Source of the DNA: Candidatus Rokuibacteriota bacterium
GTDB lineage: Bacteria; Methylomirabilota; Methylomirabilia; Rokubacteriales; CSP1-6
Assembly: GCA_030647435.1 (NCBI GenBank)
Contig: JAUSJX010000034.1
Coordinates: 1 to 37,506 of the forward strand
Length of the DNA stretch: 37,506 nt
Reading direction: 5' to 3'
Positions within the stretch are counted from its first letter, which is position 1. Each line of letters begins with the position of its first letter. Shown in pieces: positions 1 to 37,506 of this stretch. Below the pieces are notes generated by a model. The model did no database searches. It was not told the DNA's origin and was given only the letters and a program-made list of their open reading frames with translations. The translations under genes and the position numbers were made by a program.

Positions 1-141
1 CGCCATGCGACTCGACGGTTCATAAGGAGACACCGCGCAATGGATTTCGCCTCGTCCCCGAAGGTCAGGATGCTGGTCGAGCAGCTCGCGGCATTCATGG
101 CGCGCCAGGTGTATCCGAACGAGCGGGTGTTCTACGAGCAG
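1..141. repeat. Left copy of exact 141-bp terminal direct repeat
   Basis: The first 141 bases are identical to the last 141. The repeat covers the end of an upstream reading frame (stop TAA at 23-25), a TAAGGAGA ribosome-binding site at 23-30 and the first 34 codons of the acyl-CoA dehydrogenase that starts at 40. It cuts through a coding sequence and shows no transposon-end features, so it reads as an assembler overlap rather than a biological terminal repeat. On this view the contig closes into a circle of 37,365 bp. Confidence 0.97.
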
Positions 142-1236
142 ATCGAAGCCTCCGGCAACCGGCATCACCGGCCCGCGATCCTCGAGGAGCTCAAGCAGCG
201 GGCCCGCGAGGCCGGGCTGTGGAACCTCTTCCTCCCTGATCCCACGTACGGCGCCGGGCTGACCAACGTCGAGTACGCCCCGCTGGCGGCGATCATGGGG
301 CGCGTGGTGTGGGCGTCGGAGGTCTTCAACTGCTCGGCGCCCGACACGGGGAACATGGAGATCCTTGCCCAGTACGGGACCCCGGAGCAGAAGGCGCAGT
401 GGCTCGAGCCGCTGCTGGAGGGGCGCATCCGGAGCGGGTTCTCCATGACGGAGCCGATGACCTCCGGCTCGGATCCCACGCAGATGCAGACGCGCGCGGT
501 GCGGGACGGCGACTCCTGGGTCATCAGCGGGCGCAAGTGGTTCACCACCGGCGCCATGCACGCGCGGATCCTGATCGTCGCCGCCGTGACGCATCCCGAC
601 GGCTCCCGGCACCGCCGGGTGAGCCTGCTGCTCGTGCCGACCGAGACCGCGGGCGTCACCATCCTCCGCTCGCCGCCGGTCTTCGGCCACATCAGCAGCC
701 CCGGCGAGTGCGAGATCCGCTTCGACGAGGTCCGCGTGCCCGCGCGGAGCCTGCTCGGCGAGGAGGGAGCCGGGTTCGCCGCCGTCCAGTCGAGGCTCGG
801 GCACGGCCGCATCCACCACTGCATGCGGGCGGTGGGCATGGCCGACCGCGCGGTGGAGCTGATGTGCCGCCGCGCCGCCACGCGTGTCGTCGGGGCCGGA
901 CCGCTCGCGGACAAGCAGATGGTCCAGGACATGATCGCGAAGTCCAGGATCGAGGTGGAGGCCGCGCGCCTGATGATGCTCCACGCGGCCTGGAAGATGG
1001 ACACGGAGGGCAAGAAGGAAGCGTGGCCCGAGATCTCGATGGCCAAGGTGCTGTGCGCCCAGACCGCCTGCCGGGTCGTCGACCGCGCGATCCAGGTGCA
1101 CGGCGCGCTCGGCGTCACCGACGACGTGCCGCTGGCCGCGATGTGGCGCTACGCGCGCATCCTGCGGCTGGGAGACGGCGCCGACGAGGTCCACAAGGTG
1201 AAGATCGCCGAGCACGAGATGCGGCGGTGGACGTGA
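40..1236 (+). CDS. Acyl-CoA dehydrogenase, ACAD10/11-like
   Basis: This 398-residue FAD enzyme would oxidise an acyl-CoA to the 2-enoyl-CoA and pass electrons to ETF. The flavin-contact segment GFSMTEPMTSGSDPTQ (about residues 132-147) and the following W-FTTGAMHAR stretch are typical. The C-terminal RLGDGADEVHKVKIAEHE resembles ACAD10/ACAD11-type enzymes, where a DGxDEVH segment stands in for the usual EGTxEI. The start ATG lies 9 bases after TAAGGAGA. The next gene begins with a GTG overlapping this stop and looks like an aminoglycoside-phosphotransferase-like partner; human ACAD10 and ACAD11 are fusions of these two domains, which supports the assignment. Across the circle junction the gene follows a broken reading frame ending at base 25. 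The substrate cannot be read from sequence. Confidence 0.9.
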   Translation: MDFASSPKVRMLVEQLAAFMARQVYPNERVFYEQIEASGNRHHRPAILEELKQRAREAGLWNLFLPDPTYGAGLTNVEYAPLAAIMGRVVWASEVFNCSAPDTGNMEILAQYGTPEQKAQWLEPLLEGRIRSGFSMTEPMTSGSDPTQMQTRAVRDGDSWVISGRKWFTTGAMHARILIVAAVTHPDGSRHRRVSLLLVPTETAGVTILRSPPVFGHISSPGECEIRFDEVRVPARSLLGEEGAGFAAVQSRLGHGRIHHCMRAVGMADRAVELMCRRAATRVVGAGPLADKQMVQDMIAKSRIEVEAARLMMLHAAWKMDTEGKKEAWPEISMAKVLCAQTACRVVDRAIQVHGALGVTDDVPLAAMWRYARILRLGDGADEVHKVKIAEHEMRRWT

Positions 1237-1440
1237 GCGCCGGGGCTGCCGTGGAGCGGGCGGAGGATCGCCTTCGCCAGGGCCTGGAGCAATTCATCGC
1301 GCGGCAGTCGGGCGCCTCGGCCGCCGTCGTGGGATGTGTCCGGCTGCCGGGTGGGACCCTGCGCGATGCGTGGGGTATCGACGCCCGCATCGACGCGGGG
1401 CCGTTCGCGGGGCCGCACCCGGCCCTCGAGCTTGCGCTCC
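1233..1440 (+). pseudogene. 5' fragment of a phosphotransferase-like (APH family) gene
   Basis: A GTG start overlaps the stop of the upstream dehydrogenase in a GTGA arrangement. The frame then reads VSAGAAVERAEDRLRQGLEQ and continues with CVRLPGGTLRDAWGIDARI, similar to the N-terminal nucleotide-binding region of aminoglycoside-phosphotransferase-like proteins that accompany ACAD10/11-type dehydrogenases. After about 69 codons similarity stops at around 1436-1441, where the sequence turns into the 3' part of an IS256-type transposase in another frame. About 270 residues of a normal protein, including the catalytic loop and metal-binding residues, are missing, so the fragment should be inactive. 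The family call rests on a short segment plus genomic context. Confidence 0.55.
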
Positions 1441-1680
1441 GCTGGCCTCACCGTGCTGACCCTCGGCCTGCCGACGCGGCTGCAGCGCTTCTTCGCCACG
1501 ACGAACTGCATCGAGAACCTGATCGGGACCGTGCGCCACGTCACGCGCAACGTCAAGCGCTGGCACGACGCTGCGATGATTCGGCGCTGGGCGGGCCTGG
1601 GGCTCGGGCGGGCAGCGACGCCCTTCCGCCGGATCAAAGGCCATCAGGAGCTCGAGACGCTGGTGGCGGCACTGGCGTGA
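1441..1680 (+). pseudogene. 3' remnant of an IS256-family (mutator-type) transposase
   Basis: The frame ending at TGA 1678-1680 reads AGLTVLTLGLPTRLQRFF, then ATTNCIENLIGTVRHVTRNV, then KRWHDAAMIRRWAGLGL and a KGHQELETLVAALA tail. The TTNxIENxxGxVRxxxRNVKRW segment is the conserved C-terminal part of IS256-family transposases, including the last acidic residue of the DDE triad (the E of IEN). Only about 80 residues of roughly 400 remain, and there is no start. It abuts the truncated phosphotransferase gene, so insertion and later deletion probably broke that gene. No clear terminal inverted repeat is visible nearby. Confidence 0.8.
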
Positions 1681-1763
1681 GTCGACAGGCTCTTCTGAGC
1701 CGCGGCGATTTCTCGGCGAGGACCAGGGAAGGCTCAGGAACGATCTTGAAGAAGGGGGTGGCT

Positions 1764-1832
1764 ATGTCGGTATGCCCGCAGACGGTCGCTGCGAGCACTC
1801 ACATCGAGGTGTCGCAGGCGCGCAAGCTATAA
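1764..1832 (+). pseudogene. Short reading frame, possible N-terminal stub
   Basis: A 22-codon frame begins at ATG 1764 after a purine-rich stretch (GAAGGGGGTG) and ends at TAA 1830-1832. It begins MSVCPQTVAAS, which loosely resembles the starts of some SRPBCC-fold proteins (MSxCPxxxVxAPVE). It sits at the boundary between the high-GC transposase remnant and the lower-GC cassette and may be another truncated gene. It could equally be a chance frame. Confidence 0.2.
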
Positions 1833-1909
1833 TGCGGGACCGCCGCCGCTCAGCCAAGTCCAACAGCCGGCGGGACAACTCCCTTCAACTCATGAAAGGA
1901 GGTTAGAAG

Positions 1910-2719
1910 ATGTTCGATCTTTCGAGATTTTCTCTTGAAGGCAAGGTAGCGATCGTAACGGGCGGTGGCCGAGGTATCGGAAGGGCGATTGCCCAGGGCT
2001 TTGCCAACGCCGGTGCCAAGGTTGCGATTGCCAGCCGTAAGATGAACGACCTTGAAGCTACTGCTGCGGAAATAAAGGCCTTCGGGGGTGAGGCACTACC
2101 TGTCCAGTCGCACCTGGGGAAGATGGAAGAGATCAACAAGATGGTCAGCACCGTGTTGGACAGGTTCGGCAGGATCGATATACTGGCCAATAATGCCGGT
2201 ACCACTCCTGCGATCGGGACCGTGCTGGATTCCGACGAGCGTCTCTGGGACACCATCATAAACCTGAACCTGAAAGGGCTTTACTTTTCCAGCCAGGCTG
2301 TCGCCAGGATCATGAAGAAGCAGGGCGGGGGGAAAATAATAAATATCACCTCCATCGATGGCTTCAAGCCGGAACCTGGAGCGAGTATTTATAGTATTTC
2401 CAAGGCCGGCGTCCGAATGGTAACCAGGGCTTTTGCCGCAGAGCTAGCGCCCTTCAATATTCAGGTGAACGCGATTGCCCCCGGGCCGATCAGCACGAAG
2501 CTGTTAGATTCGCACTGGTTCCATCTTCCGCCGGAAGAGGCCAAAAAGCAGAAAGAAACCATGGCCAACATGACGCCTATGGGACGCATCGGCGAACCCG
2601 ATGAAATAGTCGGAGCCGCGATTTACCTGGCTTCCGACGCCTCCAGCTATACCACCGGCACCGAGATCGTGATTGATGGTGGAGTCTTGCAGGCTTTTGC
2701 TGTACCGGGGACCGACTAA
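1910..2719 (+). CDS. Classical SDR-family dehydrogenase/reductase
   Basis: This 269-residue protein is a classical short-chain dehydrogenase of the 3-oxoacyl reductase/glucose dehydrogenase type, interconverting an alcohol and a ketone with NAD(P). The cofactor motif TGGGRGIG is at residues 17-24, NNAG at 94-97, catalytic Ser148, and Tyr161/Lys165 in YSISK. The C-terminal YTTGTEIVIDGG segment is also typical, and the length is normal. The ATG follows an excellent AAAGGAGG ribosome-binding site, about 8 bases away, so this gene is probably expressed on its own. Codon use is markedly more AT-rich than the main operon, suggesting transfer. The substrate is unknown; a hydroxyacyl-CoA or alcohol would fit the neighbourhood. 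Confidence 0.93.
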   Translation: MFDLSRFSLEGKVAIVTGGGRGIGRAIAQGFANAGAKVAIASRKMNDLEATAAEIKAFGGEALPVQSHLGKMEEINKMVSTVLDRFGRIDILANNAGTTPAIGTVLDSDERLWDTIINLNLKGLYFSSQAVARIMKKQGGGKIINITSIDGFKPEPGASIYSISKAGVRMVTRAFAAELAPFNIQVNAIAPGPISTKLLDSHWFHLPPEEAKKQKETMANMTPMGRIGEPDEIVGAAIYLASDASSYTTGTEIVIDGGVLQAFAVPGTD

Positions 2720-2868
2720 TACGCGGCAATTTTTCCGGTTATCACAGGATATGGGTGACGAAACCCTTCAACCGGGATTTCCGATCTGGACAATCGTGGG
2801 CCGGCATCCGCGCATTCTGTCCATTGTCTGCGACATTGAGCCTCTCTCACCTTGGGATACATCAAACC

Positions 2869-3747
2869 TCAAATTTTCAGCTTCCCTTTAATCCAATCCG
2901 TGACCACCTTCATCACTTCATCGCAAGGCCCAGGGCTCTTATAGACATCAAAATGCATCTTGACTAACGAAGAGGGGATGATCCAAAGATCCTTGGGTTC
3001 TCCAGCCATCTTGCACATAGAAATCGTCTCCTCATAGGGAACCAGCAATTCGGATTCTGTGTGAACAAAGAAGATCGGCCTTGGAGAAATTCTGTTCGCC
3101 ACAGCCTCTGGTCTATAGTTCATTAGACTTTCAGCGGAGCTCAAGGAGATCTCTGTCTTCTTGTGGGTTGAGAGATAGGCCTCTTTCTCTTCCTTACTTA
3201 GGCGCATGACATCCAGCGAATCCCAGTACTTCGACTTCCCGGTTTTCGCGCGTTCTAAGCTGTCTTTTTCGACCTCCTCTTGGAATCTCCTCCATTCCAC
3301 CAGGGTCCTCATGCCCCTGAGCCATCGTGCTCCATCTCCAACTCCAAACATCCCGACCACGTACTTTACTCTTTGGTCCTCTGCTCCCGCGGACACGACA
3401 TGGGAACCGCCTAAACTCAATCCCACCAAACCTACCTTTTCCGCGTCCACCTCATCCCTTTGCAGAAGGTAGGAAGTTGCGCTCTTGATGTCTTCAACTT
3501 GTTCAGAACAGATCAGACGATTCCTATCCCCTTCACTCTCGCCCCAACCCCGGTAGTCAAAGATAAGACAGGCAAAGCCCGCGGCTGTTAGAGGTGGTAC
3601 GACTTGGGCGCTCCGGCCCTCCTTTTCAGAGGTGTATCCTCCGCAGACCACGATGCCGGGAATTTTCCCCCCATTTTTATAATTGGCAGGAAGATAAAGG
3701 TTTGCTCTGATTTTTGCCCCGTCGCTAAAAAAAGTGATCTTTTCCAC
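2869..3747 (-). CDS. Alpha/beta hydrolase (dienelactone hydrolase/esterase-like)
   Basis: This 292-residue cytoplasmic serine hydrolase has no signal peptide. The nucleophile elbow GLSLGG places Ser111 as the nucleophile; DYRGWGESEG (64-73) is the usual strand-and-turn segment before it. His265 in KMHFDVY is the likely catalytic His, and Glu233 in TESELLVP occupies the position where an Asp is more usual. Residues 130-215 form an inserted, charged cap region. Translation starts at GTG 3745-3747 on the minus strand, preceded by AAAGGAGA at a 6-7 base spacing. It converges on the SDR gene and shares its lower GC content. The natural ester, lactone or thioester substrate cannot be predicted. Confidence 0.87.
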   Translation of the reverse strand: MEKITFFSDGAKIRANLYLPANYKNGGKIPGIVVCGGYTSEKEGRSAQVVPPLTAAGFACLIFDYRGWGESEGDRNRLICSEQVEDIKSATSYLLQRDEVDAEKVGLVGLSLGGSHVVSAGAEDQRVKYVVGMFGVGDGARWLRGMRTLVEWRRFQEEVEKDSLERAKTGKSKYWDSLDVMRLSKEEKEAYLSTHKKTEISLSSAESLMNYRPEAVANRISPRPIFFVHTESELLVPYEETISMCKMAGEPKDLWIIPSSLVKMHFDVYKSPGPCDEVMKVVTDWIKGKLKI

Positions 3748-3920
3748 GCTTATCTCCTTTCTGAGTCATGGCTGTCCGTCTTCACGCGGAACCGATAGGT
3801 CGCCAGTCAGCTCGCCCCGGGTGCCCTGCGTGGCTGCGGCCCGATTGTAGCGAACGCGCCGGGTCAGGGTCCGGCACTTTTGGGTGGCCCGCCGTCGCTC
3901 CGCTCCGATCACGATGCGCC

Positions 3921-3966
3921 GATCTGGGCGTTCACCATGGAGCGATCGGGGTGTTCACGATGACCT
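3921..3966. repeat. Degenerate tandem repeat, two 23-base units
   Basis: Two adjacent units start with GATCTGGGCGTTCACCATG (3921) and GATCGGGGTGTTCACGATG (3944), differing at three of the first 19 positions. The period is 23 bases. A downstream GTGTTCACxATG-type repeat of this sort occurs at ends of some IS21-like insertion sequences, as I recall them, but the match is from memory and there is no transposase beside it. Confidence 0.5.
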
Positions 3967-4189
3967 AAATGCGCACGCGGCTGACCGGAAGTCTGCCTGC
4001 GTCACCGCGCCCCGAGCGGGCGCTTCGACCACGACCCCGGAATAGCTGCGCGAAATCGACTATGTAGAGCTCACGCGAGAGCCGATCTCGCGCCAGCGCC
4101 TGAGGCATTGGCGCTAGCAAAATGATGCATTTGCTCTATTGCGCGGCCCGGCGCAGATGCGAGAGAGTGCCGATGAAAACTCATTGGTC

Positions 4190-4237
4190 GAAATTCAACC
4201 CGTCGGTTGGGACTGAAGTTCAACACGTCAGCCGGGA
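4190..4237. repeat. Degenerate direct repeat resembling an IS21-type end
   Basis: Two units begin GAAATTCAACCCGTCGG (4190) and GAAGTTCAACACGTCAG (4215) with a 25-base period; over 23 positions they differ at five. TTGAATTTC/TTGAAxTTCAAC-type tandem units are typical of the outer ends of IS21-family elements, where the transposase binds several times. No complete element is present. The second unit ends 11 bases before the likely start codon of the first permease gene. Confidence 0.5.
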
Positions 4238-4248
4238 TGGTGCGATCG

Positions 4249-5121
4249 ATGGTCCAGACCAGCGTCCTGTTGCAGGCGATCACCCAGGGGATCTTCCTCG
4301 GCGGCGTCTTCAGCCTCATCGCTGTGGGCCTCACGCTCGTATTCGGCGTCATGCGCATCCTCAACTTCGCGCACGGCGAGCTCGTGAGCCTGGGGATGTA
4401 CGGCGCCTACCTGCTCTTTGTCGCCGTCGGCGTGGACCCCTACCTCGGCGCCCTGGTCAGCATCCCGGTGTTCCTCCTGGCCGGGGCCGTGATCTACCGG
4501 ACGCTGCTCCAGCCGATCCTCTCGGCGCCCGAGGACATGCAGCTCGTGATGACCTTCGGCCTGATGATCGTGCTCTCGAACCTCACGCTGCTCCTCTTCG
4601 GCGCGGACCTCCACAATATCCGTATCGCCTTTCTCGACCGCATCTGGGCGACGCCGTTCGGCTCGTTCCGCGTGGGCCTGCTGTTGGCGTTCGTCACCTC
4701 GGTGACGGTGCTGGGCGCGCTCCTCTGGCTCATCCGGTACACGGACACGGGGAAGGCGATCCGCGCGACGGCGGACGATCGGCGAGGCGCGCTGGTCGTC
4801 GGCCTCAACGTGCAGCGGGTCTACCTGACCGCGTTCGCGTTGAGCGTGGCGTGCGCGGGGATCGCTGGAGCCACCCTCGCGGGGTTCCTTCCCGTCACGC
4901 CGGGGCGCGGTGTGCAGTTCGTGCTTGTCGCCATCGTCGTCGTGGTCCTCGGCGGGATGGGGAGCTTCCTCGGCTCGCTGGTGGGAGGGCTGGTGGTCGG
5001 GCTGAGCCAATCCGTGGGCGAGATCTTCCTCCCCGGCACGCTGAGCGCGGCGCTGAGCCTCGGCCTCGTCATCGTGATCCTGCTCGTGCGGCCGTCGGGA
5101 TTCTTCGGGGCCCGGGCGTGA
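4249..5121 (+). CDS. livH: Branched-chain amino acid-type ABC transporter permease, LivH family
   Basis: This integral membrane protein of about 290 residues forms one half of the channel of a Liv-type importer for amino acids or other small carboxylates. It has about eight hydrophobic segments. Family features include GVMRILNFAHGELVSLGMY near the N-terminus, a cytoplasmic loop IRATADDRRGALVVGLNVQR and VVVVLGGMGSFLGSLVGG near the end. ATG 4249 was chosen because the usual family start (MVQTSVLLQAITQGIFLGG) begins there; ATG 4237 and TTG 4207 are also in frame but would translate repeat sequence. No good ribosome-binding site is visible. Its stop overlaps the next permease start. IS-like repeats directly upstream suggest that the 5' flank of the operon was rearranged. 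Confidence 0.9.
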   Translation: MVQTSVLLQAITQGIFLGGVFSLIAVGLTLVFGVMRILNFAHGELVSLGMYGAYLLFVAVGVDPYLGALVSIPVFLLAGAVIYRTLLQPILSAPEDMQLVMTFGLMIVLSNLTLLLFGADLHNIRIAFLDRIWATPFGSFRVGLLLAFVTSVTVLGALLWLIRYTDTGKAIRATADDRRGALVVGLNVQRVYLTAFALSVACAGIAGATLAGFLPVTPGRGVQFVLVAIVVVVLGGMGSFLGSLVGGLVVGLSQSVGEIFLPGTLSAALSLGLVIVILLVRPSGFFGARA

Positions 5122-6104
5122 AGCTGGCCGGCTGGCTCGCCCTCGCCGTCGCCGCCGTCGGGCTTCCCTGGGGGCTCCCCGAGTGGCTCCTCAGCACCGC
5201 GATCCTGACCTTGCTCTACGCCTACCTGAGCCAGAGCTGGAACCTGGTCGGCGGCTTCGCGGGGCAGCTCTCGCTGGGCGACGCGATCTACTTCGGCGCG
5301 GGCGGCTACCTCGTCACGCTGCTGAACCTGAAGCTCGGGCTCACGCCGTGGATCGGCCTCTGGCTCGGCGGCCTGCTCGGCGCGGCGCTGGCGGTGGCGA
5401 TCGGGGCCGTGAGCTTCCGATTCGGCCTACGCGGGATCTACTTTGCGGTCGCGACTCTCGCCATGGCTGAGCTGACGCGGGCCGTGGTGCTGGAGAGCGC
5501 GTTCCTCGGCGGGACCTGGGGGCTCCAGCTCGACCTGAAGGACGCGCCCGGCAAGTTCCAGTTCTTGAGCCCGCTGCCCTACTACTACATCGTCCTCACG
5601 ATGCTGGTCCTGATCACGCTGATGGCGTGGCACGTGCGCCGCTCGCGGCTCGGGTACTGCCTGCTCGCCATCCGCGAGCGCGAGGACTCCGCCGAGGCCC
5701 TGGGCGTGGATGCCTACCGCTGCAAGCTCCGGGCGGCGGGACTGAGCGGCTTCTGCACGGCCGCCGGCGGCGTGTTCCACGCGCAGTTCATTCTCTACCT
5801 GCAGCCCGACACCAACTTCGGGCTGGACATCATCATCAGGATGGTTCTCGGCTCGGTCCTGGGCGGCAAGGGGACTGTGGCCGGCCCCATCCTGGGCTCG
5901 ACGGCCTTCGCGTTGCTGGACGAGGCCGTCCGCCTGATCCCTCTCTCGACCTCGCAGGGGGCCGCCGCTGGCCGCATCATCTACGGCCTCGCGATCATGG
6001 CGGTCGTCATCTTTCTCCCGTCGGGGCTCGTGAGCCTGCCCGGGCGGCTCCGCACGCGGACTGGCCGGCAGGTCGCGCGTGCGCGCGCGGAGGGGGCTGC
6101 ATGA
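5118..6104 (+). CDS. livM: Branched-chain amino acid-type ABC transporter permease, LivM family
   Basis: The second channel subunit, 328 residues, begins at GTG 5118 in a GTGA overlap with the livH stop. It shows the LivM pattern: SQSWNLVGGFAGQLSLGDA with a glycine-rich turn, FRFGLRGIYFAVATLAMAEL, RRSRLGYCLLAIREREDSAE in a cytoplasmic loop that contacts the ATPase, and MVLGSVLGGKGTVAGPILGS. About nine hydrophobic segments are visible. The basic C-terminal tail RTRTGRQVARARAEGAA is cytoplasmic. Its stop overlaps the ATPase start in an ATGA, so expression is likely coupled. Confidence 0.92.
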   Translation: MKLAGWLALAVAAVGLPWGLPEWLLSTAILTLLYAYLSQSWNLVGGFAGQLSLGDAIYFGAGGYLVTLLNLKLGLTPWIGLWLGGLLGAALAVAIGAVSFRFGLRGIYFAVATLAMAELTRAVVLESAFLGGTWGLQLDLKDAPGKFQFLSPLPYYYIVLTMLVLITLMAWHVRRSRLGYCLLAIREREDSAEALGVDAYRCKLRAAGLSGFCTAAGGVFHAQFILYLQPDTNFGLDIIIRMVLGSVLGGKGTVAGPILGSTAFALLDEAVRLIPLSTSQGAAAGRIIYGLAIMAVVIFLPSGLVSLPGRLRTRTGRQVARARAEGAA

Positions 6105-6829
6105 CGGCGCTGCTGAAGGTGGACGAGCTCGCGAAGACGTTTGGGGGCCTCAAGGCTGTCAACCGGCTGAGCTTCTGCGTCGACGAAGGGCAGATCTTCG
6201 GGCTGATCGGGTCGAACGGCTCCGGCAAGACCACCACCTTCAACCTCGTCTCGGGGTTCTATCGGCCCGATGCCGGCGACATCACCTTTGCCGGGCATCG
6301 CGTGGTCGGTCTCAGGCCGCACGAGATCTGTCGACTGGGGCTCACCCGGACCTTCCAGATCCCCCAGCCGTTCGCGCAGCTGACCGTGCTCGAGAACACG
6401 ATGGTGGGCGCCTTCGCGCGCACGAGGCACGTGACCGAGGCGCGCGCCGTCGCCGTCCAGATCCTGGAGTTGCTCGGGCTCGGCCAGCACCTCGGACAGA
6501 GCGCCGGGAGCCTGAGCACCCCGGAGCTGAAGCGGCTGGAGCTGGCCAAGGCACTGGCCACGCAGCCGAAGATGCTGCTGCTCGACGAGGTCATGGCGGG
6601 CCTCAACGCGGCGGACACGATGGGGATGATCGAGCTGGTCCGCCGCATCAACGGGCAGGGCGTGACGCTGCTCATCATCGAGCACGTCATGAAGGTGGTG
6701 ATGACCCTGTCCCACCGCGTCTGCGTCGTCCATCACGGCGAGAAGATCGCCGAGGGCCCACCGAAGGACGTGGCGCGCGACCCGCGGGTCATCCAGACGT
6801 ACCTGGGCAAGGAGTATCTGGGTGCCTGA
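6101..6829 (+). CDS. livG: ABC transporter ATPase, LivG family
   Basis: This 242-residue nucleotide-binding subunit energises the importer. The Walker A motif GSNGSGKT is at residues 37-44, Walker B MLLLDE at 158-163 and the switch His at 195 (IIEHVM). The signature motif is LSTPELKR (138-145) rather than LSGG, a variant I know from several LivG proteins. Its length and the TYLGKEYLGA tail fit LivG rather than LivF. A normal Liv importer has both LivG and LivF, but no LivF follows here; the only LivF-type gene on the contig lies at 28131. The ATG overlaps the livM stop. Confidence 0.92.
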   Translation: MTALLKVDELAKTFGGLKAVNRLSFCVDEGQIFGLIGSNGSGKTTTFNLVSGFYRPDAGDITFAGHRVVGLRPHEICRLGLTRTFQIPQPFAQLTVLENTMVGAFARTRHVTEARAVAVQILELLGLGQHLGQSAGSLSTPELKRLELAKALATQPKMLLLDEVMAGLNAADTMGMIELVRRINGQGVTLLIIEHVMKVVMTLSHRVCVVHHGEKIAEGPPKDVARDPRVIQTYLGKEYLGA

Positions 6830-6856
6830 GGGCGCGCCGCGCGAGGGAGGAGCGAC

Positions 6857-8002
6857 ATGATCGGCTTCCAGCTCACCGAGCAGCAGGAGCTCATGCGGCG
6901 GAGCATCCGCGACTTCATGCTCAAGGCGTCCTCGCCGCAGATGATCCAGGAAGCGGACGAGCAGGATCAGCTGCCGGAGGCGTTTCTCGACACGATGGCG
7001 CGCGCCGGGTGGTTCGCCCTCGTGGTCCCCGAGGCCTATGGCGGCAGCGGCGCGGGCGCGCTCGACGTCTCGCTGGCGCTGGAAGCCTTCGCCCAGCAGT
7101 GGCCGCTGGTCTCCCACATCTTCTACTCGCTCTACTTCGTGGGCGCCGACGCCATCGCGCACTTCGGCGACGAGAGCCAGAAGAAGCGGTACCTGCCGCG
7201 CATCGCGCAAGGCGAGATGCGGGTGGCCATGGCGATCACCGAGAGCGGCTCGGGCTCCGACGCCGCGTCCCTCACCACCACGGCCTCGCGCGACGGCGAC
7301 GAGTGGGTCCTGAAGGGCGAGAAGATGTTCTGCACGGGAGCGAACGTCTCGGACATCACGATGGTCGCCGCCCGGACGGATGCCCCCGCCCCTAAGCACA
7401 AGGGCATCTCGCTCTTCCTGGTCGACCGCGACACACGCGGTTTCGAGATCCGTCTTTTGAAGAAGCTCGGCTTCAAGGGCCTCTCCACGACCGAGATCTT
7501 CCTCGACGACGTTCGTGTCCCCGCTGGCCGGTTGCTCGGCCGCCTCAACGGGGGCTGGGACCACCTCTGCCAGATCCTGGCCCGCGAGCGCTCGTGCATC
7601 GCCGCCATCTACACCGGCGGTGCCCAGCGGGCGATGGAGCAGGCGATCACGTACGTCAAGGAGCGCCGCCAGTTCGGCCAGCCGATCGCCGCGTTCCAGT
7701 TCACCAAGGGCAAGATCGCCGACATGCAGGTCGCGATCGAGGCCGGGCGGCTGCTCACCTACCAGGCGGCCTGGCGCGTGGACATGGGGCTTCCGTCCGA
7801 CCGCGAGTCGTCCATCGCCAAGCTCTTCGCCACCGAGGCGTACATGCGGATCGCCAACCAGGGGCTCCAGCTGATGGGCGGCTACGGCTACATGATGGAG
7901 ACGGAGATGCAGCGCCACTTCCGTGACGCCAAGCTCGGCGAGATCGGCGGCGGCACCTCTGAGATCCAGCGGCTCGTCATCGCCCGGTGCGCGGGGCTCT
8001 GA
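6857..8002 (+). CDS. Acyl-CoA dehydrogenase
   Basis: This 381-residue flavoenzyme would make a 2,3-enoyl-CoA and feed electrons to ETF. The N-terminal helical domain is followed by the flavin/substrate segment AMAITESGSGSDAASLTTTA (about 123-142), then ERRQFGQPIAAFQ (about 269-281) and QLMGGYGYMME. Near the C-terminus it reads GGGTSEIQRLVIAR; the catalytic Glu of MCAD-type enzymes (YEGTSxI) is Gly here, so the base is probably elsewhere, as in isovaleryl- and long-chain dehydrogenases. GAGGGAGGAG precedes ATG 6857. The gene lies 27 bases after the ATPase gene and one base before the next flavoenzyme, so it belongs to the same operon. Confidence 0.92.
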   Translation: MIGFQLTEQQELMRRSIRDFMLKASSPQMIQEADEQDQLPEAFLDTMARAGWFALVVPEAYGGSGAGALDVSLALEAFAQQWPLVSHIFYSLYFVGADAIAHFGDESQKKRYLPRIAQGEMRVAMAITESGSGSDAASLTTTASRDGDEWVLKGEKMFCTGANVSDITMVAARTDAPAPKHKGISLFLVDRDTRGFEIRLLKKLGFKGLSTTEIFLDDVRVPAGRLLGRLNGGWDHLCQILARERSCIAAIYTGGAQRAMEQAITYVKERRQFGQPIAAFQFTKGKIADMQVAIEAGRLLTYQAAWRVDMGLPSDRESSIAKLFATEAYMRIANQGLQLMGGYGYMMETEMQRHFRDAKLGEIGGGTSEIQRLVIARCAGL

Positions 8003-8003
8003 G

Positions 8004-9986
8004 ATGGCGGCCGCCTTCGAGTACCTCTTCACGCCGATCCGGCTCGGGCCGGTGACATTGCGGAACCGCATCATGGTCGCGCCCTACGCCGCGCTGTTCG
8101 CCTCCGAGGAGTACCTGCCGACCGAGCGCCAGGCGGCGCACTACGGCGACCTCGCGCGCGGCGGCGCGGCCCTCATCGTGATGGGCGGCTCCGTGGTTCA
8201 CCCCAACAGCCTCGCCCATCCGGGGTTCAACCTGATCTCGGACGAGCGGGCGATTCCCGGCTACCGCCGGATCGCGCAGCGGGTCCACGAGCACGGCGCG
8301 AAGATCTTCTCGCAGCTCTCGCACCACGGCCGCCAGACGCCCTCCGTCTACTCCCGTCGCGTCCCGTGGGCGCCCTCGCCCATCCCGTGCCTCCTCTACC
8401 GCGAGACGCCGAAGGAGATGGAGGAGGAGGACATCCAGGATGTCATCGCCCACACGGTGCTGAGCGCGCGCAACGTGGTGGACGCCGGCTTCGACGGCGT
8501 CGAGCTCTACGCCGCCCACGGCTACCTGATGAGCCAGTTCCTGTCGCCCGTTTCCAACCTGCGCACCGACGCCTGGGGCGGATCGCTCGACAACCGTCTG
8601 CGCTTCGTCGTCGAGACCGCCCGGGCGGTGCGGAGCACCATCGGGCCGGATCGGGCTCTCGGCCTCCGGCTCAACGGCGACGACTTCACGCCCGGCGGGC
8701 TGACACCGGACGACTGCAGGGAGATCGCGCGGCGTCTGGACGCGTTCGGCCTCTTCGACTACTTCAGCATCAGCGGCACGACTTACTACGCGTTTCCGCT
8801 CATCGTTCCAGACGGGTCGTTCCCGCCCGGCCTCTTCGTCCACCTGGCGTCGGGCATCAAGTCGGTGGTGCGGGCGCCGGTGGCGGTCGTCGGCCGCATC
8901 AACAGCCCGGTGCAGGCCGAGAAGATCCTGGCCGACGGGCACGCCGACCTGATCGCAATGGTCCGCGCCCTGCTCGCCGATCCCGAACTGCCTTCGAAGG
9001 CGCGCGACGGGCGCCTGGACGACATCCGTCCCTGCATCGCCTGCAACGAGGGGTGCATCGGCCGCGAGATCCGCCACGCCCCCATCAGCTGCACCGTGAA
9101 CCCGGCGGTGGGGCTCGAGGCGACGCTCGGGATCGGCACGCTCACGAAGGCTTCGCGGCGCCGGCGCGTCCTGGTGGTGGGCGGCGGCCCGGCCGGGATG
9201 GAGGCGGCGCGCGTCGCCGCCCTGCGTGGGCACGAGGTGACGCTGGTCGAGGCTGCGGACGCGCTCGGTGGTCAGGCGCTCTTGGTCGCGAGGCTCCCGA
9301 GCCGCCAGGAGTTCGAAGGGTTGGTGCGCTGGCTCGAGCGGCAGGTGCGTCAACTCTGCGAAGTCCGCCTCGGCACGACGGTCGGCGCCGATGACGTCCT
9401 CCGTCACGCGCCCGATGCCGTGGTCGTGGCGACGGGCTCGGTCCCCGTCCGGACCGGCTACACACCCGTTCGTCCCGACGTGGCCGAGGTGCCGGGCGTC
9501 GTGCTTTCTCACGTCCTCACCGTGTGGGACGTTCTCAGTAACGGCCGGGCGCTGGGCGAGCGCGTGGTCCTCGTGGATGACCTGCACGACTGGGGAGGCC
9601 TCGGCGTCGCGGAGTACCTGGCCGCCCAGGGGAAGCGCGTGGACGTGGTGAGCCGGCTGCTCCACGCGGGGATGGATATCAATCCGACCTCGCTCGGCCC
9701 GCTCTACGGTCGCCTCCGCAAGCGCGGCGTGGCGTTCCATCCGGCGACGGTGGTGACGGAGATCCTGCCCGACTCCGTCAGGACGCTCGACCTCTTCACG
9801 AACGCCAAGGGAACCATCGGCGCCGTCGACACGGTCGTGCTGGCCATGGGAAGCCGGGCGCGCAACGAGCTGGCCCGCGCGCTCAAGGGCCGCGTTCCCG
9901 AGCTCCACGTGGTGGGCGACTGCCTGGCTCCGCGCCGCGTGCTCGACGCGGTGTACGAAGGCCACCTCGCCGGGAGAGCCATCTGA
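8004..9986 (+). CDS. OYE-type FMN/4Fe-4S/FAD oxidoreductase (2,4-dienoyl-CoA reductase/TMADH family), paralogue 1
   Basis: This 660-residue protein has the three parts of the 2,4-dienoyl-CoA reductase/trimethylamine dehydrogenase family. An FMN TIM barrel occupies residues 1-340 (signature HGYLMSQFLSP from 172). A 4Fe-4S site follows at Cys344, 347, 351 and 363. A Rossmann FAD/NAD(P) domain begins with GGGPAG near 393. It probably reduces or oxidises an unsaturated acyl-CoA or enone. Unlike the two paralogues it has Tyr169 before His172 and Tyr174, the pattern of trimethylamine dehydrogenase, though the Cys that binds FMN covalently in that enzyme is replaced by Ala. The start is one base after the dehydrogenase stop. 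It overlaps the next gene by one base (TGATG). Confidence 0.92.
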   Translation: MAAAFEYLFTPIRLGPVTLRNRIMVAPYAALFASEEYLPTERQAAHYGDLARGGAALIVMGGSVVHPNSLAHPGFNLISDERAIPGYRRIAQRVHEHGAKIFSQLSHHGRQTPSVYSRRVPWAPSPIPCLLYRETPKEMEEEDIQDVIAHTVLSARNVVDAGFDGVELYAAHGYLMSQFLSPVSNLRTDAWGGSLDNRLRFVVETARAVRSTIGPDRALGLRLNGDDFTPGGLTPDDCREIARRLDAFGLFDYFSISGTTYYAFPLIVPDGSFPPGLFVHLASGIKSVVRAPVAVVGRINSPVQAEKILADGHADLIAMVRALLADPELPSKARDGRLDDIRPCIACNEGCIGREIRHAPISCTVNPAVGLEATLGIGTLTKASRRRRVLVVGGGPAGMEAARVAALRGHEVTLVEAADALGGQALLVARLPSRQEFEGLVRWLERQVRQLCEVRLGTTVGADDVLRHAPDAVVVATGSVPVRTGYTPVRPDVAEVPGVVLSHVLTVWDVLSNGRALGERVVLVDDLHDWGGLGVAEYLAAQGKRVDVVSRLLHAGMDINPTSLGPLYGRLRKRGVAFHPATVVTEILPDSVRTLDLFTNAKGTIGAVDTVVLAMGSRARNELARALKGRVPELHVVGDCLAPRRVLDAVYEGHLAGRAI

Positions 9987-10897
9987 TGGCGCCGAGCGAG
10001 GAGAAGCCGGTGGTCGGTGTCGTCGGTGTCGGGCGCATGGGCTACCTCCTCGCGCGCAATCTCCTGAGCCACGGCTTTCCCGTCGTCGTGGCGGGACACC
10101 GGAACCCCGAGCCGGTGGCGGCGCTGGCGTCCCAAGGCGCCATCGAAGCCGCCGGCGTGGGTGAGCTGGCCGCTCGGTCGGACGTCGTCCTGCTCGTCGT
10201 GCCCGGTGCGAGCGAGGTCGAGGCGCTCGTCATCTCACCGGGCGAGATCACGTCCAGCGCGCGGCCGGGAAGCATCGTCGTCGACATGACGACGAACCAC
10301 CCCGACGTCGTCAGCCGCTGCGCGGCCGTTCTCGCCACCCGCGGCGTGCGGATGCTCGATGCGCCCATGAGCCGCGGCGTCCCGGCCGCGGAGGCGGGGA
10401 CGCTGCTGCTCCAGGTGGGCGGCGACGCGATCACGCTCGCGGCGGTACGGCCGGTGCTGGAGGCCGTCGCCTCCGACGTCCTGCACATGGGGCCGCTCGG
10501 CGCCGGGATGACGGCCAAGATCGTCAACAACCTCAAGGCGCTGAGCGAGCTGCCCCTCATCGAGGAGGCGCTGCGCCTCGGTGTTTGCCTCGGACTCGAC
10601 CCCGAGCGGCTGTCGGGGCTCTTCCAGGCCGGCTCGGCCGACTCCTTCATGGTGCGGACGCACGTGCCGAGGATCCTCGGCCGCGACCAGCGGATCTTCG
10701 CCACAGTGGACACCGTCCTCAAGGACCTCGAGCTCGCGCTCCGCCTCGCCACCACCGTCGACGTGCCGCTCCCGATGATGGCCGCCGCCCGTCAGGTCTA
10801 TGCGGCGGCCCGGGACCAGGGGCTCGGGCAATCGGACCTGACAGCGGCGGTCAAGGTCTTCTCACCCTCTGAAGCGGCCGTGGGGAGCCCGCGGTGA
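9986..10897 (+). CDS. NAD(P)-dependent beta-hydroxyacid dehydrogenase (3-hydroxyisobutyrate dehydrogenase-like)
   Basis: This 303-residue member of the 6-phosphogluconate/3-hydroxyisobutyrate dehydrogenase superfamily would oxidise a beta-hydroxyacid or reduce the semialdehyde. The dinucleotide motif GVVGVGRMG is at residues 11-19, the substrate loop DAPMSRGVPAAEAGTL near 129-144 (usually DAPVSGG), and the catalytic Lys178 lies in GAGMTAKIVNNL. The C-terminal helical domain has a normal KDLELAL segment. The ATG at 9986 uses the last base of the preceding stop, and the gene ends in a GTGA overlap with the CoA ligase, so it is firmly inside the operon. The length is normal. The substrate is unknown. 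Confidence 0.88.
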   Translation: MAPSEEKPVVGVVGVGRMGYLLARNLLSHGFPVVVAGHRNPEPVAALASQGAIEAAGVGELAARSDVVLLVVPGASEVEALVISPGEITSSARPGSIVVDMTTNHPDVVSRCAAVLATRGVRMLDAPMSRGVPAAEAGTLLLQVGGDAITLAAVRPVLEAVASDVLHMGPLGAGMTAKIVNNLKALSELPLIEEALRLGVCLGLDPERLSGLFQAGSADSFMVRTHVPRILGRDQRIFATVDTVLKDLELALRLATTVDVPLPMMAAARQVYAAARDQGLGQSDLTAAVKVFSPSEAAVGSPR

Positions 10898-12510
10898 GCC
10901 GCGCGTCCGCGCCCGATACCCTCGGCCGCGTCCTCGCCGAGCAGGCGGAGCGCCTCGGGGACCGGGCGTTTCTCACCTGTGCGGGAAGGCAATGGAGCTA
11001 CTGGGCGATGAACGAGATCGCGTGCCGGGTGGCGAACGGGCTCGCGGCGCGCGGGGTGGGCAAGGGGACCGTCGTCGGCCTCATGATGCCCAACGTCCCC
11101 GAGCTCCTCATCACCTGGTTCGCGCTCTCGAAGCTCGGTGCCGTGGAGGCGCCCGTGAACACGGCCCTCCGGGGTCAGAGCCTGGTCCACGTGCTCGGCG
11201 ACATCGGCGCCCGCACGCTGATCGCGGGACGCGAGTACCTGGAGGAGATTGCGCGCGTCGCGGAGCACGTTCCCTCGATCGCCGAGGTGATCGTCTTCGA
11301 TCGCCACGACGCCGGCGCCGTCCCCTCGGGCTTCCCCTTCCCGGCGGTCCCGTTCGCCGAGCTGCTCGAGGGCCCGGCCCGGGAGCCTGACGTCGAGGTC
11401 GGGTCCCAGGACGTGATGGCGATCATGCACACCTCCGGCACGACCGGCCTCTCCAAGGGCGTGATGCTCTGCCACCGCCACCAGTTCGTCCTGGCCCGCA
11501 ACGTGACGACCCACGTGGGGATGACTGGGGACGACGTCGTCTTCTCGTGCCTTCCGTACTTCCACAACATGGCCCAGGCCCTCCTGGCCTATCCCGCGCT
11601 GCAGGTCGGCGCGCGGGTGGCGATGGTGGAGCGGTTCAGCGCGAACCACTTCTGGCGCGAGGTCCGCGAGAGCGCCAGCACGGTGCTGATTTTCATCGGC
11701 TCCATGCTCGCCATCCTCCTCAAGCAGCCGGCGCGGCCCGACGAGGGAAGCCACCACCTGCGCGTCGGCTTCGGCGTCCCGGTGCCCGCCGACGTGTACC
11801 GTGACTTCCGCGCGCGCTTCGGGGTGGAGCTCGTGAGCGGCTACGGCTCCACCGAAGCGTCGATGGTCGCCTTCACGCCGCCCGGCAACCCGCGGCCGGA
11901 GTCGGCGGGCCGCATCCTGCCGTCCTACGACGTCAGGATTGTGGACGCGGAGGACCGGGAAGTGCCTCGCGGCGTCATGGGCGAGCTGGTGCTCCGGCCG
12001 CGGGAGCCCTGGATCACGTTCCTCGGCTACCACGGCCAGCCCGAGGCCACGGCGGCAGCGTGGCGAAATCTATATTTCCACACCGGCGACGCCGCGGTCA
12101 TCGACGAGGACGGCTTCCTCCACTTCCGTGACCGGATCAAGGACGTGATCCGGCGCCGCGGCGAGAACATCTCGTCCGTCGAGGTGGAGAGCGTGGTGAA
12201 CCTCCACCCGTCGGTGCTGACCTCGGCCGCGTTCGCCGTTCCCTCCGACGTGGGCGAGGACGAGGTGAAGGTCGTGTTCGTGTTGCGCGAGGGCGCCGGC
12301 CTCGACCCGGCAGCGCTGTTGGCCCACTGCGAGGAGCACCTGCCGTACTTCGCCGTCCCCCGCTACGTCGAGGTGCGTCCCGCGCTTCCCCTCACGCCGA
12401 CGCAACGCGTGGAGAAACGCACGCTCCGCGACGAGGGGATCACGCCGGCGACGTGGGATCGGGAGGCGGCCGGGTACCGGCTCCGGCGGACGACGGGGGT
12501 GGCGCGATGA
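10894..12510 (+). CDS. Acyl-CoA ligase (AMP-forming, CaiC-like), paralogue 1
   Basis: This 538-residue ANL-superfamily enzyme would activate a carboxylic acid with ATP and CoA. The phosphate loop TSGTTGLSKGV is at residues 180-190, the YGSTEAS motif near 317, the FHTGDAAVIDEDG segment near 396, and the hinge plus C-terminal DRIKDVIRRRGENISSVEVE. In the last motif LTPTQRVEKRTLR the position usually held by the adenylation Lys is Arg505, with Lys508 nearby; the second ligase has the same change, and similar TQRVxK endings occur in this subfamily as I recall it. The overall resemblance is to crotonobetaine/carnitine-CoA ligases. It is joined by GTGA and ATGA overlaps to its neighbours. Confidence 0.9.
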   Translation: MSRASAPDTLGRVLAEQAERLGDRAFLTCAGRQWSYWAMNEIACRVANGLAARGVGKGTVVGLMMPNVPELLITWFALSKLGAVEAPVNTALRGQSLVHVLGDIGARTLIAGREYLEEIARVAEHVPSIAEVIVFDRHDAGAVPSGFPFPAVPFAELLEGPAREPDVEVGSQDVMAIMHTSGTTGLSKGVMLCHRHQFVLARNVTTHVGMTGDDVVFSCLPYFHNMAQALLAYPALQVGARVAMVERFSANHFWREVRESASTVLIFIGSMLAILLKQPARPDEGSHHLRVGFGVPVPADVYRDFRARFGVELVSGYGSTEASMVAFTPPGNPRPESAGRILPSYDVRIVDAEDREVPRGVMGELVLRPREPWITFLGYHGQPEATAAAWRNLYFHTGDAAVIDEDGFLHFRDRIKDVIRRRGENISSVEVESVVNLHPSVLTSAAFAVPSDVGEDEVKVVFVLREGAGLDPAALLAHCEEHLPYFAVPRYVEVRPALPLTPTQRVEKRTLRDEGITPATWDREAAGYRLRRTTGVAR

Positions 12511-14459
12511 GTCGCGAGTTCCCGCATCTCTTCAGCCCGCTCCGGATCGGGCCCGTGACGGTCCCGAACCGGATCCTCCTCCCGGCCCACGGCACGATGT
12601 TCGCGGACGACAACGTCCCCGGCGAGCGCCTGGCCGCCTACCTTGCCGAGCGGGCCCGCGGCGGCGTCGGGGTGATCGTCACCGAGATCACCGCGGTCCA
12701 TCCCACGTCGCGGCCGATGGACAACGTGATCCTCGGCTACGACCCGAAGGTCATCCTGGGCTTCCGCCGTGTCGCCGAGCGCATCCACGAGCACGGGGCG
12801 AAGGTCTTCGGCCAGGTGTGGCACTGCGGGCGGCAGAGCGACGGATTCTTCTCGGGCCTGCCGCTGTGGGCGCCGTCGGCCATCCCGTGCCCGGTCAGCC
12901 GCGAGATGCCGCACGCGATGACGCGGGACGAGATCGCCGAGGTCGTGGCGGGTTACGTCACCGTGGCGCGCCACATGAAGGCCGCGGGGTACGACGGGAT
13001 CGAGCTCCACGGTGGCCACGGCTACCTGATCCAGCAGTTCCTCTCGCCGTGGAGCAACCAGCGCGAGGACGAGTACGGCGGCTCGCTCGACAACCGGCTC
13101 CGGTTCGCGCTCGAGGTCGTGAGCGCGGTCCGCCGGGAGGTGGGCCCGGGCCTCGCGGTGGGGATGCGGATCAGCGGCGACGAGCTCACGCCGGGCGGGC
13201 TCACCCTCCGCGACATGCAGGAGATCGTCCGGCGGCTCGAGGCGACGGGCGCGCTCGACTACTTCTCGGTCAGCGTCGGCAACTACACCGTCCACGACGT
13301 GATGATCGGCGACATGACCGTCCCGCCGGGGGCGCTCGTGCCCCTCGCGGCCGGGATCAAGGAGGCGGTGCGCCTGCCGGTGGCGACGGTCATGCGCATC
13401 AAGGATCCGGTGCAGGCCGAGCAGATCCTCGCCGATGGCCACGCCGACCTCGTGGCGATGTGCCGCGCGCTCATCGCCGATCCGGAACTGCCGCTCAAGG
13501 CGCGCGAGGGACGGCTCGAGGAGATCCGGATCTGCACCTCGTGCAACCAGGAGTGCCGTACACACTTCCGGGGCCGGGGGATCTCGTGCATCCAGAACCC
13601 GGCGGTGGGACGCGAGCGCGAGCTGGGCGCGGGGACGCTCCGTCGCGCGGAGCGGCCGCGGTCCGTGCTGGTGGTGGGCGGCGGCCCCGCGGGCATGGAG
13701 TGCGCCCGCATCGCGGTCCTGCGCGGGCACCGGGTCGTGCTGTGCGAGCGGCGGGTGGCCCTCGGCGGTCAGGTGCGGATCGCGACGCGCGTGCCGACCC
13801 GCACGGAGCTCGGCGAGGTGATCCGCTTCCTCGAGACCCAGGTCCGCAAGCTCGGCGTCGAGGTCCGGCTGGAAACTGAGGTGACGCCGGCGCTCGTGGA
13901 GCGCGAGGCGCCCGACGTCGTCGTCCTGGCCACGGGCTCGGAGCCGCGGCCCGCCCCGGCGCCGGCCAACGGCGCCCCCCTGCAGCTCACCGTGTGGGAG
14001 GCGCTGGAGGATCCCGAGCGCGCGGGGCGCCGCGTGGTGCTCACCGACGAGGGCGTCGGCTTCTGGCAGTGCTGGGGCACGGCGGAGTTCCTGGCCGAGC
14101 GGGGCCGGCAGGTCACGGTGGTGACGCCGCTGCTGGCGGCCGGCCCCGAGATCCCGGCCGAGAGCGCGCCGAACCTCTTCCGGCGCCTTCGCGCCCGCGG
14201 CGCCAGGTGGATCACGAGCCACACGATCCGCGAGGTGCGCGAACGGCAGGTGGTGGCGGCACATGTCCTCTCCGGTCGACCCACGGTGCTCGAGGACGTC
14301 GACACGCTGATCCGCGTCCCCCACCAGGAAGCGTGCGTCGGGCTCGCGAACGCGCTCAGCGCGGCCGGCGTGCGGGTCCACACGATCGGCGACTGCGTGG
14401 CTCCCCGACGCATCACCGAGGCGATCCGCGAGGGGCACGTGCTGGGTCGCGCGCTGTGA
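12507..14459 (+). CDS. OYE-type FMN/4Fe-4S/FAD oxidoreductase, paralogue 2
   Basis: This 650-residue paralogue of the protein at 8004 has the same architecture: FMN barrel, 4Fe-4S site at Cys343, 346, 350 and 361, and a dinucleotide domain with GGGPAG. The barrel signature reads ELHGGHGYLIQQFLSP with His168 and His171, so it differs from paralogue 1 in the first active-site position. FSVSVGNYTVHDVMIGDMTV in the substrate region resembles paralogue 3 and not paralogue 1. The C-terminal domain has the usual HTIGDCVAPRRITEAIREGH segment. ATG 12507 overlaps the ligase stop; an extension upstream would only be read-through of the ligase. The likely substrate is an unsaturated acyl-CoA, but this is inference. 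Confidence 0.92.
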   Translation: MSREFPHLFSPLRIGPVTVPNRILLPAHGTMFADDNVPGERLAAYLAERARGGVGVIVTEITAVHPTSRPMDNVILGYDPKVILGFRRVAERIHEHGAKVFGQVWHCGRQSDGFFSGLPLWAPSAIPCPVSREMPHAMTRDEIAEVVAGYVTVARHMKAAGYDGIELHGGHGYLIQQFLSPWSNQREDEYGGSLDNRLRFALEVVSAVRREVGPGLAVGMRISGDELTPGGLTLRDMQEIVRRLEATGALDYFSVSVGNYTVHDVMIGDMTVPPGALVPLAAGIKEAVRLPVATVMRIKDPVQAEQILADGHADLVAMCRALIADPELPLKAREGRLEEIRICTSCNQECRTHFRGRGISCIQNPAVGRERELGAGTLRRAERPRSVLVVGGGPAGMECARIAVLRGHRVVLCERRVALGGQVRIATRVPTRTELGEVIRFLETQVRKLGVEVRLETEVTPALVEREAPDVVVLATGSEPRPAPAPANGAPLQLTVWEALEDPERAGRRVVLTDEGVGFWQCWGTAEFLAERGRQVTVVTPLLAAGPEIPAESAPNLFRRLRARGARWITSHTIREVRERQVVAAHVLSGRPTVLEDVDTLIRVPHQEACVGLANALSAAGVRVHTIGDCVAPRRITEAIREGHVLGRAL

Positions 14460-14476
14460 GCGAGGAGAGACGGGCG

Positions 14477-16066
14477 ATGCGCTACGAGCGAGAGTCGGCG
14501 GTGCTCGGGAGCGTGCTGGTCGACCAGGCGCGGACCGCGGCCGATCGCCCCTACCTCTTCTTCGGCAGCCAGGCCTACACCTTCGCCGAGACCAACCGCC
14601 GGGCCAACCGGGTCGCCAACGGGCTCCGGTCGCTCGGTGTCGGGCATGGCGAGCCCGTGTGCTTCATGTTGCCGAACCATCCCGACACGCTCTTCGCATG
14701 GTTCGGCATCAACAAGGCGGGGGCCATCGAGGTCCCGGTCAACACCAACTTCCGCGGCCCGGGTCTGGCGTACGCGATCAACGACGTGGGCGCCCGGCGC
14801 CTCCTCATCCACCGCGACCTGCTCGGCACGCTCAAGGCGGTCGAGCGCGATCTCCGCACGCTCGAGGAGGTCATTATCTGGGATCCGAGCGGCCGCGAGG
14901 ACGATCCCACCGGCCTCCGGTTCCGGACGTGCGCCCACCAGCAGCTCACCGACGCCTCCGATGGCGAGCCCGACGTGTCGGTGCACTACACGGACCTGAG
15001 CGCGATCCTCCACACCTCGGGGACGACGGGCCCGTCCAAGGGCGTGATGCTGAGCCACCATCACCAGATCTTTTTCGCCCAGATGATCGCCCGCCAGATG
15101 GGCTACCGCCCGGGCGAGGAGGTGGTGTACTCCTGCCTGCCGTACTATCACAATACCGCGCAGGCGATGACGGCCTTGCCGGCGCTGGTCACCGGGAACT
15201 CCATCGCGCTCGTCGAGCGGTTCAGCGGCAGCCGCTTCTGGGACGACATGCGTAAGCACGCGTGCACGGCGTTCATCTACTCGGGGTCGGTGCTCAGCAT
15301 GTTGATGAAGCAGCCGCCGCGGCTCGACGACCGTGCCCATCCGGCCCGCGTCGGCCTCGGCGTGCCCTTGCTCGCGTCGGTCCACCGGGGGTTCGAGGAG
15401 CGATTCGGCGTCACGCTCCTCACCGGCTTCGGCTCCACCGAGATCCAAGTCCCGGTCTACTCGTCGCCCGAGGGCCATCCCCCGGGCGCCTGCGGCAAGG
15501 TCGTCGGCGAGTACTGGGAGATGCGGATCGCCGACGAGAACGACGAGGAGGTGGCGACGGGTCAGGTCGGCGAGATCCTCTTCCGTCCGCGCGTCCCCCA
15601 CACGATGCTGGTCGGCTACTGGGGCAAGCCCGAGGAGACCGTCCCGGCCTTCCGCAATCTCTGGTGGCACCAGGGCGACATGGGCTACGTCGACGCCGAC
15701 GGCCACCTCTACTTCGTTGATCGCAAGAAGGACGTGATCCGCCGGCGCGGCGAGAACATCTCCTCCTTCGAGCTCGAAGCCATGCTGAACACGCACCCCG
15801 CCGTGCTGGAGTCGGCTGCCTTCGGCGTGCCATCGGACCTCGGCGAGGAGGAGGTCAAGATGGTCGTCGTCTTCAAGCCCGGCGAGCGCGCCTCCTTCGA
15901 AGAGCTGGCGGTGTTCTTGAGCGAGCGCGTGGCGCGCTTCGCCGTCCCGCGCTACTTCGAGGCGCGCGACGTTCTGCCCAAGACCCCCTCGGAGCGGATC
16001 CAGAAGCATCTCCTGAAGGCCGACGGCATGACGGCCGCGACCTGGGACCGGGAGCGGAGGGACTAG
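14477..16066 (+). CDS. Acyl-CoA ligase (AMP-forming, CaiC-like), paralogue 2
   Basis: This 529-residue ANL ligase is related to the one at 10894 along its whole length. The phosphate loop TSGTTGPSKGV is at residues 180-190, FGSTEIQ takes the place of YGSTEAS, and WWHQGDMGYVDADG replaces the usual TGD motif with QGD. The C-terminal motif KTPSERIQKHLLK has Arg507 where an adenylation Lys is usual. The ATG at 14477 has GAGGAGAG 7 bases upstream; an in-frame GTG at 14456 would overlap the previous stop and add seven residues, so the start is not fully certain. The gene ends two bases before the next. Confidence 0.9.
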   Translation: MRYERESAVLGSVLVDQARTAADRPYLFFGSQAYTFAETNRRANRVANGLRSLGVGHGEPVCFMLPNHPDTLFAWFGINKAGAIEVPVNTNFRGPGLAYAINDVGARRLLIHRDLLGTLKAVERDLRTLEEVIIWDPSGREDDPTGLRFRTCAHQQLTDASDGEPDVSVHYTDLSAILHTSGTTGPSKGVMLSHHHQIFFAQMIARQMGYRPGEEVVYSCLPYYHNTAQAMTALPALVTGNSIALVERFSGSRFWDDMRKHACTAFIYSGSVLSMLMKQPPRLDDRAHPARVGLGVPLLASVHRGFEERFGVTLLTGFGSTEIQVPVYSSPEGHPPGACGKVVGEYWEMRIADENDEEVATGQVGEILFRPRVPHTMLVGYWGKPEETVPAFRNLWWHQGDMGYVDADGHLYFVDRKKDVIRRRGENISSFELEAMLNTHPAVLESAAFGVPSDLGEEEVKMVVVFKPGERASFEELAVFLSERVARFAVPRYFEARDVLPKTPSERIQKHLLKADGMTAATWDRERRD

Positions 16067-16068
16067 CG

Positions 16069-16812
16069 ATGGAGGACAGCATGTGGCGCGAGGACGTCCT
16101 CGGCTGGCGAGCCCGCGTGGGAGTGATCGTTCCCAGCACCAACCTCCTCGTGGAGACCGCGCTGCCGCGTCTGGCTCCCGAAGGCGTCACGTTCCACGCG
16201 GCGCGCCTGACGCTCACGGGCGCCGCTGACGTGCAAGGAGTGCAGCAGATGGCCGCGCGGGTCCTCGACGCCGCCCGCGACCTGGCGACGGCGCGGGTCG
16301 ACCTGATCGCGTACTGCTGCACGGCCGGCTCCTTCGTCCAGGGTCCTGCCCACGATCGGGAGGTGGCCGCGGAGATCCGCCAGGCGGCCGGGACGCGCGC
16401 GCTGACGACGATGAGCGCCATCGTCGAAGCCCTGCGTCACCTCGGAATCCGGCGTCCCGTGGTCGTGTCGCCGTACACCGCCGAGCTGGAAAAGCTCGAA
16501 GCCCGCTATCTCGAGGGGGAGGGGTTCGAGCTCTCCGGGAGCGTCGCCATGGGAATCGCGGACCCCGTCGGCCTTCACGATCCCACCCCCGGGCAGATCT
16601 ACCGGATCGCGCGAGGGGCGTGGGTCGATCGCGCCGATGGTCTCCTGATGTCCTGCATCGCGCTCAGATCCCACCTGGTGGCGGGCGCGCTCGAGCGCGA
16701 TCTCGGCCGGCCCGTGGTGACGTCGCTGACCGCCACGCTGTGGGCGATCCTGCGCGCCGTCGGCGTCGGCGAGCCGGTGCGCGGCTACGGCCGTCTGCTG
16801 GAGACGCCATGA
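16069..16812 (+). CDS. Maleate isomerase/arylmalonate decarboxylase-like protein (Asp/Glu racemase superfamily)
   Basis: This 247-residue cytoplasmic protein belongs to the cofactor-free family that includes maleate cis-trans isomerase and arylmalonate decarboxylase. The N-terminal VGVIVPSTNLLVETALP is a family hallmark. Two cysteine-containing motifs sit at the expected sites: YCCTAGSF (Cys83/Cys84) and MSCIALRS (Cys196). Having both cysteines favours isomerase or racemase chemistry over the one-Cys decarboxylases. ATG 16069 follows GGAGCGGAGGG; ATG 16081, preceded by GGAGG, is a possible alternative that removes four residues. It overlaps the next flavoenzyme by ATGA. It could isomerise a dicarboxylate or its unsaturated analogue in the pathway. 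Confidence 0.85.
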   Translation: MEDSMWREDVLGWRARVGVIVPSTNLLVETALPRLAPEGVTFHAARLTLTGAADVQGVQQMAARVLDAARDLATARVDLIAYCCTAGSFVQGPAHDREVAAEIRQAAGTRALTTMSAIVEALRHLGIRRPVVVSPYTAELEKLEARYLEGEGFELSGSVAMGIADPVGLHDPTPGQIYRIARGAWVDRADGLLMSCIALRSHLVAGALERDLGRPVVTSLTATLWAILRAVGVGEPVRGYGRLLETP

Positions 16813-18773
16813 GCGCGGCGCCCTCGCTCCTCTTCTCGCCGATCCGGATCGGCCGCCTGACCGTGCCGAACCGCATCGTGTTCCCGGCCCACTTCACCGG
16901 CTTCGGAAAGGCCCATCACCCGACGGAGCGGCACGCCCGCTACTACGCGGAGCGCGCCCGAGGCGGCGTGGGGCTCATCGTGACCGAGATCACCGCGGTG
17001 CACCCGGCGAGCACGTCGTTCGAGCGCGTGGTGTGGGGCTTCGATCCCGAGTGCGTGCCCGGCTTTCGCCGGATCGCCGAGGCCGTGCACGCCCACGGGA
17101 CCCGGATCATGGGGCAGCTCTGGCACTGCGGTCGCGACATGGCGACCGGGCTCTTCACGGAGCAGGCGGCGCAGGCCCCATCGGCCCTCCGTGGACCCGC
17201 CAGCTACCAGCTGCCTCACGCCCTCAGCGTGGAGGAGATCCAGGACGTCGTGGCGGGCTTCGTCCGCACCGCCACCCACCTCAGAGAGGCCGGCTTCGAT
17301 GGCGCCGAAATCCACGCCGGGCACGGCTACCTGATCCACCAGTTCCTCTCGCCGCTCAGCAACCAGCGCGAGGACGCGTACGGCGGCTCGCTGGAGAGCC
17401 GCCTGCGATTCCTCCGGGAGATCCTCACTGGCGTGCGGAGCGCGTGCGGGCCGGACTTCGCGCTCGGTGTGCGCGTCAGTGCCGACGAGTTCACGACCGG
17501 AGGGCTCACGCTGGCGGACGCCACGAAGATCGCGGCGGCCGTGTCGAGCTGGGGGCTGATGGACGTGCTGTCCGTCAGCGTCGGCAACCACGGACTCTCC
17601 TACGCGCTGATGATCCCCGACATGCACGTGCCGCCAGGCGCATTCGTGGGGTACGCCGCGGCCCTGCGCGAGAGCGTGCGGGAGCCGGTTATCGCGACCG
17701 GGCGGATCAACGATCCGGTCCAGGCCGAGCGGGTGCTGGCCGAGGGGCAGGCGGACCTCGTCGCGATCTGTCGGGGCCTGATCGCCGATCCCGACTGGCC
17801 GGCCAAGGCGCGGGCGGGGCGCGGCGAGGAGATCCGCCCGTGCGTGGCATGCAACCAGGAGTGCATCGGCCGTCTCTACCGCGGCGGCGATCTCGCGTGC
17901 ATCCACAATGTGGCGGCCGGGCGCGAAGAGGAGCTGGGCCACGGGACGCTGCGACCGACGGCACGACCCCGGCGGGTCGTCGTGGTGGGCGGCGGGCCGG
18001 CGGGACTGGAAGCAGCCCGGGTTGCCGCGCTCCGCGGCCACCGCGTGAGCCTCTATGAGCGCGAACGCGTGCTGGGCGGCCAGGTCCGCCTCGCCGCCAC
18101 GCCGCCGCTCCGCGCCGAGTTCGGGGGCATCGTCCGCTTCCTCGAGCGCGAGGCGAGCCGACTCGGCGTCACGGTGGTGGTGGGGAAGGAAGCGACCGTC
18201 GACGTGGTGCTCGCCGCCGATCCCGAGGTCGTCGTGGTGGCTACGGGAGCGCGGCCAGGGCCCGTGCGCGTGACCGGTACCGAGACCACACCGGTCATGA
18301 CCGTTCACGACGTGCTCGCCGGCGAAAAGGTCCCCGGCCGCTCTGTCGTCGTGATCGACAGCGGCCGGACCGGCTGGGAGTCCCTGGCGACCGCGGAGTG
18401 GCTCGCGGACCAGGGGTACCACGTCGAAGTGGTCTCGCGTCTGCCCTACGTCGGCTTCGACCTCAACGGCTCGAGCCTCCTCGGCTTCGTCCAGCGCGCC
18501 GCTCAGAAGGGAATCGTTCTCACGCCGCAGTCGGTGCTGCGGGCGGTGGGCGACGGCACCGTGACGCTCGGGGAGGTGTGGAGCGACGAGACGCGCTCGA
18601 TCGAAGGCGTGGACGCCGTGGTCATCGTGCCCGATGACGTGGCAGAGGACGGGCTGGTGGCTCGGCTGCGGCAGGCCGGCATCGCCGAGGTCCATGTGGT
18701 CGGTGACGCCACCGCCCCCCGGACCGTGGCGCACGCGATCCTCGAAGGCCACCGTGCCGCGCGGGCCCTCTAG
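16809..18773 (+). CDS. OYE-type FMN/4Fe-4S/FAD oxidoreductase, paralogue 3
   Basis: This 654-residue paralogue is the third of its kind in 11 kb. It contains an FMN barrel (EIHAGHGYLIHQFLSP, His169/His172), a 4Fe-4S site at Cys345, 348, 352 and 364, and a GGGPAG dinucleotide domain. Its substrate region VLSVSVGNHGLSYALMIPDM aligns with paralogue 2. The start ATG overlaps the isomerase-like gene. The ETF genes begin nine bases downstream after GGGAGGAAGG, so electrons may pass between this enzyme family and ETF, as trimethylamine dehydrogenase does. NAD(P)H-dependent reduction, as in dienoyl-CoA reductase, is equally possible. Confidence 0.92.
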   Translation: MSAAPSLLFSPIRIGRLTVPNRIVFPAHFTGFGKAHHPTERHARYYAERARGGVGLIVTEITAVHPASTSFERVVWGFDPECVPGFRRIAEAVHAHGTRIMGQLWHCGRDMATGLFTEQAAQAPSALRGPASYQLPHALSVEEIQDVVAGFVRTATHLREAGFDGAEIHAGHGYLIHQFLSPLSNQREDAYGGSLESRLRFLREILTGVRSACGPDFALGVRVSADEFTTGGLTLADATKIAAAVSSWGLMDVLSVSVGNHGLSYALMIPDMHVPPGAFVGYAAALRESVREPVIATGRINDPVQAERVLAEGQADLVAICRGLIADPDWPAKARAGRGEEIRPCVACNQECIGRLYRGGDLACIHNVAAGREEELGHGTLRPTARPRRVVVVGGGPAGLEAARVAALRGHRVSLYERERVLGGQVRLAATPPLRAEFGGIVRFLEREASRLGVTVVVGKEATVDVVLAADPEVVVVATGARPGPVRVTGTETTPVMTVHDVLAGEKVPGRSVVVIDSGRTGWESLATAEWLADQGYHVEVVSRLPYVGFDLNGSSLLGFVQRAAQKGIVLTPQSVLRAVGDGTVTLGEVWSDETRSIEGVDAVVIVPDDVAEDGLVARLRQAGIAEVHVVGDATAPRTVAHAILEGHRAARAL

Positions 18774-18782
18774 GGAGGAAGG

Positions 18783-19820
18783 ATGAGCGCAGGGTCCCGG
18801 GGAGTCTGGGTCGTGGCGGAGGCGGACGATGCCGTCCCCGAGCGGATCCGCCTGGGGCTCGTCGCCGAGGGCGAGCGCCTCGCCGGGCTCATGCGGACGC
18901 GATGCGACGTTCTCCTGATGGGGACACCTGGTGCTGCGCTCGACCGCGCAGTCATCCGGATGGCCGTCGCGACGCCCGGCGCGCTCCACGTCGTTCGGGA
19001 TTCGGTGCTGTCGCCGTATGAAGCGCGGCCGTGGGTGGAGGCGCTCCGTATGCTCGTGTCGGGAGCGGACGACCTCGTGCTCCTCGCCGCCACACCGACC
19101 GGACGTGACCTGGCACCGCAGCTTGCCGTGGCTCTCGGCGCCGGTCTCGTCGCGGACTGCGTCAACGTCGAGGTCGGTGACGATGGCCAGCCGATTTTCG
19201 CCCGACTCGTCCTCGGCGGCCGTCTCCAGGCTACGCTCGCGTTCCCGGCGGCGGCCCGGATCGTGGCCACCCTCTGTCCACAGCGTCTCCCCGAGCCCGA
19301 GAGCGAGCGACGCGCCGGTGCTCCAACGCGCGTGGTCGACGCGTCGCCGTCGCTGTCCCCGCCTCGCCTGCGTCGCGTGGGGATCCGCCGGCTCGCCCCC
19401 GAGGACGTTCCGCTGGTCGAGGCGGACGTCGTGGTCGGCGCCGGGCGAGGCGTCGGCGGGCCCGAGGGGGTTTCGCTCGTTCGCGAGCTGGCCCAGTGTC
19501 TCTACGGAGCGGTGGCGGCCACGCGCCCGGTCGTGGACTCGGGCTGGCTCCCGTATGAGCTCCAGGTCGGGCAAACGGGGAAGACGGTGGCGCCCCGGAT
19601 CTACGTCGCCTGCGGCATCTCCGGCGCGATCCACCACACGATGGGCATCAAGGACGCGGGTGTGGTCGTCGCGCTGAATACGGACCGATCCGCGCCCATC
19701 TTCCGCGTCGCCGACGTCGGCTTCGTCGGTGATGCCCGCGCGATCCTCCCTCGCGTGATCGCCGGGCTCCACGCCCGGAAGACGGTTCGGCCAACCCGAT
19801 TCACCGGGGTCGCGAGATGA
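18783..19820 (+). CDS. fixB: Electron transfer flavoprotein alpha subunit
   Basis: This 345-residue protein is the FAD-binding large subunit of ETF. The C-terminal domain has the conserved segment VGQTGKTVAPRIYVACGISG, then AIHHTMGIKDAGVVVALNTD, then APIFRVADVGFVGD, which wraps FAD. The N-terminal half is the subunit-contact domain. It accepts electrons from acyl-CoA dehydrogenases together with the beta subunit encoded at 22684. The ribosome-binding site GGGAGGAAGG is 3-4 bases before ATG. Its stop overlaps the fixC start, as in fix-type operons. The unusual part is gene order, because the beta subunit lies 3 kb downstream after a binding-protein gene. Confidence 0.93.
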   Translation: MSAGSRGVWVVAEADDAVPERIRLGLVAEGERLAGLMRTRCDVLLMGTPGAALDRAVIRMAVATPGALHVVRDSVLSPYEARPWVEALRMLVSGADDLVLLAATPTGRDLAPQLAVALGAGLVADCVNVEVGDDGQPIFARLVLGGRLQATLAFPAAARIVATLCPQRLPEPESERRAGAPTRVVDASPSLSPPRLRRVGIRRLAPEDVPLVEADVVVGAGRGVGGPEGVSLVRELAQCLYGAVAATRPVVDSGWLPYELQVGQTGKTVAPRIYVACGISGAIHHTMGIKDAGVVVALNTDRSAPIFRVADVGFVGDARAILPRVIAGLHARKTVRPTRFTGVAR

Positions 19821-21106
19821 CACGCGGCTGGGACGCCATCGTGGTGGGCGCCGGGCCGGCGGGCGCCGCAGCTGCGCTGGTGATGGCTCGAGCGGGCCTC
19901 CACGTGCTGCTCCTCGAGCGTGGCGAAACCGTCGGGAGCAAGAACGTCTTCGGCGGCATCCTCCACACCCACGCGCTGGCCGCGCTGGTTCCCGACTTCG
20001 CCGATCGGGCACCGCTCGAGCGGCACGTGGTGCGCCGGGCGTTCGCATTCCTGACTGACGAGGGGAGCCTCACGCTCCAGATCGGTGCCACCGACGCGGC
20101 CGACGCCTACACCGTCAGGCGACCGCCCTTCGATCGCTGGTTCGCCGAGGAAGCGCGCGCTGCCGGCGCCGTCCTGGTCCCCGCCACCGTCGTCGACGAT
20201 GTGGTCATCCAGGACGGGCGCGTCGTCGGCGTCGAGACGCGCCGCCGCGACGGGCGGGCGCTCGCGCCGATCGTCGTCGGGGCCGACGGCGTGAACTCGG
20301 TTGTCGCGCGCCGTGCCGGAGCGCGCCCCGACTTCCCGCTCTCGGCGCTGGCGCTCGGCGTCAAGCAGGTGTTCGCCCTCGCTCCAGGCGTGATCGAGGA
20401 GCGGTTCGGCGTCCGCGACAGGCAAGGCGTCGCGCTGGAAGCGGTGGGCCACCCGACGCGCGGAATGCAGGGAGGCGGCTTCGTCTACACCAATCACGCC
20501 AGCCTTTCCGTGGGCGTCATCTGTCGCCTCGATCAGCTGGCGGCGGCCGGCGTCACGCCGGAGGAACTGCTGTCGGCGTTCGAGGCTCACCCGGCGGTGA
20601 GCCCGTGGCTGCGGGGAGCGGAGCCGCTCGAGTACGGAGCGCACCTCCTTCCCCTCGGCGCCGCCGACCTCGTTCCCCGCCTCGCCAGTCACGGTCTGCT
20701 CCTCACCGGGGACGCGGCCGGTCTCCTCGTGTCCCGGGGGGTGACGCACGAGGGAGCGAACCTGGCGATGGCCTCCGGAGCGGCAGCGGGCGTGGCGGCA
20801 GTGGCCGCCCATCGGGCTCGGGACTTCTCGGCCACGACGCTGGAGCGGGCCTACCGGGCGGAGCTCGCCCGACTCGGTGTGACAGCGCACGTCGATGCGG
20901 GGCGAAGGGTCGAGGCCGCACTCCGCGCGCCCGAGCTCTACGCGGCGCTCCCGGAGGTGGCGTGGGAAGCCGCGCGCCGATTCGTGTCCGTGGGCGACGG
21001 CCCGCCCGTCGGGCTCCGCCACGCCCTTCGCCTTGCCACGCGCGAGGGGGTTTCGGCAGCTCGCCTCGGTCGCGTGGCGGCCCGCCTGGTGTGGGGGTGG
21101 CGGTGA
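19817..21106 (+). CDS. fixC: FixC-type flavoprotein (ETF:quinone oxidoreductase-like)
   Basis: This 429-residue FAD protein of the FixC/ETF-quinone oxidoreductase family would take electrons from ETF. The N-terminal GAGPAG motif is at residues 11-16, followed by ERGETVGSKNVFGG, the family's second flavin segment. GVKQVFAL and GDAAGLLVSRGVTHEGANLAMASG near the end complete the FAD site. A dedicated 4Fe-4S partner, FixX, follows with a GTGA overlap, replacing the iron-sulfur domain fused in mitochondrial ETF-QO. ATG 19817 overlaps the fixB stop. Confidence 0.92.
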   Translation: MTRGWDAIVVGAGPAGAAAALVMARAGLHVLLLERGETVGSKNVFGGILHTHALAALVPDFADRAPLERHVVRRAFAFLTDEGSLTLQIGATDAADAYTVRRPPFDRWFAEEARAAGAVLVPATVVDDVVIQDGRVVGVETRRRDGRALAPIVVGADGVNSVVARRAGARPDFPLSALALGVKQVFALAPGVIEERFGVRDRQGVALEAVGHPTRGMQGGGFVYTNHASLSVGVICRLDQLAAAGVTPEELLSAFEAHPAVSPWLRGAEPLEYGAHLLPLGAADLVPRLASHGLLLTGDAAGLLVSRGVTHEGANLAMASGAAAGVAAVAAHRARDFSATTLERAYRAELARLGVTAHVDAGRRVEAALRAPELYAALPEVAWEAARRFVSVGDGPPVGLRHALRLATREGVSAARLGRVAARLVWGWR

Positions 21107-21375
21107 GGGGCACGGCGCAGCGTCTCGACGGGTTGCGCTACCGCGTCGACGGGACGGCGCACATCCTCGTCGACACGAGCCGTTGTCAGGCCTGCCCCAC
21201 ACGCCCGTGTCTCACGGTGTGCCCGGCCGGCTGCTTCGAGCAGAACGGTGGCACGATGTCCTTCTCGTACCAGACGTGTATCGAGTGCGGGAGCTGCCAA
21301 GCGATCTGCCCGTGTGGCGCGGTTCGGTGGAACCACCCGCGCGGCGGCTTCGGCGTGGCCTATCGACTCACATGA
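21103..21375 (+). CDS. fixX: FixX-type ferredoxin-like protein
   Basis: This 90-residue iron-sulfur protein carries Cys at 28, 31, 36, 40, 44, 59, 62, 65, 69 and 71. The VDTSRCQACPTRPCLTVCPA segment and the later CIECGSCQAICPCGAVRW, then PRGGFGVAYR, match FixX proteins, which dock on FixC and pass electrons to quinone. GTG 21103 overlaps the fixC stop; a longer upstream frame exists only as overlap with fixC and is not supported. Confidence 0.92.
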   Translation: MRGTAQRLDGLRYRVDGTAHILVDTSRCQACPTRPCLTVCPAGCFEQNGGTMSFSYQTCIECGSCQAICPCGAVRWNHPRGGFGVAYRLT

Positions 21376-21404
21376 CCCAGATCCGGGACAACAGGGAGGC
21401 GCAC

Positions 21405-22667
21405 ATGCATAGCACGACAGCAACGATGACGCGGCGAACATTCCTCAAGACCTCGACGGCCGTCGCCGCCGGGACCGCGATCGGCGGGGTTCCCGCCCTC
21501 GGCCCCGCCCAGCCCAAGGAGATCGTGATCGGCTGGGTTGCCACTCTCACCGGCCCCGGGGCGACCTGGGGCACCAAGTCGCTCGACGGGACGAAGTTCG
21601 CCGTCGACGAGTTCAACCGGCAGGGAGGTGTCAAGGCCCTCGGCGGCGCCCGACTCCGGCTCGTGACCTACGACAACGAGACCAAGGTCGACCTGACGCG
21701 GACGCTCATGGAGAAGCTCATCCTCGAGCACAGGCCGGTGGCGGTGTTGGGCAACATCATGAGCCCGGCGACGATGGTCGGCACCCAGGTGTCCGAGCGG
21801 CACCGGGTGCCCATGGTGGTCGTGAACTCTACGATGGACGAGATCACGGAGCGGGGACTCAAGTACAGCTTCCGCGTGACCGGCAAGGCCGGCGACTTCT
21901 ACGCGAGATCCCTCGGGGAGTTCCTCAGCTGGGCCATCGAGAAGACCGGCAAGCGGCCGAAGATGGCAGCGATCCTGGCGCTCCAGGGGTGGGAACGAGC
22001 CGTCAAGACGTACGAGGACTGGGTCCGCGCCGCCAAGATCGAGCTGCACAGCAAGACGATGTACGCCCCGGCCCAGGACGATTTCACGGTGCTCCTCTCG
22101 AAATACAAGGCTGACGGCGTGGATGTCGTCATGGGGCTCAACTACCCGAAGGATGCCGTCCGCATCTACCAGAACGCCAAGACGCTCGACTACAATCCGA
22201 TGGCGTTCACCGGCCAGCCGGGCGGCTACAACACTCCCGAGTTCGTCAACGCGCTCCAGAAGGACGCCGAGTACGCGATCTCGGTCGACCGCTTCCCCCT
22301 CGATCTCACGGGGGTGCCAAAGATCCGCGAGGTCAACGAGCGCTTCAAGGCGCGGTTCGGTTACGACCTGGAGGACTCGTCGGCCAACGCGCTGGGAGCG
22401 GTGAGCGCTGTCGTCGACGCGCTGGAGCGGGCGAAGAGCACGGATCGGGAAGCGGTGCGGGAGGCGCTGGCGCAGACGGACCTCAAGATCGGCGACCGGC
22501 TCGTGGTGGAGCCGAACGGGATCAAGTTCAACCAGGCGGGGGACAACGTCCGCCTGATCGCGCCCGTCATCCAGATCCTCCAAGGGCAGAAGCGCATCGT
22601 GTGGCCGGACTCGATCGCCACCAGTCGCCTCGTGTGGCCGGTTCCGAAGTGGAACGAGCGGGCCTGA
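21405..22667 (+). CDS. ABC transporter substrate-binding protein, Liv/amide type, paralogue 1
   Basis: This 420-residue exported protein captures the ligand for a Liv-type importer. The N-terminus has a Tat-like signal: TRRTFLK followed by a hydrophobic Ala-rich stretch and cleavage probably near GPAQPKEI. The mature part starts IVIGWVATLTGPGATWGTKS, and the two-lobed receptor fold continues with GGVKALGGARLRLVTYDNET. ATG 21405 has AGGGAGG 5 bases upstream; ATG 21426 is an alternative that would still leave the twin-arginine motif. It lies 29 bases after fixX and 16 bases before fixA, inside the electron-transfer cluster rather than beside permeases. The likely ligand is an organic acid, but this is inference. 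Confidence 0.9.
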   Translation: MHSTTATMTRRTFLKTSTAVAAGTAIGGVPALGPAQPKEIVIGWVATLTGPGATWGTKSLDGTKFAVDEFNRQGGVKALGGARLRLVTYDNETKVDLTRTLMEKLILEHRPVAVLGNIMSPATMVGTQVSERHRVPMVVVNSTMDEITERGLKYSFRVTGKAGDFYARSLGEFLSWAIEKTGKRPKMAAILALQGWERAVKTYEDWVRAAKIELHSKTMYAPAQDDFTVLLSKYKADGVDVVMGLNYPKDAVRIYQNAKTLDYNPMAFTGQPGGYNTPEFVNALQKDAEYAISVDRFPLDLTGVPKIREVNERFKARFGYDLEDSSANALGAVSAVVDALERAKSTDREAVREALAQTDLKIGDRLVVEPNGIKFNQAGDNVRLIAPVIQILQGQKRIVWPDSIATSRLVWPVPKWNERA

Positions 22668-22683
22668 GCGGGAGCACGTCGCG

Positions 22684-23556
22684 GTGCGCATCATGGTGCT
22701 GGTGAAGTCGATGGTGGACCCGGGGTGCCCGGTGGGGCCGGGCCTCGGCGGTGTCCCGGACGCCGCGGAGCTGGCGTGGGTGGCCAACCCCGCGGATCTG
22801 GCGGCGGCGGCCATCGCGGCGCGGCTCCGCGCCGGCGCGGGGGGCGGCATCGTCACGGTGCTCACCCTCGGGCCGCCGGGCGCAGAGCCGGCGCTGCGCG
22901 CGGCGCTCGCCCAGGGCGCCGATCGGGCCCTTCGCGTCGAGCGAGAGGCTGACGTGCTGGGCGCTTCCCCGCTGGCGACCGCGGCCGCGCTGGCCGCCGT
23001 CCTCGAGGAGGATTCGCCCGACCTCGTGCTCTGCGGCGCGCAGGCGGGCTCGCATCACGGGGGCCAGGTCGGGCCGGCGGTGGCGGCGTTGCTGGGATGG
23101 CCCCACGTCTCGAGCGTCGTGAGCGTCGACCGCGACGGCCGCACCGCGTCGCTCGCGGTGGAACGGCTCGGCGTCGCGGGCCGCAGGGAAGTGCTGGAGG
23201 TCCCGCTTCCCTCGGTCCTCGCCATCGCCCCGGAGGCGGAGCCGCTGGAGGAGCCGGGACTGCCGGCGTGGGTGGCCGCTCATTCGGCCGCCGTCGAGGT
23301 GGTGAAGAGCCGGCCGCCTCGAAGCGCCGCGCCGCAGCCTCGCCTGGTAGGCCTCGGGCCGCCCCGCCCCCGACCCAAGCGGATCTTCACGCCGAGCAGC
23401 GATCTCCCGGCGGAGGAGCGGATTCAGCTCCTCCTCCTCGGTGGCGCGAAGCCGAAGCAGACCGAGGTGGTGGAGGGGCCGGTGGAATTGGTCGCCGACC
23501 AGCTTCTCCAGTTCCTCCTCGACCACGGTGTGGCGCCGGAGGAGGCGGACGCGTGA
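22684..23556 (+). CDS. fixA: Electron transfer flavoprotein beta subunit
   Basis: This 290-residue ETF small subunit begins MRIMVLVKSMVDPG, close to the MKIxVLVKQVPD start of EtfB/FixA. The AMP-binding type region CGAQAGSHHGGQVGPAVAALLGWP (about residues 118-141) is recognisable, although the usual Asp after the Gln-Ala is replaced by Gly-Ser-His-His. A Pro/Arg-rich link PRPRPKRIFTP precedes a C-terminal helix that contacts the alpha subunit. It is separated from fixBCX by the binding-protein gene. Translation starts at GTG 22684. The stop overlaps the following SDR start in GTGA. Confidence 0.87.
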   Translation: MRIMVLVKSMVDPGCPVGPGLGGVPDAAELAWVANPADLAAAAIAARLRAGAGGGIVTVLTLGPPGAEPALRAALAQGADRALRVEREADVLGASPLATAAALAAVLEEDSPDLVLCGAQAGSHHGGQVGPAVAALLGWPHVSSVVSVDRDGRTASLAVERLGVAGRREVLEVPLPSVLAIAPEAEPLEEPGLPAWVAAHSAAVEVVKSRPPRSAAPQPRLVGLGPPRPRPKRIFTPSSDLPAEERIQLLLLGGAKPKQTEVVEGPVELVADQLLQFLLDHGVAPEEADA

Positions 23557-24335
23557 GCGGGGGGAGCGGCAAGGGGCTCGACCTCTTCCGGCTCGACGGT
23601 CGGGTCGCGCTGGTCACCGGGGGAAGCCGCGGGCTCGGCAAGGCGGTCGCGCTGGGGCTGGCCGGCGCCGGCGCCGACGTGGCCGTGGCCGGCCGGACGA
23701 TGGACGACCTCGAGCAGACCGTGGCCGAGGCGCAGGCGGGCGGGCGGCAGGCTCTCGCCATCCGCGCCGACCTCTCCCGCGGCGAGGAGGTCAGGGCGGT
23801 GGCGGCGACGGCGCTCGACCACTTCGGTCGCGTGGACATCCTGGTGAACAACGCCGCCGTGCTGCCGGAGACGGAGCTCCTTGAACTGACCGAGAGCGAG
23901 TGGGACCGGGTGCTCGACACGAACCTAAAGGCCGCCTTCCTGCTGAGCCAGGCGATCGCTCGCGTTATGGTGACTCGCGGCGGCGGCGCGATCGTCAACG
24001 TCGCCTCCTACAACTCGGTGCGGGGCGCCGCCGGGCTCGGCGCCTACACGGCGAGCAAGGGTGGGCTCCTCACGCTGACCAAGACGATGGCGATCGAGTG
24101 GGCCCGTCACGGCATTCGGGTCAACGCCGTCTGTCCCGGCTGGATCCGGACTGACCTCAATAGCAAGTTCCTGGACACGCCCTACGGCGAACGGATGGTC
24201 CGCTCGACCGTGCCGATGATGCGCGCCGGCCGACCGGACGAGCTGATCGGGGCCGTCATCTACCTGGCGTCGGACGCGGCCGCCTACGTCACCGGCGCCG
24301 CCCTCTTCATCGACGGAGGCAAGTCGGCGAAGTAG
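23553..24335 (+). CDS. Classical SDR-family dehydrogenase/reductase
   Basis: This 260-residue classical SDR has TGGSRGLG at residues 22-29, NNAA at 99-102 (Gly of NNAG replaced by Ala), Ser152, and Tyr165/Lys169 in YTASK. ITS C-terminus TGAALFIDGGKSAK is typical. It probably acts on a hydroxyacyl-CoA or alcohol intermediate. GTG 23553 overlaps the fixA stop. The upstream extension of the same frame is only overlap with fixA. It is unrelated in codon use to the lower-GC SDR at 1910 and belongs to the high-GC operon. Confidence 0.92.
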   Translation: MSGGSGKGLDLFRLDGRVALVTGGSRGLGKAVALGLAGAGADVAVAGRTMDDLEQTVAEAQAGGRQALAIRADLSRGEEVRAVAATALDHFGRVDILVNNAAVLPETELLELTESEWDRVLDTNLKAAFLLSQAIARVMVTRGGGAIVNVASYNSVRGAAGLGAYTASKGGLLTLTKTMAIEWARHGIRVNAVCPGWIRTDLNSKFLDTPYGERMVRSTVPMMRAGRPDELIGAVIYLASDAAAYVTGAALFIDGGKSAK

Positions 24336-24355
24336 TCGCGCCTCGAGGAGAAAAC

Positions 24356-24422
24356 ATGACACTCGCACGGCAACGTGCTCTACGGGTTCAAATTCCGCCC
24401 GGTGGAGGGAAGCGATGCATGA
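24356..24422 (+). pseudogene. Remnant of an OB-fold (DUF35-type) gene: start and tail only
   Basis: A start codon with GAGGAG at the right distance begins at 24356, but after a few codons the readable tail is in another frame: HGNVLYGFKFRPVEGSDA then TGA at 24420-24422. A YGFKFRPVE-type ending resembles small acyl-CoA-associated OB-fold proteins that normally accompany HMG-CoA-synthase-like enzymes, and such an enzyme-like fragment starts right here. Most of a roughly 130-residue gene is missing. The identification is tentative. Confidence 0.4.
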
Positions 24423-24876
24423 GGGTCTCGTCGCGTACGGTGTGAGCCTGCCGTACCACCGCTTGCCGGTGGATCGGGTCAACGAGGTCTGGCTCAACAC
24501 CAACTTCGGTGGCGTCAAGTCGCTCCAGATCAGCGAGCGTGGCGTGGTGGGCCCCGACGAGGACGTCATCACCTATGCCGCCGAGGCCGGGCGGCGCGCG
24601 CTGGCCATGACCGGGGTGCCGAGGGAGAAGACCGGCGCCTGCTACCTCGGCACCCACACGGGCCCCTACGTCTCGCGCGCCAGGCTCGTCGAGTACGGGC
24701 TGGCCATCGGCGCCGACGCCCTGGCCTTCACGGCCACGCCGACGGTCTCCGTGCCGAGGCGTCTCGCGACGGTCGACGCGCTGCTGGCGCGCAAGCGCGT
24801 GGTGGACTACGCGACCAGCATGAAGTTCGAGCGGAAGTACGACCAGCCGGCACTGCGGATGTCGGCCTTCGAGTAG
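24415..24876 (+). pseudogene. HMG-CoA synthase-like protein with internal deletion
   Basis: The 153-residue frame starts MHEGLVAYGVSLPYHRLPVD, like the thiolase-fold HMG-CoA synthase/ketoacyl synthase III-type proteins that travel with OB-fold partners. At about residue 100 it runs directly from EYGLAIGADALAF into TPTVSVPRRLATVDALLARK and then DYATSMKFERKYDQPALRMS, which looks like a C-terminal end. Normal members exceed 330 residues, so the middle with the catalytic Cys and His appears to be missing while the frame stays open. The product might still be translated but should not catalyse condensation. It is 34 bases before the next gene. Confidence 0.55.
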
Positions 24877-24910
24877 CGAACCGACCGGAGACGGAACGGA
24901 GGAGCACACC

Positions 24911-26194
24911 ATGGATCACGACAGCACTTCCCCCACACTGGGGCCGGTGAGCCGGCGGCGGTTCCTCGGAGGAGCCATCGCGACAGCCGGTACGGCCGCC
25001 GCTACGCTCGGTTTCCCCGTGGTCCGGCGGGCCGCGGCGGCCGAGATCTTCATCCCCATCGTCACCGGGCTGACCGGGCCGTCGGCGGACTGGGGCATCC
25101 ACCTCTCGCAGGGCTATCAGCTCGTCTTCGACGAGGTCAATGCCCGGGGCGGGATCAAGTCGCTGGGCGGCGCGACGATTCGCTACCAGGTCTTCGACTC
25201 CGAGTTCAAGCACGACGTCGAGCAGAAGCTCCTGCGCAAGGCGATGTCGATGAACCCGGTCGTGATCGTCGCCGGGGCCTCGAGCCAGGGCAACCTCGTG
25301 TTCGCCCCGGTCGCGGAGAAGGAAGAGGTCATCCACATCGCCGCCCTGGGCCTGGGGACGGACATCCCGGCCGCCGGCCCGCGCTGGACCTTCCAGATGA
25401 ACGCCGGCGTCGACGTCCTGTGCAACGTGGCCGTGGAGTTCGTCGGCGCCATCGCCGGGGAGACGGGGAAGGCGCCCCGGCGCGTCGCGATCATGTTCGA
25501 GGACTCCTACTTCGGCAAGTCCGGCGGCGACGCCTACAAGGTCCTGGTGGCCAAGCAGAGCGCGTGGGAGCTGGTCGACACCTACTCCTACTCGGCGAAG
25601 CAGCAGGACTTCTCGACCATTATCGCCAAGTACAAGGCGGCCAAGGTGGACGTCGTTTTCCAGGCCAACTACGTCCAGGACTCGATCCTCATCATGCGGA
25701 CAGCGGAGACCCTGCGCTTCAACCCGATGGCGATCATCGGCGCCGCCGGCGGGAGCGACACGCTCGAGTTCCTGAAGCAACTCGGCAAGACGGCGGAGTA
25801 CTTCTTCAACGTCGCGATCTTCCCAGGCAACCTGAACCAGAACCCCAAGATCAAGCCGCTGGCGGACAAGTACGAGGCGCGGTACAAGCGGCCGCTGTTC
25901 CAGGCCAACTCCATGGGCATCACCGGCGCGGGTGTCATCGTCGACGCGCTCGAGCGGGCGGGCAGCACCGACAAGTACAAGCTGCGCGACGCCATCGCGA
26001 AGACGAACCTCAAGCTGGGCGATTCGTACGTCGTCAACCCCGACGGCGTGCGCTTCGGTGAGATCGGCAAGAACATGGCCATCCGCGGAATCATGACCCA
26101 GGTGCTGCAGGGCGATCGCTTCGCAGTTTGGCCGAAGCAGTACAGCGTCAAGAGCCCGGTGTGGCCGTGGCCGGCGTGGGAGGCGCGCGCGTAG
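24911..26194 (+). CDS. ABC transporter substrate-binding protein, Liv/amide type, paralogue 2
   Basis: This 427-residue exported receptor has a Tat-like signal SRRRFLGGAIATAGTAAATLG with cleavage near RAAAAEIF. The mature part starts EIFIPIVTGLTGPSADWGIH and includes NARGGIKSLGGATIRYQVFD, followed by a C-terminal lobe. GGAGGAG lies 6-7 bases before ATG 24911. It directly precedes two permease genes and the LivF ATPase gene, so it is the natural receptor of that transporter. It differs from the receptor at 21405 through most of its length, suggesting a different ligand. Confidence 0.92.
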   Translation: MDHDSTSPTLGPVSRRRFLGGAIATAGTAAATLGFPVVRRAAAAEIFIPIVTGLTGPSADWGIHLSQGYQLVFDEVNARGGIKSLGGATIRYQVFDSEFKHDVEQKLLRKAMSMNPVVIVAGASSQGNLVFAPVAEKEEVIHIAALGLGTDIPAAGPRWTFQMNAGVDVLCNVAVEFVGAIAGETGKAPRRVAIMFEDSYFGKSGGDAYKVLVAKQSAWELVDTYSYSAKQQDFSTIIAKYKAAKVDVVFQANYVQDSILIMRTAETLRFNPMAIIGAAGGSDTLEFLKQLGKTAEYFFNVAIFPGNLNQNPKIKPLADKYEARYKRPLFQANSMGITGAGVIVDALERAGSTDKYKLRDAIAKTNLKLGDSYVVNPDGVRFGEIGKNMAIRGIMTQVLQGDRFAVWPKQYSVKSPVWPWPAWEARA

Positions 26195-27084
26195 TGCCGG
26201 ATCTGCCGGTCGTTTGGCAGGCGCTGGTGAGCGGAATCCTCATGGGCGGCATCTACGCCCTGGTGGCGGCCGGGTTCACCCTGATCTTCGGCGTGCTCAA
26301 GATCATGAACTTCGCGTACGGCGAGTTCGTGATGCTGGGGATGTACGCGACGTTCCTGGCCTACACGCTGGGGGGGGTGGACCCGTACCTGTCGCTGGCC
26401 TTGGTGCTGCCCGCCTTCTTCCTGCTCGGGATCGTGGTCCAGCGCCTGCTGATCGATCGCATTCTCGACGCCCCGGACGACATGCAGATGATCCTCACGT
26501 TCGGGCTCCTGATCCTCATCTCCAATCTCGCCCTCTTCTTCTTCACCTCGGACCTCCAGGGCATCAGGGTCGGGTACCTGGACCGCATCATCACCTTCGG
26601 CGGGACCTTCTTCCGGTCGTCGCTCCTCTATGCCTTCGTCTGGGCGCTCGGCCTGCTCGCTGCGACCTATCTCTTCATCCGGCGGTCGCGGCTGGGGCGC
26701 GCCGTCCGCGCGACGGCCGACGACCGGTTCGCCGCGCGCGTGGTGGGCCTGCCGGTGCGGGCGGTCTTCTGGATCACCTTCGGCCTGGGCTCCGCGATCG
26801 GCGCCGCCTCCGGCAGCATCCTGCTTCCCTATCTGCCGGCCTCCCCCGACCGAGGATTCGAGTTCACGCTCCTGGCGATCATCGTCGTCGTCCTGGGCGG
26901 GATGGGCAGCTTCGTCGGCGCTCTGGTCGGAGGGCTCGCCATCGGGCTGACCCGGTCCCTCGGGCAGGTGTTCATCTCCGCGGTCCTGAGCGACGCGCTG
27001 AGCCTCTTCGTCGTGCTGGTGATCCTGCTGGTCCGGCCGGCCGGACTGTTCGGCGCAAAGGTCGCACGTGATGTCGCGATCTGA
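26194..27084 (+). CDS. livH: Branched-chain amino acid-type ABC transporter permease, LivH family
   Basis: This 296-residue membrane subunit has the LivH pattern GVLKIMNFAYGEFVMLGMYA, the loop RAVRATADDRFAARVVGLPV and VVVLGGMGSFVGALVGGLAI. About eight hydrophobic segments are present. GTG 26194 shares its first base with the stop codon of the receptor gene (TAGTG), indicating coupled translation; a longer frame upstream is only overlap with that gene. It is clearly homologous to the livH at 4249 but diverged. Confidence 0.92.
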   Translation: MPDLPVVWQALVSGILMGGIYALVAAGFTLIFGVLKIMNFAYGEFVMLGMYATFLAYTLGGVDPYLSLALVLPAFFLLGIVVQRLLIDRILDAPDDMQMILTFGLLILISNLALFFFTSDLQGIRVGYLDRIITFGGTFFRSSLLYAFVWALGLLAATYLFIRRSRLGRAVRATADDRFAARVVGLPVRAVFWITFGLGSAIGAASGSILLPYLPASPDRGFEFTLLAIIVVVLGGMGSFVGALVGGLAIGLTRSLGQVFISAVLSDALSLFVVLVILLVRPAGLFGAKVARDVAI

Positions 27085-28120
27085 GCGCGCGGCCCGCCGC
27101 TGGGCCCTGGGAGCGCTGGCGGTGGCGCTCCTGCTGCTCCCGCTCTCCCCGAACGCCTACGTGGTCACCGTGGTCACGCTGGCGGCCATGAGCGCCGCTC
27201 TCGCCAGCGCCTGGAACATCGTGGGGGGCTACGCCGGTCTCCTCTCCGTCGGCGACGCCGCGTACTTCGGCATCGGCGCGTACGTCATGGGTCTCCTCTG
27301 GCTGAAGGCGGGTGTGAGCCCGACCGTCGGGCTCCTGCTCGGAGCGCTGACGAGCATGGTCTTCGGCCTCATCGTGGGAACCCTCGGCTTCAAGTCCGGT
27401 CTGCGCGGCATCTACTTCGCCGTCGCCACCCTGGCGGTGAGCGAGATCGTGCGGATGGTCGCGCTCAGCCTCGACGTCATCGGCGGCAACATGGGGCTGG
27501 AGATTCCGTACGTCTCCTCGCCCCGCCACCTTCTCTTCCGCAGCGAGATTCCCGCCTACTACCTGATCCTCGGGTTCCTCGCGCTGGTCGTCCTGATCTC
27601 CGCCCGGATCCGGCGCTCGCGGCTGGGCTACGTGCTGATGGCCGTGCGCGAGCGGGAGGCGGCGGCCGAGGCCCTGGGCGTGGACACGTTTCGCTGCAAG
27701 ATGACGGCCGTCGCGATCAGCGCCTTCCTGGTCGGGCTCGGGGGCGGCCTCTACGCGCTCTACAGCCACTACCTCAACCCGACCTTCTACTTCTCGCTGG
27801 ACGTCGTGGTGAAGATGATCCTCGGCACGATCCTGGGCGGGAAGGGGACCGTGCTCGGCCCGGTGCTCGGCGCGGCGACGCTCTCGGGGCTGGAAGAAGG
27901 AATCCAGTTCATCCCGCTGGCGACGGCGCGCGCGGCGAGCCTGAGCCGGATCGTCTACGCCGCACTCATCATCGTGGTCGTGCTCTTCATGCCGCGCGGC
28001 ATCGTCGACTTGGCCCGCCGTGGGCGCTGGCGGCGCCCGGTGGCCGCGCTGGACGCCCCCGTCGAGGAGCGCCTAACCGCGCCGGTGCAGCGCACGACCG
28101 ACGAGCACACACTGCGGTAG
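27071..28120 (+). CDS. livM: Branched-chain amino acid-type ABC transporter permease, LivM family
   Basis: This 349-residue permease pairs with the preceding LivH. It has SAWNIVGGYAGLLSVGDAAY, GLRGIYFAVATLAVSEIVRM, the ATPase-contacting RRSRLGYVLMAVREREAAAE and MILGTILGGKGTVLGPVLGA. About nine hydrophobic segments are visible, with a long hydrophilic C-terminal tail (DAPVEERLTAPVQRTTDEHT). ATG 27071 was preferred over GTG 27068, which differs by only one residue. It overlaps the preceding gene by 14 bases and ends ten bases before livF. Confidence 0.92.
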   Translation: MSRSERAARRWALGALAVALLLLPLSPNAYVVTVVTLAAMSAALASAWNIVGGYAGLLSVGDAAYFGIGAYVMGLLWLKAGVSPTVGLLLGALTSMVFGLIVGTLGFKSGLRGIYFAVATLAVSEIVRMVALSLDVIGGNMGLEIPYVSSPRHLLFRSEIPAYYLILGFLALVVLISARIRRSRLGYVLMAVREREAAAEALGVDTFRCKMTAVAISAFLVGLGGGLYALYSHYLNPTFYFSLDVVVKMILGTILGGKGTVLGPVLGAATLSGLEEGIQFIPLATARAASLSRIVYAALIIVVVLFMPRGIVDLARRGRWRRPVAALDAPVEERLTAPVQRTTDEHTLR

Positions 28121-28130
28121 GGAGACACGC

Positions 28131-28835
28131 ATGCTGAAGGTCTCGAACATCGAAGTCGGCTACGGCAACATCCAGGTCTTGTTCGGCGTCTCGTTCGAGG
28201 TGGCCGAGGGCGAGCTGGTCTCCCTCGTCGGGCCCAACGGCGCCGGCAAGACCACCACCGTGCGCGCCATCACGGGGATCGTGCCGCCCTTCAGGGGCCG
28301 CGTGGAATTCCTCGGGCGCGAGATCCAGTCCCTGCCGCCGCACGAAATCGTCCCGCTCGGCCTGGTGCACGTTCCCGAGGGACGCCTGATCTTCCCCTCG
28401 CTCACGGTACAGGAGAACCTCGACCTCGGGGCCTTCCATTCCCCCGCGCGCGCCTTCCGGGAGGAGACGCTGGAGCGCGTCTTCACGCTCTTCCCGGTGC
28501 TCCGGGAGCGGCGACGGCAGAGCGCGGGGACGCTCTCGGGCGGTGAGCAACAGATGCTGGCCATCGGGCGCGGGTTGATGGCGCGGCCGCGGCTCATCAT
28601 CTTCGACGAGCCGTCGCTCGGGCTCGCCCCCATCCTGGTGGAGGAGATCCTGCAGACGATCCAGCAGATCGTCCGCGAGGGCGTCACCGTCCTGCTCATC
28701 GAGGAGAACGTCCAGGAGTCGCTCCGCCTGGCCGATCGGGCCTTTGTCCTGGAGAACGGCCGGGTGGTGCAGTCCGGAAACGGCAAGGAGCTGCTGGGCA
28801 ACGAGCACATCAAACGGGCGTACCTGGGGTTGTGA
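28131..28835 (+). CDS. livF: ABC transporter ATPase, LivF family
   Basis: This 234-residue ATPase has Walker A GPNGAGKT at residues 34-41, signature LSGGEQ at 135-140, Walker B LIIFDEPS around 155-162 and the LivF-type LIEENVQ segment in place of the switch His. HVPEGRLIFPSLTVQENL and KRAYLGL at the end are also LivF hallmarks. The cluster has no LivG, the partner ATPase that normally accompanies LivF. The only LivG-type gene on the contig is at 6101, so the two loci may share ATPases. GGGAGAC precedes ATG 28131. Confidence 0.93.
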   Translation: MLKVSNIEVGYGNIQVLFGVSFEVAEGELVSLVGPNGAGKTTTVRAITGIVPPFRGRVEFLGREIQSLPPHEIVPLGLVHVPEGRLIFPSLTVQENLDLGAFHSPARAFREETLERVFTLFPVLRERRRQSAGTLSGGEQQMLAIGRGLMARPRLIIFDEPSLGLAPILVEEILQTIQQIVREGVTVLLIEENVQESLRLADRAFVLENGRVVQSGNGKELLGNEHIKRAYLGL

Positions 28836-28869
28836 AGGAGACGCTCTGGGCACGCCGGGAGGAGTCGAG

Positions 28870-28953
28870 ATGCGGCTGAAGGGCAGGATTGCCATCGTCA
28901 CGGGAGGGGGGAGCGGCATCGGCGCCGCCGCCGCCGAGCGGAGCCAGGCATGA
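28870..28953 (+). pseudogene. SDR remnant: only the N-terminal Rossmann motif remains
   Basis: A 27-codon frame starts at ATG 28870 behind GGGAGGAG and reads MRLKGRIAIVTGGGSGIGAA. It keeps the N-terminal strand and TGxxxGIG cofactor loop of a short-chain dehydrogenase, then ends after AERSQA with a stop overlapping the next gene's ATG. Roughly 230 residues are missing, including the catalytic Tyr and Lys. The ribosome-binding site and start are intact, so a short peptide may be made, but the SDR is destroyed. It looks like a deletion between the Gly-rich loop and the region just before the next gene. Confidence 0.75.
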
Positions 28954-29861
28954 CCGAGCAGGTGGAGATCGAACGGCGATCGCTCCTCCTCGACGAGGTG
29001 GAGGCGGGCCGCGGGATCCGCGACGGGATGACGGTGGCCCTCGGCGGCTTCATCACCTCGAGCCACCCGATGGCGTTGGTCCGGCAGATCATCCGCAACG
29101 GCGTCCGCGACCTCACCGTCATCGGCGCGGCGTCGTCCGGCCTGGATGTGGACCTGCTCATCGGCGCCGGCTGCGTGCGCAAGATCATCAGCCCCTACGT
29201 GGGCGCCGAGACGCTGGCGCCGATCGGGCCCTTCTTCCGCGCCGCCGCCGAGCGGGGCGAGATCGAGGTCTGGGAGATCGACGAGGCGCTCTTCTACGTG
29301 GGCCTCCGCGCGGCGGCGCAGCTCCTGCCGTTTCTCCCGTGGCGCGGCCTGGTCGGCACCTCGTACCCGGAGGTGAACCCCGACCTCAAGATCTTCCGGG
29401 ATCCGATAAAGGGGGAGACCCTCATCGCGGTCCCGGCCATCACACCCGACGTGACGCTCATCCACGCCGCCGCCGCCGACGTGTACGGCAACGTGCAGCA
29501 CCACGGCACCGGGTTCGGCGACCGCGCCCTGCACCTGGCTTCCGACCGGACCATCGTCGAGGTGGAGCGCGTGATCCCCAACCAGGAGGTGCGCAAGGAT
29601 CCCCTCAAGACGAGTCTCTGGGAGGTGGATGCGGTGGTCCGCGCGCCCTTCGGCGCCCACCCGTACTCGAGCCCGGGCTTCCACGTCGAGGACCGCGAGC
29701 ACGTCCGCGAGTACGTGGCGGCGGCCCAGGCCTACACCCGCATGGGTGACCACGGGCCCTTCCGCGCCTACCTCGAGCGCTACGTGCTGGAGCCCGCGAC
29801 CCACGCCGACTATCTCGAGCGCGTCGGCATCAAGCGGCTGTTGACCCTCTACGAGTACTGA
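28950..29861 (+). CDS. CoA-transferase family I, subunit A (IpdA/glutaconate CoA-transferase-like)
   Basis: This 303-residue subunit belongs to the glutaconate CoA-transferase/IpdA branch. GMTVALGGFITSSHPMALVR near residues 27-46 and HAAAADVYGNVQHHGTGFGD near 171-190 are characteristic. The partner subunit is encoded 17 bases downstream, as is usual. It would move CoA between acids, or, if it resembles IpdAB from cholesterol ring degradation, hydrolyse a cyclic keto-acyl-CoA. ATG 28950 overlaps the SDR remnant stop (ATGA). Which reaction applies is not resolvable from sequence. Confidence 0.87.
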   Translation: MTEQVEIERRSLLLDEVEAGRGIRDGMTVALGGFITSSHPMALVRQIIRNGVRDLTVIGAASSGLDVDLLIGAGCVRKIISPYVGAETLAPIGPFFRAAAERGEIEVWEIDEALFYVGLRAAAQLLPFLPWRGLVGTSYPEVNPDLKIFRDPIKGETLIAVPAITPDVTLIHAAAADVYGNVQHHGTGFGDRALHLASDRTIVEVERVIPNQEVRKDPLKTSLWEVDAVVRAPFGAHPYSSPGFHVEDREHVREYVAAAQAYTRMGDHGPFRAYLERYVLEPATHADYLERVGIKRLLTLYEY

Positions 29862-29878
29862 GCGGGGAGGCCCATGCG

Positions 29879-30697
29879 ATGAGGAGCACCGACGACGCGA
29901 TCGCGACAGAGTACACCACGCCCGAGCTGGTCGCGGCGTTCATCGCCAACGACCTGGAGGACGGCATCGGCGTGATGGTGGGCGCGAATCTGCCGATTCC
30001 ACGGGCCGGCGTCCTGCTGGCGCATCTCACTCACGGTCCCAACATGCGGGTCACCCTGTCCATGACCCGCACCAACCTGTTCCACGAGCCGGCGATGGAG
30101 CCGTTCGAGTTCAGCACCGACTTCCGGGCGGCCAAGTGGGCGGAGTCCTATTTCATCCACAACCAGCTGATCGACGACATCAAGCGCTCGAGCATGCGCG
30201 ACGTGTTCTTCATCGGCGGGCTGCAGATCGATCGCTACGGCAACGCCAACCTCATCGGCATCGGCGCCGACTACGGGCATCTGAAGATGCGCGGCCCCGG
30301 CGGCGTGGGCACGGGCGACAAGGGCTGCCACTGCAAGCGCTACTACCTGTACATCAACAACCACGACCGGCGGGTGCTCGTCGAGAAGTGCGACTTCGTC
30401 ACGGCCTTCGGCTGGGGCGACGGTGGCGCCGACGCCCGCCGCAAGCTCGGCATCCCGGGCGGCGGCCCCCGCTACTGCATCACGCCCCTCTGCATCTTCG
30501 ATTTCCACGAGGAGACCAAGCACATGCGGATCAAGTCACTGCATCCCGGCGTCACGCTGGAGCAGGTGTTGGACCAGACGGGTTTCGCGCCCATCGTGCC
30601 CGCCCGCATCGAGATCACTCTACCTCCCACCGCGGAGCAGATCCGCATCCTGAGAGAGCGGATCGACCGCGAAGGAATCCTGAGGAGAACGTCATGA
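29879..30697 (+). CDS. CoA-transferase family I, subunit B (IpdB-like)
   Basis: This 272-residue second subunit is preceded by GGGGAGG 8 bases before the ATG. In classical glutaconate CoA-transferases this subunit carries the catalytic Glu within an ExG motif near residue 50; the aligned region here reads VGANLPIPRAG (about 34-44) with no Glu at that place. This is more like IpdB-type proteins. FIGGLQIDRYGNANLIGIG and RGPGGVGTGDKGCHCKRYYL are further recognisable parts. It ends with an ATGA overlap into the citryl-CoA-lyase-like gene. Confidence 0.85.
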   Translation: MRSTDDAIATEYTTPELVAAFIANDLEDGIGVMVGANLPIPRAGVLLAHLTHGPNMRVTLSMTRTNLFHEPAMEPFEFSTDFRAAKWAESYFIHNQLIDDIKRSSMRDVFFIGGLQIDRYGNANLIGIGADYGHLKMRGPGGVGTGDKGCHCKRYYLYINNHDRRVLVEKCDFVTAFGWGDGGADARRKLGIPGGGPRYCITPLCIFDFHEETKHMRIKSLHPGVTLEQVLDQTGFAPIVPARIEITLPPTAEQIRILRERIDREGILRRTS

Positions 30698-31497
30698 GCC
30701 AGACACCGCGCTGGAGCACCCGGATCAGCCATCGCTGGCCGGGCCACTGCATTATTCGGGGTTACTCCCACGCCGACATCATCGAGCGGCTGACCTACGC
30801 CGAGGCCGTCTACCTGACGCTGAAGGGGAAGCTCCCGACCGCGCCCGAGGCGCGGATGCTGGATGCGCTGCTCAACGCCCTCACCGACCACGAGTTCGAG
30901 GCGGTGACCGTCACCGCCGGCCGCCACGTGGTCTCGGGGAACCCCCAGCTCGTGCCGGGCGTGGCGGCCGCCATCCTGGCCGTTGGCTCCCGGACGACCT
31001 CGCCGGCCGATGCCGCCGAGCTGATCAACGACTCTTACGCCCGGATGGCGCGGGAAGGCTGGTCGCTGGCGGAGACGGCCGCGCGCGTCGTGGACGAGTT
31101 CGTGTCCCAGCGTCGCCGCATCCCCGGCTTCGGCCATCCCACCCACAAGAAGGGTGACTACCGGGCGGAGAGCCTCAAGCGGGTGGCCGAGGAGTGCGGG
31201 TTCCTCGGAGAGCGGACGCGCCTCTACCTGGCGATCCACCAGGCGTTCGTGCGGAAGACGGGGAAGGACAACATCCCGATCAACGTCGACGGAATGATGG
31301 CCGCCATCATGAACGAGATGGACCTGCCTCCCATCGCCATGACCGGCATCGCCATCCTCTCGGTGCTGCCCGGCGTCATGGCCCACTGCATCGAGGAGAT
31401 CGAGAACTGGAAGGGGCTGCGCTTCGTCCCCGACGAAGATGCCGAGTACGTGGGAGAGCCCGAGCGGCCGCTCCCGCAGCGCGGGCCGCGCGCCTAG
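30694..31497 (+). CDS. Citrate synthase-fold lyase (citryl-CoA lyase-like)
   Basis: This 267-residue protein has the short citrate synthase fold of citryl-CoA lyases and is much shorter than a citrate synthase. The motif GFGHPTHKKGDYRAE (about 146-160) contains the family's catalytic His and acyl-CoA loop, and INVDGMMAAIMNEMDLPP (about 197-214) holds the catalytic Asp. The usual His in an HGGA segment is replaced by a SRTTSPADAAEL stretch, so activity may differ from citrate synthesis. It probably cleaves or forms a carbon-carbon bond next to a CoA thioester. It follows the CoA-transferase genes with an ATGA overlap. Confidence 0.8.
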   Translation: MSQTPRWSTRISHRWPGHCIIRGYSHADIIERLTYAEAVYLTLKGKLPTAPEARMLDALLNALTDHEFEAVTVTAGRHVVSGNPQLVPGVAAAILAVGSRTTSPADAAELINDSYARMAREGWSLAETAARVVDEFVSQRRRIPGFGHPTHKKGDYRAESLKRVAEECGFLGERTRLYLAIHQAFVRKTGKDNIPINVDGMMAAIMNEMDLPPIAMTGIAILSVLPGVMAHCIEEIENWKGLRFVPDEDAEYVGEPERPLPQRGPRA

Positions 31498-31498
31498 C

Positions 31499-32164
31499 GT
31501 GACGACGCGGGCCGCGGCCGCGGCGGGGCTGATCGAGCCGATCCGCCTGCCCTCGCTTAGCCAGCTCCCGCCGCTCACCCTGGCCGCGATACGGTCGGGG
31601 GCGGCGGGAGTGGCGCGCGGGGGCTACGCCTGGCTCGCCGGTGAGCGCCTGCGCCTACCCCTCCGCGGCGGGGTGCTGCTCCCGCTCGCGATCTTCACCG
31701 CGCCGCACACGGCCAACATCGCGTTGCTCCACCTGGGGATGGCAATGACCTCGGCCGGGCGCGCCACCGTGCTGTTCTTCACGCAGCCGGTCTGGGTGAC
31801 GTTCCTGTCGCCGTGGATGGTTCAGGAGGAGCGACTGACGGGCGGGCGCGTGCTCGGCATCCTGCTCGCGTTCTCGGGGTTCGTCGTCGTGTTTCTCCCG
31901 GAGATCGGCGGGGAGCAGCCGGTCGTCGTCGGCGATCTCCTTTACCTGGCCGTCGGCCACATCGCGTTCGGCTTCGTACTCTGGGGAGCGCTCATTCGCC
32001 GCCACGGACCCGCGGCCGCCTCGACGTTCCTCTTCCTCGTCCCGCTCTTCAGCGTGCTGATCGGCGTCGTGTTCCTCGGTGAGGTCCCCACGGGCCCGCT
32101 GCTGGTGGGCGCCGCCCTCATCGCGGCCGGGATCGTACTCACGAGCCGGGCGCCGGTGGCGTGA
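31499..32164 (+). CDS. EamA/DMT-family transporter, shortened
   Basis: This 221-residue membrane protein matches EamA (drug/metabolite transporter) proteins in LPPLTLAAIRSG, GMAMTSAGRATVLFFTQPVW and a C-terminal LFLVPLFSVLIGVVFLGEVP then LVGAALIAAGIVL. Normal members have about 290 residues and ten membrane helices. Two losses are apparent. The first helix, with its usual WGxNFVxIK segment, is replaced by AAAAAGLIEPIRLPSLSQ. Near the start of the second repeat VVGDLLYLAVGHIAFGFVLW jumps over about 60-70 residues. The frame stays open. Function is doubtful. GTG 31499 is one base after the lyase stop. Confidence 0.7.
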   Translation: MTTRAAAAAGLIEPIRLPSLSQLPPLTLAAIRSGAAGVARGGYAWLAGERLRLPLRGGVLLPLAIFTAPHTANIALLHLGMAMTSAGRATVLFFTQPVWVTFLSPWMVQEERLTGGRVLGILLAFSGFVVVFLPEIGGEQPVVVGDLLYLAVGHIAFGFVLWGALIRRHGPAAASTFLFLVPLFSVLIGVVFLGEVPTGPLLVGAALIAAGIVLTSRAPVA

Positions 32165-32174
32165 GGAGCACCGC

Positions 32175-33209
32175 GTGCCGGACAGCCGCCCGTTCCGCCT
32201 CGACGCGCCCCTGGCCTTCGCCTCGCTGGAAGAGATCCCGGCGCTCGCGCGCCGGCTGGAACGGCTTGGTTTTGAGGGCGCTTGGACCCAGGAGGGTGTG
32301 CACGACCCGTTCCTGCCGCTCGCGGTGGCCGCGCCGACCACGCTCCGGATCACCCTCGGCACCGCGGTCGCGCTGGCGTTTCCCCGGAGCCCGATGGTGA
32401 CCGCGTACATGGCGTGGGACCTCCAGCGTGCGAGCCGCGGCCGGTTCATCCTGGGTCTGGGGACGCAGGTCCGCGGTCACATCGAGCGCAGGTTCAGCGC
32501 GGCCTGGAGCTCCCCGGGGCCGCGGCTCCGGGAAGGGGTCCTCGCCCTCCGCGCCATCTGGGAGTGCTGGCAGCACAGGACGCCGCTGGATTTCCGGGGC
32601 GAATACTACGGCTTCACGCTGATGCCGCCGGCCTTCGTCCCGGACCCGTTGCCATGGTTCCCCATTCCCGTCTACCTGGCCGGTGTCAACGCGTACAACT
32701 GCCGGCTCGCTGGTGAGGTCGCAGACGGGCTCCACGTCCATCCGTTCCACACGGCCCCGTACCTTCGCGACGTCATCACGCCGCAGGTGGAAGAGGGTCT
32801 CCGGCGTTCCGGTCGCGGCCGAGGGAGCTTCACGGTGGCCGTGACGGCGTTCGTCGCCGCCGGAGCTACGGCGCGTGCCGTGGCGCGACAGCGCGAGGAC
32901 GTCCGGGCGCAGGTCGCCTTCTATGCCTCGACACGCACGTATCGCCCGGTCATGGACCTGCATGGCTGGGGAGACGCGGCCGAGCGTTTGCGGAAGCTGT
33001 CGCTCGAGGGCTCGTGGGAGGCGATGCCCCACGAGATCACCGACGCCATGGTGGAGGAAATGGCGATCGTCGGCCGCGAGGAGGAGGTGGTCCCTCGCCT
33101 GGCCGCCCGGTACGGTGGGCTCGCCGATCGGATCGTTCCGTACCCGATCGGCACCCGGGGGGACCGCGAGCGACTCCTGCGTTTGCTGGCACGGGAGATG
33201 GCGGCGTGA
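32175..33209 (+). CDS. LLM-class F420-type oxidoreductase
   Basis: This 344-residue luciferase-like TIM-barrel protein would use coenzyme F420 or FMN to oxidise or reduce an organic substrate. LERLGFEGAWTQEGVHDPFL (about 29-48), ASRGRFILGLGTQVRGHIER (about 90-109) and FPIPVYLAGVNAYNCRLAGE (about 160-179) are typical of the TIGR03617-like subgroup as I recall it. GAGGAGC lies 5 bases before GTG 32175. The stop overlaps the TetR start in GTGA. Cofactor choice cannot be settled without knowing whether the host makes F420. Confidence 0.85.
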   Translation: MPDSRPFRLDAPLAFASLEEIPALARRLERLGFEGAWTQEGVHDPFLPLAVAAPTTLRITLGTAVALAFPRSPMVTAYMAWDLQRASRGRFILGLGTQVRGHIERRFSAAWSSPGPRLREGVLALRAIWECWQHRTPLDFRGEYYGFTLMPPAFVPDPLPWFPIPVYLAGVNAYNCRLAGEVADGLHVHPFHTAPYLRDVITPQVEEGLRRSGRGRGSFTVAVTAFVAAGATARAVARQREDVRAQVAFYASTRTYRPVMDLHGWGDAAERLRKLSLEGSWEAMPHEITDAMVEEMAIVGREEEVVPRLAARYGGLADRIVPYPIGTRGDRERLLRLLAREMAA

Positions 33210-34498
33210 GCACCCGGCTCCAGCGGACCCGGCACCTCAGGAGCAAGATCCTGTGGGCGGCGGCCGAAATGTTCCGCAAGAAGGGATACCACGAGAGCTT
33301 GGTCGCCGACATCGCCCGAGAGCTGGGGATGGCGAAGCCGACGCTCTATCACTACTTCAAGAGCAAGCAGGAGCTGCTGTTCGAGTCGCACCTGCTGGCC
33401 GCTGCCACGGTGGTGGAAGACCTGCGCGAGATCAGGCAGCGGCCGGAGAGCGCCGAGGTCCGGCTCCGGCAAGCCATCATCTCCTTCATGGTGGCCGTCG
33501 TCGAGAAGGTCCCGCTCTCCTCGGTCCTCGTCTTCCAGAACAGCATCCTCTCTCCGGCCCAGCGCAAGAAGATCGTCGAACGCCGCGACGAGGCGGATCA
33601 GATCTTCCGGAGCATCATCTCCGACGGGATCGCCGCCGGCGACTTCGTGGCGATAGACGCGAAGATCGTCTCGCTGATCATCATCGGAGCCATGAACTGG
33701 CTGCCTCACTGGTATTCGCGCAGCGGCCCCCTGTCAGTTCACGAATTAGGCCATCGCTTCGCAGACTATCTTATCCGCGGCCTCGCCGGCTCGCAAGACA
33801 CACGAGCTCATATGGCTGCGGCCGGAATCGATGACGAAAATGCAATTCTCGCTCTCACCGTGGCAGTGCTCGGAGTGGGAAGTACTCTTGGCCAGGCAGT
33901 GGCGCTCAGCCTTGCGCGAGGGGGTAGCCGGATTGTGGCAATGGATCGGCGCGAAGCCTCGGCTCGGCAGGTGGCAGAAGCGATCCAAGAGATCGGCGGC
34001 GAGGCGGTCGGCTACGGTGCCATCCTGAGCGATGCGGAGCAATGGGAACCGATTCTAGGAGAAGCCGCGGCACAGTTCAAACATCTCGATGCCCTTGTGT
34101 ATGTCCACGACCTGTCGGAGGCTTCCGAGACGCCGGCAAATGGAAAGGATTCAGTGTTTCCACTTTACGCCCCGACGGCGGACATGACAGCTGTCGCCCG
34201 TGCAGCGCGGCATGTGTTTGGGAAGGAAGGGCGGGGAAACGTGCTGTTCGTGGTGAGAGCAGTAGTGCCCGGCAGACCGGAGGCGGATTTAGAGTGGTTT
34301 TCAGAATTCACACGCGCTTTGGCGCGCGATCTGGCGTCGAGCGGCGTTCGCGCGAATGCCGTTCTTGTGAAGACTGGGGGTGGAGACCGCGACGCCGGAT
34401 CGCTCCGGGACATGTTAGCCGCAGTACGCTTGCTCCTGAGTAGTGGCGGTCCGTGGCTTACTGGACAGGTTATCCGCCTCTCGGACGTGGCGGTGTGA
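33206..34498 (+). CDS. TetR-family regulator fused to a degenerate SDR domain
   Basis: This 430-residue protein joins two folds in one frame. Residues 1-195 are a TetR regulator: a DNA-binding helix-turn-helix at about 31-52 (LVADIARELGMAKPTLYHYF) and a ligand domain ending RFADYLIRGLAG. Residues 215-430 resemble an SDR: AVLGVGSTLGQAVALSLARG (from 220), a DRRE after strand two, and a VRANAVLVKTG segment near 381-391. The NNAG motif and the catalytic Tyr-xxx-Lys are not present, so it may bind a nucleotide or CoA ligand without catalysis. ATG 33812 (Met203) could start a separate SDR, but no good ribosome-binding site precedes it. Base composition drops from about 33735. It could be a real ligand-sensing fusion or a fusion at a recombination point. 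Confidence 0.8.
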   Translation: MSTRLQRTRHLRSKILWAAAEMFRKKGYHESLVADIARELGMAKPTLYHYFKSKQELLFESHLLAAATVVEDLREIRQRPESAEVRLRQAIISFMVAVVEKVPLSSVLVFQNSILSPAQRKKIVERRDEADQIFRSIISDGIAAGDFVAIDAKIVSLIIIGAMNWLPHWYSRSGPLSVHELGHRFADYLIRGLAGSQDTRAHMAAAGIDDENAILALTVAVLGVGSTLGQAVALSLARGGSRIVAMDRREASARQVAEAIQEIGGEAVGYGAILSDAEQWEPILGEAAAQFKHLDALVYVHDLSEASETPANGKDSVFPLYAPTADMTAVARAARHVFGKEGRGNVLFVVRAVVPGRPEADLEWFSEFTRALARDLASSGVRANAVLVKTGGGDRDAGSLRDMLAAVRLLLSSGGPWLTGQVIRLSDVAV

Positions 34499-34656
34499 CG
34501 TGCATCGCTGGTCGCAAGAATCTGTTCTCGCTCGAGCTGGTTTGCCGGGTGCCGGCACTGTGGTGAATGCCCATGGGGGAAAGACCCTGAGGCTGGTGTC
34601 GGGTATGCCCCATTGGCTCGTGCATTGAACCTGGGGCCGATCCGGAGGGACATGCT

Positions 34657-35532
34657 ATGAAATTTGGTCTCCATCTCCCGCACATCGGGCAGTTTGCGAC
34701 CCGAGACGACGTGCTCGCTGCGGCTCAATTGCTCGACCAGGAGGGGTTCGACTCGGTGTGGGTTGCCGACCATGTCGCCATGCCGGTGCATTCCGAGAGT
34801 GTCTATCCGTATCGGGCGGACGGCTTCCCGTTCCCCAAGGACGCCCCGTGGCTCGAGGCCATCACGACAGCGGCTTTCGTGGCCGGTGTCACGTCGCGCG
34901 TTCAACTCGGCTTCAGCGTCCTGGTCCTTCCGATGCGGCACCCGGTGCTGACAGCGAAGATGCTGGCCACCTTGGACCATCTCTCCAACGGGCGCGTTGT
35001 GGTCGGACTGGGCGTGGGTTGGTGGCGCGAAGAGTTCGCGGCGTTAGGCGTCCCGTTCGCGGAGCGCGGCCGCCGCTGCGATGAAGCGATAGAAGTACTG
35101 CGTGGCCTCTGGCGGGAAAAAGAGTTCAGTTATAAGGGCCGGTTTTATGAGCTCGAGGCGGTCTACTGCGAACCTAAGCCCATCCGGCGATCGATCCCGC
35201 TCTGGATCGGGGGCGGCGAGGCGGGCTTCGAGCGCATAGTCCGCTTGGGGGACGGCTGGCACGCCGTCGGAGGCGACGTTGAGAAGATCGCGGCGGGCTG
35301 GGCGAATATCGTTCGCCGCGCCGAAAAGGCTGGTCGCGATCCAGCGAGTCTCGAGCTCACGGTAAGCACGGGGTTGCCGTCCGACCGCGGGCGGACGATT
35401 TCCCGCTTTCGCGCACTTCGGAAGGCCGGAGTGAGTCATGTTGTGTTGAACACGCGGCAATTGCCCTTCCCGCAGCTTCGGGAGGTCGTGGAGCGCTTCG
35501 CCCGGGATTGGAGACCGGAGATCGAGGGATAA
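34657..35532 (+). CDS. LLM-class F420-type oxidoreductase
   Basis: This 291-residue luciferase-like oxidoreductase starts MKFGLHLPHIGQFATRDDVL and contains EGFDSVWVADHVAMP, TSRVQLGFSVLVLPMRHPVL, HLSNGRVVVGLGVGWWREEF and IPLWIGGGEAGFERIVRLGD. These are standard for TIGR03619-like F420-dependent enzymes. GGAGG precedes ATG 34657. Its GC content is lower than the main operon. It is only distantly related to the LLM protein at 32175. The reaction is unknown. Confidence 0.88.
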   Translation: MKFGLHLPHIGQFATRDDVLAAAQLLDQEGFDSVWVADHVAMPVHSESVYPYRADGFPFPKDAPWLEAITTAAFVAGVTSRVQLGFSVLVLPMRHPVLTAKMLATLDHLSNGRVVVGLGVGWWREEFAALGVPFAERGRRCDEAIEVLRGLWREKEFSYKGRFYELEAVYCEPKPIRRSIPLWIGGGEAGFERIVRLGDGWHAVGGDVEKIAAGWANIVRRAEKAGRDPASLELTVSTGLPSDRGRTISRFRALRKAGVSHVVLNTRQLPFPQLREVVERFARDWRPEIEG

Positions 35533-35700
35533 CGGAGCCTGGGCAGGTGAGCCGCCTGCCGTGGCTCGCAGAGGAGAGGGCGGCTGAACGCCCAGCCCAC
35601 GCGCTGGCAGGTGCGATTTCTCTTACGGGTTGATTTGAGCTTGACAGCCGCCGTGTGCGACGGCAGCGTGGAACTCCCAATGTTCACCGGAGGACCAGCC

Positions 35701-36327
35701 ATGGCGACCGCTACTGCGACGAAGACCAAATGGACCCTCAAGGGTCGGGGGTACGAGTTCTGCAACTGTGACTTCGGCTGCGGCTGCGTCTTCGGTGGAT
35801 TCCCCAATTCCAAGGACGGCAGCTGTCGTGCCTTGATCGGCTTCGACATCAGTAGAGGCAAGTGCGGCCACGTGGAGCTTTCCGGCGTGAAGTGGGCCGG
35901 CATTTATGACTGGCCGAAGGCGATTCACCAGGGCAACGGCAAGGTTGCCTTCGTAGTGGACCAGGCGGCCACCGACGCGCAGGTCGAGGCGCTCGGACAG
36001 ATCTTCACGGGTGCGCTCGGCGGGATGCCGTGGGAGGTCCTGGGGCCGACGGCCGCGGTCGCAGGGCTGGTGAAGGCCAAGATCACCATCGAGGGGAGCG
36101 GACAGAAGAGCACCTTCCGCGCGGAGGGCATCGGGGAGGGGCGCGGCGAGGCGTTCAAGAATCCCGTGACCGGTAAGGACCACTTCGCGCAGGTGCATCT
36201 GCCGACCGGCTTCATCTGGAAGAAGGGCGAATGCGGGGAAGGGACCTTCCGCGCCGCCGCGGCCGGTGTGTCGGTTGCCGCCGAGAAGACCAACTGGATC
36301 CTCTACGAGTTCGACTGGGCCAACTGA
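35701..36327 (+). CDS. DUF1326 protein
   Basis: This 208-residue protein of unknown function has the DUF1326 features: GRGYEFCNCDFGCGCVFGGF near the N-terminus, with four Cys that could bind a metal, and a WKKGECGEGTFRA region near the end. No signal peptide is seen. GGAGG lies before ATG 35701 (ACCGGAGGACCAGCC). It pairs with the DUF2182 membrane protein encoded six bases downstream, an arrangement I know from many genomes. Role unproven; copper or other metal handling is often suspected. The 167 bases upstream contain a TTGACA but no convincing promoter. Confidence 0.85.
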   Translation: MATATATKTKWTLKGRGYEFCNCDFGCGCVFGGFPNSKDGSCRALIGFDISRGKCGHVELSGVKWAGIYDWPKAIHQGNGKVAFVVDQAATDAQVEALGQIFTGALGGMPWEVLGPTAAVAGLVKAKITIEGSGQKSTFRAEGIGEGRGEAFKNPVTGKDHFAQVHLPTGFIWKKGECGEGTFRAAAAGVSVAAEKTNWILYEFDWAN

Positions 36328-36332
36328 GCGGC

Positions 36333-37112
36333 GTGCCGGCGCTCGACAGCCTGCTCCGGCGCGACCGTGCGATCGTCGGCGCCGGCCTCCTGGCGACCGC
36401 CCTCGTGGTGTGGCTCTACCTCTTCCGTCTTTCGATGTCGATGCCGGGCATGGACATGGCCGAGATGCCGGGGATGGCGATGCCGCGGGACCACGCCTGG
36501 GACCCCGTCGACGTGCTTCTGCTCTTCGTCATGTGGGCGGTCATGATGATCGCGATGATGGTGCCAGCGGACGCGCCGATGATCCTGACGTTCGCCATGG
36601 TGCAGCGGACGCGCCGAGAACAGGACCGGGCGGCCATCCCGACCGTCGTGTTTCTCCTCGGCTACGCGGCGGTGTGGACGGCCTACGCCACCGTGGCGGC
36701 GCTCGCGCAATGGCGACTGCACGAGGCCGGCTTCCTCTCCGCTGCCATGGCGAGCACGAGCGCGTGGCTGGGCAGCGCGTTGCTCCTCGTCGCGGGCGTG
36801 TTCCAGTGGACGCCGCTCAAGCAGGCCTGCCTCGCCAAGTGCCGCTCGCCTCTTTCCTTCGTGATGACTGAGTGGCGCGACGGGCGCGCCGGCGCCTTCG
36901 TGATGGGGATGCGACACGGCGCCTACTGCGTGGCGTGCTGCTGGGCGCTGATGGCGCTGCTCTTCGTCGCCGGCGTGATGAACTTGTTATGGGTCGCCGG
37001 TCTCGCGGTCTTCGTTCTCGCCGAGCGCGTGCTGCCGGGCGGCCTGGTCGTCGGTCGTATCGCCGGTGCGCTGTTGCTCGTGGCCGGTGTGGTCATCCTC
37101 GTCCGAGGTTAG
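36333..37112 (+). CDS. DUF2182 integral membrane protein
   Basis: This 259-residue protein has about seven hydrophobic segments. After the first helix an outward loop reads SMSMPGMDMAEMPGMAMPRD, unusually rich in Met, followed by WAVMMIAMMVPADAPMI, a DUF2182 hallmark. QWTPLKQACLAKCRSPL and GMRHGAYCVACCWALM are the conserved Cys-containing segments of the family. The Met-rich loop and the cysteines suggest metal (possibly copper) binding, which is inference. GTG 36333 lies five bases after the DUF1326 stop, so the two are likely translated together. Confidence 0.85.
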   Translation: MPALDSLLRRDRAIVGAGLLATALVVWLYLFRLSMSMPGMDMAEMPGMAMPRDHAWDPVDVLLLFVMWAVMMIAMMVPADAPMILTFAMVQRTRREQDRAAIPTVVFLLGYAAVWTAYATVAALAQWRLHEAGFLSAAMASTSAWLGSALLLVAGVFQWTPLKQACLAKCRSPLSFVMTEWRDGRAGAFVMGMRHGAYCVACCWALMALLFVAGVMNLLWVAGLAVFVLAERVLPGGLVVGRIAGALLLVAGVVILVRG

Positions 37113-37122
37113 CGCGGCGGCC

Positions 37123-37390
37123 GGTGCGGTGGTCCCGTTGATTAGGCTGCTTGTCGACCTCGCGTCCCGCTTCCACGGCGTGGACTACTGGGAAAGCGGG
37201 CGGACACTGGCGAAGATGGGGCTGGCGGGACGGCTGGGCGCCGACATCGTCCGACGATGCCGCGGCGTGGGAGAGGCCGCGGCTGCCGTGCGGGATCCGC
37301 GGCTGGCTCGACGACGCGTACGAGCCGGGCCGCATGACGAGGACCGTGTACGACGCGGTGGCGCACGCCATGCGACTCGACGGTTCATAA
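37123..37390 (+). pseudogene. Broken opine-dehydrogenase-like C-terminal fragment
   Basis: The frame read from about 37129 gives VVPLIRLLVDLASRFHGVDY then WESGRTLAKMGLAG, which resembles the C-terminal helical domain of octopine/nopaline dehydrogenase-type proteins (xDYWxxGRTLExLGLAGL). Soon after, by about 37225, the more natural coding signal moves to another frame: GWLDDAYEPGRMTRTVYDAV then AHAMRLDGS and stop TAA at 37388-37390, for which I cannot name a family. No full gene is possible in the 280 bases after the DUF2182 stop. The second segment may be the end of another gene joined by deletion. Its stop overlaps the ribosome-binding site of the acyl-CoA dehydrogenase across the circle junction. 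Confidence 0.45.
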
Positions 37391-37506
37391 GGAGACACCG
37401 CGCAATGGATTTCGCCTCGTCCCCGAAGGTCAGGATGCTGGTCGAGCAGCTCGCGGCATTCATGGCGCGCCAGGTGTATCCGAACGAGCGGGTGTTCTAC
37501 GAGCAG
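37366..37506. repeat. Right copy of exact 141-bp terminal direct repeat
   Basis: Identical to bases 1-141 without a mismatch. It spans the end of a broken frame, the ribosome-binding site and the first 34 codons of the dehydrogenase. Together with the left copy it defines a circular graph path. If the circle is accepted, this copy should be removed before any coordinate use. Confidence 0.97.
37405..37506 (+). CDS. Acyl-CoA dehydrogenase, partial duplicate of the gene at 40
   Basis: The first 34 codons of the ACAD10/11-like dehydrogenase reappear here and run off the window end. In a circular molecule this is the same gene as at 40-1236, not a second copy. In a linear reading it would mean a second dehydrogenase copy begins at this point. 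Confidence 0.95.
   Translation, partial: MDFASSPKVRMLVEQLAAFMARQVYPNERVFYEQ

Follow-up and report, generated by a model that had tools for sequence, protein, structure and literature searches.

The window analysed here is the whole of a 37,506-nucleotide contig (JAUSJX010000034.1) from a Candidatus Rokuibacteriota genome, and its right-hand part carries a run of genes on the forward strand. Transporter-type genes (27068-28835, read from the sequence) are followed by two CoA-transferase subunits (28950-30697), a putative citrate-synthase/citryl-CoA-lyase-like ORF (30694-31497, likewise read from the sequence), an EamA transporter ORF assigned by Pfam (31439-32164), and an F420-type LLM oxidoreductase (32151-33209; TIGR03617). 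The last of these overlaps the start of a TetR-SDR fusion ORF (33206-34498), whose GTG start shares the letters GTGA with the stop of the LLM gene. With the transporter, CoA-transferase, lyase-like, EamA and LLM genes all upstream on the same strand, the TetR gene appears to close a catabolic operon. At about 240 aa the EamA ORF is short, and its best-matching stretch corresponds to the second half of the profile alone, so the gene may be truncated or have lost an internal part. Downstream of the fusion lies a second LLM oxidoreductase on the forward strand (34657-35532; TIGR03619), whose GC3 of 0.76-0.77 falls below the 0.89-0.99 of those Rokubacterial relatives that were measured, and beyond it a segment (35622-37129) containing a DUF1326 gene and a PpoB2 ‘copper chaperone’ (PF09948) gene. 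Near the other end of the window, a low-GC3 patch (1910-3747) encodes an intact SDR on the forward strand (GC3 0.65) and an alpha/beta hydrolase on the reverse strand (GC3 0.56) that resembles UilS-type lactonases at a score far under the family cut-off.

The fusion ORF opens with the GTG at 33206 and stays open on the forward strand for 430 codons, with no stop before the TGA at 34496-34498. Along the 430-aa protein, Pfam places TetR_N (residues 15-60, 59.8 bits), TetR_C_24 (82-193, 98.3 bits), and then adh_short and adh_short_C2 from residue 218 (50.4 and 38.6 bits), in that order; both the TetR and the SDR scores greatly exceed chance. The sequence-only reading had described a complete TetR repressor continuing in frame into an SDR domain, and the stop-free frame and the Pfam domains bear this out. 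At the DNA level, the TetR body, comprising the HTH and most of the ligand-binding domain, occupies 33206-33733 (Pfam; native-like GC3 of 0.92). The last TetR helix, ELGHRFADYLIRGLAG, is encoded by 33734-33790, as placed by alignment with family TetRs and by the structure model, and falls on the low-GC3 side. It is followed by a linker (33791-33855) and a degenerate SDR/Rossmann domain (33857-34495), delimited by Pfam, alignment and a structure model with seven predicted strands. The boundary between the TetR and SDR domains is at about 33790-33812, and the internal ATG of the linker, at 33812, could be a former separate start.

The TetR half is assigned by its sequence to the TetR_C_24 group and is PfmR/FadR-like. 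Its TetR_C_24 match spans positions 3-114 of the 114-position profile, nearly the whole domain, and both an HTH and a full ligand-binding domain are recovered by Pfam, alignment and model. In the predicted structure, residues 178-194 form the last TetR helix. Within the alignment of related TetRs, the conserved block GAMNW.P.WY.P.G includes four invariant residues (W165, W169, Y170 and G174). The closest solved TetR is PDB 3vpr (E 2.4e-26), which we take for the T. thermophilus protein PfmR. As a TetR-family regulator, PfmR acts on the metabolism of phenylacetic acid and fatty acids (PMC7022988). In a model of the full-length protein the TetR half is good and the SDR half poor, the latter because that alignment had no SDR rows.

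When the SDR half is modelled alone with an alignment of 22 SDRs, all seven strands appear in the prediction with a mean pLDDT of 79, and the model matches SDR structures with Z up to 26.6, although an input of true SDRs biases it toward the SDR fold. The domain is therefore predicted to keep the whole Rossmann fold, while its alignment with SDRs reveals extensive loss of functional residues. The TGxxxGIG motif reads LGVGSTLG, without the second Gly, and NNAG reads YVHD. In the catalytic columns, Asn is replaced by Tyr (weakly aligned), Ser by Ala, and Tyr by Phe, and the Lys column falls inside a 7-residue deletion. These changes agree with the earlier observation that NNAG and the Tyr-xxx-Lys pair are missing. 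The Asp after beta-3 has become Ile, the PG motif is also lost, the substrate loop is cut short, and helix F is shortened. The best NCBIfam HMM scores the SDR half at 52 bits, compared with 270 for the intact SDR at 1910-2719 of the same window. With all four of Asn-Ser-Tyr-Lys gone, the SDR half is, judging from the alignment, catalytically dead, and the cofactor contacts it keeps are confined to two glycines of the motif and the Asp that follows beta-2.

A rival explanation is a working one-component sensor, in which the degenerate SDR would bind a dinucleotide or acyl-CoA and tune DNA binding by the TetR half in a Rex/NmrA-like manner. The predicted fold and the retained glycines and Asp are in line with this idea, as is the precedent of NmrA, a non-enzymatic SDR-like regulator with a preference for NAD+/NADP+ and a possible role in sensing redox state (PMC5122588). 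Against it stand the loss of the second Gly of the glycine motif, the Asp after beta-3, NNAG, the Lys and the PG motif, as well as the advantage that the true-SDR alignment gives to the fold model. A redox sensor is possible but unsupported, because key NAD(P)-binding residues are missing.

The same architecture was sought in about 500 genomes with full-length and partial queries. No second TetR-SDR fusion was found in any of the 95 genomes of the phylum in the collection or in 388 genomes of 297 genera, and 113 genomes of another class gave matches to the TetR half only, with no fusion. Searches of plasmids by tblastn returned TetR and SDR matches apart from each other, and no match reached 80% coverage. 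A whole-protein pattern scan of GTDB contigs, whose reach is limited to close relatives, matched 24 stretches, none of them a relative. Among the loci examined, no other ORF had both TetR and SDR domains, and the literature searched contained nothing relevant on TetR-SDR fusions. The separate halves do have relatives in the searched genomes, with TetR matches of up to about 40% identity and SDR matches of about 31%. Within this limited reach the domain order is not conserved in relatives, and the sensor loses a further argument. The sequence-only reading had itself named the lack of a homologue with the same fusion, together with read evidence of a join or lost stop, as evidence against its proposal, and the first of the two is the outcome across the genomes, plasmids and GTDB contigs reached.

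A compositional seam divides the gene. In a single-step test, the first 176 codons have a GC3 of 0.92 and the remaining ones of 0.61, with a log-likelihood ratio of 29.9 compared with a maximum of 8.8 in 2000 shuffles. The best position on the forward strand is 33734, and positions from 33680 to 33740, which lie within the conserved block GAMNWLPHWYSRSG or directly past it, fit about as well. A step at the domain boundary fits worse (22.7 at 33791 and 17.7 at 33812, versus 29.5 at the best position), making a seam exactly at that boundary less likely. Over the TetR tail and linker (codons 177-202), G or C already occupies only 13/26 third positions (P about 2e-8 under 0.92). Among the other TetR and SDR homologues of this genome, GC3 has a median of 0.91 and a minimum of 0.76. 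The sequence-only reading had envisaged a chimeric join or lost stop near 33790; a compositional step does exist, but its best position is about 33734, inside the TetR. To the right of the seam, GC1 is 0.73 and GC2 is 0.50, and the DNA there looks like coding sequence from a less GC-rich source rather than the product of random decay. Simple decay of an SDR pseudogene was considered and rejected, as GC1 stays high (0.73), above GC3.

The position of the seam also bears on whether a TetR gene simply lost its stop beside a neighbouring SDR gene in this lineage. SDR genes do occur near TetR_C_24-group TetR genes in several relatives, and the ATG at 33812 could be the old start. However, of seven other loci that carry both genes, six have a divergent SDR, and the remaining one has its SDR on the same strand at a distance of more than 800 bases. 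In addition, the seam precedes the end of the TetR and is not at the domain boundary. We consider this explanation very improbable. The seam likewise counts against the sensor. With the architecture unconserved, a sharp seam inside the TetR and most classical cofactor contacts lost, the proposal of the sequence-only reading that the SDR part senses redox state or a substrate is not supported, and a working sensor of this kind is unlikely.

One foreign composition runs through the last TetR helix, the linker and the SDR, so the TetR body to the left and the part to the right have different histories. As the seam lies inside the TetR, the incoming DNA probably contained a TetR tail already fused to the SDR. 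The seam sits in and directly past the best conserved block of the TetR group, GAMNW.P.WY.P.G, the place at which two TetR genes would most readily recombine or be mis-joined. Our leading explanation, to which we give about an even chance, is a real but unique recombinant gene produced by horizontal import. Incoming DNA with a TetR tail joined to an SDR would have recombined at the most conserved block of a native TetR gene with the frame preserved. The intact ORF, the complete TetR including its last helix, the GC3 step, the lost catalytic and cofactor residues and the absence of a homologous fusion all speak for such an event. No donor with the fusion was found in the searched collections, and the direction and origin of a transfer are therefore guesses. 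A donor hunt with the downstream LLM oxidoreductase gave Rokubacterial best matches of up to 49%, and none outside the family at the cut-off used; the named matches of the neighbouring LLM gene place the genome in Candidatus Rokuibacteriota or near it. In a recombinant of this kind, the TetR half would presumably work as usual, dimerizing, binding its operator and repressing locally, and by analogy with PfmR-type relatives an acyl-CoA-type ligand may release it from DNA. Given the loss of catalytic and most dinucleotide-binding residues, the SDR half is most simply a folded passenger that would at most influence dimer stability or solubility. In a donor that already carried the fusion, the SDR tail might have had a function.

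The same seam could have been made by assembly, if a TetR gene was mis-joined in the metagenome to a foreign TetR tail and SDR and the protein is absent from the cell. In addition to the sharp step at a conserved block and the lack of a homologous fusion, the state of the assembly favours this explanation. The draft genome consists of 176 contigs. The 141 bases at the two ends of this contig (1-141 and 37366-37506) are identical, and k-mer overlap reveals the same 141 bases at the end of another contig of the genome (C58). The contig is either a circle, an assembly-graph loop or a stretch flanked by a repeat, and because its ends are shared with C58 the graph is ambiguous here. On the other side, the genome has no second copy of the seam sequence, only chance-level short matches. 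The frame stays open for 254 codons past the seam and the last TetR helix is completed correctly; any mis-join partner would therefore itself have had to supply a TetR tail in frame. The far right of the contig (35622-37129) is 90% identical in DNA to a genome of the same genus and 87% to one of another genus of the family, exceeding the identity of the other window parts tested, and this end is thus at home in the group. Natural recombination and an assembly chimera look alike from sequence alone; we regard the chimera as possible, at well short of an even chance.

The fusion is best seen as a probable one-off splice or assembly join, rather than a demonstrated new type of redox sensor. It is distinctly unlikely, on our estimate, that an unsampled lineage has a true TetR-SDR fusion in which the dead SDR would be a dinucleotide or acyl-CoA sensor, acquired here by recombination. 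If confirmed by reads and found elsewhere, the protein would represent a TetR regulator that contains a dead dehydrogenase as a module, uniting two sensor ideas, the TetR ligand pocket and the Rossmann domain, in one polypeptide. For now it mainly illustrates how ‘novel architectures’ in metagenome-assembled genomes can be recognised as imported or mis-joined from a compositional seam within a gene.

Each half of the fusion has familiar counterparts. PfmR/FadR-type TetRs share its N-terminal HTH, complete TetR_C_24 domain and acyl-CoA-type operon setting, whereas the fusion adds about 215 C-terminal residues and encodes its last TetR helix on foreign-looking DNA. Classical SDRs such as FabG, acetoin reductase and glucose 1-dehydrogenase share the Rossmann fold and about 20-31% of the sequence; in contrast to the SDR half, they possess the catalytic tetrad, NNAG, and a full helix F and substrate loop. 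NmrA-like dead SDR regulators resemble the fusion in general features, namely an SDR fold without catalysis in a regulatory setting, and NmrA has no TetR half. Rex redox repressors similarly combine an HTH and a Rossmann domain in one polypeptide, again a general likeness; the HTH of Rex is a winged helix, and its Rossmann domain is of another, cofactor-binding kind.
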